DNA from: Candidatus Peregrinibacteria bacterium
Lineage (GTDB): Bacteria; Patescibacteriota; Gracilibacteria; UBA1369
Direction: 5' to 3'
NCBI GenBank assembly: GCA_020851415.1
Contig: JADZCU010000044.1
Span: 33,671-97,670, forward strand
Length of the DNA stretch: 64,000 bases
The position numbers and the translations under genes are program-made. Positions 1 to 64,000 of this stretch are shown one piece after another; positions within the stretch are counted from its first letter, which is position 1, and every line of letters begins with the position of its first letter. Under the pieces are notes generated by a model. The model was not told the origin of the DNA. It worked only from the letters and a program-made list of their open reading frames with translations, and did not search any database.

Positions 1-2295
1 GCCGTATTTTGCAATTAATATATTCATGCGGTTCCACAAGCCGGGATCGTCCCATCGCAGAGCACCTTTGTTTGCGGCAACAGTAATAGCTGCCTTTAAA
101 ATATCCCTATTCGCGGCTTCATGGATTTCGTGTTTTACCGTTTCCAAACCCATAGTTTCCATGTGATGCACATGGTGGTTTACTTCTTCGTTTTCGGCGT
201 GCTGAGCAATACCTTTAAATTCAGCACCTAACTCTGTGTTCCATGCACCAAATATTCGCTCACCAACTACACCGACACGTCCATGCTCACCGCGATCGAG
301 CTTACGCTTGATAAATTCAACGATTTTTTCACCAAACTCATAAAGACTATGTGGGGACAGAATGTATGTGGATGCCCATAATTGCGTTAAATAGCCAACT
401 CTCGGGATTTCCAGGTGATGACCGTGACCATGACCATGATCGTCGTGGCCGCCGTGTGCGTCATGTTTATCGTCTTCAGCGTGATTATCGTTAGCCGGTT
501 TTTCTGCTTCTGCATTTTTTGCTTCTTCGATTTTTTTCTTTTCTTCTTTGGTTGGTTCGTAATGGATCATGTCCATGTCTTTCACCAATTTCAGGAAACC
601 GGCGTATGTTCTTTTTGTACCATCATCGAGTGTGATGTATTTGTCGCCCACCTCGGCTATGGCGATTTTGGCATCTGTATTTTGGTTTACACATAAGATC
701 TCTCCTACCTCTACCTTGATTGGCTGGGTGTTTTTTTTGCGTGGATTTTGGGCTAATTGGACTTCATTAAATCCGCGAAGTTCGGCCTGGAGTTCATCGA
801 GTGTGTTAATTGATTCGACTACCTGGTTTTGCTTAAACCATTTGGCAAATTCACTGTATTGCAGAATGGATGTTGGTTCTCCTTGTGGAGACAGTTTTAC
901 CGAGTGATCCAAAATGATACGGCGATTGGCCTCATCAACTTCCTGAATTATGGTGTCTTCAACCTCTGTCGCCAGCGGGTTTTCCGAATTCTGAATAATT
1001 TCGTGCTCAAAATGCTGTCCTTTCTTGAGGTTTAAACCAATGGATTTTTCAAGCTCCTCGCGCGTGCTTATGTCTTCAGTCACGCCCATTGCATCAACCC
1101 ATTGTCCGAAAGAGACCGGGCTGAATGTTTGAAGTGTAGTGGCTCCCGTTATTGGATCGATGAATTTTAGCGTGATCATTACCGTGCCTCCGGCAACTAC
1201 ATCTACCGCTTCAATTATTGCCGACTGCTTGAACATGCGGAAACCGAGTTTTTTTCTTTCCTCAAGCCCAAACCAACAAATTTTTTGGCCAGGCGTCAGA
1301 TTTATACCGGCTCTTATTGATGCTTGTTTTATGGCTTGTTCTTTTTCGTATTTTTCTTGTACCGCGGAACTCATTTGGTTCATAAGTTCACGGAACTGAC
1401 TCATGCGCTTTTTGAAATCTTCTTCAATTTTTTTATTGGCTTCGTGTGCTTCCTGTTTGATTTTTTTGATTTCATTCAGCACTTTGTCTACACCTTCCTG
1501 ACCTTGTTTTAGGTGGATTTCTTTCACCATTCCGGCTGTTGCCTGGGCAAAATTGATTTGGTAATCCGGATGAAACGGATCGAGATTTACGATTTTAGCC
1601 TGATCTTCGGGGCTTGGAGCCTGACCGGCCGGGAGTGCCGCAAAAACCTTTTTGAGATCGTTGGTTTCTTTATCAACATTTTTTTTATCCAATTCATTAA
1701 TTGTTTCCAGATCTTTGGTGATTTCTAAAAATCGCTCTTTGAGCTCTGCGGAATTTGGTGCTGAATCAATTGCGTTGTCATTTGCCACTTCCTGAGTAGA
1801 CTCGAGCAACGATTTAATTTGTTGTGAAATTGGAGATGCAATATGTTCGATGTTTGTGTTAATTGCCTCGGCCTCTGCTTTGGCTTTTGTTTCGGGGCTT
1901 GCTGCTGGGGTAGCTTCTTTATTTTCGCTTTCCGCTACATGAGGAAGGCGTGTTTCAAAAGCTGAAGCCGTGTAGGTCCCCGCAACCAGTTTTTTTGTGA
2001 GATCGAGGAGTTTTTCTTTAGCCTTTTGATCTCCTTTATCCAGTACGTTGAGGGCTTTGGTGACCTGCTCAACCGTGAGTGTTGTGCCTTCAAGACTTTG
2101 AAGATCATCAGCCAAAGTGCTGAGCGAAATGTCGTCTGGATTTTTGGCTCCACCTTCCGAACCACTGCCGGATCCGGTGTTGGCGAAAATAAGCCGTTTT
2201 TCACTGCTATTTTGATATTTATTTTGCTGAAGGACCCCTTGCCCTAAATGGCAAGAAATCGTTCCCGGGTTTTGCAAAAAGAGCCGTTTCGTCAT
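1..2295 (-). CDS. Hypothetical protein with His-rich segment (3' end beyond window)
   Basis: An open minus-strand frame runs from ATG at 2295 to the left edge (765 codons, no stop seen). It is absent from the ORF track, which shows only its plus-strand shadows. A stop codon lies five codons upstream of the ATG, so the start cannot be much further out. The protein is mostly hydrophilic, Glu/Lys/Ala-rich and probably helical. Around residues 610-630 it has a run of about nine His mixed with Asp and Gly (HGGHDDHGHGHGHH), which could bind metal. I do not recognise a family. It is the last visible member of a same-strand run starting at 8773 and follows the VirB6-like gene after about 160 bp, so a role in the same complex is possible but unproven. 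Confidence 0.8.
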   Translation of the reverse strand, partial: MTKRLFLQNPGTISCHLGQGVLQQNKYQNSSEKRLIFANTGSGSGSEGGAKNPDDISLSTLADDLQSLEGTTLTVEQVTKALNVLDKGDQKAKEKLLDLTKKLVAGTYTASAFETRLPHVAESENKEATPAASPETKAKAEAEAINTNIEHIASPISQQIKSLLESTQEVANDNAIDSAPNSAELKERFLEITKDLETINELDKKNVDKETNDLKKVFAALPAGQAPSPEDQAKIVNLDPFHPDYQINFAQATAGMVKEIHLKQGQEGVDKVLNEIKKIKQEAHEANKKIEEDFKKRMSQFRELMNQMSSAVQEKYEKEQAIKQASIRAGINLTPGQKICWFGLEERKKLGFRMFKQSAIIEAVDVVAGGTVMITLKFIDPITGATTLQTFSPVSFGQWVDAMGVTEDISTREELEKSIGLNLKKGQHFEHEIIQNSENPLATEVEDTIIQEVDEANRRIILDHSVKLSPQGEPTSILQYSEFAKWFKQNQVVESINTLDELQAELRGFNEVQLAQNPRKKNTQPIKVEVGEILCVNQNTDAKIAIAEVGDKYITLDDGTKRTYAGFLKLVKDMDMIHYEPTKEEKKKIEEAKNAEAEKPANDNHAEDDKHDAHGGHDDHGHGHGHHLEIPRVGYLTQLWASTYILSPHSLYEFGEKIVEFIKRKLDRGEHGRVGVVGERIFGAWNTELGAEFKGIAQHAENEEVNHHVHHMETMGLETVKHEIHEAANRDILKAAITVAANKGALRWDDPGLWNRMNILIAKYG

Positions 2296-2453
2296 CTGAG
2301 CGTTTGGTTAGGGCTAGATGTGGACGTTGGTTTTGGCTTGTTGCTTGAAAGGCCTTGGCTTGAAATTGGCCTTCCTTGAGTGACTGGGTAGTCAAAACGA
2401 ATTGTCGAACGGCTACATTTTATCATTTTTTTGTTTTTTGTCAATTTTTGGTT

Positions 2454-4928
2454 TTATATTTTCTGTTGCTCTGTGTCACTGATACGTTGCCAACCTGGGT
2501 CTACTCCACCGTTTGGGCCGAGCGGTTTTTTGGTTCCTGAAGGTATTTGCGGTGCTGGAGCTGCGGCATCTTGTCCTTTTTTAGCTGGAGCAGGAGCTGC
2601 TGCTTTGCCTGGCGCACCCGGTTTACCCGGCGGTGCTGGCTTTGGAGCTGCCGCGGCGGCTGCCTTACCTTTTTTCTGATAATCCAATGCTGTCGGTGAT
2701 TGATCTATGACAGATTGGTATACAGGTGAGGCTTTTGCCAACTCAGCGGCGATTACTTTATCGGCTTCAATCATTGCCTCTGCTGGCTTTTTGCCTGCTT
2801 CACCAAACGCTTTTGTGAGGTCTTCCTTGCGTTTTTTTATTGCAGCATTTAATTGATCCGGAGTTGCATATTCGTTCATCTTCCAAGCAAGATCGTTTTG
2901 TCCAGTATTGTTTAATGTAGTCATCGCGGCTTGGAATTCTGGACTCTTGGCTGCCTCATCTTTACCCTTTTTATCTTTTGCCTTATTAAAGGCATCAACG
3001 GCTTTTTTCTGCGGTGCTGACAGTGTACCCATATATAGTCCATTGCCTGTGATGGTTTGTTGGGCTAATTCTGAATCCACACCTCCAGGTGGCTTTTCAC
3101 CTGGTTTACCTTTATCTTTCGATGCTGGTGGAACGTAGGCTTCTTTGTTTTTTTGACGCCATCTTTCGAATGATTCCGGATCGATTTCGTCGCCTTTACC
3201 ATTTTGCATAAGCTCCATCATTTTTTCCGGAGTCAGTTTTGTCTTTTTGTCTTTGCCAAAGACATCAACCGACCAATCGTAATTTGTTCTGTAATCTTTA
3301 TCTTTTCGCATAGCGTCACCAATTGCCATGAGTGCCTGGTTATTTTTTTGTCCGACCATCCCTGTGCCACCGGCATCAAGCGCCTGTTTCACTCCGTGGT
3401 GATCTTTTGCTTCACGCGCCAATTTTTCTGCTGCATATAATTTTTGTTTTTGTGCTTCACCGAAGAATGCCTTTGACTCTTCTTCCGCTGCGGTATCACG
3501 GCCTTGCTGGAACTTTCTCAAGCCGGCCTGAACACCAGCCAATGACATTGGCATAGTTTTTCCGCCACTACCCGGCTGCCCAACTTGTACTGGGAATATT
3601 GGTGCGTATTTGACACTGCTGAGTGCAAACTTACCTGCGCCTTCAACTGTACTCTTAATACCACCTACTAATTTTTCTGCAGCTGTACCTTCCGCTGCCT
3701 TGAAGATACCTATCCAAAGGAATGCCACTGTCCCAACGGCAACAATCAATTGCTGCAATGTGCTATATCCGGAAAGCATCAAGCCAACACTGCTGGCGTC
3801 TGTTCCCAAAGTTCCAGTCGGGAAACTGGATTTCTGCAACCCGGTCAAAAGGATAAAGCTCAAGGTCATTACAACCGAAATCGGGATCGGAGCTATAATG
3901 TTCTGAATCATTTTTTTGCTGACATCACCTCCACCCATACTGGATTTTAGCTGCTCCGGCAGAACCATGGGAAGCACCATAAGCGGTGACAGTACAAGGC
4001 CGAGCCATATAACAACCAGTCTCACCAGTAATATACAAAATAGCGCGATGAAAGCCGCACCATAAATAATATAGAGAAATGTTGAGAAGATGATGTTTAC
4101 TGACAGGTCTTTCAGGTTGGCCTGATTTACCGTTACCTTGTTCAAATTATCCACCTGCATCATGTTTACAGCCAAAATGATACCGGCGTTGTAACCGTCA
4201 AATTTATTGAAAAAGAGTTTTGCGTCTTCCGTAAGTGTTGCCGGTTCGTTATTACAGAAAGAAAATCCGGCTTCTTTGGCTTTCTTTATGCTTGCCTGAT
4301 AAGCAATTTTATCCTGACCATATAATCCGTGACATATGGCTCCTTCGTAAGTATCTTTGTTAGCAAATATGTTTTCAATTCCTACGCCAAATCCACTTTC
4401 TACCGAGGCCGGCAGAGCGAAAATTGCCGTGCTTAAGACATTGACGCTATCTATGGCGATTTTCACCATTGCATAAGAAAAATTTACTGCGATCAACGCA
4501 ATAACGAATTTTGGTAATATGGCTTTTAGGTGATAATCCTGCGCTTTTCCACCTGCCACGTTATAGAGGGCGATGCCTAATAGTACCAGTACCATTAAAA
4601 TATTCACAAAGTTGCGAATGACGTACCAAACCGCTAAAACCCGATCTTCCATGCCTCCGCCAAAGAGGATGTCGTTTTTCATGAGAGATCCGATCAACAG
4701 CAAAACCGGCCAGATCAGACGCTGGATAAACTCCGAGGCAATTACCAATAAATTTACCACTTCCTGGAAAATTTTATTGGTGTCCGCGCTGGAAGTGGGA
4801 GCTGGCGGAGTTTGAGCAAAGGCCACCATTGGTACGGTCAATGCCAAAACAACAAGTGCTGGTTTGAAATACCTGCTTTTTATGGCTTTCTTCGCAAATT
4901 TTACTATTTTGTGAAGTATTTTTTTCAT
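2454..4928 (-). CDS. VirB6/TrbL-like polytopic membrane protein
   Basis: 824 aa. A basic N-terminus and hydrophobic stretch ending in AFA-Q form a likely signal peptide or first membrane segment. Further hydrophobic segments follow at about 50-80, 100-125, 135-160, 275-320, 345-365 and 390-410. Long soluble hydrophobic-helix proteins of this layout in CPR bacteria are commonly annotated as VirB6/TrbL-type type IV secretion channel components; I base the call on topology, not on a catalytic motif. The second half is hydrophilic and charged, and the last 80 residues are Ala/Pro/Lys low complexity (KPAPPGKPGAPGK). It lies 34 bp downstream of the 524-aa gene on the same strand. No VirB4-like ATPase is visible in the window, so the secretion role is inference. 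Confidence 0.6.
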   Translation of the reverse strand: MKKILHKIVKFAKKAIKSRYFKPALVVLALTVPMVAFAQTPPAPTSSADTNKIFQEVVNLLVIASEFIQRLIWPVLLLIGSLMKNDILFGGGMEDRVLAVWYVIRNFVNILMVLVLLGIALYNVAGGKAQDYHLKAILPKFVIALIAVNFSYAMVKIAIDSVNVLSTAIFALPASVESGFGVGIENIFANKDTYEGAICHGLYGQDKIAYQASIKKAKEAGFSFCNNEPATLTEDAKLFFNKFDGYNAGIILAVNMMQVDNLNKVTVNQANLKDLSVNIIFSTFLYIIYGAAFIALFCILLVRLVVIWLGLVLSPLMVLPMVLPEQLKSSMGGGDVSKKMIQNIIAPIPISVVMTLSFILLTGLQKSSFPTGTLGTDASSVGLMLSGYSTLQQLIVAVGTVAFLWIGIFKAAEGTAAEKLVGGIKSTVEGAGKFALSSVKYAPIFPVQVGQPGSGGKTMPMSLAGVQAGLRKFQQGRDTAAEEESKAFFGEAQKQKLYAAEKLAREAKDHHGVKQALDAGGTGMVGQKNNQALMAIGDAMRKDKDYRTNYDWSVDVFGKDKKTKLTPEKMMELMQNGKGDEIDPESFERWRQKNKEAYVPPASKDKGKPGEKPPGGVDSELAQQTITGNGLYMGTLSAPQKKAVDAFNKAKDKKGKDEAAKSPEFQAAMTTLNNTGQNDLAWKMNEYATPDQLNAAIKKRKEDLTKAFGEAGKKPAEAMIEADKVIAAELAKASPVYQSVIDQSPTALDYQKKGKAAAAAAPKPAPPGKPGAPGKAAAPAPAKKGQDAAAPAPQIPSGTKKPLGPNGGVDPGWQRISDTEQQKI

Positions 4929-4962
4929 AAGGTTTTTGTTTTTATTTTTTTATTTTTTTTGT

Positions 4963-6537
4963 TTATGCTATGCCGATGGTTTTCAGGACCATAACGACTA
5001 CCTTTTTGGCTGCGTCTGAATCGCTTGTAATTGCCGACCAGGCACCACCGCCAAGTAACCCGCCGAATGTGCCAACGTGTGCGGCGACTATCCATTTACC
5101 TACCTTACTTTTTTTAGGTGGGGCAACCGCTTGTTGTGGTGCGGTAGGGCCTTGAGGATGTTGGAGGAATGGTGATTGGGGTGGCAAAACGCCTTCTGGT
5201 GATTCTGCTTTGGCGTCTGCCACTGCCTTCTTTTTTTCGACAATTGTAGGAGCATTTCCTCCCGGCCCTCCGATCAGTGATCCTTCAGGAATTTTTACTT
5301 CTGTTTTTTTCTTAGATGGCGCCACTACTCCAACCTTCATTGGTTTTCCGACCGGTATAGGTCCTTCAATCGGTATGAGAGGTATGAGTGGTTTTTTGCC
5401 ATGTAGTCCACCTTTTACATGCATGCTCATTTTTTGATTTTCGTCTTCTGGTTGCTCCACATTGGCGTCGCCTTTTTTCTTGCTTGGCGGCAACGGAGGT
5501 ACTTTTGTAAATCCACCGGGCTGTAATAAAGGTTTACTTTCAGACTGTTTTTTTTCTTGAGCGACTTTACCTATTTCTGGGTGAAAAACTTCTTCTGCAG
5601 ATTTTCTTTCACCGATACTTGGTTGAAAACGATTTAAATCATTCAAGCTTGAAGTGAAGGTTTCGCCCTTGCGATTGGTTTTACCGGGAGGACTTTCTTG
5701 AAATGTGAAAGCCATTTTTCTTGGATCATCTGATTTTGCATCAAGATCAATTTTTACGTTTAATTTTTGACCACTGACATCCCTTACTACACCCATGGCA
5801 AATTTCCCCGGGTTTTGCGGATCTGGTTTTATTGGTTCAATTATTTCCAAACCGTTTTCTTCCAGTGCCATTTCCAGGCTGGCTGCTTTGGCTTCACTAA
5901 AGCCTGCAGGCAGTTCACCCAGCGTTTTCTCTTCACCTGAGAATGTTTGTACTTTTACTTTGCTAGCAGCAGGATTTTGAGCCGCTACTTTTGATTCTTC
6001 TTCTGTTATGTATCTTTCGACTCCATCTACTATGATGAGTTTTACCTTTCCTAAAGCAATATTTTCTTTATCTTTCTCAGTCACTTCACCTTTTTCCTTT
6101 TTCATTAATTCTTCTATGCGCTTTTTTTCGAAAGTTAGACTGAGTTTGTATGCCAGGCGGTAAATATTTCTTTGTGCTTCATCTGAGAATTTTTTTTCTT
6201 TATCTTTTTCACCTTCAGGAAAATAAAGTTTTTTTACACCATCAACGCCAGAAAGCCCTTTGTGCAGATCAAAAGAGCTGATAAAAGTATCCAGAAATTC
6301 ATTCTGAAAATCCAGATCTTCCTTTTCGGTACTGCTATATGGCTTAGTTTTATCCTGACGGAAATAGTCTCTAAAAAACTTCTCACGTTCTAGCGGTTGA
6401 AGTTTCTGGCTTTGTGCACCTATAGTCAGACGACGCAAATATTGCTTATCTTCAGACGGATCCGCCATATCTGTCATAACCCGCTTGAGAAGCGGATTTA
6501 GAAATTTGTCTACAAATTGTGGTGTAAAACCGCTCAT
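4963..6537 (-). CDS. Hypothetical protein with C-terminal membrane segments
   Basis: 524 aa, no recognised family. The first 230 residues are charged and probably helical. The middle is Pro/Lys/Gly-rich, including repeated short PPL/PSKKK tracts around 340-440. The C-terminal 45 residues contain two hydrophobic Gly/Ala-rich stretches (VAAHVGTFGGLLGGGAW and a final valine-rich helix), so the protein is probably tail-anchored with a large cytoplasmic part. Its ATG overlaps the TGA of the upstream 538-aa gene by four bases, a sign of translational coupling and shared operon membership. It precedes the VirB6/TrbL-like gene. Confidence 0.75.
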   Translation of the reverse strand: MSGFTPQFVDKFLNPLLKRVMTDMADPSEDKQYLRRLTIGAQSQKLQPLEREKFFRDYFRQDKTKPYSSTEKEDLDFQNEFLDTFISSFDLHKGLSGVDGVKKLYFPEGEKDKEKKFSDEAQRNIYRLAYKLSLTFEKKRIEELMKKEKGEVTEKDKENIALGKVKLIIVDGVERYITEEESKVAAQNPAASKVKVQTFSGEEKTLGELPAGFSEAKAASLEMALEENGLEIIEPIKPDPQNPGKFAMGVVRDVSGQKLNVKIDLDAKSDDPRKMAFTFQESPPGKTNRKGETFTSSLNDLNRFQPSIGERKSAEEVFHPEIGKVAQEKKQSESKPLLQPGGFTKVPPLPPSKKKGDANVEQPEDENQKMSMHVKGGLHGKKPLIPLIPIEGPIPVGKPMKVGVVAPSKKKTEVKIPEGSLIGGPGGNAPTIVEKKKAVADAKAESPEGVLPPQSPFLQHPQGPTAPQQAVAPPKKSKVGKWIVAAHVGTFGGLLGGGAWSAITSDSDAAKKVVVMVLKTIGIA

Positions 6538-8150
6538 ACTGTTGGTTTAAATCCTTTATTCTCCGGTAATTTTGCGCCGGATGCAGCAATATTTGGCGTT
6601 TGATCTTTTTTCCCTTTTTCGATAGCGGCGGTAAATCCACTATTTCCCGAGATACCAGCGTTAAATGCTGACTCCACCAAGATTGTCATATCACTTTCAA
6701 TTTTTTCCTGTGATACATACGGATTTGATTTTATCTGATTGAGACGTGTTATCTGGGTTGGCACTTTTTCGGCTAAAATTAATTCGTCAATTTTCATTAA
6801 TGGAAGTTCTTTCTTCCTTAGTTTTTCTTCCCGAACTTTGGCCATGGTTTCAAATCCGCCGTTATCCAGATATGCCTCTACTTCTTTTGGTGAATTCAGA
6901 TATGTATCAACCATTTTTTGTCTCATTTGTTTTTCAAAAGCTGTTTTACTTTCGTCATCATTTTTTTCGCTTAGTGATTCAATTCCGCGGCCAATGACTC
7001 CGGAGCCAAACCAATCTGACCCGACTTTCAGGTTGCCTGTCGCTATTTCTGTACCTGCCAGCATTCCTCCCAATCCCATAGCGAAATAGGGATTTGTTTT
7101 GAGTGTTGCCAACTGTTCAAGGCGATTTCCTTTGGTACCCATATTTGCGGCTACGTTTATTCCAACTAAAATTGTCCCCCATAAGGCCATAATGCCTCCA
7201 ACTAAAGGCCTGCCGGTAAGACGTTCCATTAAATTTTCTGAAAACATACCGCGGTAGTCTTTTACTTTTTCGTCTTCCATTACTTTTTTCAGCTTATCTA
7301 CCTCCTGTTGATAGTAACCACTCTCAAATTTCGTCTTCCATTCTTTTTCAAACTCTTCTTGATTTAAAAGACCTTTTGCAACAGCGATCTGCATGAGTTT
7401 TTCTCCCTGTCCTTTGCTGAGTATTCCGGTTCTCATAAATGAATCTATGAGTTTTACGGAATCGTTTTTCTTTTCGGAATCCATAAATACTTCTACCAGA
7501 CGATATCTTTGATCCGGCTTCATGATGCCAATAAGTGCTCCCGCCGATGTTGCTTCAAAAGTTTGTTGCAAATTTTGACGTTGTTTCAAAATATCGTACG
7601 GATTGATTAACCTTACGATTTGCAAATATTCGGCCTGTGTCAGATCTGTTTTGCCCTCATGAATTTTTTGAGCCAGTTTTGGCAGGTCCGTATTTTTTTT
7701 CACCATGTCGTCGATGGCAAAAACCGCTTTTTCAATTTCGTAGGCTTCGTCTGTTGTTATGTACTGGTCTTTTTTGTGTTCGGCAATCACGGCTTCCAGT
7801 GCGGTGATTCGACGTTGCGCTTCTTCATCCGCGCTTTTTAAAATTTCGTCTGCAAGGCTTTGGCGAGCGCCAACGTTTGCCTTGGCCCTGGTTTCGTACG
7901 TTTTTCTTTTTTCGCCGAAGAGCTCAATAACCGCTTTTTTTTGTCTTTCTTTCAGCTCGCGAATTCTTACTAATGCACGTTCATCAATTCCACTGCTGCC
8001 AGCTGAAATTGCTTTTTCAAAAGCATCCTCGATTTTCTCGATTTTTTCTTTTTTTCTGGCCTCGAAATTTTCTTCGATAGCCTCCTGCATCTCGTCTTTT
8101 GGCAGGTCTTTTTTATCGTCCGGACTTTCTGGAGTAAATGCTTTTGCCAT
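6534..8150 (-). CDS. Hypothetical coiled-coil-type protein with central hydrophobic region
   Basis: 538 aa, no recognised family. Residues 1-300 are strongly charged with heptad-like Glu/Lys/Ala/Leu composition, suggesting coiled coils. One or two hydrophobic segments sit near 320-375 (GGIMALWGTILVGINVAANMG), followed by another helical region. The start ATG lies 20 bp from the end of the 200-aa membrane gene upstream, and the stop overlaps the next start, so this is the second gene of the 8773-1 run. A structural part of the same envelope or secretion assembly is a guess from position only. Confidence 0.75.
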   Translation of the reverse strand: MAKAFTPESPDDKKDLPKDEMQEAIEENFEARKKEKIEKIEDAFEKAISAGSSGIDERALVRIRELKERQKKAVIELFGEKRKTYETRAKANVGARQSLADEILKSADEEAQRRITALEAVIAEHKKDQYITTDEAYEIEKAVFAIDDMVKKNTDLPKLAQKIHEGKTDLTQAEYLQIVRLINPYDILKQRQNLQQTFEATSAGALIGIMKPDQRYRLVEVFMDSEKKNDSVKLIDSFMRTGILSKGQGEKLMQIAVAKGLLNQEEFEKEWKTKFESGYYQQEVDKLKKVMEDEKVKDYRGMFSENLMERLTGRPLVGGIMALWGTILVGINVAANMGTKGNRLEQLATLKTNPYFAMGLGGMLAGTEIATGNLKVGSDWFGSGVIGRGIESLSEKNDDESKTAFEKQMRQKMVDTYLNSPKEVEAYLDNGGFETMAKVREEKLRKKELPLMKIDELILAEKVPTQITRLNQIKSNPYVSQEKIESDMTILVESAFNAGISGNSGFTAAIEKGKKDQTPNIAASGAKLPENKGFKPTV

Positions 8151-8170
8151 ATATTTTGTTTTTATTTTTT

Positions 8171-8773
8171 TTAGAGTTTGAGCAATCTGAGAATCAAATC
8201 CTGCAATCGTTCATCTTTGCCTTCCCATTCAGGTATTTGACCAACCATGTAATTGCGGATTTTAGCCGCATCCTGATCCATCAACTGGATAACCACGTCT
8301 GAGTAAAACTGACGATGAACACGGATATTGAGTGTTTTCAGTCCCGGCTTTGTCATAATCCAAAACGCCTGCATGTTACTGAACGGGTAAAACATTTGGC
8401 CTACGTGAATGCCCAAATCGCTTATTTGAATATCTACTATTTTTGGCGGGTGAAAACGTTGGGTGTACTCATACACTGCTGTAAAAACCAGGATGGCAAT
8501 TGCCATGGTCCAGTTTGCCGTGAATATTGCGCCTATGATAAAAACCAGGGCAATAGCAGTGGCTATCACATACCAGCGTGCGGTTTTTTGATGCTGAATA
8601 TACTCTGGGGCAACCCAGGAAAAAATTACTTCAGCCTGTTCGATTTGTCTTTCGGTCGGCTCTTCTGCCGCCGCAGATTGAGCTTCATTTTTTACGGCAT
8701 CGAGAAGTTTATTGGCAATGCTTTGCTGCCGAGATTCTGATCCGAAGGTGTTGGTGTTTTCCTGATTAGACAT
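8171..8773 (-). CDS. Conserved small membrane protein, PH-like C-terminal domain
   Basis: 200 aa. An acidic, polar N-terminus (about 60 aa) is followed by two closely spaced membrane helices (about 67-105, WYVIATAIALVFIIGAIF and a second helix) and a soluble C-terminal domain of about 95 aa. The two-helix hairpin plus beta-rich tail resembles bacterial PH-like (DUF5673-type) membrane proteins, but I see no diagnostic motif. It is the first gene of the minus-strand run that contains the VirB6/TrbL-like protein. The upstream region on the minus strand is AT-rich with TAAAAT/TATAAA sequences that could serve as a -10 box. Confidence 0.7.
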   Translation of the reverse strand: MSNQENTNTFGSESRQQSIANKLLDAVKNEAQSAAAEEPTERQIEQAEVIFSWVAPEYIQHQKTARWYVIATAIALVFIIGAIFTANWTMAIAILVFTAVYEYTQRFHPPKIVDIQISDLGIHVGQMFYPFSNMQAFWIMTKPGLKTLNIRVHRQFYSDVVIQLMDQDAAKIRNYMVGQIPEWEGKDERLQDLILRLLKL

Positions 8774-8804
8774 ATTTGTGGTTCTTATAAATCTTTATAT
8801 TTTA

Positions 8805-8850
8805 GCAGAAAAAGGCCTTTTTCTCTACGGTGCAGAGGGGGAAAGGCCTT
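8805..8850 (-). terminator. Rho-independent terminator after purL
   Basis: A long inverted repeat, AAGGCCTTT with AAAGGCCTT extended by CTCT/AGAG with G-T wobbles, has a short loop. Read on the minus strand it ends in GGCCTTTTTC. It lies about 50 bp after the purL stop and before the next minus-strand gene, so it should end purL transcription. It is nearly symmetrical and might act on both strands. Confidence 0.7.
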
Positions 8851-8898
8851 GTTTGGTGCGGTTTTTGGTTGACCAACCTTGCTATTTATTTTTTAGTA

Positions 8899-11298
8899 CT
8901 ATAATTTAGTACGAAGACCGTTCAGCCAGGTATCAGATGCTTTTTCGAGCGGAACATTGATCAGGGATTTTTTGCCGGTATTGAAAATGAGTTTTTGTTC
9001 CCTGGTAGTCTTACCGATCTCGAAAGGCGTGAGTTGATTTTTTTTGCATAGTGCGAGGAATTTTTTTTCATTTGCTGCAGGTACTTCCACAACAAATCCG
9101 CCAGTTTCGCTGAAAAGTTTTACCAGTTCTGCAAATCCTTCGCGATCATATGTTGCTGAATTTTTTCCTTTTCCATCTTTGAGGGGAACGGCATCGAGAT
9201 CAACTTCTACACCCAACTTTCCTTCTCCCCAGCCACCAAATGCCATCTCGGAAACGGCTACAGCAAGTCCTCCTTCGCTTATGTCATGTGAGCTTACTAT
9301 GAGTCCCGCAGACACTGCATCAACCATGGTATAGATCTCTTTTTGGGCTTCTTCAAAATTTACTTTTGGTACGTTTGCACCAAGCTCGCCCTGAATACGA
9401 TAATACTCAGATCCACCAAGTTCATTTTTGCGTTCACCGAGAAGATATAATTTACTGCCGGATTTTTTGAGCTGTGTTGTGATTGCCTTTGTATAATCAT
9501 CAATTTTTCCAATGCAGCAAATGATTGCCGAAGGCGGAATGTGACCGTTTTTACTTTCGTTATAAAGGCTTACGTTCCCCGAAATAACTGGTGTCGGAGA
9601 CAAAGGATAGTTTTTTAACTTAATACCTTCGCAGGCCGCTGCAATTCCTTCAATGCCAGCTTTCAGTTCCCACATTTGTTCTTCTTTTTCCGGATTTCCG
9701 TAATTGAGACAATCAGTGAGAGCTTGTGGATATGCTCCTACAGCTGCCACATTGCGCATGGACTCTACGACTGCGTTTGCGGCTCCATGATGAGGACTGA
9801 TCAGGGCATATCTTGGGTTGCCGTCCGTGGAAAATGCCATGCCGACTTTCTTGATTTTTTCCGATACTTTTTCATCCATTAACGGCGCAACGATGCTGGC
9901 ATCCGCAACACCCGCCTCGAGCACTACATAGCCCTGAACCTGTTTGTCGTATTTTTCATAGAAAGGTTTTCTGCTTGCTATGTTTTCTGAGGACAAAAGC
10001 TGAAGCAGGACTTTATTAAAATCTTTTGGTACCGGAAGATTTGGTTCTGTAAATTTTTTCTTGGATTCCTTGAGCGGCCGGTCATACAAGAGACCTTCCG
10101 TAATAAATTCCGAAGTTGCATTTACATACTCTTCACCGCGATAGTTGAGGATGAAATTTCCTTCGGTGACTTTTCCGATCAACCTAGCGCCAGCTCCCTC
10201 TGCTACCAAAGGGAGATCCCATTTGAGGTTGTAGTGGTCAAGAATTTTTTGCGTAAGACTCGGATGGCACATCCAGGTAAAACGTTCCTGTGTTTCCGCA
10301 CAGGCAATTACCGAAGGCGGTAAATCTTCCAGGGCGACGTTTACTTTCCCCAAGTCGATTTGAGCGCCAAGGCCAGCTTTGGCCACCTGCTCGACTGTTG
10401 AACAGGTAATTCCTCCCGCACCCATGTCTTTAAAACTTACTTTTTCCAGCTGCCCAGTTTTTTCCAATGTTTCAAAAAGATCATATGTAGAAACCAGAAT
10501 GTGGCGTTTTAAAAATGGATTTGGTTCCTGAACCGCGCCTTTATTTTTTTCCTTTTCATTTTCATCAAGGCTGACGGACGCGAAGGCGGCGCCTCCCATA
10601 CCACTGAAATCTGTTGGTTTCCCTACGATAATAATATCCCACTCTTCTTTTGCTGCATGTTTTGGAACAAAAGAGTGAATCACCTGTGACTCTTTTACCA
10701 CTCCCAGAGCCACCACGTTCACTAAACAGTTATCGTTAAAGTTTGGGTCAAAATAAGCGTCACCACCGAGATTTGGAATACCAAGCGGATTTCCGTAGCC
10801 ACCTACCCCGCTTACTACTCCTTCCGTGATTTGGCGTTGTTCATTTTTATCGATTTCTCCAAAACGGAGCGGATCCATGACACCGATAACTTTTGCTCCC
10901 ATGCAGGCAACGTCACGTACGCAACCTCCAACACCAGTGGCTGCACCTTCAAACGGTACTATCTGTGAGGGATGGTTGTGACTTTCATGGCTTACCACTA
11001 AACCGTATCGGTCATTGCCCACTTTGGTAATTTCCACGATACCGGAATCTTCACCCGGGCCAAGAATAACGTTCGGTCCTTTGGTTGGCATGAGTTTCAG
11101 GTATTTGCGGCTGCTTTTGTATGAGCAATGCTCCGACCCCTGGATACCCATAAGAATCGCTTCTGTAAGCGTTGGTGGCCGGCCGAGTTCTTTTTCCACT
11201 TTTCTGGCCTCATCTACGGTGAGACCAATTTTATTTTCTTTGAGCAATTTTTTCAGTTCGGTATCTTGCAGTGTCTTAAACGAGGGCAATTCCTTCAT
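8899..11298 (-). CDS. purL: Phosphoribosylformylglycinamidine synthase subunit PurL
   Basis: 799 aa, typical of the small, multi-subunit PurL (family usually about 720-760 aa, so slightly long). It converts FGAR to FGAM with ATP and ammonia supplied by glutaminase PurQ, bridged by PurS; neither partner is in the window. Diagnostic sequences are GSEHCSYKSSR near residue 55, SHESHNHPS near 103 with the catalytic-region His, GGCVRDVACMGA, the glycine-rich GMGGAAFAS segment, and DISEGGLAVAVSEMAFGG near the C-terminus. It stands alone between two terminator-like structures. The minus-strand upstream stretch has TTGAAT-N17-CACAAT, a weak promoter candidate; no Shine-Dalgarno sequence precedes the ATG. 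Confidence 0.97.
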   Translation of the reverse strand: MKELPSFKTLQDTELKKLLKENKIGLTVDEARKVEKELGRPPTLTEAILMGIQGSEHCSYKSSRKYLKLMPTKGPNVILGPGEDSGIVEITKVGNDRYGLVVSHESHNHPSQIVPFEGAATGVGGCVRDVACMGAKVIGVMDPLRFGEIDKNEQRQITEGVVSGVGGYGNPLGIPNLGGDAYFDPNFNDNCLVNVVALGVVKESQVIHSFVPKHAAKEEWDIIIVGKPTDFSGMGGAAFASVSLDENEKEKNKGAVQEPNPFLKRHILVSTYDLFETLEKTGQLEKVSFKDMGAGGITCSTVEQVAKAGLGAQIDLGKVNVALEDLPPSVIACAETQERFTWMCHPSLTQKILDHYNLKWDLPLVAEGAGARLIGKVTEGNFILNYRGEEYVNATSEFITEGLLYDRPLKESKKKFTEPNLPVPKDFNKVLLQLLSSENIASRKPFYEKYDKQVQGYVVLEAGVADASIVAPLMDEKVSEKIKKVGMAFSTDGNPRYALISPHHGAANAVVESMRNVAAVGAYPQALTDCLNYGNPEKEEQMWELKAGIEGIAAACEGIKLKNYPLSPTPVISGNVSLYNESKNGHIPPSAIICCIGKIDDYTKAITTQLKKSGSKLYLLGERKNELGGSEYYRIQGELGANVPKVNFEEAQKEIYTMVDAVSAGLIVSSHDISEGGLAVAVSEMAFGGWGEGKLGVEVDLDAVPLKDGKGKNSATYDREGFAELVKLFSETGGFVVEVPAANEKKFLALCKKNQLTPFEIGKTTREQKLIFNTGKKSLINVPLEKASDTWLNGLRTKL

Positions 11299-11371
11299 TG
11301 AAAAGTGGGTTCTTGTAAGTAACTAAATGCAGGCTCATTGTGAGGGATGGCCAGGATAAATTCAAATAAAA

Positions 11372-11489
11372 AGAGTTTTGAAAATCAGTTTTATCTTCGT
11401 TAACTGCAAAAAGTCCTTCCTCACTGTATCTCGATACAGCTCAGTCGGACTTTTTTTGTTGCCTCGTTAAAACAGATTTTGAAAACTCT
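11372..11489 (+). ncRNA. Structured RNA/inverted-repeat element, copy 1
   Basis: This 118-nt element can fold on itself. The outer stem AGAGTTTTGAAAATC pairs with GATTTTGAAAACTCT except for one G-G mismatch, continued by GTTTTA/TAAAAC. Internal-loop strands carry CTTCGT and CCTCGT. The inner stem AAAAAGTCC pairs with GGACTTTTT, and an apical hairpin CTGTAT-CTCG-ATACAG closes it. A second copy at 29006-29131 keeps loop and apex sequences while both stems change in a base-pair-preserving way. Here it fills most of the purL-rpsR gap, downstream of rpsR on the minus strand, where the inner A/T-flanked hairpin could also act as a terminator. Whether it is an independent RNA, a terminator or a small mobile palindromic repeat is undecided; plus strand is assigned by matching copy 2. 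Confidence 0.55.
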
Positions 11490-11522
11490 TTACAAGAAAT
11501 AGTGACTTAGTTTTCAAAATTC

Positions 11523-11747
11523 TTATCTCTGTCCGCGAACGAAAGAGAGAAGACCCATAAAGCGAGCGCGCTTAATGGCAACAGCCAAAGCTTTCTGATA
11601 CTTGAGGTTTACACCTGTATAGTAACGTGGAACGATCTTTGAGTATTGTGATGTGTATTTGCGAAGGAGGTTGATATCCTTGAAATCAATGTATTTAACG
11701 CCGTTGGCGGTAAAAGGACATTGCTTGTTGTACTTGTTTTTTGCCAT
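11523..11747 (-). CDS. rpsR: Ribosomal protein bS18
   Basis: 74 aa, full length for bS18, the small-subunit protein that pairs with bS6 on the platform of the 30S subunit. Recognisable features are the N-terminal CPF region, the IDFKDINLLRKYTSQYSKIVPRYYTG core, and the basic C-terminus RARFMGLLSFV. It is the third gene of the standard rpsF-ssb-rpsR operon, 40 bp after ssb. The structured element at 11372-11489 follows on its 3' side. Confidence 0.98.
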   Translation of the reverse strand: MAKNKYNKQCPFTANGVKYIDFKDINLLRKYTSQYSKIVPRYYTGVNLKYQKALAVAIKRARFMGLLSFVRGQR

Positions 11748-11787
11748 ATATAGGTGAAATAATTAATAATTGTATATAAGGATGGGA

Positions 11788-12210
11788 CTACATTGAGTCG
11801 TCCATCATTTCGTCGATGTTATCCATTGGAGCGTCTTCCATTGCGGGGCCGTCTACCACCTCATCCATGTCATTATCGGAGCGCTTTTCCAGCATAATCA
11901 TATCATTGGCGACGATTTCCGTGCGGAATTTTTTAATGCCTTCCGGGGTGTCCCAACTGCGGGTTTTCAAATACCCTTCAACATAGATAAGTTTTCCTTT
12001 TTTGAGAAATTTACCGCAAACTTCTGCCAGGTGACCCCAGGCTACCACTTCATGAAATTCGCTGGAGCTGTGCTTTTGACCATCTCGAGTAACCCAGGCG
12101 CGATTTGTTGCCATTCCAAATGTAGCTATTGGCTGACCTCCCGTTGTCTGTTTGAGTTCAGGGTCACGTGTGAGATTGCCTACGAGAATTACTTTATTGA
12201 TGCAACGCAT
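11788..12210 (-). CDS. ssb: Single-stranded DNA-binding protein
   Basis: 140 aa with an N-terminal OB fold: NKVILVGNLTRDPELKQT at the start, then WGHLAEVCGKFLKKGKLIYVEG and the RTEIVANDM strand. The C-terminal 35 residues are very acidic with Met/Asp repeats (PMDNIDEMMDD) in place of the usual DDDIPF tip, which recruits replication and repair partners in other bacteria. The stop of rpsF lies 24 bp upstream. It has one of the few good Shine-Dalgarno sequences here (CGGAG six bases before ATG), as expected for an internal operon gene. Confidence 0.97.
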   Translation of the reverse strand: MRCINKVILVGNLTRDPELKQTTGGQPIATFGMATNRAWVTRDGQKHSSSEFHEVVAWGHLAEVCGKFLKKGKLIYVEGYLKTRSWDTPEGIKKFRTEIVANDMIMLEKRSDNDMDEVVDGPAMEDAPMDNIDEMMDDSM

Positions 12211-12234
12211 AGTTCTCCGAGTTAAGGGTAGTTA

Positions 12235-12831
12235 TTAGAAGTTCAAATCTGGATTATCGATGATGCTCTTGAGTTTTGCATCAACCTCTTCCATAGATGT
12301 CTCTTTCTTTTCTTCTTTCTCCTTCTTTGCCGGAGCTTTCTTTTCTACCTTTACCTCTGCTTTTTCTTCCTTTTTTACAGGAGCAGCCACCGGTGCCGGA
12401 CGCATAGGAGCTCTGCCGCCTTTTTTATCTTCTCTTGGTGGTTTAAGAGCTTCTTCTTTTGCAGCTTCTTCCATCATTACCGCCAAGCTCTTTGGTTCAT
12501 AAGCGAACGGAAGAGTGATGATCATGTGGCGCAGTACATCGTTTTCGAGACGTAATGTGCGATCGAAATCTTTAATGAGTGCAGGTTCACATGTGAAGTC
12601 GAATACCATGTAGTAACCTTTTGTGCGTTTCTTAATAGAATATGACAGGTCGCGCATGCCCCAGTCATCTTGAAAAAAGATTTCACCTTTTGCTTCTTTA
12701 CCTTTTTTGGTGATCATCTTTGTTACGTCATCCAGACGCTTTTTAATTGAATCGAGACCGATTTCCGGGTCCACGATGAGCATAAGCTCATATTTTTTAA
12801 CGTCCTCATTCAGGACAGAGTTATTACTCAT
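12235..12831 (-). CDS. rpsF: Ribosomal protein bS6 with long charged C-terminal tail
   Basis: 198 aa. Residues 1-110 form the bS6 fold (KYELMLIVDPEIG at the start, DWGMRDLSYSIKKRTKGYYMVF in the middle, ENDVLRHMIITL). The remaining 85 residues are a Lys/Glu/Ala/Pro-rich tail, much longer than the short acidic tails of typical bS6 (family usually about 95-135 aa). It is the first gene of the rpsF-ssb-rpsR operon. A TTGTTT-N17-TACATT promoter and a 7-bp inverted repeat lie upstream. In other bacteria bS6-bS18 binds the rpsF leader for autoregulation; I cannot confirm that motif here. Confidence 0.96.
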   Translation of the reverse strand: MSNNSVLNEDVKKYELMLIVDPEIGLDSIKKRLDDVTKMITKKGKEAKGEIFFQDDWGMRDLSYSIKKRTKGYYMVFDFTCEPALIKDFDRTLRLENDVLRHMIITLPFAYEPKSLAVMMEEAAKEEALKPPREDKKGGRAPMRPAPVAAPVKKEEKAEVKVEKKAPAKKEKEEKKETSMEEVDAKLKSIIDNPDLNF

Positions 12832-12863
12832 TCTTTCTATGGGTTAAGGAAATAAAAGCTTAA

Positions 12864-12888
12864 GTTCATGATTGCTATAACCATGAAC
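12864..12888 (-). promoter_or_regulatory. Inverted repeat in the rpsF 5' leader
   Basis: GTTCATG and CATGAAC form perfect 7-bp arms separated by 11 bases, lying between the predicted rpsF transcription start and its ATG. Such a hairpin could be the binding site of a bS6-bS18 autoregulator, but I do not see the canonical bulged-CCG signature next to it. It may also be a simple operator. Confidence 0.35.
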
Positions 12889-12905
12889 AGAAAGAAAGCA
12901 GACGG

Positions 12906-12934
12906 AATGTATCAGAAGATTTATTCAAAAACAA
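12906..12934 (-). promoter_or_regulatory. Promoter of rpsF-ssb-rpsR
   Basis: Read on the minus strand, TTGTTT is followed after 17 bases by TACATT, about 75 bp before the rpsF ATG. Both boxes match the sigma-70 consensus at four of six positions. Confidence 0.5.
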
Positions 12935-13244
12935 GCTTTTTGGGCATTTCTTGGCGTTTTTTTTGATTTTTTACGTTTTGGAGTCGATTTTTGGATATAT
13001 TATTTTCTGTATTTATTTCTCCTGAGTCAATGGCTGTTTGATTTTTAAATTAAATATTTTATAATAATAAATCGTTGTTCGTTTTTCCCTTTATTTAAGC
13101 TGTATTTCATATTTCGATTTTTGGCCTTTACAGTTTATCTTAGAACATATAGCATTGTGCTCGTCAATTTTAAGGTCTTGCCTCAGCTTTTTCGGATAGG
13201 GTATCGTGAAGTGATGGGCGCACAGAAAAGACATGGGACTCCAG

Positions 13245-13273
13245 TTGCAAAATGGACGCAATATGGATACAAT
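13245..13273 (+). promoter_or_regulatory. Promoter candidate for the LysM/M23 gene
   Basis: TTGCAA, a 17-base spacer and TACAAT: four of six and five of six matches to the sigma-70 consensus. It would start a transcript near 13280 and give a leader of about 100 nt. A second candidate, TTGATT-N16-TATAAT, lies at 13038-13065. Confidence 0.45.
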
Positions 13274-13315
13274 GCCCAGCAGTAAAGGAACAGAGGTCAA
13301 ATGCAGAAGTTTTTA

Positions 13316-13352
13316 TATCTCCCACCTCACGGGATACAAAGAGGTCTCAGAT
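13316..13352 (+). promoter_or_regulatory. Mutually exclusive hairpins in the leader of the LysM/M23 gene
   Basis: ACCTC (13324-13328) can pair with GAGGT (13341-13345), enclosed by ATCT/AGAT. Alternatively TATC-CCC (13316-13323) can pair with GGGATA (13331-13336). Both cannot form together because the second places the first's left arm in its loop. This is a possible switch, but no known riboswitch class is recognisable. Confidence 0.25.
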
Positions 13353-13381
13353 ACTAACAAAGCACGACTATAAGTACCGAT

Positions 13382-14617
13382 ATGACACAACTCGCAGTAA
13401 ACATGGATGCTCGTAAGGCAAGGCACGCACGAGTCTTTACAGCTTCCACATCCCTCCGGCTTCCACGCCTTGCTTCTTTGGCAGGCACACTTACAGAGAA
13501 GACTCGCGTTTTAGGTAATGCGCTTTCTCCACACAGTAATCGTCGTAAGGACGGGGCTCCTTCATCTGCAAACGCAGCAAACAGCCTTTTTAAGAAGTAT
13601 ACTACAGCAGTTGCTTTGCTTTTTGTTGTTGCGTCAGTTTCTCCTGTTGACGCACTTTATGGTGACGCTTTTGCCACTATTGTTGACCCGGGTGTTGATA
13701 TGAGTGAATTGGACTCAGCACTTATGACTGATCAGGAAGGATATATTGCCAAGATTAACCCACAAACCGATAGTGGTGATCGCAGCACTATGAATGATCA
13801 CCTCGTTCACGTTGTATCTTCTGGTGAAACTGTCTCTACTATTGCAGCCAGCTATAACCTTAAATCTTCAACTGTTCTTTGGGAGAATGGCCTTACAAAT
13901 GCCAACAGCATTCGTGTCGGTCAACAACTCCTGATACCTCCTGTTGACGGCCTGACTCATAAAGTGGGTAAAGGAGAGAATGTTGAAAAGATTGCGAAAT
14001 CTTATAGTGTTGATGCTGAAGCAATAAAGAAGCAAAACCGTTTGGTTGCTTCAAATTTAACTGTTGGACAGGAAGTGTTTATTCCGGGTGCAAAACCATT
14101 GGAAACAGATGTTCCAACCGTTCGTACTACTCCTACCCGTATTTCCAGCTCTTCACGTTCTAACTCTACCGCTGGCACCAAGACTGGTGGAGCTGTTTTG
14201 GCCAGTTCAGATGACAAGCCGGCTGGTGATAAACCTTTTATCTTCCCTACTCGTGGTTCTATTACTCAGGGATTCCACAAGGGACATTATGCTTATGATA
14301 TCGCCAATACTTCTAAACCTCCGATCTGGGCTGCGGGCGCTGGTACAGTTACCAAAGCAACAACCGGTTGTGGAAATGTTTCTTATGGATGTGGCGGCGG
14401 TTACGGCAACCATGTGATTATTGACCACGGTAACGGATTGAAGACTCTTTACGGACATATGGAATATCTGGAAGTTGGAGTTGGAGATGTTGTTACTCAA
14501 GGACAGGTTGTTGGAAAAATGGGTCGTACAGGTAATGTGCGTGGCCGTACCGGTATCCATCTTCACTTTGAGGTTATCAAAAATGGCGTGAAGCAGACAC
14601 CTGCTAACTACTACTAG
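13382..14617 (+). CDS. LysM-domain M23 family metallopeptidase
   Basis: 411 aa. An N-terminal basic region of about 75 aa precedes a hydrophobic segment (TAVALLFVVASVSPVDAL), either a late signal peptide or a membrane anchor. Two LysM peptidoglycan-binding repeats follow (HVVSSGETVSTIAASYNL and HKVGKGENVEKIAKSYSV), then a Ser/Thr-rich linker. A C-terminal LytM/M23 zinc endopeptidase domain starts near 285. Metal and catalytic motifs are present: the HYAYD form of HxxxD, and HLHFEV. The usual role is cleaving peptide cross-links of peptidoglycan outside the membrane during growth or division. It follows a long leader and is 58 bp ahead of yidD. Confidence 0.93.
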   Translation: MTQLAVNMDARKARHARVFTASTSLRLPRLASLAGTLTEKTRVLGNALSPHSNRRKDGAPSSANAANSLFKKYTTAVALLFVVASVSPVDALYGDAFATIVDPGVDMSELDSALMTDQEGYIAKINPQTDSGDRSTMNDHLVHVVSSGETVSTIAASYNLKSSTVLWENGLTNANSIRVGQQLLIPPVDGLTHKVGKGENVEKIAKSYSVDAEAIKKQNRLVASNLTVGQEVFIPGAKPLETDVPTVRTTPTRISSSSRSNSTAGTKTGGAVLASSDDKPAGDKPFIFPTRGSITQGFHKGHYAYDIANTSKPPIWAAGAGTVTKATTGCGNVSYGCGGGYGNHVIIDHGNGLKTLYGHMEYLEVGVGDVVTQGQVVGKMGRTGNVRGRTGIHLHFEVIKNGVKQTPANYY

Positions 14618-14675
14618 GACCTCTTTACAATCACTTCTCTTCTCTTTACACTTTCCCTGGTTTGGCCTTTTTGCT

Positions 14676-14933
14676 TTGCTTAAAAACCTCCTCTCAATCC
14701 CGCGAAAACCTTTTCTGGCTTTGATTCGTCTGTATCAAAAGACATTCTCGCCCGACCATGGTTTCGTAAAAATACTCTTTCCGGAAGGTTACTGTAAGTT
14801 TTCCCCAACCTGCTCGGAGTATGGGTATCAGGCTATAGAGAAGTATGGGCTTGTTCGGGGTGTGCCCCTGGCCGTGTGGAGAGTTATGCGCTGCAACCCA
14901 TGGAACCCCGGTGGTTCTGATCCAATACGATAA
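14676..14933 (+). CDS. yidD: Membrane protein insertion efficiency factor YidD
   Basis: 85 aa, about the usual length. Family signature: LIRLYQKTFSP, CKFSPTCSEYGYQAIEKYG, and RVMRCNPWNPGGSDP. YidD is a small peripheral inner-membrane protein that helps YidC insert proteins. The start is TTG in this frame, since no ATG precedes the conserved region after the previous stop; there is no Shine-Dalgarno sequence. It normally neighbours rpmH-rnpA-yidC, but here sits between a peptidoglycan hydrolase and purH. Confidence 0.94.
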   Translation: MLKNLLSIPRKPFLALIRLYQKTFSPDHGFVKILFPEGYCKFSPTCSEYGYQAIEKYGLVRGVPLAVWRVMRCNPWNPGGSDPIR

Positions 14934-14951
14934 TTTATTTTAAGACTTCTT

Positions 14952-16487
14952 ATGATTCAGCGCGCACTTATAAGCGTTACGGACAAGACAGGGATAGTGG
15001 ATTTTTCAAAAAAACTTGCGGCAAAGGGTGTGGAGATTCTTTCTACCGGCGGTACGGCCAAGGCTTTAAAGGAAGCCGGCGTTGCCGTGGTGGAGGTTTC
15101 TGACTATACCGGTTTTCCGGAAATGCTGGATGGAAGGGTTAAAACGTTGCATCCAAAAATACATGGAGGGTTACTGGCTGTTCGCGCTAAGGCTGAGCAT
15201 ATGGATACGCTGAAACAGCATAATATCGGTACTATCGACATGGTGGTGGTGAATTTATACCGTTTTGAACAAACGGTTGAGCGTGAGGATGTAACCGAAG
15301 CTGAAGCTATTGAAAATATTGATATCGGCGGGCCAAGCATGATTCGCTCTGCCTCGAAAAACTTCGCTTCTGTAACGGTTGTTACTGATCCGGATGATTA
15401 CGATAAAGTGATAAAGGAGATCGACGCTGGCGGTGATACCACTTTGGAAACCAGAAAGTATTTGGCCTGGAAAGCTTTTAATAAAACTTATAAATACGAT
15501 GAAGCCATTGAGCATTATTTTAGGAAAATTTTGGGTGAAGCTGAACTGATGGATTTGCACTATGAAAAAGTTATGAGCTTGAGATATGGCGAAAACCCAC
15601 ATCAGAAAGCGGCTTTTTTCCGCAATCCTGAAAATCATGATGCGAATATTACCAATGCGAAAGTTCTCCATGGAAAACAACTTTCCTTCAATAACATTGT
15701 GGATTCCGACTCGGCGCTTGAGTTAGTGAAAGAGTTTGAGCGTCCGACCGTGACTATCATTAAACATAATAATCCTTGTGGTGTTGCTTCGGCAGATACG
15801 ATTGAAGAAGCCATGGAAAAAGCATATTTAGTGGACTCCATGTCGGCGTTTGGTGGAGTTATGGCTTTAAACAGGCCGGCAACAAAAATCATGGTTGATT
15901 CTATCAACAAGAAAAAGTGGTTTTTGGAAATTATTATTGCCCCAAAATTTGAAGCGGACGCTTTTGCCGAACTGACAAAAAAACCAAACTTGCGTCTGCT
16001 TGAAACCGGTCCACTGAAGCTTGATGTGAATCGTCGAGATATTAAAAAGGTGGCCGGAGGGATTTTGATTCAGACGGAGGATACTTATGAGGTGACTGAA
16101 AATGATTTAAAGGTTGTTACCCAAAAAGCCCCAACCGCTGAGCAAATCAAGGCGATGCTTTTTGCCGTAAAGGTTTGTAAACGCGTAAAATCGAACGCCA
16201 TTATTTTAGCGAAAGGTGAGGAAGTTATGGGTATTGGTGCTGGACAAATGTCACGTGTAGATGCCGTTCATTTGGCTTGTTATAAAGCCGGCGACAGAGC
16301 CAAAGGTTCTGTTATGGCAAGTGATGCATTCTTCCCATTTGCGGATGGCGTTGAGATGGCAGCCGAAAACGGTATTGAAGCTATTATTGCCCCAAGCGGT
16401 TCGGTGAATGACGAAAAAGTTATCAAACGCGCAGATGAACTGGGCCTGGCCATGGCGTTTATTGGCGTGCGCATGTTCAGGCACTAG
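14952..16487 (+). CDS. purH: Bifunctional AICAR formyltransferase/IMP cyclohydrolase PurH
   Basis: 511 aa, full length. The N-terminal IMP cyclohydrolase domain (RALISVTDKTGIVDF, LSTGGTAKAL, GRVKTLHPKIHGG) closes FAICAR to IMP. The C-terminal AICAR transformylase domain carries KHNNPCG near residue 276 (the catalytic Lys-His) and AFGGVMALNRP, LRYGENPHQ earlier. Both halves look intact, so this enzyme alone should do the last two steps of IMP synthesis with 10-formyl-tetrahydrofolate. That makes the two downstream PurP homologues look redundant. It starts 18 bp after yidD. Confidence 0.97.
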   Translation: MIQRALISVTDKTGIVDFSKKLAAKGVEILSTGGTAKALKEAGVAVVEVSDYTGFPEMLDGRVKTLHPKIHGGLLAVRAKAEHMDTLKQHNIGTIDMVVVNLYRFEQTVEREDVTEAEAIENIDIGGPSMIRSASKNFASVTVVTDPDDYDKVIKEIDAGGDTTLETRKYLAWKAFNKTYKYDEAIEHYFRKILGEAELMDLHYEKVMSLRYGENPHQKAAFFRNPENHDANITNAKVLHGKQLSFNNIVDSDSALELVKEFERPTVTIIKHNNPCGVASADTIEEAMEKAYLVDSMSAFGGVMALNRPATKIMVDSINKKKWFLEIIIAPKFEADAFAELTKKPNLRLLETGPLKLDVNRRDIKKVAGGILIQTEDTYEVTENDLKVVTQKAPTAEQIKAMLFAVKVCKRVKSNAIILAKGEEVMGIGAGQMSRVDAVHLACYKAGDRAKGSVMASDAFFPFADGVEMAAENGIEAIIAPSGSVNDEKVIKRADELGLAMAFIGVRMFRH

Positions 16488-16489
16488 CA

Positions 16490-17356
16490 TTAGGCTGCTT
16501 TCACCATTGCTATTACGTCCGCTTCTTTGAGTGTTGGCTTGTATTGAGCTACTATTTTTTGAATGACACTCATGGCTTTTTCCCGTCCCTTTTTTTTGTA
16601 TAAATCTTCGAAATAAGCGTAGGCGAAATTGTTTTCCATGCGGCCAAATGTAAGAATCAGATAATCCGCGCGGCGGTTGAAGGATGCCATGTCGTGGACT
16701 ACGCGGTTCTGATTGAAGATGAGGTTGAATGTTGCCTCTTTGCCTGATTCTTTTTCTAGTTCGTCTAATTTTTCGTTGGCGATTTTTATATTTTCGGGTG
16801 AACCGTTGAGAATTATTTTTAACTCAATGAGGTTGCGAACGCGATCGGGACCTTTTTCATTGAAGGTATCAATAAGCGCGATAAATACGTCTATATTGCC
16901 ATTGCTCATATCAATGGCGCGTTGCAGGGTACCAAAAAGAATCATTTGATTTTCTATGGGAAGACCTGTGATTTTTCGGGAAGCCTGCAGGAACTTCTTT
17001 TTTGCTTCACTACTGTCAGGGAAGACTTGAATCAGTTTTTCGTAAGCGAGGAGGTGTAACTGATTTTGGAAATCGTCGAGCGCATCGAGTGATACGTATC
17101 TTGGTTGGCGTTTCCCCACCGCTTCGAGCAAATCGTTGATTTCGGCGTTCAGTTTTTCATCCAATTCTTCTTTGGCATTTTTTTGTTTGAGAATTTTTGT
17201 ATCAGTTTCATCACCGAGCAGTGAGCGAACCTGGCGGCTGATATTTCCACGAACGGCCAACGTTTCGGCTAACTCTTCTTCGCTTAGGCCTGTTTCCGCT
17301 TGAGCGCGCTGATATTCCTGATCCAATTGATCAATGTTTTTTTGTTCTTTTGCCAT
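16490..17356 (-). CDS. Hypothetical helical protein
   Basis: 288 aa, highly charged and apparently all-helical, with no signal peptide, membrane segment or recognised motif. Residues 1-30 are Gln/Glu-rich. The C-terminal part is better conserved-looking with aromatic residues (FAYAYFEDLYKKKGREKAMS). It ends three bases from the convergent purH stop and has no operon partner. Cytoplasmic, function unknown. Confidence 0.75.
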   Translation of the reverse strand: MAKEQKNIDQLDQEYQRAQAETGLSEEELAETLAVRGNISRQVRSLLGDETDTKILKQKNAKEELDEKLNAEINDLLEAVGKRQPRYVSLDALDDFQNQLHLLAYEKLIQVFPDSSEAKKKFLQASRKITGLPIENQMILFGTLQRAIDMSNGNIDVFIALIDTFNEKGPDRVRNLIELKIILNGSPENIKIANEKLDELEKESGKEATFNLIFNQNRVVHDMASFNRRADYLILTFGRMENNFAYAYFEDLYKKKGREKAMSVIQKIVAQYKPTLKEADVIAMVKAA

Positions 17357-17451
17357 AATGTTTTGTTTTTATTTTATCTTTGTATTTTAGCATTTTTTCG
17401 CTAAAAGAGCCACTGTGAAATAGTGGATTTAGTTTGGTTTGGCTTTGTAAA

Positions 17452-17694
17452 TTACCAGCTTTTGTTGCCTTTATTTCCGTATTTTTCTTCCAGATATTTT
17501 ACGATGTCGGCGGATTCGTTCATGATCATGCCGTTGTCGTCGATCACCGGTACCGTTCCACCGAGATTTTTTACAATGTCCGGTTTGTTGGCTCTATCTA
17601 CTTCTATTTTTTCGTATTCGATGTTGAGTTCGGCTAATTTTTGACGAACGCGTTCACAATAAGGGCAGGTAGCGAATTGGTAGAGTTTGATCAT
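17452..17694 (-). CDS. Glutaredoxin
   Basis: 80 aa with the thioredoxin fold of small glutaredoxins. The redox-active CPYC lies at residues 11-14, followed by the cis-Pro segment GGTVPVIDDNGMIMNES and a C-terminal helix (ADIVKYLEEKYG). It reduces disulphides or glutathione mixed disulphides, or accepts electrons from an unidentified low-molecular-weight thiol. The Grx-like GST-N domain is an alternative class name. It is monocistronic, divergent from uppP. Confidence 0.92.
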   Translation of the reverse strand: MIKLYQFATCPYCERVRQKLAELNIEYEKIEVDRANKPDIVKNLGGTVPVIDDNGMIMNESADIVKYLEEKYGNKGNKSW

Positions 17695-17754
17695 GGAAAA
17701 AATTTGGTGTTAAGAGTAGGATGAGTTCAATTCTATTCTATCATAAATTGGCGT

Positions 17755-18600
17755 ATGACTCTTTTGGATGCTGTTTTATTGGGTGTTTTGCAGGGACTGA
17801 CCGAGTTTTTGCCAGTGTCTTCATCGGGACATTTGATTTTGGCGGAGAGCTTTTTGAAGTTGAATGTTCAGGATTTATTGGGGTTTGATGTTGCCGTGCA
17901 TTTTGGTACTTTGCTGGCGATTTTTTTGTATTTTAGAAAAGATTTTTTGCATATTTTTAAAGGGTGTCTGGCCTGGTTTTTTCATGTGATAGGAAAAAAG
18001 GAGCACACCACTGAGCAAGTGAAGGAGTCTCAAAAGTTGATTCAATATCTTGTGCTGGGGACCGTGCCTGCCGTACTTGTTGGGGCATTTTTTAGTGATT
18101 ATCTTGAGGAGAATTTTCGTCAGCCTTTTACGGTATCGCTTTTGATGATCGCCGTTGGTGTGTTCTTCTTTATTGCCGAATATATTGCTTCAAAGATCAA
18201 GACCGCACCACTGAATCAAACGAATACTTTTGTGGTTGGCGTGGCGCAATCTTTGGCGTTATTTCCCGGAGTGTCACGTTCCGGGGCGACGATTTCCGCG
18301 GGATTGGCGCAGGGTATTAAACGTGAGGAGGCAGCACGCTTTTCTTTTTTACTTGGGGCTGTGGCTACTTCGGCAGCGATTTTGCTTTCGATTTATAAGG
18401 TATGGAAAGGTTCTTTGGCACTTCCTTCGTTTGAGATTTTGACGACGGGCATTGTGACATCTTTTGCCTCAGGCTATTTGGCTATAAGTTTTTTACTGAA
18501 ATTTTTGAAAAATCATACTTTACATATTTTTGGCGTTTATCGCGTTGCACTGGGTTTTGTTCTCCTGTATTTGATAAATTTTACACACGTATTGGGATAA
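17755..18600 (+). CDS. uppP: Undecaprenyl-diphosphatase UppP (BacA)
   Basis: 281 aa polytopic membrane protein of normal length. The first catalytic motif is GVLQGLTEFLPVSSSGHL (residues 10-27, Glu and Ser/His-containing); the second is PGVSRSGATISAG near residue 170 with the catalytic Arg. It dephosphorylates undecaprenyl diphosphate to recycle the lipid carrier of peptidoglycan synthesis, acting with MurG/FtsW encoded later in the window. A possible -10 (TATCAT, 17739-17744) leaves only a few bases before the ATG. Confidence 0.97.
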   Translation: MTLLDAVLLGVLQGLTEFLPVSSSGHLILAESFLKLNVQDLLGFDVAVHFGTLLAIFLYFRKDFLHIFKGCLAWFFHVIGKKEHTTEQVKESQKLIQYLVLGTVPAVLVGAFFSDYLEENFRQPFTVSLLMIAVGVFFFIAEYIASKIKTAPLNQTNTFVVGVAQSLALFPGVSRSGATISAGLAQGIKREEAARFSFLLGAVATSAAILLSIYKVWKGSLALPSFEILTTGIVTSFASGYLAISFLLKFLKNHTLHIFGVYRVALGFVLLYLINFTHVLG

Positions 18601-18622
18601 TTTACTCTGTGTGAATTTAATC

Positions 18623-18651
18623 TAGACACGTTGGAGAAAAATGTCTAAAAT
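18623..18651 (+). promoter_or_regulatory. Promoter of the purP pair with overlapping inverted repeat
   Basis: TAGACA, a 17-base spacer and TAAAAT lie about 70 bp before purP1. The -35 box TAGACA is itself one arm of a perfect inverted repeat with TGTCTA (18642-18647), which overlaps the -10. A repressor bound there would block the promoter. A second TATAAT at 18708-18713 lies four bases before the ATG and could give a leaderless transcript. Confidence 0.5.
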
Positions 18652-18717
18652 AGTGGAAATCTATTCGAGCTGATTTAAGCTTTTGAAAGCCGAATTTTCT
18701 ACTTTACTATAATTTTT

Positions 18718-19758
18718 ATGGGCAATATTAAAGATTATGCAATTTGTACTTTGGGTAGCCACACCGCACTGCAAATCTTAAAAGGGGCGAAGGATGAGGG
18801 TATTCGAGCAATTGCCGTCTGCCAAAAAGGGCAGGAGGATATTTATAAGCATTTTGGTGTTGCTGATGAGATAATCCTGGTTGACTCTTTTAAAAACTTT
18901 TTTGAGATTGAGGATAAACTGGTGAAGGCAAATGCGATTATGATTCCGCACGGATCTTTTGTGAGTTATCTGGGGTGGCAGAAGGTTCAGGATATTAAGG
19001 TAATGCACTATGGATCTAAAGGCATTTTGGAATGGGAATCTGACCGCGTGAAGGAGCGTGACTGGCTGAAGGCCGCCGGGTTGAAACTACCGCGCCTGTT
19101 TAAGAGTCCCGAGGATATTGATTGTCCAGTCATTATTAAATTTCATGGCGCGAAAGGCGGTAAAGGGTATTTTATTGCGAAATCCACCAAGGAGTTTTAT
19201 GAACGTATTAAGGAGTATCCGGGCGAAGAAGGTTATGTGATTCAGGAGTACGTTGTGGGAGTTCCTGTTTATACTCATTATTTTTATTCGTTGATTAACG
19301 AAGAACTTGAAGTGATGAGTTTTGATAAGCGTTATGAATCGAATGCTGACTCTATTGGACGTATTGCTTCAAAAGATCAAATGGAAGCCGGAATCCGTAC
19401 CAGCTATACGATTGTGGGGAATATTCCGATTGTTGTTCGTGAGTCTTTGTTACCTGAAATTTTTAAGATGGGTCGAAATGTGGTGACTGAATCACGAAAG
19501 TTAATTGATTACAAAACCGGTAAACCAATTTCCAAGGGTTTATATGGTTCTTTCTGTCTGGAAGCAATTGTTGACCCGGAACTTAATTTTAATGTGTTTG
19601 AAATTTCCGCCCGAATTGTGGCGGGAACGAATCCGTTTATTAACGGTTCACCTTATACGTGGCTCCGCTATAATGAACCTATGAGCACAGGAAGACGTAT
19701 CGCCCGCGATATTAAGCAGGCTATTGAAATGGATAAACTGGATCTTATACTTGGTTAA
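18718..19758 (+). CDS. purP: Formate-dependent FAICAR synthetase PurP (paralogue 1)
   Basis: 346 aa, close in length and sequence to archaeal PurP, which forms FAICAR from AICAR, formate and ATP. Conserved segments are TLGSHTALQILKGAK at residues 11-25, IPHGSFVSYLG near 77, WESDR, the ATP-grasp phosphate loop KFHGAKGGKGYF near 142, the acceptor-site region KRYESNADSIGRIA, and EISARIVAGTNPFINGSPY. All catalytic regions I can recognise are present, so it should be active. PurP is mainly known from Archaea. It is nine bp upstream of a divergent paralogue and coexists with an intact purH 2 kb away. Confidence 0.93.
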   Translation: MGNIKDYAICTLGSHTALQILKGAKDEGIRAIAVCQKGQEDIYKHFGVADEIILVDSFKNFFEIEDKLVKANAIMIPHGSFVSYLGWQKVQDIKVMHYGSKGILEWESDRVKERDWLKAAGLKLPRLFKSPEDIDCPVIIKFHGAKGGKGYFIAKSTKEFYERIKEYPGEEGYVIQEYVVGVPVYTHYFYSLINEELEVMSFDKRYESNADSIGRIASKDQMEAGIRTSYTIVGNIPIVVRESLLPEIFKMGRNVVTESRKLIDYKTGKPISKGLYGSFCLEAIVDPELNFNVFEISARIVAGTNPFINGSPYTWLRYNEPMSTGRRIARDIKQAIEMDKLDLILG

Positions 19759-19767
19759 TTTTCTTCT

Positions 19768-20937
19768 ATGATTTCTCGTCAGCACATTCTGGAAATTCTT
19801 CGTAATTATGATCCTGATAATATAACGATCGGTGTTTTGGGTGGCCATAGCGCTCTTGATGTTTGTCATGGGGCCAAGAAATATGGCTTTCGAACCGTTG
19901 CCGTGTGCCAAAAAGGACGTGAACTGACTTATTCTAAGTATTATAAAACACGTCCGGATATGGATGTTGTTCCTGGGCAACTTGCGCCATGGCACAGTAC
20001 AAAAGGAATCGTTGATGAGACGATTGTTCTGGATAAGTTTGCGGATATTGTGAATCCGGATGTTCAGCAGAAGCTGCGCGATATGAATACGATCTTTATT
20101 CATAATCGTTATTTTTGGGTTTATTGCGATTTTGATCAGATTGAAAATGATTTTTTGGTACCTATTTTTGGTACTCGTGAAATGTTGAAGCTAGAGGAAC
20201 GTGATGTTGCGAATAATCAGTATTATTTACTGGAGCAAGCCGGTGTGCGTTTTCCGAAAATTTATTCCGTGCCGGAAGAGATTGATCGTCTGGTTTTGGT
20301 GAAAGTGAACGAGGAGTTGCGTGGTTATGAACGTGCGTTTTTCTTGGCTGCAAGCCCTGCGGACTATCTTAAGAAATCACAGGAGCTTCTTGATGCAAAA
20401 GTGATTACGAAAGAGAATTTAGATAAGGCAGTGATCGAAGAGTTTATTGTTGGCGCACAGGTAAACTTTAATTTCTTTTATTCACCGATTGATGAAGAGC
20501 TGGAGTTTATGGGTACCGATATGCGCCGCCAGACAAATCTAGATGGATTACTTCGTCTTCCTGCGCCGGAACAGACAAAGGTGCTTGAGTATATGAAGCC
20601 CCGCATGATTGAAAATGGTCACGTTGCGATAACCATTAAGGAGTCGCTGGTTGAGAAGGCTTTTGAAATTGGTGAAAAGTTTATTGAACTTACGAAGCGT
20701 GAACTTCCACCGGGACTTATTGGACCGTTTGCTTTGCAGGGTGCTGTTACGGCTGAAGAGGGTCGTGAGGAGCTGGTGATTTTTGATGTGAGTTTGCGTA
20801 TTCCAGGGTCACCAGGTACTCGTTTTACGCCTTATTCAGGGTATTTATACGGGGATAGCCTGAGTTATGGTGAACGTATTGCGATGGAGGTACAGACTGC
20901 ACAGAAACTGGGAAAACTTGAGTCGATTGTGACTTAG
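19768..20937 (+). CDS. PurP-like protein (paralogue 2, altered ATP site)
   Basis: 389 aa. It aligns with PurP along its length (TIGVLGGHSALDVCHGAK, the inserted segment after VAVCQKG, VPIFGTREMLKLEERD, PPGLIGPFALQ, LSYGERIAME), but key positions differ. The Gly-rich ATP loop GAKGGKGYF is replaced by NEELRGYERAF, the IPHGSF motif by IHNRYF, and the final Gly-Thr-Asn segment by PGSPGTRF. It may be a non-catalytic or re-purposed partner of paralogue 1, or have a different substrate. Two PurP-type paralogues also occur in some Archaea. It is translated nine bp after paralogue 1, so they are co-expressed. Confidence 0.85.
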   Translation: MISRQHILEILRNYDPDNITIGVLGGHSALDVCHGAKKYGFRTVAVCQKGRELTYSKYYKTRPDMDVVPGQLAPWHSTKGIVDETIVLDKFADIVNPDVQQKLRDMNTIFIHNRYFWVYCDFDQIENDFLVPIFGTREMLKLEERDVANNQYYLLEQAGVRFPKIYSVPEEIDRLVLVKVNEELRGYERAFFLAASPADYLKKSQELLDAKVITKENLDKAVIEEFIVGAQVNFNFFYSPIDEELEFMGTDMRRQTNLDGLLRLPAPEQTKVLEYMKPRMIENGHVAITIKESLVEKAFEIGEKFIELTKRELPPGLIGPFALQGAVTAEEGREELVIFDVSLRIPGSPGTRFTPYSGYLYGDSLSYGERIAMEVQTAQKLGKLESIVT

Positions 20938-20965
20938 TAGAGCCTTCTTTCAGCAGGACATACTA

Positions 20966-20993
20966 TTGACATAAATTTTTTATAGTATATTTT
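20966..20993 (+). promoter_or_regulatory. Promoter of the lipoprotein cassette
   Basis: A perfect TTGACA is followed after 16 bases by TATTTT. It lies between purP2 and the gene at 21078, which therefore appears to be transcribed on its own. Confidence 0.5.
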
Positions 20994-21077
20994 TCAGCTG
21001 TCGCGATGCGGGAGGTCTGCTCGCCGTTGAGCGCGTTTTTTGACATCCCGTGTAACCACAAACCTGAGGGAGGATTT

Positions 21078-21572
21078 ATGCGAACTTTTTTGAGTGTGAT
21101 CTTGTCGCTTACGGTTGGTTTAACTTGCATGTCTTGCTCACCAACGACGCAAGCCGCTGGAGTGAGCTCTGATGATCAAATAGCCAAGCTCAAGACGGAC
21201 AATGGTATTCTTGAGCGCGCTCTGGATAAGTGTAAGGGCAAGTTGCCTCCTGATAATTCATGGCCGCGGATGTACAGTATGGGAAGCTTTGGAGACTTTT
21301 GGATCACCAGTGAGATGCATGGGAAGGTCTTTGATTTGAGACCGCACTATGCTGATCACGAAGAGCAGCTTTTTATTCTGGTGCGTTCGGGTGGGACTCA
21401 GGAGGTGAAGATTGAGGGGGTTGGCATTCGCAAGGTCGATTCGGATAGTATCTACGCGATCTTTGTGTATGTTCCACCCAAGGACGATGAAGAAAGGAAA
21501 AAACTACAAAAAATAACCATCAGCTACGAGGACTACAAGTTTGTGATGTTGTTCAAGCCTTCAAGGTACTGA
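21078..21572 (+). CDS. Hypothetical secreted or lipoprotein of foreign appearance
   Basis: 164 aa from ATG 21078. I prefer this to the track start at 21006 because a strong GAGGGAGG Shine-Dalgarno sequence lies five bases ahead and a signal peptide begins right there (RTFLSVILSLTVGLTCMSC). Cleavage before the Cys in CMSC, a weak lipobox, would make it a lipoprotein. A short coiled coil follows (IAKLKTDNGILERALDKCKG), then a beta-rich domain of about 90 aa that I do not recognise. Base composition is GC-richer than its neighbours, and with its own promoter, Shine-Dalgarno sequence and strong hairpin it looks like a self-contained acquired unit. Confidence 0.75.
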   Translation: MRTFLSVILSLTVGLTCMSCSPTTQAAGVSSDDQIAKLKTDNGILERALDKCKGKLPPDNSWPRMYSMGSFGDFWITSEMHGKVFDLRPHYADHEEQLFILVRSGGTQEVKIEGVGIRKVDSDSIYAIFVYVPPKDDEERKKLQKITISYEDYKFVMLFKPSRY

Positions 21573-21584
21573 ACTGCGAGTCTC

Positions 21585-21625
21585 GGGCGTCGGCTCTGCG
21601 TACTTCGACGCATTGAGCCGCGCCC
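21585..21625 (+). terminator. Strong GC-rich hairpin after the lipoprotein gene
   Basis: GGGCG-CGGCTC-GCGT pairs with ACGC-GAGCCG-CGCCC around the loop ACTTCG, giving about 15 pairs with small bulges. It begins 13 bases after the stop codon. No T-tract follows, unlike the native terminators here, so it may work through another mechanism or be a relic of the donor genome. Confidence 0.45.
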
Positions 21626-21708
21626 AGTGAAGCGCTACACGGGATTTCTTCCATTACTGGCTTTTCTGTCTGTTTTTCTTTAGAATACAGGCCGTTATTA
21701 GCTTTTTT

Positions 21709-23052
21709 ATGAAGGTTATTCTTTTGGCCGCAGGCCGCAGTAAAAGACTGAAACCGATTGAGGATAAAAATTTCCTCCATTTTCTGGGGAAACCACTGAT
21801 CCAACATCAATTGGAACAGCTGCTTTTTGTGGGACTCACGGAGGTGGTAGTGGTTGGTGGGGAGCATAATTTGGCTAAACTGATGACTCTTGTGAAGGGT
21901 TTGCCCAAAAAATTAAAGGTAACTGTCGTGAAACAGGAAAATCTGGATGAGGGAATGGCAGGCGCCATGATGGCTGCAGAAAAAGAGGTACAAGGTGATT
22001 CAATTTTGGTTGTGAGTGGGAATGATGTGGTTGAGAAAAAGGCGTTTTTAGATATTTTGAAAATTTCGAAGGAGTTGAAAGTTGACGGTTTAATGTTGGG
22101 GAAAAAAGTTGAGGAGTATTTTCCGGGTGGATATTTGAATGTTCGTGCAAACGGCTTGATTACAGCTATCGTAGAAAAACCGGGTGCAGGAAATGAACCC
22201 AGCAAACTGGTGAATTTGGTTGTGCATTATTTTAAGGATGGAGGAAAATTTATTGATGAAGTGAAGAAAACAAAATCTACCCGGGATGATCGATATGAAG
22301 TGGCGATTGATCATATGATTCAGGATGGAAGCAAAATTAAGGTTGTGCCATATGATGGCTTTTGGCAGCCGATAAAATATCCATGGCATGTTATTTCTTT
22401 GATGAATTATTTCCTGGAAAATATTGCTGGTAGTTTTTCGAAGGCGGAGTGTAAAAAACGAAAAATTGAGATTGCTGATACTGCCACCATTCGAGGTGAC
22501 CATGTGTACATTGGGGATGGGGCAAAAATTATGGATAATGCTGTGATTATTGGGCCGGCGTATATTGGAAAAAATACGATTGTGGCTACCAATGCGATGG
22601 TACGAGCATCGAGTGTCGGGGATAATTGCGTGATCGGTTTTGGAACCGAAATTGCGCGAAGTTATCTTGGTGAATCTGTTTGGACACACACAAATTATGT
22701 GGGTGACAGTATTATTGGAAATAATTGTTCGTTTGGTTCTGGAACTGTTACCGGTAATTTGAGACTGGATGAAAAAAATATTCCGGTGAATATTCAGGGC
22801 GAAAAAGTGGATTCCGGCATGAATAAATTTGGGCTTATTACGGGCAATAATGTGCGATGTGGCATTAACACAAGTTTTATGCCGGGCGTTAAGGTTGGAA
22901 ATAACTCTTTTGTGGGTGCGGGTATTGTGGTGGCACAGGATATAGAAGATAATAAGTTTGTGTATGCCAAGACGGAGCTGGTGATTAAGGATAATGTCGC
23001 GCAACTGGATTCAAGCAAACGTGACGAAATGAAAAAGAAAATGGGGAAATAA
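21709..23052 (+). CDS. GlmU-like sugar-phosphate nucleotidyltransferase
   Basis: 447 aa. The N-terminal half is a nucleotidyltransferase domain (MKVILLAAGRSKRLKP, a variant of the GxGTRxxP loop; FLGKPLIQHQLEQL; EKPGAG near 160). The C-terminal half is a left-handed beta-helix of hexapeptide repeats (IGDGAKIMDNAVIIGPAYIG, VGDNCVIGFGTEI, GVKVGNNSFVGAG). The layout matches bifunctional GlmU and related NDP-sugar pyrophosphorylases that feed cell-wall or surface polysaccharide synthesis. I cannot tell whether GlcNAc-1-P uridylylation or another sugar is involved. A glycosyltransferase follows 56 bp downstream. Confidence 0.85.
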   Translation: MKVILLAAGRSKRLKPIEDKNFLHFLGKPLIQHQLEQLLFVGLTEVVVVGGEHNLAKLMTLVKGLPKKLKVTVVKQENLDEGMAGAMMAAEKEVQGDSILVVSGNDVVEKKAFLDILKISKELKVDGLMLGKKVEEYFPGGYLNVRANGLITAIVEKPGAGNEPSKLVNLVVHYFKDGGKFIDEVKKTKSTRDDRYEVAIDHMIQDGSKIKVVPYDGFWQPIKYPWHVISLMNYFLENIAGSFSKAECKKRKIEIADTATIRGDHVYIGDGAKIMDNAVIIGPAYIGKNTIVATNAMVRASSVGDNCVIGFGTEIARSYLGESVWTHTNYVGDSIIGNNCSFGSGTVTGNLRLDEKNIPVNIQGEKVDSGMNKFGLITGNNVRCGINTSFMPGVKVGNNSFVGAGIVVAQDIEDNKFVYAKTELVIKDNVAQLDSSKRDEMKKKMGK

Positions 23053-23108
23053 CGGATGCTATTTGTCATGGATCGCAGGCATCTGAATAAAAAATTATTC
23101 ACAGGTTT

Positions 23109-23903
23109 ATGAAACTTTCGGTTATCATTGTGAACTTCAATCATAAATATTTTCCGCGCCTTGCGGTGGAGGCTTTGGAGAAATCCAAAACGAACTTTCC
23201 CTTTGAAATTATCGTGGTTGATAATCATTCAACGGATGAGGAGAGTCTGATTTTTTTGGAGAAAGCCCATCTAGAAAATCGCATTACGCTGATCAAATCG
23301 CCCCAAAACGTAGGATTTGGCCGAGGCAATAATCTGGGTGTGGCGATAGCGAAGGGTGAATATATTTTCTTTCACAACCCGGATGTTACCGTGAACGAAG
23401 ATAGCTTGCAGAAAATGGTGGACTATCTGCACCATAATAAAGATATTGGTATTATTGGACCAAAGCTTATGTACTCGAGCGGAAAAGTGCAGGAATCTTG
23501 CCGTCGTCATATGAAGTTTGGCGATTTGATTTTGAACAGGACTTTCCTTGGTAAACTCCCCTTTTTCAAGAGTCGCGTGAAAAGATATTTGATGGAAGAT
23601 TTTGACCACAGCAAAATTCAGGATGTTGATTTGATCACCGGGGCAGCCATTATGATGCCGAAAACAGTATGTGATAAAGTGGGCGGTTTTGATAAGCGCT
23701 ACTTTTTGTTTATGGAAGATTTTGATTTATGCCGCATGGTGAAAAAAGCCGGCTATCGTGTAGTGTATTACCCGGAAGCCGTTGTGAATCATTATCACAA
23801 GCGTTTGAGTCAGGGATCGTTTTTGAAACTGCTCAGAAAAAAAGTTTTCTGGTTACATGTGAGCAGCGCTTTGAAATATTTCTGGAAGTGGCGCGGGAAA
23901 TAA
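23109..23903 (+). CDS. Family 2 glycosyltransferase
   Basis: 264 aa GT-A type. Features are LSVIIVNFNH at the start, VVDNHSTDEE, NVGFGRGNNLGVAIAKGEY, and NPDVT in place of the DxD metal motif. GAAIMMPK...GGFDKRYFLFMEDFDLCRMVKKAG is the acceptor-side signature of rhamnosyltransferase-like enzymes. No membrane segment is visible, so it probably acts at the inner face of the membrane on surface glycan. It is co-directional with the preceding nucleotidyltransferase. Confidence 0.92.
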   Translation: MKLSVIIVNFNHKYFPRLAVEALEKSKTNFPFEIIVVDNHSTDEESLIFLEKAHLENRITLIKSPQNVGFGRGNNLGVAIAKGEYIFFHNPDVTVNEDSLQKMVDYLHHNKDIGIIGPKLMYSSGKVQESCRRHMKFGDLILNRTFLGKLPFFKSRVKRYLMEDFDHSKIQDVDLITGAAIMMPKTVCDKVGGFDKRYFLFMEDFDLCRMVKKAGYRVVYYPEAVVNHYHKRLSQGSFLKLLRKKVFWLHVSSALKYFWKWRGK

Positions 23904-23931
23904 AACAGAACTTGTTTCTCTGATGACCTGC

Positions 23932-24699
23932 TTAAGCTGTTTTTTTGACTTCTCTTACGGTTACAGGCAAATCTTCAATTAATTCAGCTTCATCAGTAAG
24001 ATCGATTACTTCCGGTTCTGTAGTTTTTGATGGAACTGCTTTCAAGATTGATTCGATATCACCTTTTACTGATGTTACTACTTCTGATGGTGCTTCCGCT
24101 TTTCTTGCCGCCAAGGCTCTTTCGAATGCGACCTGTTCTTCCAAACGTTTTTTTTCAGCATACTCTGGGTCATTGATTCGTTTTTCTTCTTCTGCAAAGA
24201 AATCCGCTAAACGCTTATTACTTTCTGCGCGCGCTTTTATTCCTGCCGGAGAGTTGTATTCAGCGATTTTTCTCATTTCTTCTATGATGTCTGCTTTTGC
24301 TTTTTCCTTTCTGGTCGGGTCGAAATCCGGAAAAATCATTTGAGCAACTCGCAGCGGTAATTTTGACGGTAATTTTGGGTGCTCATACGGCATGGTTTTT
24401 TGATTCATGAGCATTGTCTCTTCTACCAAATCTAAAAGCTGCTGGAGCGCACTTTGATATTCTGTGGGTTTTGTAGCAGGTACGAGAGCTTCCTGAATGA
24501 TACCCATGAAGTTGGCCTCTAACCTTTCCATTACATCGGCCGGGATGCCGTACTTACGTTCAATTTGGGCAAACTGCTCTGCCGGAGTGGTTGCCTCGTT
24601 AATAGCCATATCTATATCTTCAGGGCGAAAATTTGGTAATTGTCCTTCTCCCTCAGTTTCAAACTGTTGAGCTGCTGCGCTTGCCATATATTCATTCAT
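23932..24699 (-). CDS. Hypothetical charged protein
   Basis: 255 aa, acidic and helical, no membrane segment or recognised motif. There is a long Glu/Lys/Arg/Ala region (about 145-205, RLADFFAEEEKRINDPEYAEKK) consistent with a coiled coil, and an acidic tail ending in basic KKTA. Two start candidates, M1 and M5, lie close together. It is separated by 145 bp from the 163-aa gene upstream on the same strand. Confidence 0.7.
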   Translation of the reverse strand: MNEYMASAAAQQFETEGEGQLPNFRPEDIDMAINEATTPAEQFAQIERKYGIPADVMERLEANFMGIIQEALVPATKPTEYQSALQQLLDLVEETMLMNQKTMPYEHPKLPSKLPLRVAQMIFPDFDPTRKEKAKADIIEEMRKIAEYNSPAGIKARAESNKRLADFFAEEEKRINDPEYAEKKRLEEQVAFERALAARKAEAPSEVVTSVKGDIESILKAVPSKTTEPEVIDLTDEAELIEDLPVTVREVKKTA

Positions 24700-24844
24700 A
24701 AAGGTTATCTTTAAATTATATCATATTATGATAATATGGCAAATGCGGTTTCATTACAGGATAAATGGTGATTATTACCAAAATTGGACTTCCTGTTACT
24801 GGGAAGCCATAAAATATATCTTCATTACACCTGATTTACTGTTA

Positions 24845-25336
24845 TTATGCCACTTTGGCGTAAAGAACCTTTGCTAATTTTTCCGCCTCGGCATACATAA
24901 GACCGCCTACAACAAATAAACCTCCCGTGCCTTCACTTGGAAATATTTTTTTATCAATTTTGAGTTTTTCACAGAGGATGATCAGTACGATGTGCATAAG
25001 TGTCCTCATACGCTCGAACTCTACGGGCTTACCTTTGGCCAACTTTTGGTTGAATTCCAGGTATTTTGTTGGATCTACATTGTATTTTGCACAAAACTCC
25101 TGAAATTGATCGATGGTATTTTCGTGGCGACTCGCTGATATTTCGTATAAATCCAGCAGCACTTTCGGCACAAAAATTTTATCCTCTTTTCTATCAATGA
25201 CTTCGTTTGTTGCAGCCTGCATTCTTTGAATAAGAGCGGCACAAAGAACCGGTTTATCGCCGTTTGCTTCCCAGCGATCAATCATTGCGTCTGTAATACC
25301 ATCATCTAACCTGGTTGGCCTGACCGATTCGCCCAT
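24845..25336 (-). CDS. Hypothetical protein
   Basis: 163 aa, soluble, probably helical. The C-terminal third carries a hydrophobic stretch (MHIVLIILCEKLKID) and a Gly-rich segment (GTGGLFVVGGLMYAEAEKLA) that could pack as a helical hairpin. No motif is recognised. Upstream of purN on the minus strand by order, but purN is separately placed at 25396, 60 bp away, so the two may be cotranscribed. Confidence 0.65.
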   Translation of the reverse strand: MGESVRPTRLDDGITDAMIDRWEANGDKPVLCAALIQRMQAATNEVIDRKEDKIFVPKVLLDLYEISASRHENTIDQFQEFCAKYNVDPTKYLEFNQKLAKGKPVEFERMRTLMHIVLIILCEKLKIDKKIFPSEGTGGLFVVGGLMYAEAEKLAKVLYAKVA

Positions 25337-25395
25337 ACAACAAAAACACGGATTGGTTGTTGATAGTACAATTTAGGATCTATTTTGTCAATATT

Positions 25396-26016
25396 TTATT
25401 GAATTTCGCCCTTTGCGAACTTGCGAATCACCTCAGGGTAAAGCTTTTTCTCCAAAGCTTGCACCTTATTTTTCAGGCTTTCAACTGTTTCGTCCGCTTC
25501 AATTGTTACTTTTTCCTGAACAATGATTTTACCGGTATCAACTCCTTCATCTACAAAATGAATGGTACAGCCACTTTCCTTTTCTCCAGCCTTGAGAACC
25601 TCTTCATGAACGTTGGAACCAAAATAGCCAGGTCCGCTGAATTTTGGCATGAGTGCGGGATGAACGTTAATGATTTTATGAGGAAATTGTCGAACGAATT
25701 CAGGACTTAGGATACGCATGTAACCGATAAGACAGATGAGATCGACATGATTTTCTTGAAGTATTTTTGCAACTTCCAGGTCATATTCAACACGAGATTT
25801 TCCTTTTGGATCGACGAATACTGTTTTATATCCTTGTGTGGCAGCACGCTCCAAAGCGAATGCTGTTTGCTTATTACTCACAACAACTGCAAGTTCTATG
25901 CCGGGCATTTTACCTGCTTTCATTTCATCAATAATTGCCTGCAGATCTGTTCCGTTGGTTGACGCTAAAACGCCAATGCGGAAAGGTTTTTGATTTGTTT
26001 GGCTCTGATTATCCAT
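25396..26016 (-). CDS. purN: Phosphoribosylglycinamide formyltransferase PurN
   Basis: 206 aa, normal length. It transfers a formyl group from 10-formyl-tetrahydrofolate to GAR. The N-terminal phosphate loop is ASTNGTDLQ, a variant of SGNGTNLQ. The catalytic cluster is present: the Asn-x-His of INVHPALMPKFSGPGYFG and the Asp of HFVDEGVDTGKII. It sits eight bp after sdaAA, within a minus-strand group sdaAB-sdaAA-purN. Its presence means the cell uses folate for this step, in contrast to the formate-dependent PurP. Confidence 0.96.
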   Translation of the reverse strand: MDNQSQTNQKPFRIGVLASTNGTDLQAIIDEMKAGKMPGIELAVVVSNKQTAFALERAATQGYKTVFVDPKGKSRVEYDLEVAKILQENHVDLICLIGYMRILSPEFVRQFPHKIINVHPALMPKFSGPGYFGSNVHEEVLKAGEKESGCTIHFVDEGVDTGKIIVQEKVTIEADETVESLKNKVQALEKKLYPEVIRKFAKGEIQ

Positions 26017-26024
26017 GAAAATAA

Positions 26025-26936
26025 TTAATCAATTTCGTTTGGCTTGAGTGGCGGAAGACCAAGTTTTTTTCTGATCATGATTCCAGATTTTGTTACTGCC
26101 AGTCCGCCGAGCGCTGTTTCACGGAGTTTACTCGACATTATTTTTCCAATGTTTTTCATAGCCATTACCACTTCATCGAAAGGTATGAAACTTTCCACAC
26201 CAAGAACGGAGGCGTCTGAAGCAGCGTATGCTGTTGACGCCCCGAGCATATTTCTTTTGATACAAGGAACTGCGACAAGTCCACCGAGCGGATCACAGGC
26301 CAATCCTAAGTAACTCTTGAGTGCAAGCGCTGAGGCGTTGAGACATTCTTCAGGTGTCCCCCCTCGCATTTCTGTAGCAGCTGATGCGGCCATTGCTACC
26401 GCAGCTCCGACTTCGGCCTGGCAGCCGGCTGCTGCCGCCGAGAGCGTGGCTCCTTCGGCAATAATGATGCCAACGGCAGATGCATTAAACAAAGCGCGTA
26501 TGGCTTTTTCTTCTGAAACTTTCCAGTCGTGTTGCGCCGCCAGTACTACGCCCGGTACAACCCCCGAGCCTCCTGCCGTTGGAAACGCTGCGATTCTTCC
26601 CATGGCGGAATTGGTTTCACCCGTTGCCGCAGCATAAGCCATGGCACGATTTACGAGTGGAGAACTGAGCATTTTCTTCTTTGAAGTGAGCGCTTTGAAA
26701 AGCTTGGGAGCGTCTCCGCCTGCCATCCCGAAGGCGGATTTTTCCGGCTTTTCTATGGCCTTTGCGATAGCTTCATCCATTACGTCTCTGGTTTTTTTCA
26801 TTTTTGCCATTACTTCTTTCCGGCCATCCTTTGAATACTCCATTTCGTAATTTATAACTATTTCTGAAATTGGCGCTTTGTGTTTCTTACAAAGAGCTAA
26901 GAGTTCTTCCGAGTTTGTGAAGGCGTATTTATACAT
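26025..26936 (-). CDS. sdaAA: L-serine dehydratase, iron-sulphur-dependent, alpha subunit
   Basis: 303 aa. SdaAA-type catalytic subunit that deaminates L-serine to pyruvate and ammonia using a [4Fe-4S] cluster. Cys residues for the cluster are visible at EECLNAS, GLACDPLGGLV and VPCIKRN; Gly-rich segments AFPTAGGSGVVPG and GAAVAMAASAATEMRGG are family signatures. It starts eight bp after sdaAB. With enolase also here it supplies pyruvate in a probably fermentative cell. Confidence 0.96.
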   Translation of the reverse strand: MYKYAFTNSEELLALCKKHKAPISEIVINYEMEYSKDGRKEVMAKMKKTRDVMDEAIAKAIEKPEKSAFGMAGGDAPKLFKALTSKKKMLSSPLVNRAMAYAAATGETNSAMGRIAAFPTAGGSGVVPGVVLAAQHDWKVSEEKAIRALFNASAVGIIIAEGATLSAAAAGCQAEVGAAVAMAASAATEMRGGTPEECLNASALALKSYLGLACDPLGGLVAVPCIKRNMLGASTAYAASDASVLGVESFIPFDEVVMAMKNIGKIMSSKLRETALGGLAVTKSGIMIRKKLGLPPLKPNEID

Positions 26937-26944
26937 AGAAAAAA

Positions 26945-27652
26945 TTATTTTTCGAGTGATGTGAGTGAACGAACTTCAGCTATTCCTTCCAGATCTTCCA
27001 TCTCCAGTACTTCACTAAGTTTCAGTCGACGACCGGAGGTATTGATGATTGAAAGTGCGTGTTTATCGACTTTGGTTGTCTGAATATCGTGGATTCTGAT
27101 GCGAAGTTTTTCTACTTCTTTACACAGGGCATCAAGGTTTTGCTGGTTATTGTTATGCCAAACAACCAGTGTTTTAAACTGGCCGGCAACACCCGTTAAA
27201 TCTACGTCGAACTGTTCTATTTTTACTATCTTGATCATACCGCCTCCAATGGATGAACCGGTAATTTCCATTGGCTGGCGATCCCATTTTTCCAAAACTA
27301 TTTTTACCGTGTTTGGATGGTATTTTTCGCCAAGGTCGGTTGTAATAAACTCGTATTTTATGTTTTCTTTTTTTGCAAAATCGAAAGAATTTTTTATTCG
27401 CGGATCGGATGTTTTGAATTTCAGAATTCCTCCGACCAAAGCGCGATCGGTGGCGTGTCCTTTATACACGGTCGCAAAAGATCCGTGCAGGTAGAAGGTT
27501 ACTTTTTCCGGTGTACCGTGAAAAAGAGCGCGTGCCATTTGTCCTATCTTGCAGGCTCCGGCGGTGTGAGAACTGGATGGGCCAACCATAATTGGACCGG
27601 CAATATCAAAGACCGAATAGTGCGGTCCTGATTTTTGAGTGGTGGTTGGCAT
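26945..27652 (-). CDS. sdaAB: L-serine dehydratase, iron-sulphur-dependent, beta subunit
   Basis: 235 aa. The N-terminal part has IAGPIMVGPSSSHTAGACKIG, the conserved substrate-binding segment with Ser-Ser-Ser-His. The C-terminal 80 aa form an ACT-like domain (TLVVWHNNNQQNLDALCKEV) that probably senses an amino acid. It pairs with SdaAA, encoded next. The first gene of sdaAB-sdaAA-purN. Confidence 0.95.
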   Translation of the reverse strand: MPTTTQKSGPHYSVFDIAGPIMVGPSSSHTAGACKIGQMARALFHGTPEKVTFYLHGSFATVYKGHATDRALVGGILKFKTSDPRIKNSFDFAKKENIKYEFITTDLGEKYHPNTVKIVLEKWDRQPMEITGSSIGGGMIKIVKIEQFDVDLTGVAGQFKTLVVWHNNNQQNLDALCKEVEKLRIRIHDIQTTKVDKHALSIINTSGRRLKLSEVLEMEDLEGIAEVRSLTSLEK

Positions 27653-27726
27653 TTGGAAAAGTTGTTGCCTTTATTCTCTTCGAAATCGCTGGAAAGTCAA
27701 ATTATACTTTTGTTTAGAACAACTAC

Positions 27727-28440
27727 TTACTTTTTACCGTAGAGAGGTCTGTACAAACATTCATCTGCTGGCATGACCGATTCTTTGGGGTTTATTTTTT
27801 TTGATGAGAACCGTACGGGTGCTTTTCGGATCAATACAAAAGGGGTACTTTCTTTTCCTTCCCCCATGACCGCATGGGCGGAAGCGGCCAGCATATCTGC
27901 CATGTTTTGCTGGGTTACCTTCAGCTTATTGCCATATAGATCTTTGTTACCTCTCAAGTCGTTTACACCATAAAACCCTGCATAACCAAGCGCAATTCCG
28001 GAAACTCCGCGACGCAGCGGGACACAATGTGAATCTGTTATGAGTACGCCCAGTTTTTTTATTTTGAAATGTTTTTTGAGTGCCTTGCAGAGCTTTTCGG
28101 CTTCCTTAAATGGCTGATGTGGCCACAAAATAGCCTCTCCCGGTTTTGAATTTGAGCGATCTATACCGGCCCAAGGTATGTAGATGCCGTTTTTTATTGT
28201 AATCATGACCATTTCATCACCAATAACTTTGTCTGCTTCATCTTTCACCAGCTTTCGAAACTCGGCTTCCGATTTAATTTTTTTTATTCTGTTCTGAGTA
28301 ACCGCCAGCACTTTTGAGGTAATAACCAGCAGGTCTCCGTCCGTGAGCTTGGTCTTTTTCAATGACTTTAGGAGGACTTCCAATAGGTTATCTCCCTGTG
28401 TAATAATTTTTGACTTTATGGCTCTTACAAGCATAATCAT
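27727..28440 (-). CDS. CofE-like gamma-glutamyl ligase family protein
   Basis: 237 aa. It resembles coenzyme F420-0:L-glutamate ligase (CofE/FbiB N-terminal domain): DGDLLVITSKVLAVTQNR near the start, GIDRSNSKPGEAILWP near 90-105, GVLITDSHCVPLRRGVSGIALGYAGF, and NMADMLAASAHAVMGEGKESTP. CofE adds glutamates to F420-0 with GTP. No other F420 gene is visible, and the cofactor is not expected in such a reduced bacterium, so the true substrate may be another gamma-glutamyl acceptor. Divergent from the RNA locus at 28508. Confidence 0.8.
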   Translation of the reverse strand: MIMLVRAIKSKIITQGDNLLEVLLKSLKKTKLTDGDLLVITSKVLAVTQNRIKKIKSEAEFRKLVKDEADKVIGDEMVMITIKNGIYIPWAGIDRSNSKPGEAILWPHQPFKEAEKLCKALKKHFKIKKLGVLITDSHCVPLRRGVSGIALGYAGFYGVNDLRGNKDLYGNKLKVTQQNMADMLAASAHAVMGEGKESTPFVLIRKAPVRFSSKKINPKESVMPADECLYRPLYGKK

Positions 28441-28507
28441 CGGCTATTGCTTTATGGTACGTAATATTGTTTTAACATACTTTTATGTGCGCGTCCATTA
28501 CAGGTTA

Positions 28508-28536
28508 TTGACCTGCGTGCGACCGTTTGGTACTAT
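28508..28536 (+). promoter_or_regulatory. Promoter of the structured RNA
   Basis: TTGACC, a 17-base spacer and TACTAT. The predicted start, near 28543, coincides with the first base of the first paired helix (TGAACG with CGTTCA). This supports an independent transcript on the plus strand. Confidence 0.6.
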
Positions 28537-28542
28537 GGTGTG

Positions 28543-29009
28543 AACGCTAAAGAGTAGATGAAATAAGGTGAACGTTCATATTATGCCACCCCCGAATCTG
28601 TTTTCGGAAGGACACGGCCTCCGCCCTTTAAAAACAAGTGAATACTAGCAGAGAGCACAGAGCTTTGTAAGCCAAGCTCCCTTGAAAAGATCCATATACA
28701 TGGCAAATCTTCAAGGTTCTGTGGTCTCTGCCCCGTACTGGTCCTACTTGACTATCCGGACCGACCCTACCGCTGCCTGGTGCACTGTTCATCCTTCGGG
28801 ATGCAGACCGCACACTCAACAGGCGGTCCTTGGCAAGACTGTAAACTTACGCCGAAACGGAGCAGATGAATGGTACTAATTAGTCACTAGTCCAAAACAA
28901 AAATAAATTCCACAAAAACAAAAATCTCAGCCGTAATTTCATTCTTATATTTTGCGGTTGATAGACTCAGGAGTTTAACCCCACACACCAAAGCGGGGTT
29001 TTTCTTTTT
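28543..29009 (+). ncRNA. Large structured non-coding RNA of unassigned class
   Basis: A promoter at 28508-28536 and a terminator at 28977-29009 bound a transcript of about 465 nt whose first 335 nt are densely structured. Helices seen: TGAACG/CGTTCA at the 5' end; CCGAA/TTCGG; a long-range helix GCAGAGA-gc-ACAGA with TCTGT-gg-TCTCTGC enclosing GAGCTT/AAGCTC and CCTTGAA-AGAT/ATCTTCAAGG topped by CCAT/ATGG; GGTCC/GGACC; CATCC-TTCG-GGATG; and GACCGC/GCGGTC. A stretch GTAAACTTACGCCGAAACGGAGCA and AGATGAATGG faintly recalls RNase P RNA, but its conserved core sequences are missing. An unstructured AT-rich linker joins the fold to the terminator. No protein gene is convincing inside. Confidence 0.65.
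28977..29009 (+). terminator. Terminator of the structured RNA
   Basis: AACCCC pairs with GGGGTT around a 12-base loop, followed directly by TTTCTTTTT. The T-tract doubles as the first bases of the repeat element that starts at 29006. Confidence 0.75.
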
Positions 29010-29131
29010 GTCCTGAAAAAGTTCGTCTTACTTCGTCAACTTCAAAAAAATCTTCTCTCACTGTATCCCCGAATACAGTTCGGTCAGATTTTTTTTCGTT
29101 TCCTCGTAATCCAAACTTTTTGAGGACAAAA
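29006..29131 (+). ncRNA. Structured RNA/inverted-repeat element, copy 2
   Basis: Second copy of the element at 11372-11489, same orientation. The outer stem TTTTGTCCTGAAAAAGTT pairs with AACTTTTTGAGGACAAAA, again with a single G-G mismatch. The internal-loop strands CTTCGTCAAC and TCCTCGT are kept. The inner stem AAAAAATCT pairs with AGATTTTTT where copy 1 has AAAAAGTCC/GGACTTTTT. The apex CTCACTGTAT-CCCCGA-ATACAG is nearly the same as in copy 1. Stem sequences differ but pairing is preserved, while unpaired sequences are conserved, the hallmark of a selected structure. It follows directly on the terminator of the 28.5-kb RNA. Confidence 0.6.
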
Positions 29132-29176
29132 GAATGTGCGTTACTGGTCAGGAATTTAGGCCTCGGGGATATGGTT

Positions 29177-29221
29177 AAAAATCCCGAGGGCGCTTTGCTG
29201 CTCGGGATTTTTACTTTTTTT
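29177..29221. terminator. Bidirectional terminator
   Basis: AAAAATCCCGAG and CTCGGGATTTTT form a perfect 12-bp stem with a 12-base loop and T-rich tail on the plus strand; the minus strand reads equally well. It may end transcription from the RNA locus and, in the other direction, of the VWA gene whose stop is at 29336. The 29222-29335 stretch after it shows nothing recognisable. Confidence 0.75.
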
Positions 29222-29335
29222 ATATTTGCTATAGGACGGCGGCTTGAGGTCGCTTCGCTTCTTAAGCTATCTCACGGCAGGAGTGTACTTTGCTGTTCTG
29301 GCCTTCCTTAGGCTTGTTGCTGGTTGAATTTTGCT

Positions 29336-31117
29336 TTAGTCGTTGGCAAGTTTTTCGATTATTTCTAGCTCTTTTTCCAGGCTCTCGTCGCCAATTTGTT
29401 TTGATTCTTCTTTGAAGTATGTGGCGAAATCCTGGAAGATCTCTTCGTAGTTATTGGAAACTTTTAGTTTGTCGGATTGGCGTTCCCATTGGCCAAGAGT
29501 CAGCTGTGGCATGCATGGAGGTAAGTGTGGATGTTCCGGTATGATGATGCTTTTGCCTCGTTCCATTATGATCGGGCAATCTATTGGGATCATAACTTTG
29601 CTACCACCGCGGTTTTCGTCCATGAGCCAGTCCTGCAATATATTGCTGTAGCGAGCCAACAGGATTGCTTTGCGGACACCGTTGTTGAAATAGGATTCGT
29701 CTTCTGAGTCCTTGAAAGTTATTGATTCTTCACTCTTGTCGGCCATGCCGTTGCGGTCTTTGTAGCTGGCGCTGAGTTTGATCTGGTTGTCTTCACCGGT
29801 CTTTTTGAGTTTCAAGAGTACGACGCCGCCTTTGGTTTGTCCGTCCTCCGTTTTGGATGGGAAGAGCGTGTTTACATACATTATTTCGCCGGTGGCTTTG
29901 TCTGCTTCCGGTGATCCGTACACTTTTTCGATTTCAAATCCGTTGGATTCGAGTTCGAGTTTGAGATCGAAGACGAGCGGCGTCACCATGTAGTCGAAGC
30001 CTTCGTCCATGCGTTCCATGAAATCTTTTTCGGAATGGATTGAGTAGTAGTTTGCGCCCTGGATTTTGGTCATGGCTTCAACGAGTTCGGTGTTGAAGTC
30101 CACACCTACGCCGATAAAGGTTGTGTATATGCCGTTCTTGGCGTTTTTCTTGGCCATACCAACAAGCCCTTCTTCAGAGTCATCTCCCAGGTTTGGCATA
30201 GCATCAGTAATGAAAATTATCCTATTCTCATAATCGTCTTTGTTTGCATCGGTTTGCTCCACAAAAAGATCTGTGCCTGCCTGAATGCCCGCGTCCATGT
30301 TTGTTCCACCACGATCGAAGAGTTCCATGACATGATCTTTGATAGCCTGCATGTTTGTCTCACCAACTTTGCGGAGTGGTTTTGCCGTATAGGCAGAGTC
30401 ATCAAACACCACCATACCAAAGCGATCTTGTGGCTTTAATTGGCCGAGTAATCCAACCAATGATTTTTTTGCGATCTCCATTTTTGTTTTGGATTCTGAT
30501 TCTTCCGGTTCTTGCTTGTTCCCAAAACGGTCGTAGTAATATTGATTAAATGGTGACCCCATTGATCCGGAAATATCCAGGACTACAACCAGGTTTAGTT
30601 TTTTCCTTTGGAAATCGGAGTCCTTGATATTTGAATTGAGACCTACCGTCATGTAGTACTCTTTTTCTTTGGAGAAAGGATCTTTTGAAATTGCTGTAGC
30701 GTATGATGGACAGAAAAGTTTGTCGCATTCTTTTTGATTGGCTGTGTCGAAAAAATAATCGTAGTAGAGTCCTTCCGTGGTTACATCTGTTGGAATTGGG
30801 AGGTATCCGTTTTCGATATTTTCACGGAAATTGTTTATGTCTTTTGCTCCTCCAACTGAGTAGCCAATATTGCCCGCACCACCTGATTTCAGGGCTTCCA
30901 TTTGCATCATTGGAGCTGAGGTCGTGCTTACTCTGCCAGGGAAACCCATGTTTTTATCCAGGTCGTCATCTGATAGTTTCAGTTCCCAATCATCTGTTTG
31001 TAGGCCAAAAAACTGCTGAGTTTCCTGCGTTCCATTTGGATCTATATTCGTTGTCTGGCATGCAGAAAGAACGAATAGGGATAAGACCAGACTCGAAAAT
31101 ATTTTTGTGTTTTTCAT
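29336..31117 (-). CDS. VWA-domain lipoprotein
   Basis: 593 aa from ATG 31117, preferred over the track start at 31150 because the signal peptide begins here (KNTKIFSSLVLSLFVLSAC) and ends in a good lipobox LSAC. After a linker, a von Willebrand factor A domain spans about 180-370 with a full MIDAS: DISGS, the Thr in GGTNMD, and the Asp in FITDAMP. A C-terminal region of about 200 aa of unknown fold follows. It resembles chloride-channel-accessory/TerF-like surface VWA lipoproteins that bind a ligand through a divalent metal. Exported and membrane anchored. Confidence 0.9.
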   Translation of the reverse strand: MKNTKIFSSLVLSLFVLSACQTTNIDPNGTQETQQFFGLQTDDWELKLSDDDLDKNMGFPGRVSTTSAPMMQMEALKSGGAGNIGYSVGGAKDINNFRENIENGYLPIPTDVTTEGLYYDYFFDTANQKECDKLFCPSYATAISKDPFSKEKEYYMTVGLNSNIKDSDFQRKKLNLVVVLDISGSMGSPFNQYYYDRFGNKQEPEESESKTKMEIAKKSLVGLLGQLKPQDRFGMVVFDDSAYTAKPLRKVGETNMQAIKDHVMELFDRGGTNMDAGIQAGTDLFVEQTDANKDDYENRIIFITDAMPNLGDDSEEGLVGMAKKNAKNGIYTTFIGVGVDFNTELVEAMTKIQGANYYSIHSEKDFMERMDEGFDYMVTPLVFDLKLELESNGFEIEKVYGSPEADKATGEIMYVNTLFPSKTEDGQTKGGVVLLKLKKTGEDNQIKLSASYKDRNGMADKSEESITFKDSEDESYFNNGVRKAILLARYSNILQDWLMDENRGGSKVMIPIDCPIIMERGKSIIIPEHPHLPPCMPQLTLGQWERQSDKLKVSNNYEEIFQDFATYFKEESKQIGDESLEKELEIIEKLAND

Positions 31118-31160
31118 TTGGCTGAAGTTATAAGCTACACGCTTGTTCATAATACCAACT

Positions 31161-31190
31161 TTGATTCTATATTACATGTACGTGTATAAT
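31161..31190 (+). promoter_or_regulatory. Promoter of the cation antiporter gene
   Basis: TTGATT, 18 bases and TATAAT. The last two bases of the -10 belong to the ATG that the ORF track uses (31189). A transcript would start about 31197, so the next in-frame ATG at 31198 is the likely start of a leaderless message. Confidence 0.6.
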
Positions 31191-31197
31191 GCTCTCA

Positions 31198-32184
31198 ATG
31201 ATTTGGAATGTTCTCTTTCTTGCTGTGGGGTTTTATTTGCTGCTTCGGGCTGCAAATGCTTTGGTAGATGGCTCCGCCGGCGGAGCTAAGCTTTTGGGTA
31301 TTCCTAAAATTGTTGTTGGGCTTACGTTGGTTGCTTTTGGAACCAGTGCACCTGAAGGAACTGTTTCGTTGGTATCCGCTATCCAGGGAAATTCGGATGT
31401 TAGTATTGGTAATATTGTGGGAAGTAATATTGCGAACATTGCACTTATTCTGGGCCTTGCCGCCTTGATAAATCCCTTACAGGTTACTCAGGCTACAGTC
31501 AATAAGGGTATCCCTCTCAATATTCTTGCAACATTCGTTTTGTTGGTGCTCGGATATGATGTTTTTTTTCAAAATCAACAGGTAGCTTTTAATCGTCTTA
31601 CTTTAGGTGATGGTTTGGTTTTTTTGTGTTTTTTTATTGTGTACCTTTACTATATTCACGCGGACTTGAAGGAAGGAAAGGCTCAGGAGGAGGTTATTTC
31701 CAAGCGTGAGATTAAAGAAGCGCGAGAACCATGGTGGAAATTGTTACTTATGGTGATCATTGGTCTTGTTGGTGTTATTGCTGGCGGCAAACTGGTGGTT
31801 GATAATGCGGTAATTATCGCCGCAAATCTTGGGGTAAGCGATGCCGTTATTGCTCTAACTATTATCGCTATCGGGACCTCATTGCCTGAACTTGCGACGA
31901 GCATTGTCGCAGCTTATAAGCGAGAAAATGATCTCGCCATTGGCAATATCATCGGAAGTAATGTGTTTAATGTTTTTCTGGTTTTGGGTCTTTCTTCAAC
32001 CGCATCGACTATTAACTTTAATACTCAACTTGTTCCTGACATGCTGGTTATGCTGGTTGTGGTGCTTCTGCTTTTTTTGTTTGTTTATAAGGAAAGAGTA
32101 CTGAAAAAATGGCATGGTATGGTGTTGCTCTTTTCATACTGTGCTTATTTGTTCTTTTTGGTTTCGAGAGAGCTCTACTTTTAG
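31198..32184 (+). CDS. Calcium/sodium antiporter family protein (CaCA, YrbG-like)
   Basis: 328 aa with about ten hydrophobic segments in two inverted halves. Each half carries an alpha-repeat signature: TLVAFGTSAPEGTVSLVSA with GNIVGSNIANI, and TIIAIGTSLPELATSIVAA with GNIIGSNVFNV, both bearing the ion-binding acidic residue. A central hydrophilic loop near 165-185 separates them. It probably exchanges Na+ or H+ for Ca2+ or another cation at the cytoplasmic membrane. Start chosen from the promoter position; the track start three codons earlier lies inside the -10 box. Confidence 0.95.
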   Translation: MIWNVLFLAVGFYLLLRAANALVDGSAGGAKLLGIPKIVVGLTLVAFGTSAPEGTVSLVSAIQGNSDVSIGNIVGSNIANIALILGLAALINPLQVTQATVNKGIPLNILATFVLLVLGYDVFFQNQQVAFNRLTLGDGLVFLCFFIVYLYYIHADLKEGKAQEEVISKREIKEAREPWWKLLLMVIIGLVGVIAGGKLVVDNAVIIAANLGVSDAVIALTIIAIGTSLPELATSIVAAYKRENDLAIGNIIGSNVFNVFLVLGLSSTASTINFNTQLVPDMLVMLVVVLLLFLFVYKERVLKKWHGMVLLFSYCAYLFFLVSRELYF

Positions 32185-33872
32185 ATTGTGGTTGGAACCA
32201 CGATTGAGTCTGTTGGGGTAGTTGTTACAACGGGTTGCTCTGGAACGGGAAGTTGTTCTGTAGGTACAGGTATTGAATTTTGAATTGGTGCCGGTTGTTC
32301 AAATGTTGGGGCGACAGCTGGTTGATCAACTGGAATTGGTGCTGGTTGAACTGGCTGCATTACTGGTGCGGCCACTTGTTGTTCATATGTCATAACTGGT
32401 GCCGGCTGTACTGCAACTGGTTGTTGAACAGGAGCTGTTTCTACCGGAGCGTATTGTTGTACTGGTTGTTGCACAATTACCTGTTGAGGTTCTACAGCCT
32501 GAGGCATAACTGGCTGTACTGGAGCCGGAGCAACTTGTGCTGTTACTGTGAGTACACCCATTGGGGCTGGCACTATTGGTGCCGGGACATTTTTATCCAT
32601 AGCTTTTTTGAGCCAGTCAGGTGCGTCGAATTTTTCCACATTCATTATTGGTGCCTGTGCCGGAGCAGAATTTTGTACAGCCTGTGGTTGTACAGATTGT
32701 ACTGGCAACGGAGCTGGTTGTGCTGTCTGAGGCTGGGCAAAATATTGTGGGACAGGACTAATCTGTGGCTGTGCCATTTGTGTAGCGGGTTGTTTCAGGA
32801 AATCTACACCACTTTGGTCTGGTGTTGGTGCTGATGAAACGAGAGGAGCGTTTTCCTGGATATATGCTTCTTTGACTCTGTCTGCATCCTGCTGGTAAGT
32901 GAGACGCATATTTTGGAGCTCTTTTAAATCATCCTTGTTCATCTGGTATGTTTTTATAACACCACCTTCTGTGTCTTCATCCATGCTGATTGATGTTACT
33001 GGATATGGCGCATCAAATCCTGCTTGTTCAAGCGCCTTGTGGATTTCCATGAAGACTTTTGAACGGAGTTTGAACCAGGCTGTTCCTTTTGCTACCCAGA
33101 AACGTACGCCAAGTTCCACATAATAGTCGCCCATATCTGCCACGAATACGCTTGGTTTTGGTTCAAGCAAAATCTGAGAATGTTGTTTGACAATTCTTAT
33201 ACAGATAGCCATCACGTCTTCCAGGTTGATGCCATAGCGGCAATATACCGGGAGCTTGATACGGCGCATCGGGTTTGATGTCAGGCTTGTTACCTGGTTC
33301 TTAAAGAGCTCTGCATTTGGAACGACAATTTTTGTTCCATCAAAAGATTTAAGGACTGTTGCGCGGGTTTGGATTTCTATAATTTTTCCCATGGTTCCGT
33401 TTACTTTGATTACGTCACCGATTGAGTAATGGCGCGCACTTAGGATCATGACACCTGCAAGGAAATTCATGATTAAATCCTGCAATGCGAAACCTATACC
33501 AAAAGCACCGGCTGCAATAATTGGTGTTAAATCCAGACCGGCAATTTTTAAGGCAACTGTTACACCGATGAGGAGTACTGCTGCATTTGCTGTACGGACT
33601 GCTACGATTTGTACTTCTTTATGTTCTTCTTCAAAACCCTCCTGGGTCATTTTACTTTCTACTGCTCCCTTTACTACACGGGCTAAAATAAATGTTGCGA
33701 TGAGTACTACCAGTGCTGTAAGCCACAGAGGAATTTGGCCTACGATAAAGGTTACTAAACCTGTGATTTGGTCCTGTGTCCCACTGGCAACATCTTCTGC
33801 AGTTCCCACTTTTTGTGCAAAAGCGATCGGGATCGTTAAGAGTTGTACTAATTGATCGAACATAGTAACCAT
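32181..33872 (-). CDS. MscS-family mechanosensitive channel with long Pro/Gln tail
   Basis: 563 aa. An N-terminal hydrophobic segment and two more helices (about 55-75, 90-140) lead into the pore helix and MscS beta-domain (AAGAFGIGFALQDLIMNFLAGVMIL, YSIGDVIKVNG, VVPNAELFKNQVTSLTS). The channel part ends near 300. The last 230 residues are a low-complexity Pro/Gln/Val/Ala tail with repeats of PVQ/APV, of unknown purpose and unusual for this family. An opening channel would release solutes on hypo-osmotic shock. The gene overlaps the convergent antiporter gene by four bases. Confidence 0.93.
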   Translation of the reverse strand: MVTMFDQLVQLLTIPIAFAQKVGTAEDVASGTQDQITGLVTFIVGQIPLWLTALVVLIATFILARVVKGAVESKMTQEGFEEEHKEVQIVAVRTANAAVLLIGVTVALKIAGLDLTPIIAAGAFGIGFALQDLIMNFLAGVMILSARHYSIGDVIKVNGTMGKIIEIQTRATVLKSFDGTKIVVPNAELFKNQVTSLTSNPMRRIKLPVYCRYGINLEDVMAICIRIVKQHSQILLEPKPSVFVADMGDYYVELGVRFWVAKGTAWFKLRSKVFMEIHKALEQAGFDAPYPVTSISMDEDTEGGVIKTYQMNKDDLKELQNMRLTYQQDADRVKEAYIQENAPLVSSAPTPDQSGVDFLKQPATQMAQPQISPVPQYFAQPQTAQPAPLPVQSVQPQAVQNSAPAQAPIMNVEKFDAPDWLKKAMDKNVPAPIVPAPMGVLTVTAQVAPAPVQPVMPQAVEPQQVIVQQPVQQYAPVETAPVQQPVAVQPAPVMTYEQQVAAPVMQPVQPAPIPVDQPAVAPTFEQPAPIQNSIPVPTEQLPVPEQPVVTTTPTDSIVVPTTI

Positions 33873-33986
33873 AAAAATATCTTTTAATTATACCAAAAAA
33901 CAGGGTTTTGTTCAATGGGTTTTATTATGCTTTTCACTGGTTACAGCCTAGAATAGTTGAGGTTTTTAGCCTTAAAATTCATTCTT

Positions 33987-34760
33987 ATGGAGTTTCTATC
34001 GTTTCCTTTTATAATTTTTGTTGGTTTCATTCTGCTGACCAGCATCCGTCAGGTGAACCAATACGAACGTGGTATTAAGTTTATGCTTGGTAAATATCAT
34101 AAAACCTGTTCACCAGGTTGGAACATTGTTTTGCCAATCATTCAGTCTATGTCAAAGGTTGATATTCGTACCAAAGCCGTAGATGTTCCAGAACAGGAAG
34201 CTATTACAAAAGATAACATTCCACTCGGTATTAACGCGGTTATTTATTACAACATCACTCATGCTGAGAAGGCTGTGCTTGAGGTTGAAAACTTCTACTA
34301 TGCCATCATGCAGTTGGCGCAGGTAACTATGCGTAACATGGTGGGTCAATATACTCTTGATGAAATACTCAAAAATCGTGAAGAGGTTTCTACTCAGATC
34401 CAAACTCAGGTTGATAAGGCTACTGAAACCTGGGGTATCCAAGTGGTAAATCTTGATTTGAAAGACATTATTATTCCTCCAGATCTTAAACGTACTATTG
34501 CGAAAGCCGCTGAAGCAGAACGTGAAAGAAAGGCTGTGGTCATTGCCGCAGAAGGTGAAGTTATGGCTGCTGAAAACGTTTCCAAGGCTGCCCGTATGCT
34601 TGCAGAGGCTCCTGGTGCTTTACATCTCCGTACTCTTCAAACTATTAACGATCTTTCGTCAGACCAGTCTAATACAGTTGTGTGGATGGTGCCTGTAGAG
34701 GCTTTGAAAGCTCTTGAAGGTGTTACCGTTGCAGCTCATCACATGGCTAAATCTAAGTAA
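33987..34760 (+). CDS. SPFH/Band 7 protein, slipin-like
   Basis: 257 aa from ATG 33987; the track start is an upstream TTG ten codons earlier. A single N-terminal membrane segment (FPFIIFVGFILLTSI) is followed by an SPFH domain: VNQYERGIKFMLGKY, SPGWNIVLPIIQ, KVDIRTKAVDVPEQEAITKDN, and the LDEIL and WGIQV signature. A C-terminal Ala/Glu coiled coil (EAERERKAVVIAAEGE) mediates oligomerisation. Slipins form membrane microdomains, often with an NfeD protease, not seen here. aroE follows eight bp downstream. Confidence 0.93.
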   Translation: MEFLSFPFIIFVGFILLTSIRQVNQYERGIKFMLGKYHKTCSPGWNIVLPIIQSMSKVDIRTKAVDVPEQEAITKDNIPLGINAVIYYNITHAEKAVLEVENFYYAIMQLAQVTMRNMVGQYTLDEILKNREEVSTQIQTQVDKATETWGIQVVNLDLKDIIIPPDLKRTIAKAAEAERERKAVVIAAEGEVMAAENVSKAARMLAEAPGALHLRTLQTINDLSSDQSNTVVWMVPVEALKALEGVTVAAHHMAKSK

Positions 34761-34768
34761 TTGTTTCT

Positions 34769-35572
34769 ATGAGTCAGAGTTTTGGCGTCATTGGACATCC
34801 AATTGCTCATTCCTTATCGCCCGTCTTGTTCAGACGGGCGTTTTTGGAGCTTGGAATAGATGCTGAAATGGAACGCTATGATATTCCGCCGGAAAAACTT
34901 AAAAGTTTTATTGAGCGTGTTCGTGAGGAAAAATTTCGTGGGCTTTCGGTCACGATTCCGCTCAAAGATGACGTGATGCAATACTTGGATGAAATTGATC
35001 CGGTGGCTGCTGAAATTGGTGCGGTGAACACCGTAGTGAACGATGATGGTACTTTGAAAGGCTTTAATACGGATTGGATTGGTGCCACAAAAGCTGTTGA
35101 AGCTCTTACATCATTTAAAGGTAAAACTGTTGTAATTTTGGGCGCCGGTGGGGCTGCTGCCGCACTTGTTTATGCGGCACGTAAGGCGGGTGGCGCGGTT
35201 ATTATTTTGAATAGGACAATTGAAAAAGCACGTGAAATGGCTGATCATTTTCATTGCGGTTATGAAAGCCTGGATAATTTAATGAAGTATCCGGCTGATA
35301 TTTTGATTAACACTACTTCGGTTGGAATGAGTCCAAACGTGGATGAAACATTGGTGCCTTTGGAATATTTCCATAGCGGCATGACTGTGTTTGACGTTGT
35401 TTATACGCCTCTGGAAACACGGCTTGTGCGTGAGGCAAACGCTGCGGACTGCGTAATTGTGGCCGGGTATAAAATGTTGCTATTTCAGGCGGAGAAACAG
35501 TTTGAATTGTGGTTTGGTAAACAGGCTCCGCTCAAGCAGATGGAGGAAAGTTTGTTGAAAGCTTTGGGCTAA
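34769..35572 (+). CDS. aroE: Shikimate dehydrogenase
   Basis: 267 aa, normal length. Shikimate-binding residues are visible in GHPIAHSLSPVL, VTIPLK (catalytic Lys; Leu replaces the common His before it) and FNTDW (catalytic Asp). The NADP-binding loop is LGAGGAAAALVYAARKAGG. VAGYKMLLFQAEKQFELWFG is the C-terminal substrate-closing motif. It reduces 3-dehydroshikimate with NADPH. No other shikimate gene is in this window, so pathway completeness is unknown. Confidence 0.96.
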   Translation: MSQSFGVIGHPIAHSLSPVLFRRAFLELGIDAEMERYDIPPEKLKSFIERVREEKFRGLSVTIPLKDDVMQYLDEIDPVAAEIGAVNTVVNDDGTLKGFNTDWIGATKAVEALTSFKGKTVVILGAGGAAAALVYAARKAGGAVIILNRTIEKAREMADHFHCGYESLDNLMKYPADILINTTSVGMSPNVDETLVPLEYFHSGMTVFDVVYTPLETRLVREANAADCVIVAGYKMLLFQAEKQFELWFGKQAPLKQMEESLLKALG

Positions 35573-35576
35573 TTTA

Positions 35577-35951
35577 TTAACCAACTGTGTTCCAGGGAAC
35601 AATAGTGGTTGCTCCGGTTTCCTCTAATTCAACCTCATATTCTATTTTCCAGCCGTATGAAACGGGTAAAGTTTTGTATTTTACCGTTGCTATATCGTTG
35701 CCGAAAACGTCATTATATTCATTCGACATTCGCAGTGATCTCAGTTCTTTTGGTATGAACTCTTTGTTGAGATCTGAAATTTTCAAATTTACAATGGTTT
35801 CAAACTCCCGCGCTTGTAGCGAATTATGGGCTGCTTTTTCAAGCCCTCTTTTTTTGAATTCATCTTTGATAAATTTTTTAATTTCAGCCAAATGTTTTTT
35901 CATTTTGGCCTCAATTTTTTCCTGATCTGAAAGTTCGACTTTTTCTGACAT
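35577..35951 (-). CDS. Hypothetical small protein
   Basis: 124 aa, soluble, Lys/Glu-rich in the first half (helical) with a beta-rich second half (IATVKYKTLPVSYGWKIEYEVELEE). No family recognised. It lies eight bp after the six-helix membrane protein on the same strand and probably shares its transcript. Confidence 0.65.
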   Translation of the reverse strand: MSEKVELSDQEKIEAKMKKHLAEIKKFIKDEFKKRGLEKAAHNSLQAREFETIVNLKISDLNKEFIPKELRSLRMSNEYNDVFGNDIATVKYKTLPVSYGWKIEYEVELEETGATTIVPWNTVG

Positions 35952-35959
35952 GTTTGCTT

Positions 35960-36829
35960 TTACTGTTTCAGAAAATCACTGCCTTCTACGTCCGGTTTTT
36001 GCATGCCTGCTTCTTCCTCTTCTTCGCTGGTATCAGGGACGCCGTAATCCATGCCAAAAGTTGCGGTGGAAGCCAGGAAGTCGTTGCCCCATGTTTCGTA
36101 GAGCCAGTTGTAGAAAATTGTCAGAGCTGCCTGGAAAAATCCGATGGAGGACCAGATGACCGGAAGGGCGGCAAACATCATGAGTGTTGCGTTGCCGCTT
36201 GTGTAGTATAAGAAAAAATTTACACCCATGGCCATCATGATACCGAGCATTGTGGTGTATACGGAAAGGAGCGCGTATTTTTGATCGTGGATCAGTTCAA
36301 GGATAAGAGCGCTTGAGGCTGAGCTTAAGATCACTTGTAAAATTGCTGAAAAAACTGTCAGCTCGATGCGTGCTGTTGATGTTGTTAAATAGATTGGAAG
36401 TACAAATGCGAAGATCACAATGTTGATGATGAACACTTGTGACATGGTTGTTGCAATACGTGTGTATCGATCCCGTTCTGTGTATGAGAGCAGCAAGGTT
36501 GAAAGCATGCTGGAAACGAGTGATGTTGAGAAAACCATTGCCATGAGAACCACCATAAAGAGCGGGCTTACCTCTCCGCTATTGGCTTCACCCTGGGTTG
36601 CCGCGCCGACAATCGGTTGCAGAATTGATGATGTGCCTAAGAAGATCAGCAGGAGTACCAATGTCCCCGCTATGCCTCCGGCAAGACCGGCAAACGATTT
36701 TAATACTAACGTTAAAAAGGTCAGTTTGCGTGGACCAAACATATCCTGAGGTTGGCCGGAAGAGTCCACTTGCATCTGTTCGTTTGGCACAATTCCCTGG
36801 GTCATATCATTCTGATATTGTCCATCCAT
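35960..36829 (-). CDS. Six-helix membrane protein, YIP1-like
   Basis: 289 aa. A polar N-terminus of about 30 residues precedes six hydrophobic helices at about 40-65, 85-110, 125-150, 155-180, 190-215 and 220-250, ending in an acidic C-terminus. Length and layout recall YIP1-type membrane proteins of bacteria, without a diagnostic motif. It follows lspA by 12 bp on the same strand. Confidence 0.7.
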   Translation of the reverse strand: MDGQYQNDMTQGIVPNEQMQVDSSGQPQDMFGPRKLTFLTLVLKSFAGLAGGIAGTLVLLLIFLGTSSILQPIVGAATQGEANSGEVSPLFMVVLMAMVFSTSLVSSMLSTLLLSYTERDRYTRIATTMSQVFIINIVIFAFVLPIYLTTSTARIELTVFSAILQVILSSASSALILELIHDQKYALLSVYTTMLGIMMAMGVNFFLYYTSGNATLMMFAALPVIWSSIGFFQAALTIFYNWLYETWGNDFLASTATFGMDYGVPDTSEEEEEAGMQKPDVEGSDFLKQ

Positions 36830-36840
36830 TGGTTTTTGTT

Positions 36841-37290
36841 TTACGAAACTCTTTTTATTTTACCATAAAAAGCCACGAAAAGGAAGATGCCTATGCAGAG
36901 GAAGGCATCAGCCAGGTTAAACACCGGCCAAAAGGAGAATGCTATGAAGTCGACGACGAATCCCCTGAAGATACGGTCGTAAAGGTTTCCGAGTGCGCCT
37001 CCCAGTACAAGAGCCGTTATGAACAGAGATACATTTTTGTGCATATCCAGATTTTTGTAGGCAAAAACTGGAATTGCTATAACAAGTGCAATGTGAAGAA
37101 TTATTAAGAGAGGCATTGGTATCAAAATACTCCAGGCGATGCCGTAATTTTGTTCATAGCGGAAACTGAAAAATGAAGTTATATCAAGAGGTTCGGTGAA
37201 ATTTTGCAATGCCCACCATTTACTTAATTGGTCAAGCAATGTCAGGAAAATCCCGATGAGTCCTGTTTGTGGTAGTTTTTTTAACTTCAT
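36841..37290 (-). CDS. lspA: Lipoprotein signal peptidase LspA
   Basis: 149 aa with four membrane helices. Conserved blocks are [18 protein letters not shown] (NxGxA), [19 protein letters not shown] and [11 protein letters not shown], with the two catalytic Asp in VVDF and NLADAF. It cleaves signal peptides from diacylglyceryl-modified prolipoproteins such as the VWA lipoprotein at 29336. First gene of a minus-strand trio with the YIP1-like and 124-aa genes; divergent from ftsW. Confidence 0.97.
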
Positions 37291-37370
37291 GGGTTAAATT
37301 GTGCCCTAGCGATTCTTGCTTTTCAAGGGCTGGATTGATACTATCTGGATACCTTGAAATTGCTTATTTT

Positions 37371-38564
37371 ATGCGTAAATTGCAAGTAGATAAATGGCTG
37401 CTGGTAACTGTAATGCTGTTACTGGTTTTTGGTCTGGTGATGATTACGAGTATCGGTGTTCCGAAATCTATTCAACTTTCCGCACCTAACATTTTGTATC
37501 CGAATTGCAGCGATCCTCAAGTTGATTGTTATTTGTTGTTTAAGAACCATCTGGTTCGTATGTTGATCGGACTGGTGGTGATGTTTATTGTGAGTAAAAT
37601 TTCTTTTCGTTTTTGGAAAAAAACTTCTGTTTTCTGGTATGCATCAGTGGTGTTGCTATTGATGGTGGTTTTGGCTTTTGGATCACAATACACTACTTTC
37701 GCCAAAAGCTGGATTGTACTTTTTAATACCTCTTTGCAGCCGACAGAGTTTGCCAAACTTGCCCTTATTTTTTATCTGGCGCATTGGATGGAACGGAAAA
37801 ATCAGGAGATTCAAACTTTTCAATACGGTTTTCTGCCTTTTTGTATAGTGACAGGCATTTTGCTTTTTCCGATCTTACTTCAGCCGGATTTGGGCGGTGT
37901 GATGATTGTGGGTAGTGTTGCTGCGGCAATGTACTTTGCGGCCGGAGCCAAAATGAGACATATGGCTCTTGGGGCGGTGATTGTTTTTGTTTTGGGTTTA
38001 TTAACTGTAACTATGGTGGGTCGCGTGAATGATCGTTTTCAGGCGTTTTTGAACCAGGATTCCGATTGTCGTGAGAGTTATTGTTGGCAAACTGAACAGG
38101 CGAATATCGCCGTTGGAACAGGTGGTTTTTGGGGTAAAGGTTTGACTCAAGGTGTGCAAAAATCTTATTGGTTGCCTCAGGCTTCTGATGACTTTATTTT
38201 TGCGGCATCGGCGGAGGAACTTGGATTTTTGCGTATAGCTATTGTTATTTTTGGTTATGGAGTTATTGCATATCGCGGCCTTACTATCGCACGGGGATCA
38301 CCTGACAGGTTTACGATGCTTACGGCCGTTGGCGTGACTTCATGGATTGTTATTCAGGCTTATATGAATATTATGATCAATATTGGTATGATGCCCGTTA
38401 CCGGTATTACACTTCCGTTCGTGAGTTACGGAGGTTCATCCATGATTGCTACGCTTATTGGTATTGGTGTACTTTTACAAATTTCTAAACATTCTTCTTA
38501 TGAGACTGGCTCTAGCCGGCGGGGGGACCGGAGGACATATCATGCCAAATATAGCCCTTATTGA
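37371..38564 (+). CDS. ftsW: FtsW/RodA-type SEDS glycosyltransferase, probably FtsW
   Basis: 397 aa from ATG 37371; the track start overlaps lspA and adds nothing conserved. About ten membrane helices. SEDS features are QPTEFAKLALIFYLAHW, LQPDLGGVMIV, QASDDFIFAASAEELGFL (with the catalytic-region Asp) and TGITLPFVSYGGSSMIA. It polymerises lipid II into glycan strands. The adjoining murG favours FtsW over RodA. The final 20 residues read into murG: the frames overlap by 65 bases. Confidence 0.93.
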   Translation: MRKLQVDKWLLVTVMLLLVFGLVMITSIGVPKSIQLSAPNILYPNCSDPQVDCYLLFKNHLVRMLIGLVVMFIVSKISFRFWKKTSVFWYASVVLLLMVVLAFGSQYTTFAKSWIVLFNTSLQPTEFAKLALIFYLAHWMERKNQEIQTFQYGFLPFCIVTGILLFPILLQPDLGGVMIVGSVAAAMYFAAGAKMRHMALGAVIVFVLGLLTVTMVGRVNDRFQAFLNQDSDCRESYCWQTEQANIAVGTGGFWGKGLTQGVQKSYWLPQASDDFIFAASAEELGFLRIAIVIFGYGVIAYRGLTIARGSPDRFTMLTAVGVTSWIVIQAYMNIMINIGMMPVTGITLPFVSYGGSSMIATLIGIGVLLQISKHSSYETGSSRRGDRRTYHAKYSPY

Positions 38565-39600
38565 GGCGCTGCAGAAACAGTCTTCAGATACGAAAATACT
38601 GTATTTGGGTACGCGTAAGGGCATGGAAAAAAAACTTGTGAAACCTCTGGGTGTTGAATATAGAGGTATCCTTTGCGGTAAACTTCGCAGATATTTTTCC
38701 TGGCAAAATCTTGATCTTCTGCTTTTCCCGGTAGGCATTATGCAGAGCTTTTTTTATCTAGTTTCGTTTCGCCCGAGCTTTATTTTTTGTAAAGGCGGGT
38801 ATGTTTCTTTGCCGGTCGCAATTGGGGCATGGTTGGCGCGGGTGCCCGTTATTTTGCATGAGTCTGATGTTGTTCCGGGACTTGCGAATAAAATCGGTTC
38901 GAAATTTGCCCGCACTGTGTGTGTTTCTTTTTCGGAAAGTGAAAAATATTTCAATAAAAAGAAAGTTATCGTCACCGGTAATCCAGTGAGGGAAACTGTT
39001 TTTCACGGAAATGAAAATGAAGCTAAGAAAATTACGGGATTTCATAAACCACTTCCCGTGCTTTTGGTTCTTGGTGGAAGCCTTGGTGCAGAATCGGTGA
39101 ATCAGATTATTTTTCAAAACTTTTCTGCTCTCTTGAAAAAATTTCAGGTAATTCATATTTGTGGAAAAGAAAAAATGAAATCGGAAAATGAGCTAAAGCA
39201 GACACTTGGGCATGGTGAACTACATTTATTGGAAAACTATTGTGCGTTTGAGTTTGTGCGCGATGAACTTCCACATTTTTATGCTTTGGCGGATGTGGTG
39301 ATAACGCGAGCGGGAGCCAATACTCTGGCTGAAATTTCTGAACTGAGAAAACCGGCGCTGGTTGTTCCTCTGGGGACAGCGGCAAGCCGAGGTGATCAAA
39401 TAGTGAATGCGAAAGTTTTTGCTCAGAATCATGATGCTATTGTTCTTTCTGAAGACGACATGAGTTCTGAAAAGTTTTTTGCGGCAATTGAAGAGCTTCT
39501 GAAAAAATCACATTCTTTGAAAGAAAAATTTCAACAATTTGTCCGTCCAAAACATTCTTTGGCTACAGAAAAAATCCTTCATCTTTTTTCTACGTTATGA
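38500..39600 (+). CDS. murG: MurG, lipid II GlcNAc transferase
   Basis: 366 aa from ATG 38500, chosen because the G-loop starts immediately (RLALAGGGTGGHIMPNIAL); the track start is 18 codons upstream inside ftsW. Further motifs are LHESDVVPGLANKIG, VTGNPVR, VLGGSLGAESVNQ and ITRAGANTLAEI. It adds GlcNAc to lipid I at the inner membrane face. The stop TGA overlaps the ATG of the next glycosyltransferase, so translation is coupled. Confidence 0.97.
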   Translation: MRLALAGGGTGGHIMPNIALIEALQKQSSDTKILYLGTRKGMEKKLVKPLGVEYRGILCGKLRRYFSWQNLDLLLFPVGIMQSFFYLVSFRPSFIFCKGGYVSLPVAIGAWLARVPVILHESDVVPGLANKIGSKFARTVCVSFSESEKYFNKKKVIVTGNPVRETVFHGNENEAKKITGFHKPLPVLLVLGGSLGAESVNQIIFQNFSALLKKFQVIHICGKEKMKSENELKQTLGHGELHLLENYCAFEFVRDELPHFYALADVVITRAGANTLAEISELRKPALVVPLGTAASRGDQIVNAKVFAQNHDAIVLSEDDMSSEKFFAAIEELLKKSHSLKEKFQQFVRPKHSLATEKILHLFSTL

Positions 39601-40745
39601 ATATTGGAGTAAACGCCAGATTTCTGACGAAACCTTTTACAGGCATTGGACGTTATACTAAAGCTCTTTTTACAACGTTGGCGCTTGAGCATCCGAATGA
39701 TACTTTTGTCCTGGTTTCACACGAAGATGTAGTGGGAGATTTTCCTGAAAATATTGAAATGGTAGTTTTGCCCGAGCGTTTTCACGGAAGTGGCGGTATG
39801 AAAAAAACTTACTGGGAACAGGTTCAACTACCAGCTTTTTTCAAAAAATACGGCGTTGATGTTGTTCATTATCCGTATCCGAGTAATCCGTGGCGTAAAT
39901 TTACAATACCAGTAATCGTGACTGTTCATGACACTATACCGTGGGTATTGTCCGAATACAGAGAACGATTTTCTACCCGTCTGTATCAGGATCATTGTCT
40001 GAAAGCGCTGAAGTTTGCCGATATTATTTCCACGGTTTCTTTTTCAACACAAAAGGATCTTTTGGCTTTAAACAGAGGTTTTGAGAAGAAAATTTTTGTG
40101 GCGGAAAATGGAATGGATGCGGATTATAAAAAAAATATCCCTGATGAAGAGGTGCGCAGAGTTTTGGGAAAATATGGAATTGACGCTGTGCGACCGTACT
40201 TTTTTTATTTGGGAGGGTATGATGCCAGAAAAAATGTTTCTTTTTTAGTTGATGCTTTTGTGTCGTCAATTGCATCGGATTTTGAGGTTGATCTGGTTTT
40301 GGCAGGTGGAAAAATTTTGCAGGGAAAACTTTATGAGAGTTATGACCGGGCTCTTGAGACAAGCGCAAAAGTGGCTAATTCAAAAGGAAAATTGCTTTTC
40401 CCTGGGTTTATTGATGAGGCCGATTTGCCTGCCTTATATAAGGGTTCTTTGGCTTTTGTGAATGTTTCAAAATCAGAGGGATTTAATCTTCCAGCGCTTG
40501 AAGCTTTGTGTTCCGGAACACCTGTTATTGCCTCCGACATTGCAATTCATCATGAAGTACTTGGTGATTTTGGTCACTTTGTGGGGCTGGATAACAATGT
40601 TTTTTTGGCTGAAATGTTAAGGAAATTCGTAAGTGATGAAACTTTTGCACAAAATGCCCGTACCGCAATTTCCGGTTATGAGTGCGGCTTTACCTGGAGC
40701 AATACCGCGCGAAAAGTTTATGGGGCCTATGAAAAGCTACGTTAA
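39597..40745 (+). CDS. GT4-family glycosyltransferase
   Basis: 382 aa GT-B enzyme. ARFLTKPFTGIGRYT is the N-terminal loop, TVHDTIPW the acceptor region, and FYLGGYDARKNVSFLVDAF the start of the donor domain. SKSEGFNLPALEALCSGTPVIASD is the E-x7-E nucleotide-sugar site. The product sugar is unknown; position after ftsW-murG suggests cell-envelope glycan. It overlaps murG by four bases. Confidence 0.94.
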   Translation: MNIGVNARFLTKPFTGIGRYTKALFTTLALEHPNDTFVLVSHEDVVGDFPENIEMVVLPERFHGSGGMKKTYWEQVQLPAFFKKYGVDVVHYPYPSNPWRKFTIPVIVTVHDTIPWVLSEYRERFSTRLYQDHCLKALKFADIISTVSFSTQKDLLALNRGFEKKIFVAENGMDADYKKNIPDEEVRRVLGKYGIDAVRPYFFYLGGYDARKNVSFLVDAFVSSIASDFEVDLVLAGGKILQGKLYESYDRALETSAKVANSKGKLLFPGFIDEADLPALYKGSLAFVNVSKSEGFNLPALEALCSGTPVIASDIAIHHEVLGDFGHFVGLDNNVFLAEMLRKFVSDETFAQNARTAISGYECGFTWSNTARKVYGAYEKLR

Positions 40746-40770
40746 TTTGCTACAATATTAGGAGTTATTT

Positions 40771-41304
40771 TTGCTTATGCTTAATACAATTTCTCTCGTT
40801 GCGGGTCTGATGATTCTGGTAGTGATGGCAGTGGTGGCCACCTATTTTTATCTGACATCAAAGCATCAGGAGTTGATGGAAGAGTGGTATATCCTGAGAG
40901 ATAAACTTCGATTGCGCCTGGACAGATTGCCGTTGGTTTTGGAGCTTTTTCGAAATGCCGTTCCGAGTGAAACGGCTCTCGTTCATTCGGTTATTGAGGT
41001 AAAAAGTAAGGTGTGGCCGCCAGAAAAACCTACTTCTGACGTTGTTCATAAGCATTTAGATCTTACGGAAAAATTGAAGAGTTTGTTTGAAGTGGCCGCC
41101 AAACATGAGACTTTGAAACATAATTTGGTTTTTCTTTCGGCAAAAAAGGATCTACAAGCCATAAATGATGAAATTGAGGGTTTGAGTGAGCCTTACAATG
41201 AAAGGGTGAGGAAATTGAATCATATGATGAAATTTCCGTTGGTAAAACCATTGGTTTTGCTCTTCAAGCTCAAGAAATTCCCTATTTTCGAATTTGAACC
41301 TTGA
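40771..41304 (+). CDS. LemA-like membrane protein
   Basis: 177 aa. One N-terminal membrane helix (ISLVAGLMILVVMAVVATYFYL) followed by a long helical domain. The C-terminal LSEPYNERVRKLNHMMKFP and the closing phenylalanine-rich tail match the LemA pattern (YN..V..YN...FP...F). The middle is divergent, so a remote LemA member. Function of this family is unclear. It is 25 bp after the glycosyltransferase and ends just before the lexA promoter. Confidence 0.75.
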   Translation: MLMLNTISLVAGLMILVVMAVVATYFYLTSKHQELMEEWYILRDKLRLRLDRLPLVLELFRNAVPSETALVHSVIEVKSKVWPPEKPTSDVVHKHLDLTEKLKSLFEVAAKHETLKHNLVFLSAKKDLQAINDEIEGLSEPYNERVRKLNHMMKFPLVKPLVLLFKLKKFPIFEFEP

Positions 41305-41329
41305 CGGTGAGTATACACTCACCTATAAT
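41301..41329 (+). promoter_or_regulatory. lexA promoter with LexA-type operator in the spacer
   Basis: TTGACG, exactly 17 bases and TATAAT. The spacer together with the last base of the -35 is the inverted repeat GGTGAGTATACACTCACC (7-bp arms, 4-base centre, 41306-41323). A dimer on this site would block RNA polymerase, as expected for LexA autorepression. The motif is neither the E. coli (CTGT-N8-ACAG) nor the Bacillus (GAAC-N4-GTTC) box. Confidence 0.7.
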
Positions 41330-41379
41330 GGGGACGATCATTCATGAATGTCCCCGTTAATTTTTCGTTACAAATTCGT

Positions 41380-42003
41380 ATGCCAGAAGTTCTTACAGAA
41401 AAGCAGGAGGCGCTACTCAAGTTTATTGAGCAGTATCAGCTGGAAAACGGATCTTCTCCGACCATCCGCGAGATGCGCGAATACTTTGGAGTCACTTCCG
41501 ATAACAGCATCCTGAAACACCTGAAAGCTCTCGGCGAGAAGGGTTATATCACTAAAGATGATACCCCTCGTGGTATTAAGATGCTTTCAAGCGTGAAGGA
41601 ACGTATGGAATCCGGATCTTTAAAACTTCCACTGCTGGGGATGATCCCGGCTGGTGGTCCGGTACTCAGCGAAGAGTATATTGAAAACTGGCTTAGTGTT
41701 GGCGAAGACGTCATTTATAAAGCTCAGGACTCTTATCTGCTTCGAGTAAAAGGAACTAGTATGATTGATGCCGGTATGTACGAAGATGACATTCTCGTGG
41801 TCTGCGGTTCTCTTGAACCGAAAATTGGTGACATTGTTGTTGCATTGGTGGATAACCAGAACACCGTTAAACGGTATATGAAGGACTCGGATAACCGCGT
41901 CTATTTGAAACCTGAAAACCCCCAATACGACAATATATATCCCCAAGGTGAACTTTGTATCCAGGGTGTAGTCACGGGACTTCTGCGCTACTACAAGCGC
42001 TAA
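41380..42003 (+). CDS. lexA: SOS repressor LexA
   Basis: 207 aa from ATG 41380, which places the usual first helix at the start (LTEKQEALLKFIEQY); the upstream in-frame ATG at 41344 would add 12 residues and lies inside a short hairpin (GGGGAC...GTCCCC). A winged HTH covers about 1-70 (PTIREMREYFGV). The self-cleavage Ala-Gly is in MIPAGGPV, the catalytic Ser in VKGTSMIDAG, and the Lys in NTVKRYM. On RecA activation it cleaves itself and releases SOS genes. Its own promoter carries a matching palindrome. Confidence 0.96.
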   Translation: MPEVLTEKQEALLKFIEQYQLENGSSPTIREMREYFGVTSDNSILKHLKALGEKGYITKDDTPRGIKMLSSVKERMESGSLKLPLLGMIPAGGPVLSEEYIENWLSVGEDVIYKAQDSYLLRVKGTSMIDAGMYEDDILVVCGSLEPKIGDIVVALVDNQNTVKRYMKDSDNRVYLKPENPQYDNIYPQGELCIQGVVTGLLRYYKR

Positions 42004-42148
42004 ACAAATATTCGTTCATTTATACAATATGTAAACTCCTTGTTTACCGCTCAGCGGTAGTATTTTCTTCGACCCATTTTTGACTCTGGTTGAGTCTTTA
42101 GCACTTTTTTCTTTGCAACTTCTTCATTGCCCCTAACCCCGCTTTCTT

Positions 42149-42316
42149 ATGTTTTCACGTTTATTTGCACCAATAACAGTAGCCCGACTTTTTGACCCAA
42201 TGCCACTGCCACGACGTATGCGCTTGGCTACGCAGCGAGTGAAAACCGGCAAAAACTTTGCACCGGTTATTCACGCTCCTTCATTCAAAATGAAAAAAAT
42301 CCCTTTATATCGATAA
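42149..42316 (+). CDS. Possible small basic protein (55 aa)
   Basis: An ATG-to-TAA frame below the track's size cut-off. The product is rich in Arg and Lys with Pro and Met (PMPLPRRMRLATQRVKTGK), ending in KMKKIPLYR, soluble and without a known motif. No Shine-Dalgarno sequence or clear promoter is seen, but neighbours also lack the former. It could be a real small nucleic-acid-binding protein or chance; weak support only. Confidence 0.25.
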   Translation: MFSRLFAPITVARLFDPMPLPRRMRLATQRVKTGKNFAPVIHAPSFKMKKIPLYR

Positions 42317-42404
42317 TTTTGCGGAGTTGCCTGCGATGTTATGAGCTCGCAGGTGTGGATGCTCCTGGTAAGTTTTGCTTGATCCGAGCTGCCTCGCTCA
42401 CAAT

Positions 42405-42441
42405 GAAAAAAATCCCCGCCGTTGCCAGGTGGGGATTTTTA
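42405..42441 (+). terminator. Rho-independent terminator
   Basis: AAAAATCCCC pairs with GGGGATTTTT around a 14-base loop, a perfect 10-bp stem with T-rich end. It lies between the small ORF and tRNA-Thr. Confidence 0.7.
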
Positions 42442-42520
42442 TTGATGTTTGGCTGTGACATATCGCGGAGCCGACTTGATAGTAAGCTTTTTTTAGACTA
42501 GAATCTTGTGGCGTTTATAA

Positions 42521-42596
42521 GCCACTTTAGCTCAGCTGGTAGAGCAATACTTTCGTAAAGTAGAGGTCTCGGGTTCGACTCCCGAAAGTGGCTCCA
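42521..42596 (+). tRNA. tRNA-Thr(CGT)
   Basis: 76 nt cloverleaf. Acceptor GCCACTT/AAGTGGC, D arm GCTC/GAGC, anticodon loop TTCGTAA with anticodon CGT reading ACG, T arm TCGGG-TTCGACT-CCCGA, discriminator T and encoded CCA. The anticodon stem has one A-G mismatch at its outer end. Confidence 0.95.
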
Positions 42597-42665
42597 GGAG
42601 ATACTTGGTGGGGTTTAATGACTTATGTAGGCCAGAAGTCTAAACTTTTGTTAAAAAGTAGGTAT

Positions 42666-42694
42666 TTGACATGTGGGGGTAAATTACTTATTAT
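42666..42694 (+). promoter_or_regulatory. Promoter of the GNAT gene
   Basis: A perfect TTGACA, a 17-base spacer and TATTAT, placing the transcript start about 20 bases before the ATG. Confidence 0.65.
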
Positions 42695-42721
42695 CAGTTG
42701 CCGTAGTATTAAAGGTTAATT

Positions 42722-43267
42722 ATGGCAATTGAAGCGATTAGGCTAGGCGATGGTGGTGTGAGCGAGGCGGAAGCTTATAAGGCGTTACGTCTTGAAGGGT
42801 TAAAAAACGACCCTATCTCGTTTGCAAATACCTATGAAGAAATGGCGGTGAGAACTGTGGATGATATTATCGCTGAATTGAGAGCGAATATTGTTGTCGG
42901 TGTTTTGATGGAAAATAGCGAATTAATTGGCGTTGGAGGTATTCGCCGTGAGGCACCGGGTAAGATGAATCATAAAGGTATTATTTATGGTAATTTTGTC
43001 AGACAGGATGTGAGAGGCAGAGGTGTTGGGAAACTGATTATGAGTGACTTGGAGAAAAGAGCACGGGCAACTGTACCAAGTGATTTACTTCCGGCGTTTG
43101 AAGAGCTTCAGCTTCGTGTAGTTGAGGGAAATGAACCAGCTATTAGGTTATATAAATCTTTGGGATACGAAGAGTTTGGCTTTGCGGCAAGAGCTGTGAG
43201 GTATCAGGGGAAATATGTGGGCGAGCACTATATGCACAAGTATTTGATAGATGCCGATAAACAGTAA
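42722..43267 (+). CDS. GNAT-family N-acetyltransferase
   Basis: 181 aa. Acetyl-CoA-binding motif A is VRQDVRGRGVGKLIMSDLEKRA (RxxGxG form), followed by LQLRVVEGNEPAIRLYKSLGYEEFG, the C-terminal GNAT signature. Substrate unknown: small molecules or protein N-termini are typical. Monocistronic under a strong promoter; the next transcription unit starts a few bases after its stop. Confidence 0.92.
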   Translation: MAIEAIRLGDGGVSEAEAYKALRLEGLKNDPISFANTYEEMAVRTVDDIIAELRANIVVGVLMENSELIGVGGIRREAPGKMNHKGIIYGNFVRQDVRGRGVGKLIMSDLEKRARATVPSDLLPAFEELQLRVVEGNEPAIRLYKSLGYEEFGFAARAVRYQGKYVGEHYMHKYLIDADKQ

Positions 43268-43270
43268 ATC

Positions 43271-43298
43271 TAGACAATAGAAAATCGACGAGTATAAT
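43271..43298 (+). promoter_or_regulatory. Promoter of the attenuator-DUF62 unit
   Basis: TAGACA, 16 bases and TATAAT, with the predicted start near 43305, about 17 bases before the leader ATG. The same TAGACA -35 variant is used at the purP promoter. Confidence 0.6.
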
Positions 43299-43321
43299 CG
43301 GGATGTAATTTTCAATTTTAC

Positions 43322-43411
43322 ATGCAAATTTCCTTCGCAAAATCTGAACAGACCAACATGATGATGTCTATGATGATGCTTTCTCAGCGAAGGTTTGAGT
43401 TTGTGGCGTAA
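43322..43411 (+). CDS. Met-rich leader peptide of a transcription attenuator
   Basis: A 29-codon frame, too short for the ORF track. Codons 13-15 and 17-19 are all ATG, giving MMMSMMM; seven of 29 residues are Met. It ends in TAATAG at 43409, directly after RNA segment 2. The layout parallels the his, phe and trp leader peptides, where slow decoding of the regulating amino acid decides the RNA fold. No Shine-Dalgarno sequence, as is usual in this window. Its function would be its translation, not the peptide. Confidence 0.7.
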   Translation: MQISFAKSEQTNMMMSMMMLSQRRFEFVA

Positions 43412-43463
43412 TAGAATAACTTACAAAACTCCAAAGCCTTCGCAACTGCGAGGGCTTTTTTTT
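43332..43463 (+). promoter_or_regulatory. Ribosome-mediated attenuator (segments 1-4)
   Basis: Four segments can pair alternatively. Segment 1 CCTTCGC (43332-43338) and segment 2 GCGAAGG (43387-43393) pair within the leader ORF. Segment 2, extended as GCGAAGGTTTGAGTTTG, pairs with CAAAACTCCAAAGCCTTCGC (43424-43443) in about 17 bp with three single-base bulges: the antiterminator. Segment 3 AAAGCCTTCGC (43433-43443) pairs with segment 4 GCGAGGGCTTT (43448-43458), followed by eight T: the terminator. A ribosome stalled on the Met codons leaves 2 free to pair with 3; one at the stop codon covers 2 and lets 3:4 form. Confidence 0.75.
43433..43463 (+). terminator. Attenuator terminator hairpin
   Basis: AAAGCCTTCGC and GCGAGGGCTTT form 11 pairs (one G-U) around the loop AACT, followed by TTTTTTTT counted from the stem end. 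It precedes the DUF62 start by 32 bases. Confidence 0.85.
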
Positions 43464-43494
43464 AAATCCATATTACTTTTTAATTTTCTTCTCT

Positions 43495-44757
43495 ATGTCT
43501 TCTCTGGATTCCCGAACTGCTGGTACTTCTGAAGGATTAGAAACTTCCACTGATCTTGCAGCACAAGTTCATTTGCCTGAAAGTAGTCCACCATCATCCG
43601 GTGAACGTGCGCTTTTACCGGGTGAAGTTGATGGCGAACTTTCTCAGTTTCGACTGAGAATAGCACAAAATAGAGAACAGTTTCCTGATCATCGGAGTGT
43701 TGTTGTGGTGAGTGATCTGGATGATTTGGCCAGTGGCCAGGTGGCTGCATCTATTCGCGAGCAGGGGCCGCGAGGGGCAAATTTTCAGGTGGCGGAATTT
43801 AACGGAGTGCACCCTTATAATTTGATCTCAGCTGCACATACGTTGGCGGCACTTCTTTCTGACAAGAAAAATTTTCCGGCGGGTAGTATTTTTGTGATAG
43901 TTGTTGACCCACATGTGGGTCAGAATGGCCATGATGGTCAAAATGTTGCTGATAAGCGGGCAATTATTGAGTATGAAGATGGAACTGTTTTGGTTGGACC
44001 GGCGAGGTCTTACATGAGAACTGGTGAGTTTCATGGACGTGGAAAAATTGCCCGTGCCGTGGAGATTGATAAGGATCGCCTGGTTGCCTTGGGATTGACT
44101 GAAAATAAGGGTAATGATGTCTTTGACGGGCTTCGAAGGTTTGGTCCTGCAGCCGCGGCTGCACTTCATTCTGTGCCACTGGAAGAGCTGGGATCACCGA
44201 TTGATGTGGAAAAAATCCCCGTGTTAGAAATACCTGATGGAACCATTTCCGATATTGAGCCAAACTATCAAAATATCCGAGTAGAAACTGCCTATGACCG
44301 TTTTCCGATCGGATCTGATTTGGCAGTGAGAGATGCTGAAGGTAATTTGCTGTGCATTGCCAAAAGAAGGCAGGCTTTTGAGGGAGAAAAGGGTGATATT
44401 GTTGCAGTGAACGGAAGCAAATTTTTGGTTACGGATGACGGAAAAGGCAAGAAGGGTTTGTATTTGGGGGCGGTCCAGGGGCAACTTGCCGGGCTTCTGA
44501 GCGAAAAGTTTGGGAAGCAGGTTGAGGTTGGAGACAGGCTGGTTGTAGATATAGCTACACAGGAGGAAATTGATCGATATAGTGCGGAGAAAACCTTGAT
44601 TGAGCTGAAGGAGTCAGCTCAGGATTTGGTGACCGCAATAGGCGGTAAAATTGAGACTGAGATCGCGTCGATACTTGGCTCGCATCAGAGTGTTGGAGAC
44701 ATTGTTTCCGGTGTTTCGAAAAAGCTTCGAAAGGTTGCACAATGGCTTAGGGCATAA
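43495..44757 (+). CDS. SAM hydroxide adenosyltransferase-like protein (DUF62 family)
   Basis: 420 aa, longer than typical members (about 260 aa) by extra N- and C-terminal regions. I recognise the DUF62 fold from RSVVVVSDLDD (for the TDFG strand), NLISAAHTLAALLSDKKNFPAGSIFVIVVDPHVG (for AA..L..YFP.GTVHVAVVDPGVG), RAIIEYEDGTVLVGPA, VFDGLRRFGPAAAAAL (for FHGRDIFAPAAA), and a C-terminal beta barrel with DGTISDIEPNYQN. Known members hydrolyse S-adenosylmethionine to adenosine and methionine. The catalytic Asp (VVDP) is kept; Arg may be the one in DKRAI after an insertion; the catalytic His appears to be Asp. A Met-codon attenuator lies directly upstream. Confidence 0.55.
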   Translation: MSSLDSRTAGTSEGLETSTDLAAQVHLPESSPPSSGERALLPGEVDGELSQFRLRIAQNREQFPDHRSVVVVSDLDDLASGQVAASIREQGPRGANFQVAEFNGVHPYNLISAAHTLAALLSDKKNFPAGSIFVIVVDPHVGQNGHDGQNVADKRAIIEYEDGTVLVGPARSYMRTGEFHGRGKIARAVEIDKDRLVALGLTENKGNDVFDGLRRFGPAAAAALHSVPLEELGSPIDVEKIPVLEIPDGTISDIEPNYQNIRVETAYDRFPIGSDLAVRDAEGNLLCIAKRRQAFEGEKGDIVAVNGSKFLVTDDGKGKKGLYLGAVQGQLAGLLSEKFGKQVEVGDRLVVDIATQEEIDRYSAEKTLIELKESAQDLVTAIGGKIETEIASILGSHQSVGDIVSGVSKKLRKVAQWLRA

Positions 44758-44824
44758 AGCAAGCTTTTTGGCTTTGAAAAGGGAGGAACTTTGACTATGA
44801 TGACCCCGCATTTACGGTAAATTT

Positions 44825-45148
44825 ATGGAGTGTAAATTTGTAAAAATTGCGGTGTTTGCTCCCGCCACGCATGGTGATGTTATCCGCAAGGCTTTAGCTG
44901 ATGCGGGTGCAGGGCACATTGGTAATTATGATTTTTGCTCTTTTTCCTCCAGAGGAGTGGGACGATTCCGCGGACTTGAAGGAACAGATCCTTTTATTGG
45001 TAAACCGGGAAAGATTGAAGAGGTGGATGAAGAAAAAATCGAGGTTATTTGCCCCTCGGATATTTTGAAAAAAGCGCTGGATGCCGTTCGAACTGTTCAC
45101 CCTTATGAAGAACCTGCGATTGATATTTATCCCCTGTTGAACGAGTAA
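44825..45148 (+). CDS. Stand-alone NIF3/YqfO insert domain (CutA/PII-like)
   Basis: 107 aa. It corresponds to the PII/CutA-like insert of YqfO (NIF3 family): FAPATHGDVIRKALADAGAGHIGNYDFCSFSS, FRGLEGTDPFIGKPGKIEEV and VRTVHPYEEPAIDIYPL. The flanking metal-binding NIF3 halves are absent. Trimeric PII-like folds bind small ligands or metals; function unknown. Its stop is immediately followed by the mutS ATG, so they are coupled. Confidence 0.9.
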   Translation: MECKFVKIAVFAPATHGDVIRKALADAGAGHIGNYDFCSFSSRGVGRFRGLEGTDPFIGKPGKIEEVDEEKIEVICPSDILKKALDAVRTVHPYEEPAIDIYPLLNE

Positions 45149-47674
45149 ATGACTCCAATGATGCAACAATATCAGGCTGTGAAAAACCAATATCCGGATG
45201 CGATTTTATTTTATCGTCTGGGGGATTTTTATGAGATGTTTTTTGATGACGCCATTGAAGCATCTAAACTGTTGCAGATTACTTTAACGGCAAGGAGTAA
45301 AGGAGAAAACAAAACACCAATGTGCGGTGTTCCCTATCATGCTGCGAATAATTATATCGCCAAATTGACCCGGCTCGGACGAAAAGTGGCAATATGTGAA
45401 CAACTTTCGGATCCGAATTTACCGGGAATTGTTCAGCGCGATGTGGTGCGTGTGATTACGCCGGGAACTACACTTGATGAATCTATTTTGGATCAAAAAA
45501 CCAATAATTATTTATTGGCACTAACTGTTGATGAAGGTGGTTTTGATCTTGCTTACGCGGATATTTCTACGGGTGAATTTTTGGTGACCCGGGCAACGGA
45601 TGCGGTGACACTCCGCACGGAGATTGAACGTGTGTCCCCCGCTGAGGTCTTAATCCCCGAATTCCACTGGGATAATCCTATTTTAGTAGCGATCCGTAAG
45701 CACTTTTCGCAGATCGCATTTTTTAGTATTCAACAGGAACAACCCAACGTAACCGCAGAAGATTTACTGACACGTTATTTGCAATCAACGCAGAAAACGG
45801 CTTTAACACATTTAAGAGCGGCTGAAAAATATGAGGCGGGCAGCAGCATGATGCTGGATGAGGCAACTTTGAAGAATCTGGAAATTCTCAGTACGCTGCG
45901 AGAGAATAAACGTGAAGGATCTTTACTTTGGGTTTTGGATGAGACGATTACTTCTATGGGAGGTCGATTTCTTCGCCATGCGCTTATACATCCACTGCTG
46001 GATAAAAATGTTATTGAAGGGAGACTGAATGCCATTGGTGAACTGGTACAGAAACAAAAATTGTTATCTGATGTGCGTGATTTGTTGTCGAATGTTTTGG
46101 ATCTGGAAAGGCTTTCTTCCAGACTAAGCCTGGGTCGCGGTAATGCGCGGGATCTGGTTGGTTTGAAAAATTCGCTCAAGGTGTTGCCTCAACTGAAAGT
46201 TTTTTTGCATGAGGCTCAAAGCGATTTACTTGTTCAAAATCGTGATTCTTTGGATGTACTTGGAGATCTTGTAGAGCTGATTGAAAAAACGATTGTCGAC
46301 GAACCACCACTGGGAATTCATGATGGTGGAATGATTACCGGCGGTTATTCCAGTGAACTGGATGAACTGAAAAGCATCAGTACTGAAGGTAAAAACTTCA
46401 TTCAACAACTTCAGCTACAGGAGATTGAGCGTACTGGTATTTCTACATTAAAAATTCGCTACAACAGTGTTTTTGGTTATTACATTGAAGTAAGTAAAGG
46501 ACAGGCAAAAAACGTTCCGGAAAACTATATTCGCAAACAAACTCTGGTAAATGCAGAGCGTTATATTACTCCAGAGCTGAAGGAGTTTGAGGAAAAAGTA
46601 TTGGGGGCTGAAGAAAAAATTGTGGCGATTGAACACAGGATTTTTTTGGAAATACGAGAAAAAGTTGAAGTGAATATTGCTCGCATTCAAAAAACAGCAG
46701 CTCAAATTGCTCTCATTGATCACCTCAGTGCACTTGCTTATGTTGCGTTGCAAAACCGATATGCTCGTCCGAAGATTATTGATGACGCGGGGATTCGTAT
46801 TGTGGATGGGAGACATCCAGTGGTTGAGAAGATGAGCTCAAACGGGAGATTTATTCCGAATGATACGATTCTAAATCATTCCGGTGAGCAACTGCTTTTA
46901 ATTACCGGTCCAAACATGGGTGGAAAATCCACTTATTTGAGGCAGGTGGCTTTGATAGTTTTGATGGCACAGGTTGGTTCTTTTGTACCGGCTCAGTCTG
47001 CGGAAATTTGTCTTGTGGATCGTATTTTTACGCGTGTTGGGGCGAGTGATAACCTGGTCAGAGGACAAAGCACTTTTATGGTTGAGATGCAGGAGACTGC
47101 GAATATTCTTGAGTCCGCCACGGAAAAAAGTCTGGTAATTTTGGATGAAATTGGGCGTGGAACTTCTACGTATGATGGCATGAGTATTGCCTGGGCAATC
47201 ATGGAATATTTACATGATAAGTTAAAGGCTCAAACTTTGTTTGCCACTCACTATCATGAATTGATAAGTTTGGCAGATAAGCTTGAACATGCCGCAAATT
47301 ATTCTGTCGCCGTGAAAGAGGATGCGCAGGAAGGTGTTGTATTTTTGTATAAAATTTTGAGAGGCGGAGTGGATAAAAGTTATGGTATTGAAGTGGCGAA
47401 GCTTGCGGGATTGCCTGCAGAAGTTATTGCAAAAGCCAGAAAGATTCTTATTGATTTGGAAGAGGGAGTGCTTGAATCTGGCATACAACATGAGTTACAA
47501 ACGACACGTCCAACTGAAGGGCAAACAGACATGTTTGCTCGTGAACATGCGTCAATCAAAGAGGTAGCGGATGAAGTACAAAAGATCGATGTGAATGCAC
47601 TTACTCCAATGGATGCACTCCAGAAATTGCATCAACTTAAGACAAAACTTACTCAAGATCATGCCAATAATTAA
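45149..47674 (+). CDS. mutS: DNA mismatch repair protein MutS
   Basis: 841 aa, full-length MutS1. Mismatch-recognition domain starts with [29 protein letters not shown], containing the Phe-x-Glu finger (FYEMF). Connector and lever domains follow; the ATPase domain has Walker [10 protein letters not shown] near residue 590, [10 protein letters not shown], and Walker [14 protein letters not shown]. It detects mismatches and recruits MutL, encoded next with a 14-base overlap. First codon directly abuts the stop of the preceding gene. Confidence 0.98.
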
Positions 47675-49595
47675 ACAATTACCGGAACATTTAATTAACC
47701 AGATTGCCGCAGGAGAGGTGGTTGAACGACCTGCTTCGGTGGTGAAGGAGTTGGTTGAAAACAGTATTGATGCCGGAGCGGACAAAATTACCATTGAGGT
47801 TAACGATGGTGGTGATACTTTTTTGCGCATTACGGATAATGGCTTGGGCATGGACAAAGATGATGCTCTCCTTGCGTTTTCACGTCATGCCACCAGTAAA
47901 ATTTCTTCTGCTGATGATCTTTTCAACATTTATACCTTAGGATTTCGCGGTGAGGCGCTTGCGACAATTGCGGCCGTTTCTTATGTCTCACTGCAAACAA
48001 AAAAACGCGGAGCGATTGAAGGTACGACTGTTCAGGTTGAAGGAGGTAATATTCATAAGGTTTCTTCAATTGGTTGCCCTGAAGGAACGCAGATTGAGGT
48101 TCGACAACTTTTTTTCAATACGCCAGCGAGAAAAAAATATTTGAAGAATGCGGCTACTGAATACGGACATATTTTGAGCATGATTACCGGTATTTCTTTG
48201 GCTTTTCCAAACATCAGTTTTACTTTGATCCATGATGAAAAAACGGTCTTTGATTTGCCGGCCACCGACGATGATTTTGTGCGTATACGTGCGGTCCTCG
48301 GGCGCAGTGTGGCGGATGAACTTGTACCTGTTTTTTACGGACATTCGAAAATTCATTTGAAAGGTTACATTGGAAAACCTTTTATTGCCCGAGCCAATAG
48401 AAACAGTCAGTATTTTTTTGTGAATCAGCGTGAAGTAAAATCTCATGTACTTTCTTATGCGGTGAAGCAAAGTTACCATTCACTTTTGCCAAAGGAAAAA
48501 CATCCGGTGTTTCTTTTGTATTTTACTTTGGATCCGGAAAGCGTTGATGTGAATGTGCATCCGCGTAAGCTTGAAGTGCGTTTTCGTGATGAAAAAGAGA
48601 TTTTTTCAATTATTACCCAGGCCTGCAGCAAGGCTTTGGAGACGCATGTTTTGGCTCCTATTTTGGATGGGAATAAAACGAGCGAATATAATGAAGACCG
48701 TGTGCAACAATCACCACTGGTGCTGCATGATAAGCCGCTTCAAGTTCCAAGTGCTGTGATGGCGGCTGAACCTGTTGCTGTGGGAACCGTGGAACAGGCG
48801 TTGGAATTTACCCAGCGGATCGCAGGGAACCCCATAAATGAAAACTATGTAAGTGTAGAATTGCCTTTTGGAAATTCCGATGAATCTGCGTCTGGGAATG
48901 AGAATATTTTGGAAAGAGACAGGAGTTCTGAAAATGAAGTGACGTCGACTGTGAATGGAAATATCGAGGATAATCCTGTATCCGGTTTTGGAGTTCAACG
49001 TGAGGCGACTAAAGAAATTCTTCCTTTAGCACAAATGGATAGGTCTTATATTTTGTGCCAGCAGGGACAAAGTCTGGTGATTGTTGACCAGCACGCCGCA
49101 CATGAAAGAGTTCGATATACCGAGATTGTTGAGGCTTTTGAAAAACAGCTTCTTTCTGTTCAGCCGCTCCTTGTTCCGGAAAATCTTGAACTTTCGCATC
49201 GTGAACTGGCTTTGCTTGAGCAGTATGGTGAGATACTTCGAACTATGGGGTTTGAGCTTGAACCTTTTGGAGGAAATACGATTGCTGTGAATGCGGTGCC
49301 AAGTTATGCGGCTAAACTTGATCTTCAACCCCTTATTCAGGGTCTGCTTGATGATATGGATCACCAGTCATCCAAGGGTGACTTCACTATGAGGAAAGAA
49401 CGTGCTCTGATTTACATGGCCTGCAGGAGCGCCGTGAAATTTGGTGACCCTTTGGCTCCTGAAGAACAAAAAGAGCTTTTAAAGAAGCTCCAGGCGCTTG
49501 CCCTTCCATATACGTGTCCTCATGGGAGGCCAACAATGATTACGCTGACTTCGGATGAACTCATAAAACGGTTCGGCAGAAATTATGATGCCTGA
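47661..49595 (+). CDS. mutL: DNA mismatch repair protein MutL
   Basis: 644 aa from ATG 47661, the first residue of the conserved N-terminus ([38 protein letters not shown]); the track start lies inside mutS. GHKL ATPase motifs: [22 protein letters not shown]. The C-terminal domain has endonuclease features [24 protein letters not shown] and CPHGRPTM, expected where MutH is missing. In the metal motif DQHA-x2-E-x4-E the second Glu is shifted by one residue (Thr at its place), so cleavage activity is likely but not certain. Confidence 0.97.
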
Positions 49596-49607
49596 TCGGA
49601 GTGCTTT

Positions 49608-51830
49608 TTATTGACCTACTACCGCTGAAAGGTAGAGGTCTGTTTCCAATTTGCCTTCATAGTAAACGTTGCCGCTATCGTATGTTTTGAACGTGTCTTT
49701 CGGATACTGGGCATAACTCTTGAAGCCAGGCTTAAAGATTACCTGTTTTACTAAATTGCTTATAACAAGTCCGGGCTGTCTTTGGATGTTTATGCGGTAT
49801 GTATCGACCGGATACATTTTTAGTTTTTGTGGAAGTTGATATCTGATTGTTACTTTTTTTTCTATTCCCGGATCAACGTTCATGGGGAACATGAAATATG
49901 TTTTTTGAATTTCTTTATCGTATTTTGTTTCAACCACCAGTGAGTTTAGCGGTTCTACGTCCAGCAAAACACTCCCTGCCGGCGCATACACTTTCATCAT
50001 GGCTTTGTTTGTTCCGCGGCCTAAAATGTTCTTTACCGTTTCACTTATTTCGTTGAAGCCGAATTTTTTGAGTTCTTTTTGCCAGTCGTTCATTATTTCC
50101 TGATTCCAGGTGTGACGGCGAACTACCGTTACCTCGTCTATTACGTCACCATTTGGATTGATGATGGTGTTGTGCTCAATATTTTGTTTGATATAGAGAT
50201 CGGACTTGTTTCCGCCAATTGATGTTACTGTTACGTTGAGATAATCATTGGATGGCTCCTGGATAACCCGCCCTGATAAGCCAAATTCGTCGAATAAATC
50301 CTGTACCTCTCTATGTCTGGAATACATTAAAATGGATTTTTCATTTATTCCACGAATGAATTCTGCCAGAACTCTTTTCCAGTTATCGTTGCTGGTGAAA
50401 AGTTTTTTCTGGAATGCTTTTATGAATTTATTTACTACTATTTTTGGTGAATTCTCACCATTGAGCTTTGATTCAACAATGTATGAAAGCACCAGCTGAT
50501 AATTTGATTTATCAAGTGCGCTTTGTAAGCCTTCCACGCCTACCGGGCCAGTGATTTCCAAAAGTCTGCCAACGAAACTTTGGTTGAGGGCTATGACAGT
50601 ATCCACACTTGGACCTTTTTCTTTTTGTAAAAACCAGGCTGCTTTCTCTGCTGAGAGTGGGAAGTCGGGCGAGTAATTTGAGTCACGCAGACGCCAGTAT
50701 TTGGTTATTGAGGCAATATCTTCCGGTGCGGCAATCTCTTCTTTTAGTTGACCGTCAAAGTCGTATACGTCTTTGAAATCGAATTTGGTTATGTAGCCAT
50801 CATTTACATCGATCAACATGACACTTCCGATAAATCCTCCGGTTGGTCTTGATTCGGTGTCGTTTTGTAAAAGAACTAAATAGCTGTGTGGATATCTGTC
50901 GCCCAACAGATCGAGTACGGCAGGTATTTTACTTTCTGCTTCGTTCAGCACCGAGCGCAATTTTTCCACCTTACCCTGGGCGTCAGTGAGTTTTGAACGT
51001 AGATTTACGGGTATCACTTCCGCACTCACACGGCTCAACTCCAGGCCGGCTTGATCTATTTTTGCTTTCGCTTTTTGGATGTAGGACAAATCTTCTTTGA
51101 GTTTTTCCGTGAGCGATGGAGCCACTTTTGCCTCTTTTTGGTCATCTTTTAAATGAGTGTTTGCCAGAATAAAAAGTTCCGGGAGTTTTTCCAGACTTTG
51201 GACACCACGTGAAAAATCTTGCCCCGCAGAGGCGATATTTTTTGCGGCAGAAAGAAGGTTCTGTACCGATGTTATGGTTTTCTCTTTGGCAAAAAATGAG
51301 TCGCTATGTGTTTGCAGGAAGGCAATGCTGCCTTTGGCATCAGCGAATGATTTTTCGGCGTCTGTGAAGTTTTGTTCAGCACTCAAAAAATCAGCATTTT
51401 GTGCCTGTTTGCCGCCTTTCATTAGGTCTTCATATCCAGAGGAAGCTGAAGCTATAACATTATGACCAACCTCCATACCGCGCTGGTACACGTTGATAAT
51501 GTTGAGGATAAAGAGAATCAGAACTCCGGCTGAAGCCAGACGCATTGTTTCATGTACTTTGTCTAAACCTCTTTTTTTTGGTCGGTCGATATAGTGGAAA
51601 AACAGTTCGCCGTTTGCTTCGCGTGATCCATTAAGATTTTTCCCCTTCTTTACCGGAATAATATCGTTGAGTTGTCTTCCGTTTCTTCCTGATACAGATG
51701 TATAATTTTCAGGTTTTGAAAGGTCGATGAGCCCCGGAATGTTTTTTACATGAGATACGATCTCTTTATCTGTTAAAGAGATCGTAAAAGACGCTTTTGC
51801 CGAGATGTCACGGAGAATCTTTGGGGGCAT
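49608..51830 (-). CDS. DUF4012-domain membrane protein
   Basis: 740 aa. A cytoplasmic N-terminus of about 85 aa precedes one membrane helix (AGVLILFILNIINVY), a helical coiled-coil region (about 120-320) and a DUF4012 domain with YLVLLQNDTESRPTGGFIGSVMLIDVNDGYI. The rest is extracellular and beta-rich. This family is very common in Patescibacteria and is thought to act at the cell surface; its role is unknown. Eight bases separate it from the DUF3352-like gene upstream. Confidence 0.9.
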   Translation of the reverse strand: MPPKILRDISAKASFTISLTDKEIVSHVKNIPGLIDLSKPENYTSVSGRNGRQLNDIIPVKKGKNLNGSREANGELFFHYIDRPKKRGLDKVHETMRLASAGVLILFILNIINVYQRGMEVGHNVIASASSGYEDLMKGGKQAQNADFLSAEQNFTDAEKSFADAKGSIAFLQTHSDSFFAKEKTITSVQNLLSAAKNIASAGQDFSRGVQSLEKLPELFILANTHLKDDQKEAKVAPSLTEKLKEDLSYIQKAKAKIDQAGLELSRVSAEVIPVNLRSKLTDAQGKVEKLRSVLNEAESKIPAVLDLLGDRYPHSYLVLLQNDTESRPTGGFIGSVMLIDVNDGYITKFDFKDVYDFDGQLKEEIAAPEDIASITKYWRLRDSNYSPDFPLSAEKAAWFLQKEKGPSVDTVIALNQSFVGRLLEITGPVGVEGLQSALDKSNYQLVLSYIVESKLNGENSPKIVVNKFIKAFQKKLFTSNDNWKRVLAEFIRGINEKSILMYSRHREVQDLFDEFGLSGRVIQEPSNDYLNVTVTSIGGNKSDLYIKQNIEHNTIINPNGDVIDEVTVVRRHTWNQEIMNDWQKELKKFGFNEISETVKNILGRGTNKAMMKVYAPAGSVLLDVEPLNSLVVETKYDKEIQKTYFMFPMNVDPGIEKKVTIRYQLPQKLKMYPVDTYRINIQRQPGLVISNLVKQVIFKPGFKSYAQYPKDTFKTYDSGNVYYEGKLETDLYLSAVVGQ

Positions 51831-51837
51831 AAAATCC

Positions 51838-53895
51838 TTAAAGGATTTCGAATTGATAGATTGAAGATATTCCGTCAGCGAAGTAGTTTTTTGTAACTGT
51901 CATACCACCAAAAGGTAAGACGTATGGCTTCAATGATTCGTTTTGGGTTAACCCCATAAGCGCGCTGAGCGCACCTACTTTCATTGTGAACATTTCATCA
52001 GCGTTCTGAATACTTTGCTTGATGTTGCTCTGATAGAAAGGAGCCGACGTGAAATTTTCGTCGAGTTTATCGTTGCTTCGCATGATGACGTTTTTGATAT
52101 TTTCATGACTGGTACTGATAACAAGATTTTGGCTTACAGTTGTGTAATAAAGGGTTACTCCCGTATTGCCGACCTGAAGAGATGTTATGTTTATTCCATC
52201 AAATGATTCATCGAAACGTTGGATTGTTTCAGGGCTGGCAATGATCTCTTTTCCTTTTGTGCCGTCAGGTAATGTGACGTCGTTTATTTTTGGCGTAAAA
52301 ATGCCACTGGTTTGGACGAATGCCGTTACAAGTTTTTCCAAACGTACGCTGTCTTCATTGGTGTTTTTCATTTCGAGGAACAACGTGATGACTGGTTCTT
52401 CGAAACTCTTTTCAACCGTTACAAGATACTCACCTTCCAGTAAAGGATAGATGTCATCTTTTAAGCTTATATCTTTGCCGAGATACTGCTCTTTTTGTGC
52501 TTCCAATATCCCTTCAAAAATGAGTGATGAAGTTTTGGTTCCTGCTTTGAAAAGCTCCTGAAGTCGTTTGATTTCTTTTACTACGTCGTGGCCTCCCGCC
52601 AGCATTACCGGGTCTGGATTTGCGAGTGCCAACAGTTTGCCGTTGTATTTTTCACTGAAAGTTATGAATTCCTGGTCTCCAAGCTTTTCCTTATCCATAA
52701 GAGTGTATTCCTGGGCAACAAATTTTCCTTTTTCCGCCATCAACACAACACCGTTTGCTTTAAACAGGGAGATGAAGGGTTTTAATGCCATGTAATCCTG
52801 TCCTTTTTCGGCAACAAATTTTGGATCATTTTGAAGCATTGCTTCAAAAAACTTTTCAAAATTCATGTAACCGAATGCCACGTTATTTTGCGGCAGGTTA
52901 TTTACAACTTTTATGTAACTTTCATCTTCAGAAAGTTTTTTACCGTTGGAGAACTGATCGATAATAAATTTAAGGGTCTCTTCATCTTTTGCCAGTACCA
53001 GATAGTTGTTTATAAACATGAAATGGAATCTGCCCGACGTTGTATAACTGTACAGTTTAAAGCCTTTGTATTCGCCATAAACCAGATCGAGCTTTGATTC
53101 CTGCATTGCACGATTTTTAATTTTTTCGAGTGTGAGTTCATGATTTCTGCTTTCGATAAAAATTACCGGATTAAAAACCATGGAATTTTCTGCCCCCGCT
53201 TCTGCGGATTGAAATTGAATTAATGCCACGCCTACTTTTCGACCGAGCCATGATTCAACATCATTTTTGAAATCTACATTGATGAGGGTTCCGATTAAAC
53301 TTTCAAGTCCACTTTTCTGGTAAACCGGATAGTTTTTTACTGTGTCGAAGTATTGTTTGATCTGATCGCTAGCGCCGTCCGTGTTTACTTCCAGCACTGC
53401 GACGGTTTCTTGCAGTGGAAGAAATTCGGCAAGAGCCTGCGGTCTGAAAAATTTCCCGAAGAGAAACAGACCAATGAACGTGAGGGCAAATAAACCTATT
53501 AAAGTTAATACCCCGCCTTTAATTTTCTGTTTATGTTCAGGTTTTAACTGGATTTTGCTTCTAATTTTCTGGATTTTTTCTTTGCGTGCTTCTCTTTCTG
53601 CTTCTTTTTCAGCTTTTTGAGTCTCCATTTCTGCTGACATGGCATTTAATTCAGCCGCTACTTCACTTTGCTTTTGCTGAATTTTTTCATCAACCGCTTT
53701 TTTCTCTGCAGCGGTTTGTTTTGGTTGCTGTTTTTTTTCGTTCTTTGGCTTCTTGAAAGCTGCTTTTCTTTTTGCTAAAAGCTTTTTTAATCCTTTGTTG
53801 GATTTTTTTTGCTGTTCTTTTGCCGCTATTTCCTCTGGAGTCAGCTCCTGTTTACGTGTTGAAGCAATTGTTTTTTTCTTACTTTTTTTCACCAT
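51838..53895 (-). CDS. DUF3352-like membrane protein
   Basis: 685 aa. A very basic Lys/Gln/Ala N-terminus with coiled-coil character (1-120), a single membrane helix (KGGVLTLIGLFALTFIGLFLF) and a large extracellular domain. FLPLQETVAVLEVNTD, VESWLGRKVGVALI and NNYLVLAKDEETLKFIID are the features of DUF3352-type proteins. Function unknown; likely cell-surface. It shares an operon with the DUF4012 gene. Confidence 0.8.
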   Translation of the reverse strand: MVKKSKKKTIASTRKQELTPEEIAAKEQQKKSNKGLKKLLAKRKAAFKKPKNEKKQQPKQTAAEKKAVDEKIQQKQSEVAAELNAMSAEMETQKAEKEAEREARKEKIQKIRSKIQLKPEHKQKIKGGVLTLIGLFALTFIGLFLFGKFFRPQALAEFLPLQETVAVLEVNTDGASDQIKQYFDTVKNYPVYQKSGLESLIGTLINVDFKNDVESWLGRKVGVALIQFQSAEAGAENSMVFNPVIFIESRNHELTLEKIKNRAMQESKLDLVYGEYKGFKLYSYTTSGRFHFMFINNYLVLAKDEETLKFIIDQFSNGKKLSEDESYIKVVNNLPQNNVAFGYMNFEKFFEAMLQNDPKFVAEKGQDYMALKPFISLFKANGVVLMAEKGKFVAQEYTLMDKEKLGDQEFITFSEKYNGKLLALANPDPVMLAGGHDVVKEIKRLQELFKAGTKTSSLIFEGILEAQKEQYLGKDISLKDDIYPLLEGEYLVTVEKSFEEPVITLFLEMKNTNEDSVRLEKLVTAFVQTSGIFTPKINDVTLPDGTKGKEIIASPETIQRFDESFDGINITSLQVGNTGVTLYYTTVSQNLVISTSHENIKNVIMRSNDKLDENFTSAPFYQSNIKQSIQNADEMFTMKVGALSALMGLTQNESLKPYVLPFGGMTVTKNYFADGISSIYQFEIL

Positions 53896-54012
53896 AAATT
53901 TTGGTTTGAAAATACCCGAATAGTATCCCAGATAAGGCTTGAAAATTCAAGGAATTTCCTGCTACTATTGAGCCTCGGGGCACCTCAATTTATAACCAAC
54001 ATATCAACCTTT

Positions 54013-55977
54013 ATGAAAGCCAACGACCTACGAAGAAGATTTATTGATTTTTTTGTCAGCAAAGGACACGCGGAAATAGGCAGCTCTTCGCTGATCCCCG
54101 AGAATGACCCTACAGTACTTTTTACGACAGCGGGTATGCATCCACTGGTTCCGTATTTGATGGGTGAAGAACATCCATCAGGCAAACGACTGGTTGATGT
54201 GCAAAAATGTATTCGTACCGATGATATTGATGAAGTTGGAGATCCGACACATTGCACATTTTTTGAAATGTTGGGTAACTGGTCGCTTGGTGATTATTTC
54301 AAGAAAGAGGCTATCCAGTGGAGTTACGAATTTTTGACAAACCCTTTGGAAAAAGGTGGTATTGGACTTGATCCAAAGCGCTTAATGGTGACCTGTTTCG
54401 CCGGCGACAGTGATGCTCCGCGTGATGATGAGGCAGCAGATATTTGGGAAACGCTTGGATTTAAGCGTTATGATAAAGCCAGCCCTGAGGATCGTGGTTT
54501 AATTTTCTTTTATGAGAAAAAGAAAAACTGGTGGGGACCCGCTGGACAGACAGGACCTTGCGGACCTGATACGGAAATGTTTTATGATACGTGCCCTGAA
54601 CTAGCTCCTGGTGAACACAAAAAGGGTTCTAGCGAATTCTCCCAAAAAAAATATGAACTTCCCGGATGGGGAGGTAAATGTCATGCCAACTGTGAGTGCG
54701 GGCGCTTTGTGGAGATCTGGAACGATGTGTTTATGCAGTACAACAAGCAGGCTGATGGTTCTTATGTCCCGTTGAAACAACAGAATGTGGATACTGGTAT
54801 GGGTTTAGAACGCGTAACTGCTATTTTGCAGGGCATGCCGAGCCATTATGAGACTGAGCTTTTTGCGCCGTTGGTTGAAAAGATTAAAGAATTGGCTAAA
54901 CCGACAGAAGCTGATTTAGCAAGATATGCATCAATTGCCGATGAGGAACTTCGTAAAAAGACAATTGAGCTAGATACAGAACGATCGCTTAGAATTATTG
55001 CAGACCATATTCGTGCTGCTACATTTATTATGGGTGATGCGTGGAGCGTTTCTCCTTCTAATACTGATCAGGGATATATTTTGCGTCGTTTAATTCGCCG
55101 AGCGATTCGTCACGGAAAAATGCTTGGTATAAGCGGAAATTTCACTGATGTTCTTGGACAAATTGTTATTGATATTTATGGTGAAGTTTATCCGGAACTG
55201 AAGCGTAACCAGGAACGTATTATTGCTGAATATAAGCGTGAGGAAGAAAAATTCCAACTTACGATTGAAGTTGGTTTGCGTGAACTTCGTAAGATTTGGA
55301 ATGAGGAAAATTGTAAGAAGGAGTTTACAGTTGTTGATGGTGCGAAAGCTTTTTATATTTATGAAACTTATGGGTTTCCAATTGAAATGATCACGGAAGA
55401 GTTAAAGAAAATTGGGTATGAGATTGATCAGGTGAAATTCATGGAAAGCTTTGATAAAGCCATGAAAGATCATCAGGAAAAATCGCGTGCTGGGAGTGAA
55501 CAGAAGTTTGCGGGTGGACTTGCTGATCACAGTTTTGAGTGCACCATGCTGCATACGGCCACTCATTTGCTCCACAAAGCTTTGAAGGTTGTGTTGGGTG
55601 ATGATGTAAATCAAAAGGGATCAAATATTACCGCTGAACGTTTGCGTTTTGACTTTAACTATCCGCAGAAAATGACTCCGGAACAGGTGAAACAAACTGA
55701 GGATATTGTGAATGAGCAGATTCAGCGTGATTTACCGGTGAGTTATGAAATCGTAACTGTTGAAGAAGCCAAGCAGAAAGGCGCTATTGGTCTTTTTGAA
55801 GATCGTTATGGTGATAAGGTAAAAGTTTATAAGATGGGCGATTTTTCTTATGAGATTTGTGGCGGTCCGCATGTGGAACACACCGGTCAGCTTCAGAAAT
55901 TTAAGATTAAGAAAGAGGAAGCTTGTTCTGCCGGGATTCGCAGAATTAAGGCGGTGGTGGTTGGGGCTGGAATGTAG
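54013..55977 (+). CDS. alaS: Alanyl-tRNA synthetase, short form without C-Ala
   Basis: 654 aa from ATG 54013 (track start is a TTG 15 codons upstream). Class II catalytic core: RRRFIDFFVSKGH, PTVLFTTAGMHPLVPYLMG, CIRTDDIDEVG, GPCGPDTEMFYDTCPE, and VDTGMGLERVTAIL. An insertion contains KCHANCECGRF, a Cys-rich stretch. The editing domain has HTATHLLH and CGGPHVEHTGQL. The protein ends right after editing and lacks the C-terminal C-Ala domain of the usual 850-880-aa enzyme. The gene stop is clear, so this is no frameshift. Confidence 0.96.
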   Translation: MKANDLRRRFIDFFVSKGHAEIGSSSLIPENDPTVLFTTAGMHPLVPYLMGEEHPSGKRLVDVQKCIRTDDIDEVGDPTHCTFFEMLGNWSLGDYFKKEAIQWSYEFLTNPLEKGGIGLDPKRLMVTCFAGDSDAPRDDEAADIWETLGFKRYDKASPEDRGLIFFYEKKKNWWGPAGQTGPCGPDTEMFYDTCPELAPGEHKKGSSEFSQKKYELPGWGGKCHANCECGRFVEIWNDVFMQYNKQADGSYVPLKQQNVDTGMGLERVTAILQGMPSHYETELFAPLVEKIKELAKPTEADLARYASIADEELRKKTIELDTERSLRIIADHIRAATFIMGDAWSVSPSNTDQGYILRRLIRRAIRHGKMLGISGNFTDVLGQIVIDIYGEVYPELKRNQERIIAEYKREEEKFQLTIEVGLRELRKIWNEENCKKEFTVVDGAKAFYIYETYGFPIEMITEELKKIGYEIDQVKFMESFDKAMKDHQEKSRAGSEQKFAGGLADHSFECTMLHTATHLLHKALKVVLGDDVNQKGSNITAERLRFDFNYPQKMTPEQVKQTEDIVNEQIQRDLPVSYEIVTVEEAKQKGAIGLFEDRYGDKVKVYKMGDFSYEICGGPHVEHTGQLQKFKIKKEEACSAGIRRIKAVVVGAGM

Positions 55978-56020
55978 ATTACGCGGGCTGAAATGGATCG
56001 GTGTGGTGCCAGCTCACAGA

Positions 56021-56755
56021 TTAAAAGTAATCCTTGAGCTGATGTATGTTTTCAATAATAATATCCGGAAATTGCGTGGCTGATCCAGGGATTCCACGCT
56101 TTTTCCAGTCATGCCAGATGGAGAAAAAACCGAAAGTTTTTGGCGCTGCAACTTCCCATTCATAATTGTCACCGATGATTACGGTTTTTTCGGCCGGCTC
56201 ATTTAATCTTTGCATGAGTTCAATGTAGAATTTTTTTTCCGGTTTTCCATAACCGAGTTCTCCTTCGACCATGATGTGGTCGAAATATGGTTCAAGATTG
56301 AAGCGTTCGATTTTTTTTCTTTGGTCCGAACTTTGGCCGTTTGTGATGAGCGCCAGTTTGAATCCGGACTTTTTTGCCTTTTCCAATACTTCATAAGCAC
56401 CGTCATAAACAAAAACGTTTTTGTCACGAAGTTCTGAATATTCTACTGCAATTTTTATGGCCTTTTCCTGGGATAATCCAACTTTTTGGAATGCAATAGT
56501 CACCATATCCTTTCGGGCTTTTAGAAGGTCTTTTCTCCCCTCCCGATGGCGGACTTCATCGTTCCAATACCAGGAGCTGGTTTCTAAAATGGTTTTCAAG
56601 AGAACTTTTGGATCTGGGAAATTTCCTTCCAGGCAAAATTTGTTCACCATCTGCTCCCAGGATTTTTGTGTTACTGCATCAAAGGCTATGAGTGTGTCAT
56701 CCATGTCGAAGGCAAAGGCACGGATAACTGATGGAATTTTGGGCGACTTATTCAT
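56021..56755 (-). CDS. HAD-superfamily hydrolase, YjjG-like
   Basis: 244 aa. HAD motifs: AFDMDDTLIAFD (nucleophile and acid Asp), ALITNGQSSDQRKKIER (Thr), GKPEKKFY (Lys) and IIGDNYEWEVAAPKTFGF (Asp pair). The helical cap lies between about 25 and 95. Such enzymes dephosphorylate nucleotides or sugar phosphates; specificity is unknown. It ends 44 bases from alaS on the opposite strand. Confidence 0.92.
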   Translation of the reverse strand: MNKSPKIPSVIRAFAFDMDDTLIAFDAVTQKSWEQMVNKFCLEGNFPDPKVLLKTILETSSWYWNDEVRHREGRKDLLKARKDMVTIAFQKVGLSQEKAIKIAVEYSELRDKNVFVYDGAYEVLEKAKKSGFKLALITNGQSSDQRKKIERFNLEPYFDHIMVEGELGYGKPEKKFYIELMQRLNEPAEKTVIIGDNYEWEVAAPKTFGFFSIWHDWKKRGIPGSATQFPDIIIENIHQLKDYF

Positions 56756-56810
56756 ACAGCTTCAATATAACATAGTTTAATTTCCTTTTGCTTCTGCGAT
56801 TTGTGCAACT

Positions 56811-56838
56811 TTGATTTTTGCGCAAAATATGGTAGATT
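56811..56838 (+). promoter_or_regulatory. Promoter of alaE
   Basis: TTGATT, 16 bases and TAGATT, starting a leader of about 70 nt. In the leader CCTG-ACTCC can pair with GGAG-GCAGG, hiding a GGAGG sequence. The ORF-track start of the alaE frame (TTG 56811) lies inside this -35 box. Confidence 0.45.
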
Positions 56839-56915
56839 CACTCTCCTGTACTCCGCTTTCAAAGGAAGGAGGTGCAGGATCGCTCGTTGAAAAAGATCTC
56901 ACAAAGGAGACTCTC

Positions 56916-57398
56916 ATGACTGATCCATCCGATAACAGGTATGCTCGTATGCGTGCTTGGTTCATGGCCATTGTCTGGCGACGTGTCTTTGCGGACATGT
57001 TCGCAAGGGTGACCTTCTCGGTTGCCACTGGGATGCTCATCGAAATGGGCATTGCGGGAATGTCGCTTCAGCAATCACTGTTCTCGCGCGCCAGCAATTT
57101 GCCTCTGGTCATTCTTTTGGCCAGGCCGTACGGAGCTTTTCGGGATTGGGTCGTGCAGAAATGCAATGCGCCGAAATCCGAGAGGCTTGTACGTTGGGCT
57201 CTGGTGAATACGGTGACGTATACCGTGTTCTTTGTCCCGCAGTACGCTTGCGTATTGTGGCTTGAGGGCGCGACTGGAGATCAGATCTTGAAGGCGAGCG
57301 GTTCGATCGCCGTCTTCTCGGTATTGCTGGGAGCGATGTATGGCGAGTGGTTGGACGTTTGCCGGCATCGGCTCTTTGGCATCCAGAAGAAGGGCTAA
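56916..57398 (+). CDS. alaE: AlaE-family L-alanine exporter
   Basis: 160 aa from ATG 56916, preceded by a good AAAGGAG Shine-Dalgarno sequence; family length is about 150 aa. It follows E. coli AlaE along its length: FADMFARVTFSVATGMLIEMGIAGMSLQQSLFSR, then LLARPYGAFRDWV, a third hydrophobic helix and LLGAMYGEWLDVCRHRLF. Four membrane helices. It exports surplus L-alanine. Base composition and codon choice are visibly GC-richer than the flanks, and it has its own promoter, leader and terminator. It lies near alaS, but the transfer signs argue for coincidence. Confidence 0.88.
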   Translation: MTDPSDNRYARMRAWFMAIVWRRVFADMFARVTFSVATGMLIEMGIAGMSLQQSLFSRASNLPLVILLARPYGAFRDWVVQKCNAPKSERLVRWALVNTVTYTVFFVPQYACVLWLEGATGDQILKASGSIAVFSVLLGAMYGEWLDVCRHRLFGIQKKG

Positions 57399-57440
57399 AA
57401 GCGACCCCGCGTAAAACCGGGGTCGCTTCGCCATTTTTTG
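57399..57440. terminator. Terminator after alaE
   Basis: AAGCGACCCCG and CGGGGTCGCTT form an 11-bp GC-rich stem with an 8-base loop, followed seven bases on by TTTTTT. On the minus strand the reverse structure could end the Ntn-hydrolase transcript. Confidence 0.65.
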
Positions 57441-57470
57441 CTCTGACCGAGTAAGCAATGAATTGAAAAT

Positions 57471-58421
57471 TTAACTCAGATTTTTTGTTTCTTCTAAATT
57501 CACTATGTTGTCTCCAATGTGGAGATTTTTTCTTTGAACCCAGACGAAACCTTTTTCCGGAGTTATTACTGCAACATCCACGGGTCCTCCAACACCTGGA
57601 GAAGAACCGGGCAAGCTCCAAGTCCCATCTGTCATTTTTTGAATACTTTCTGTCGTCTTGATTGCGAGATCGGAAAATTCGATAGCATCCTGTAGTGTCA
57701 TTGTGCCCCAGTTCACTAGATATTCCTGGTCGTCGATCAATTTGAGGAGCTCATTTTTTTTGTGTTCTGGAAGTTCCTGAATAACTTTTGATCTTTTAAT
57801 TTCAGGACTCCATCCGCGAATAATACGTACCAATACATCGGTTTGTCCGATCCATGTTGCTCCGCACTGGTCACCGTTGAGTTTCATTACGATACCGTTT
57901 TTTTCTTTTGGATCGGGAATGGTTATTTTGAAAACGTTATTGCTGCCGTCAGGGTCGTGGCCAGCAATAAGAAACTCCATAATTGGCTGATAGAATTTTT
58001 GTGATCCCTTTTTCCCCGTAAGATCATCAAAATCGAGGGTTATGCACTCAAGGTCGATAGTACTTTTAATCTTTTTGTATCCTTGAGCCTGGTAGTCTTC
58101 AACTTTTCGACTTGCAGTTGTGTTTAAGTATCTGCTGTAAACGCCGTAGAAGTAATCATAGAGCTTATCGACCACATCCTTGACCAACATGTCTTCCAGA
58201 TTATTTTCACGGATAAAAATTTTTATGTGCTGTTGAACATTTTTATTTTCCAAAAAGGAAAGTCCGCATGCCACGGCGGCTACACGTTTATTTAATTGGA
58301 AAAGTTTCATGCGGGTTTGCGAACCTTCGCGCGTATCACCGAGTGAGTTGCGGTATGTTTCCATACTGTCCGCTGCGAGGATATTGCCTTCATTAGTTGT
58401 TGTGACAATGGCGAGAGACAT
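57471..58421 (-). CDS. Proteasome-type Ntn-hydrolase-like protein
   Basis: 316 aa from ATG 58421. The track start 25 codons upstream would overlap the divergent flavin-oxidase gene and hide the N-terminal Ser. After Met removal the chain begins SLAIVTTTNEGNILAADS, resembling the start of proteasome beta, HslV and Anbu proteins, with Ser in place of Thr. The following RMKLFQLNKRVAAVACGLSF matches the Lys-Ile...G segment of that fold. The remaining 200 residues are less familiar. It may be an autonomous peptidase or amidohydrolase; no partner ATPase is nearby. Confidence 0.65.
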   Translation of the reverse strand: MSLAIVTTTNEGNILAADSMETYRNSLGDTREGSQTRMKLFQLNKRVAAVACGLSFLENKNVQQHIKIFIRENNLEDMLVKDVVDKLYDYFYGVYSRYLNTTASRKVEDYQAQGYKKIKSTIDLECITLDFDDLTGKKGSQKFYQPIMEFLIAGHDPDGSNNVFKITIPDPKEKNGIVMKLNGDQCGATWIGQTDVLVRIIRGWSPEIKRSKVIQELPEHKKNELLKLIDDQEYLVNWGTMTLQDAIEFSDLAIKTTESIQKMTDGTWSLPGSSPGVGGPVDVAVITPEKGFVWVQRKNLHIGDNIVNLEETKNLS

Positions 58422-58473
58422 AATGTATAGTTTAAGTGCAGCCTTCTTGTAGCAAATTTTCGTCAACGCTTCA

Positions 58474-60030
58474 ATGAAAAAGAAACCTCCGTTCACACGG
58501 AAACAGAAAATCTACGCTGCTGTTTTTGTTGTTATTGTTTTTACTTTTCTGGTTATTAAAATTTCTATTTGGGATAAACCTGCAAATAGATGGCTTATCG
58601 AAGATCTTTATTTGAAACCCGATCAGAGTAAAAAACTTACCTTAGCGTATCCTATTCAGAATTTTTCTTTTGATGAAGGACAGCTAGTGCGCTCGTCAAT
58701 TGGTGACGCAAGCCATTTGCAGACCGTTGATGTTGCGGCGGTATTTCAGCCCGAAACAAAGCAGGGTGTCCAAAAATATATATCACTTGCCAAAAGACTT
58801 GGTAAAAAAATCTCCATATCTGGAGTTCGTCATAGTATGGGTGGCCAGGCTTTTTCTTCCGATTCAATTCATTTGGACATGACGAAATATGACGATATTC
58901 GATATGACGCGGTTGACCAAACAGTAACTGTACAAAGTGGGGCAACATGGAAACAGATTCAGGCTATGCTGGAACAAAAGGGACGCGCCGTAAAAGTGAT
59001 GCAGGATTCAAATATTTTTACGGTGGGTGGTTCGTTGAGTGTGAATGTGCATGGGAAAGATCCTCGTTTTACTTCGCTGATCTCTACCATTAACTACTTT
59101 ACATTGATTACTCCGGACGGAGCTGTTGTGCGCTGTGATCGTGAAAATAATCCGGAATTATTTTCTGCTGTAATTGGGGGCTATGGTCTTTTTGGGGTTA
59201 TTGATGAGGTGAATTTACAGACGACTGAAAATGATATTTATGAGTTTGCGCTAAATCAATTACCAACAGACGAACTTGTTGGCGAACTTGAGAAGAAACA
59301 GGCTGATGATAGTGTTCATTTGGTAGAAGCGCATTTGTCTATTGATGGCGGTAGGTTTCTTGAAGACGCACTTCTTTATTCTTATAAAACGGTTGAGTCT
59401 CCTCCATCTGTTGAAACGGATATTAGCGGTGCCAGTAATATCTGGATGAGAAAGGCTGTTTTTCAATTTTCGCGTTTGAACGATTTTGGTAAATTTACAA
59501 GATTTGAACTGGAGCGGTCGGTGGGGCCATTGCTTGATGCCAAATATGTGAACAGGAATACGGCAATGGCTGCACCAGTGTATTTTTTGGAAAATAATGA
59601 TGAATCTATTACTGATATTTTGCAGGAGTATTTTGTTCCCAAAGAACATTTTTATGAGTTTCTTGAGGAGTATAAAAACCTTTTACAGAAAAATCGTATT
59701 CATCTTTTGAATGTGACCGTGCGTCTTGTGCCAAAAGATACAGAGGCGCTGCTTTCCTATGCACAAGCGGATATGCTGGGTGTGGTCGTTTATTATCAGG
59801 TTCGGAAAAATGATCAGGGTGTTTCCGATTTGGAAAGTTTTACCAGAGAACTTATTGATTATCTGAACACTATTGGCGCGACTTATTATCTTTGCTATGG
59901 GGCTTACTACGATATGAGTCAATTACAAAAGATGTATCCGAATGTTGGGGAGTTTTTGAAGTTGAAGGGGAGGCATGATCCTGAAGGTCTTTTTTCAAAT
60001 GAGTGGCTTCACACTATTGATGAAACGTAG
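58474..60030 (+). CDS. Membrane-anchored FAD-linked oxidase (PCMH type)
   Basis: 518 aa. One N-terminal membrane helix (KIYAAVFVVIVFTFLVIKI) followed by an outward-facing FAD-binding PCMH domain: AAVFQPETKQGVQKYISLAKRLGKKISISGVRHSMGG, TVQSGATWKQIQAMLEQKG and GGSLSVNVHGKDP. GVRHSMGG holds the His that is a covalent flavin site in aldonolactone oxidases. A substrate domain completes it. The relatives oxidise sugar lactones or alcohols; the substrate is unknown. A terminator follows. Confidence 0.88.
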   Translation: MKKKPPFTRKQKIYAAVFVVIVFTFLVIKISIWDKPANRWLIEDLYLKPDQSKKLTLAYPIQNFSFDEGQLVRSSIGDASHLQTVDVAAVFQPETKQGVQKYISLAKRLGKKISISGVRHSMGGQAFSSDSIHLDMTKYDDIRYDAVDQTVTVQSGATWKQIQAMLEQKGRAVKVMQDSNIFTVGGSLSVNVHGKDPRFTSLISTINYFTLITPDGAVVRCDRENNPELFSAVIGGYGLFGVIDEVNLQTTENDIYEFALNQLPTDELVGELEKKQADDSVHLVEAHLSIDGGRFLEDALLYSYKTVESPPSVETDISGASNIWMRKAVFQFSRLNDFGKFTRFELERSVGPLLDAKYVNRNTAMAAPVYFLENNDESITDILQEYFVPKEHFYEFLEEYKNLLQKNRIHLLNVTVRLVPKDTEALLSYAQADMLGVVVYYQVRKNDQGVSDLESFTRELIDYLNTIGATYYLCYGAYYDMSQLQKMYPNVGEFLKLKGRHDPEGLFSNEWLHTIDET

Positions 60031-60044
60031 AGTTTGATTTAACA

Positions 60045-60076
60045 AAAAAGGCTCGTTTTTGCTGGAGCCTTTTTAT
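60045..60076 (+). terminator. Rho-independent terminator of the flavin oxidase
   Basis: AAAAAGGCTC and GAGCCTTTTT form a perfect 10-bp stem with a 10-base loop and T-rich tail. Confidence 0.85.
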
Positions 60077-60087
60077 TTATGAGTTTA

Positions 60088-60162
60088 TGGTGGCCCGGGC
60101 GGGAATCGAACCTGCATCTAAGCCTTAGGAGTGCCTTGTTCTATCCATTGAACTACCGGGCC
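60088..60162 (-). tRNA. tRNA-Arg(CCT)
   Basis: 75 nt on the minus strand. Acceptor GGCCCGG/CCGGGCC, D arm GTTC/GAAC, anticodon loop CTCCTAA with anticodon CCT reading AGG, T arm with GGTTCGATTCC, discriminator A and encoded CCA. The innermost pair of the anticodon stem is an A-G mismatch. Confidence 0.95.
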
Positions 60163-60187
60163 GGATAGCCATTTACTATGTCATTTC

Positions 60188-60844
60188 CTAGGCTGTTTGC
60201 GGGTTGAGCAGTATTATTTCCATTGCGTCCTCCTTTAAACTGCTGCGGCTCTCAACTGAGATCTTGTCTTTTGGTGTAAGGTTTGCCGCACCCATAACTT
60301 TCAGAAAAGGCTCTATGCCGTCTATTTTCATAGTGACGCCTTCTGTTGCGTAATGCATTGGAATAACTGCACGAGGCTCTATTTCTTCGATTGTCAGGTG
60401 AGCCGCCTTTGCATCCATAACGTGGTTACCGCCAACCGGTACTATGAGTATGTCGATGTCGCCAATCTGTTCCAATAGTGCGTCTTCCGGTTGTGTGCCC
60501 ATGTCGCCCAGGAAACATACTTTTAAGTCGTCTGCGTGTACCACAAACATTAATCCTTTACCTGGCTTTTTTGCTGTTCCTTCTTCGGTGTAAGGGACTT
60601 GGTAGGCGTTGATAGCCAACCCTTTTACCTCGTACTCTCCCGGCCAGTCGATGAGCTTGGCTTCTCCACCTACTTTATTTACGGCGTTATGTCCTTCGTG
60701 ATCATGGCTTACCATAACCAAATCTGCCTTTATTTTTGGCAATTTCAAGCCAACATCTTCGTTGTAGGGATCAAATACTGCTGTGCATTGTTTCGTTTTG
60801 AGGGTGAAACATGAATACCCATGCCAAATAATGTCCATATGCAA
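60188..60844 (-). CDS. Metallo-beta-lactamase-fold hydrolase (UlaG/YtkL-like)
   Basis: 218 aa; ATG 60838 (third residue) is an equally possible start. MBL motifs: IIWHGYSCF at the start, VMVSHDHEGHN in place of HxHxDH, CFLGDMGTQPED, VGGNHVMDAKAA and IPMHYATEG. A metal-dependent hydrolase of the UPF0173/L-ascorbate-6-phosphate lactonase branch, cytoplasmic, substrate unknown. Confidence 0.9.
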   Translation of the reverse strand: MHMDIIWHGYSCFTLKTKQCTAVFDPYNEDVGLKLPKIKADLVMVSHDHEGHNAVNKVGGEAKLIDWPGEYEVKGLAINAYQVPYTEEGTAKKPGKGLMFVVHADDLKVCFLGDMGTQPEDALLEQIGDIDILIVPVGGNHVMDAKAAHLTIEEIEPRAVIPMHYATEGVTMKIDGIEPFLKVMGAANLTPKDKISVESRSSLKEDAMEIILLNPQTA

Positions 60845-60930
60845 AAAACTAGGGATACGTCGGCGTGATGATACTGGATTTTTTGGCTATTGTAAATTAT
60901 AGTCTACGCAACGCTTAACGTCATAAATTT

Positions 60931-62223
60931 ATGTCAAAAATAACCAAAATTTTTGCGAGAGAAGTCCTTGATTCACGCGGGAATCCGACGGTAGAGGTTG
61001 TAGTTACCACTGAGAAAAGTGTCGGCATGGCAATTGTGCCAAGCGGCGCTTCAACCGGCACCCATGAAGCCCTGGAAATGCGCGATAATGACCCAAAACG
61101 TTATCATGGGAAGGGTGTTTTAAAAGCGTGCGAAAAAGTAAATAAGTTCCTGAGTAAGGCACTTCAGGGAAAGGACGTTCAGAACCAGGAGGAGATTGAC
61201 AGTATTATGCGTGTTTTGGATGGCACTCCAAATAAAAGTCAGCTAGGCGCTAATTCAATTTTAGGCGTATCTATGGCGGTTGCCCGGGCAGCAGCAAATG
61301 AGGAGGGCGTTCCGCTTTATATGCATTTAAATCCGAAATCTTATATTATGCCGGTTCCATTGATGAACGTTTTGAATGGCGGCAAGCACGCTGACAGCGG
61401 TTTGGATATTCAGGAGTTTATGATTATTCCTGCAGGCGCTCCAACCTTTACCGAGGCTATCCGTATGGGTTCTGAGGTTTTCCACACACTGGGAGATATT
61501 CTTCATAAACGCGGTTATAAAACTACCGTGGGTGACGAAGGCGGTTATGCTCCTACGCTTAAAGATCAGGAAGATGCCCTAAATCTTATTCTTGAAGCGG
61601 TTAAGGCTGCCGGATATAAAGCCGGGAAAGATATTTATTTGGGCATTGATGCCGCGGCTTCAGAGTTTTATGACGCTAAAACCAAAGTTTATAATTTTCA
61701 TATTGATGGCAAAGGTGAGACCTTATCTAACTCTGAAATGGTGAGTTACTGGTGCGGGTTGATAAAAAAATATCCGATTATTACTATTGAAGATGGACTT
61801 GCCGAGGATGACTGGGCTGGATGGCAGGATTTTATGAGAAAAACTGCGAAAAAACTGCAAATTGTGGGTGATGATTTGTTGGTGACAAACTCCGAGCGCG
61901 TGCAGAAGGCTATTAATTTGCAGGCTGCTAACTCTATCCTGATTAAACTGAATCAGATTGGTTCTGTGACTGAGACTATCAATACTATTCAATTTGCAGA
62001 TGCTTCGAACTTTACTTCAATTATTTCCCATCGTAGTGGTGAGTCCGAGGATACATTTATTGCTGATCTGGCGGTTGCCATGGGAACTGGGCAGATTAAA
62101 ACGGGTTCATTGAGCCGTGGTGAACGAACCGCTAAATATAATCAGTTAATGCGTATTGAAGACGAACTTGGACGTAAGGCTAAATATTTAGGCAAAGAGG
62201 TATTTTTTAATCTGAGCCTGTAG
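60931..62223 (+). CDS. eno: Enolase
   Basis: 430 aa, normal length. Motifs: REVLDSRGNPTVEV, PSGASTGTHEALE, SQLGANSILGVSMA, GDEGGYAP, the Mg ligands in YLGIDAAAS, IEDGLAEDDW and LVTNSERVQ, and IISHRSGESEDTFIADLAVA. It converts 2-phosphoglycerate to phosphoenolpyruvate. One base separates it from the next gene, so they are cotranscribed. Confidence 0.98.
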   Translation: MSKITKIFAREVLDSRGNPTVEVVVTTEKSVGMAIVPSGASTGTHEALEMRDNDPKRYHGKGVLKACEKVNKFLSKALQGKDVQNQEEIDSIMRVLDGTPNKSQLGANSILGVSMAVARAAANEEGVPLYMHLNPKSYIMPVPLMNVLNGGKHADSGLDIQEFMIIPAGAPTFTEAIRMGSEVFHTLGDILHKRGYKTTVGDEGGYAPTLKDQEDALNLILEAVKAAGYKAGKDIYLGIDAAASEFYDAKTKVYNFHIDGKGETLSNSEMVSYWCGLIKKYPIITIEDGLAEDDWAGWQDFMRKTAKKLQIVGDDLLVTNSERVQKAINLQAANSILIKLNQIGSVTETINTIQFADASNFTSIISHRSGESEDTFIADLAVAMGTGQIKTGSLSRGERTAKYNQLMRIEDELGRKAKYLGKEVFFNLSL

Positions 62224-62224
62224 C

Positions 62225-63088
62225 ATGGTTAAGGAACTCAAAGTTGCAGATATCAGGAAACTTTACCCACGACGTGACCCCAATTCACACAAAGGTATGA
62301 ATGGAAAAGTTATGATTGTGGGTGGAAGTATTGATTATTATGGTGCGCCGATTTTGTCGGGGTTGGGCGCTTTGTATGGAGGTGCTGATTTGGTTTATTT
62401 GTTTGTTCCCGAATGTAATTTTCAGGTGAGCCGTAGTATGTATCCGGATTTTATCGTGAGATCTTTTCCGGGTGATTATCTGGACATGAAAGCCGCTAGT
62501 TTGATTTTGGATTTTTCAAAAAAATGTGACGTAATTTTGATTGGGCCGGGTCTGGGTGAGCGCGATGAAACTCAGGAAGCTTTGCTTAAAATAGTGAAAA
62601 ACCTTGATATTCCGACAGTGCTTGATTCGGGTGCGATTCAGATTTTGCAGAAGATTAAGGAGTTTCCGCTTCAACAGAAAGTTGTTATTACTCCGCACCA
62701 CAATGAGTTTGAGGCTCTTACGGGAAAGGATATTAAAATTTCCGGTTCTTTATCCAGTAAGATTGTCCTGCTTCGTACGCTTGCTACGGATTTGAAAATT
62801 AATATTTTACTCAAAGGGCCGACTGACCTTGTAGCTTCCGAAGAGGGAGAGCTCTGCATGAATACACTGGGTAATCCTGGTATGACTGTTGGTGGAAGCG
62901 GTGATGTTTTGAGCGGTTTTGTGGCAAGTCTTATTGCACAGGGATGCACTCCGTTTGCTGCATGTCAGGCAGCGGTTTATTTGCTTTGCCGTTCCGGTGA
63001 TGAGCTTTTCCGCCAGAAAGCATATAATTATTCCGCTACAGATTTGGCTTTGGAAATTCCATTCATGGTAAAGAGTACTGTGTTTTAA
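62225..63088 (+). CDS. nnrD: ADP/ATP-dependent NAD(P)HX dehydratase (NnrD-like)
   Basis: 287 aa. A carbohydrate-kinase-fold enzyme that repairs hydrated NAD(P)H: HKGMNGKVMIVGGSIDYYGAPILSG, DVILIGPGLG, TVLDSGAI, VITPHHNEFEALTG and NPGMTVGGSGDVLSGFVASLIAQG (catalytic Asp). The partner epimerase domain (NnrE) often fused to it is missing. It begins one base after eno and 14 bases ahead of pgeF. Confidence 0.92.
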   Translation: MVKELKVADIRKLYPRRDPNSHKGMNGKVMIVGGSIDYYGAPILSGLGALYGGADLVYLFVPECNFQVSRSMYPDFIVRSFPGDYLDMKAASLILDFSKKCDVILIGPGLGERDETQEALLKIVKNLDIPTVLDSGAIQILQKIKEFPLQQKVVITPHHNEFEALTGKDIKISGSLSSKIVLLRTLATDLKINILLKGPTDLVASEEGELCMNTLGNPGMTVGGSGDVLSGFVASLIAQGCTPFAACQAAVYLLCRSGDELFRQKAYNYSATDLALEIPFMVKSTVF

Positions 63089-63102
63089 ATTGATTGGACT
63101 TC

Positions 63103-63885
63103 ATGATTTCTACTTCACGAAAAAGCTTACCCGTTTACGAGTTGGAGTTTTTACAAAAATTTTCTCCGGATTTTGAGCATGCTATTTTGACAAGGCATGG
63201 AGGTGTTAGCGCTGGTGTTTTTGAATCACTGAATGTTCGATTTGGGATTGGAGATGATGATGTAAATGTTCAGAAGAATCGTGTAATTGTTGCGGATGCT
63301 TTTAGGGTGCCGATTGTTCAACTTGTTTCTGCGAATCAAACTCACAGCGATCATGTGCAGGTTGTTGATGAGTCTTTGGACTTTGAAGAAAAAGTAAAAG
63401 ATACTTTTGATGATGTTGATGCTTTTGTTTGTGCTGTGCCAAATATTGCTTGCATGATTCAGGTGGCTGATTGCCAGGCGCAGGTGCTTTATGATCCGGT
63501 TCACAAAGTATTTGGGGTTGTGCATGCCGGATGGAAAGGGTTGGTGAAAGATGTCACCGGAGCAACGCTCAAAGTTATGGCGAACAAATTTGGTTCGATT
63601 CCTGGGAATATTGTTGCGGGTATTGCGCCCTCTCTTGGGCCCTGCTGCTCATATTTTTCTGACCCCAAAAATGAACTGCCACAAAATTTCCATCAGTTTA
63701 TTGACGATAAGAACCGGGTTGATTTATGGTCGTTTGCCATTGAGCAGTTGAAATCGCATTCTGTGAAAATCGAAAATATTCAACTGACAAAATTGTGCAC
63801 TCAATGTAAGGGTGATGATTTTTTCTCTTATCGCAGGTCAAAAGGAACCACAGGTAGATTTGGAATTATGGCGATGCTTCACTAG
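63103..63885 (+). CDS. pgeF: Multicopper-oxidase-fold PgeF/YfiH (LACC1-like)
   Basis: 260 aa from ATG 63103 (track start is a TTG three codons earlier). Signature: LTRHGGVSAGVFESLN, ANQTHSDHV, VADCQAQVLYDPVHKVFGVVHAGWKG (Cys and His of the metal site), IAPSLGPCCSYF, and CTQCKGDDFFSYRR near the end. Family members act on purine nucleosides or edit peptidoglycan precursors; which holds here is unknown. Confidence 0.93.
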   Translation: MISTSRKSLPVYELEFLQKFSPDFEHAILTRHGGVSAGVFESLNVRFGIGDDDVNVQKNRVIVADAFRVPIVQLVSANQTHSDHVQVVDESLDFEEKVKDTFDDVDAFVCAVPNIACMIQVADCQAQVLYDPVHKVFGVVHAGWKGLVKDVTGATLKVMANKFGSIPGNIVAGIAPSLGPCCSYFSDPKNELPQNFHQFIDDKNRVDLWSFAIEQLKSHSVKIENIQLTKLCTQCKGDDFFSYRRSKGTTGRFGIMAMLH

Positions 63886-64000
63886 TTTTTGCCGCCGCGT
63901 TTTTTTGTAATTTTGTATTGAGATCTGTGAGTAATTGCTCAGCATCACGATAGGCTGGCCTTATTTGAAGTGCTTTTTCCAAATAGTCTTTTGCAATCAA
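63866..64000 (-). CDS. C-terminal fragment of a TPR-like protein (5' end beyond window)
   Basis: A minus-strand frame enters from the right edge and stops at TAA 63866. The visible 44 residues include AKDYLEKALQIRPAYRDAEQLL, a good tetratricopeptide-repeat helix pair, then a polar tail. It overlaps the end of the convergent pgeF by 20 bases. Absent from the ORF track because it has no start in the window. Confidence 0.65.
   Translation of the reverse strand: MIAKDYLEKALQIRPAYRDAEQLLTDLNTKLQKNAAAKTSEASP

Follow-up and report, generated by a model that had tools for sequence, protein, structure and literature searches.

The closest described counterparts of the locus analysed here are the trp, his, leu and phe attenuators (Leu_leader, RF00512; Phe_leader, RF01859), with which it shares a run of control codons, alternative antiterminator and terminator structures and a leader stop codon at segment 2. 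It differs from them in the control codon (methionine), in the non-proteobacterial host, in the mostly leaderless leaders of its class and in the regulated genes, which encode probable SAM-cleaving enzymes and homocysteine methyltransferases. SAM riboswitches, Met T-boxes and MetJ perform the same task, the control of methionine and SAM genes, by a different sensing principle. Actinobacterial attenuators with Cys, Trp or Leu runs (PMC1262725; leaderless leuL and trpL of Streptomyces lividans, PMC8079986) also place a short ORF with a one-codon run, sometimes leaderless, before a pathway gene, but they are built on other amino acids. A survey of these attenuators saw no conserved regulatory RNA structure in the regions preceding methionine operons (PMC1262725). 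For methionine itself, a leader peptide (metL) was proposed before metNIQ of S. lividans, without a typical terminator (PMC8079986). Like most of the present leaders, metL is a proposed methionine-dependent leaderless leader before a methionine gene; however, it is a single case with only two internal Met residues (CMCRRMCAF) and no run, and we regard it as a weak precedent. No other reports of methionine-tuned leader-peptide attenuators, including any from Patescibacteria, were found in the open-access literature, and an established case of a leader peptide that responds to methionine is not known to us. The original prediction, made from the DNA alone, had called methionine-sensing leader peptides unknown in other bacteria; in view of metL this was slightly too strong. 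What is new is classical ribosome-mediated attenuation with methionine control codons, in a new lineage and with mostly leaderless leaders.

The analysed DNA (hereafter, the window) is a stretch of 64,000 nucleotides from contig JADZCU010000044.1 of a Candidatus Peregrinibacteria bacterium. We consider it highly probable that the window contains a ribosome-mediated transcription attenuator sensing charged Met-tRNA, located before a probable SAM-cleaving gene. The predicted promoter, Met leader ORF, RNA segments and T8 tract were all found where they had been placed, as checked by script (Table 1).

Table 1. Features of the attenuator locus and its downstream genes (positions within the window)
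Feature	Position	Strand	Basis or remark
Sigma-70-like promoter, TAGACA - 16 - TATAAT	43271-43298	+	11/12 consensus match; -35 box TAGACA 43271-43276, 16-nt spacer, -10 box TATAAT 43293-43298
Leader ORF, 29 codons, MQISFAKSEQTNMMMSMMMLSQRRFEFVA	43322-43411	+	Sequence; Met run kept in orthologous and analogous leaders
Control codons ATGATGATG-TCT-ATGATGATG	43358-43378	+	Met codons 43358-43366 and 43370-43378, one TCT between
Segment 1, CCTTCGC core, partner of segment 2	about 43317-43339	+	1:2 duplex, MFE structure
Segment 2, GCGAAGG core, overlapping the final leader codons and the stop codon	43386-43410	+	
Segment 3, partner of segment 2 (antiterminator) or of segment 4	43419-43444	+	
3:4 intrinsic terminator	43433-43463	+	11-bp hairpin 43433-43458 and T8 43456-43463
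SAM_HAT_N/DUF62-family gene, 420 aa, presumed regulated gene	43495-44757	+	Pfam, predicted fold, alignment
CutA/P-II-like gene, 107 aa, adjoining mutS	44825-45148	+	Kept downstream neighbour of the regulated enzyme

The leader peptide reads MQISFAKSEQTN-MMM-S-MMM-LSQRRFEFVA, and the stop codon that closes it (43409-43411) coincides with the end of segment 2. The DNA pattern ATGATGNNNATGATGATG occurs only once in the whole 1.42-Mb genome. Three mutually exclusive pairings are available to the transcript, namely 1:2, the 2:3 antiterminator and the 3:4 terminator followed by T8, the terminator hairpin (-16.9 kcal/mol) being located between the leader ORF and the start codon of the structural gene. 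Compared with dinucleotide shuffles, the whole leader folds better than expected (z = -3.1; 2 of 200 shuffles were as good). Of the alternative pairings that had been proposed, the 2:3 duplex reaches -23.8 kcal/mol and is better than its shuffles (p = 0.007), while the 1:2 duplex forms a strong hairpin with a borderline p value (-20.4 kcal/mol, p = 0.055). A search of the family for the pattern GCGAAGG-N-CCTTCGC gave no further attenuators. A covariation count on the 7-mer cores was partly circular, because the cores had been chosen for pairing, and it is not used as main evidence.

The protein encoded downstream of the terminator belongs firmly to the DUF62 fold and family. It matches PF01887 (SAM_HAT_N) with E=1.1e-9 (38.7 bits against a cut-off of 26.3). 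Its AlphaFold2 model (mean pLDDT 70) was compared with the PDB using Foldseek, and only the SAM hydrolase/halogenase fold was significant (E down to 7.6e-15, prob 1.0), including the SAM hydrolases 2zbv and 2wr8 (E about 1e-14); phmmer against PDB sequences gave no match. In DUF62 proteins, a His-Arg-Asp triad is described as strictly conserved and as activating the water (PMC10491745). In the window protein, D138 and R154 are aligned with the triad, and D211 replaces the His. Thus, the family named in the original prediction and the fold are firm, whereas SAM hydrolysis remains an inference. According to the alignment, Asp also takes the place of the triad His in L003 and L108, and the canonical L104-L106 keep His. 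In the chemistry of fluorinases, chlorinases and DUF62 enzymes, attack on SAM frees methionine whatever the nucleophile. The window enzyme probably cleaves SAM with release of methionine, an activity that is likewise inferred. As a side observation, residue 211 (alignment A1) is Asp in the DUF62 proteins with a Met leader (G000, G005 and G255) and His in those without (G224, G225 and G238), so that within the DUF62 set the presence of the leader correlates with an active-site residue (3 versus 3 genes).

With the DUF62 protein as the sole query, a single close orthologue was found, in G005 (WJJQ01000039.1, Candidatus Peregrinibacteria). A homologous locus without the Met run or the alternative pairing would have refuted the predicted attenuator; the G005 locus has both, with the promoter TTGACA-16-TATAAT, the leader MKITLALQIAAKNMMDMMMPMMFFMRRLG and its own 2:3 pairing and 3:4 terminator. 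The CutA-like gene adjoins mutS in G000, G003, G005, G007, G009, G010 and G011. At this syntenic locus, the gene behind the leader encodes DUF62 in G000 and G005 and a homocysteine S-methyltransferase (HMT; PF02574, E 7e-34 for the G011 protein) in G007, G009 and G011, three other members of the family, the codon run of G007 and G011 being identical to that of the window. Hence, two unrelated enzymes replace each other behind the same leader at one locus. In G003 and G010, the CutA-like-mutS pair is present without either enzyme and without the leader. This exchange of enzymes, together with the joint absence, indicates that the leader travels with a methionine-yielding function rather than with one protein family. 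Apart from the attenuator, the window has an ORF of about 55 aa (42149-42316, + strand) with the motif RLFDPMPLPR. Since G009 (L072) and G003 (L073) have it as well, downstream of lexA, this conserved ORF probably encodes a real small basic protein.

A wider set was opened by searching genomes of the same class with a Met-run DNA pattern. Most matches were discarded as wrong-frame Asp, His or Ile runs inside genes, and L007 and L008, considered as leaders with a terminator, were rejected because, in a lineage that reads TGA, they are the Asp-rich C-terminal parts of a coding gene. In all, 38 Met-run leaders were compiled (the window, G005 and 36 further ones), and they come from at least eight families. 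The downstream gene could be assigned for 30 of them and could not for eight, which include small ORFs before hisS and others. All 30 assignable genes belong to methionine/SAM metabolism and none lies outside it: 15 encode HMT (PF02574), three DUF62 (PF01887), nine divergent DUF62-like proteins, two MetA (PF04204, E 2e-60 and 3e-130) and one a MetY-type protein (Cys_Met_Meta_PP, a Cys/Met-metabolism PLP enzyme, 8e-134). Selection relied for most leaders on the Met run itself, so that their Met content carries no independent weight; the independent evidence consists of gene function, pairing and spacing. For 22 of the 30 assigned leaders, the source was the Met-run pattern or the window itself, with no use of the gene; the leaders before MetA, MetY-type and approximately 320-aa DUF62-like genes all came from this gene-agnostic pattern. 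Short Met-rich ORFs are rare, being present in 3 of 850 overlapping 300-nt stretches of the window (both strands), whereas 15 of the 26 PF02574 genes found in 353 genomes of the class have one upstream. In addition to these 15, the HMT gene of G206 has a weaker MMM ORF. No Met leader was found before the HMT genes from outside the class (L172 and L173). The leader of the DUF62 gene of G255 is MKLLLSLLMQMMMHLVRGYCRV. Methionine is a fitting signal for such leaders, because the enzymes encoded behind the control codons (HMT, MetA, MetY and DUF62) all produce methionine, each along its own route.

Several further arrangements were observed within the set. A divergent family of about 300-370 aa, with the motifs SDTYGG, N.APR, QFRS and D.YGN and almost no Pfam match, lies behind the Met leaders of L119, L132, L134, L143, L149, L150, L154, L157 and L161. 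Foldseek places it in the DUF62 fold (E 3e-8, prob 1.0, low TM), and one member gives a SAM_HAT_C match below the cut-off; comparing its profile with that of the DUF62 set gave no significant similarity (prob 9%). The putative link of this family to DUF62 therefore rests on the predicted fold and that single sub-cut-off match. In G082, from a lineage that reads TGA as Gly (code 25), the Met leader MSISYNAMMMNMMMPAIRR and a terminator precede a 375-aa protein (L013:1644-2771) with weak similarity to the DUF62-like family (NNASR, QFRS). In G038, the Met leader is followed by a 319-aa methyltransferase-like gene (L038:1621-2580) and then by a canonical HMT as the second gene of the operon; the former is possibly a partner of HMT that makes the methyl donor. 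In family f31 (L130, L131, L133, L135 and L137), a Met leader with a terminator stands before small unassigned ORFs of about 70-90 aa, followed by hisS, and these leaders rank among the best conserved.

The geometry of the leaders is shared across the set. All but two of the 38 gave a terminator call, and 2:3 pairing was significant (p<0.05 against shuffles, median p 0.007) at 35 of these 36 loci despite diverged sequences; 1:2 pairing was only weakly supported (p<0.05 in 11 of 38). The distance to segment 2 is 19-31 nt from the first Met codon of the run and 1-13 nt from the last, typically about 27 and 7 nt, and the stop codon is located at the end of segment 2. The leading edge of a ribosome is about 12-15 nt ahead of its decoding site. 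Given this spacing, segment 2 is free when a ribosome stalls early in the run and is covered when one stands at the stop codon. Textbook ribosome-mediated attenuators have the same geometry, in agreement with the layout originally ascribed to the window. What the data show of the proposed attenuator is its anatomy, its alternative pairings, the retained Met run and spacing, and its association with methionine/SAM genes.

In the absence of transcript, ribosome-profiling or reporter data, ribosome stalling, leader translation, the direction of control and the enzyme activity are inferred. We suggest the following scheme. RNA polymerase would start about 17 nt before the leader ATG, with a ribosome trailing it. 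When Met-tRNA is plentiful, the ribosome would pass the six Met codons, reach the stop and cover segment 2, after which segments 3 and 4 would form the terminator and transcription would stop at T8. When Met-tRNA is scarce, the ribosome would stall within the Met run, with segment 2 still about 27 nt ahead of it and segment 1 behind it; the free segment 2 could then pair with segment 3, the terminator would be blocked and the enzyme gene would be transcribed. Without translation, 1:2 pairing would favour termination. The DUF62-fold enzyme would free methionine from SAM, which would close a feedback loop.

The same RNA switch could in principle be operated by nascent-peptide arrest, in which a Met-rich peptide stalls the ribosome together with a small molecule such as SAM, as in plant CGS1. 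The regulated enzymes (DUF62, HMT) act no less on SAM than on methionine, and Arg or Arg-Arg often directly follows the Met run. However, in the 36 further leaders the Met run is kept while other residues drift: the peptides share only their Met density, the position and number of Met vary freely, and the interrupting residue may be S, D, A, Q, N, H, P or L. Known arrest peptides are not so freely variable in sequence. The leaders before MetA and MetY also fit amino-acid starvation, and we consider peptide arrest unlikely.

The way in which the leaders begin bears on another possibility, namely that the ATG run senses initiation (the supply of fMet-tRNA or formyl-folate) or is a cluster of alternative starts rather than a row of elongator-Met codons. 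Most related leaders have a TTGAC[AT]-16/17-TANNNT promoter at the equivalent position, and in 27 of the 34 with a recognisable promoter the start codon (ATG or GTG) lies 4-9 nt after the -10 element. These 27 leaders are probably leaderless; this, and the use of AUG as start codon too, would speak for an initiation sensor. The run, however, belongs to a frame that has a start and a stop of its own and sits tens of nucleotides into that frame, several leaders starting with GTG retain the internal ATG run, and the relevant ribosome position is set by the spacing to segment 2. We therefore find an initiation sensor very unlikely, and elongator-Met codons read by a translating ribosome remain the preferred reading. 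A minority of leaders, including that of the window, have a short A/T-rich 5' UTR and no Shine-Dalgarno sequence; in the window it measures only about 17 nt. The window leader is thus not strictly leaderless, and its translation is inferred by analogy.

In other bacteria, control of such genes falls to SAM riboswitches and Met T-boxes, and a ligand-binding riboswitch or T-box accompanied by a fortuitous ORF might be supposed. The Rfam models of SAM riboswitches and T-boxes matched neither the window nor the related loci, and the only notable matches, Leu_leader (the best in the window, 30 bits against a cut-off of 50) and Phe_leader, both sub-threshold, are themselves leader-peptide attenuators; moreover, no conserved fold exists beyond the switch, which leaves this explanation extremely improbable. 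Terminators are common between genes and chance Met runs occur, but an unregulated terminator beside a chance short ORF is scarcely credible when promoter, Met leader, 2:3 pairing and terminator recur with fixed spacing before methionine/SAM genes in at least eight families.

Ribosome-mediated attenuation by charged Met-tRNA also agrees with the gene content of these organisms. MetK is present in G000, G005, G007, G009 and G011, MetE was not found in any of these five, and G000 and G005 have no PF02574 protein (which would include MetH). It follows that G000 and G005 can make SAM from methionine but cannot make methionine by these routes, and enzymes returning methionine from SAM are a sensible target of a methionine-starvation switch. 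In the literature on (R,S)-SAM, DUF62 enzymes hydrolyse it and the yeast HMTs Mht1 and Sam4 consume it. It has been doubted that hydrolysis is the physiological role (PMC12120602), and the connection of both enzyme types at this locus through (R,S)-SAM is our inference. More tentatively, and with somewhat less than even confidence, we propose a class-wide methionine leader-peptide regulon in Patescibacteria of the Gracilibacteria/Peregrinibacteria type that defines new methionine-salvage enzymes. His-replaced DUF62, divergent DUF62-like proteins and stand-alone HMT would then be interchangeable, starvation-induced means of recovering methionine from SAM, with the damaged (R,S)-SAM epimer as a possible source.

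Comparative support for the methionine-tuned attenuator extends over an entire bacterial class and concerns a lineage, the Patescibacteria, in which almost no regulation is known. Methionine is also a harder control amino acid than others, since it begins every protein. As an indicator of the needs of the cell, the leader provides functional leads, and the SDTYGG family and the His-less DUF62 proteins become candidate methionine-yielding enzymes.
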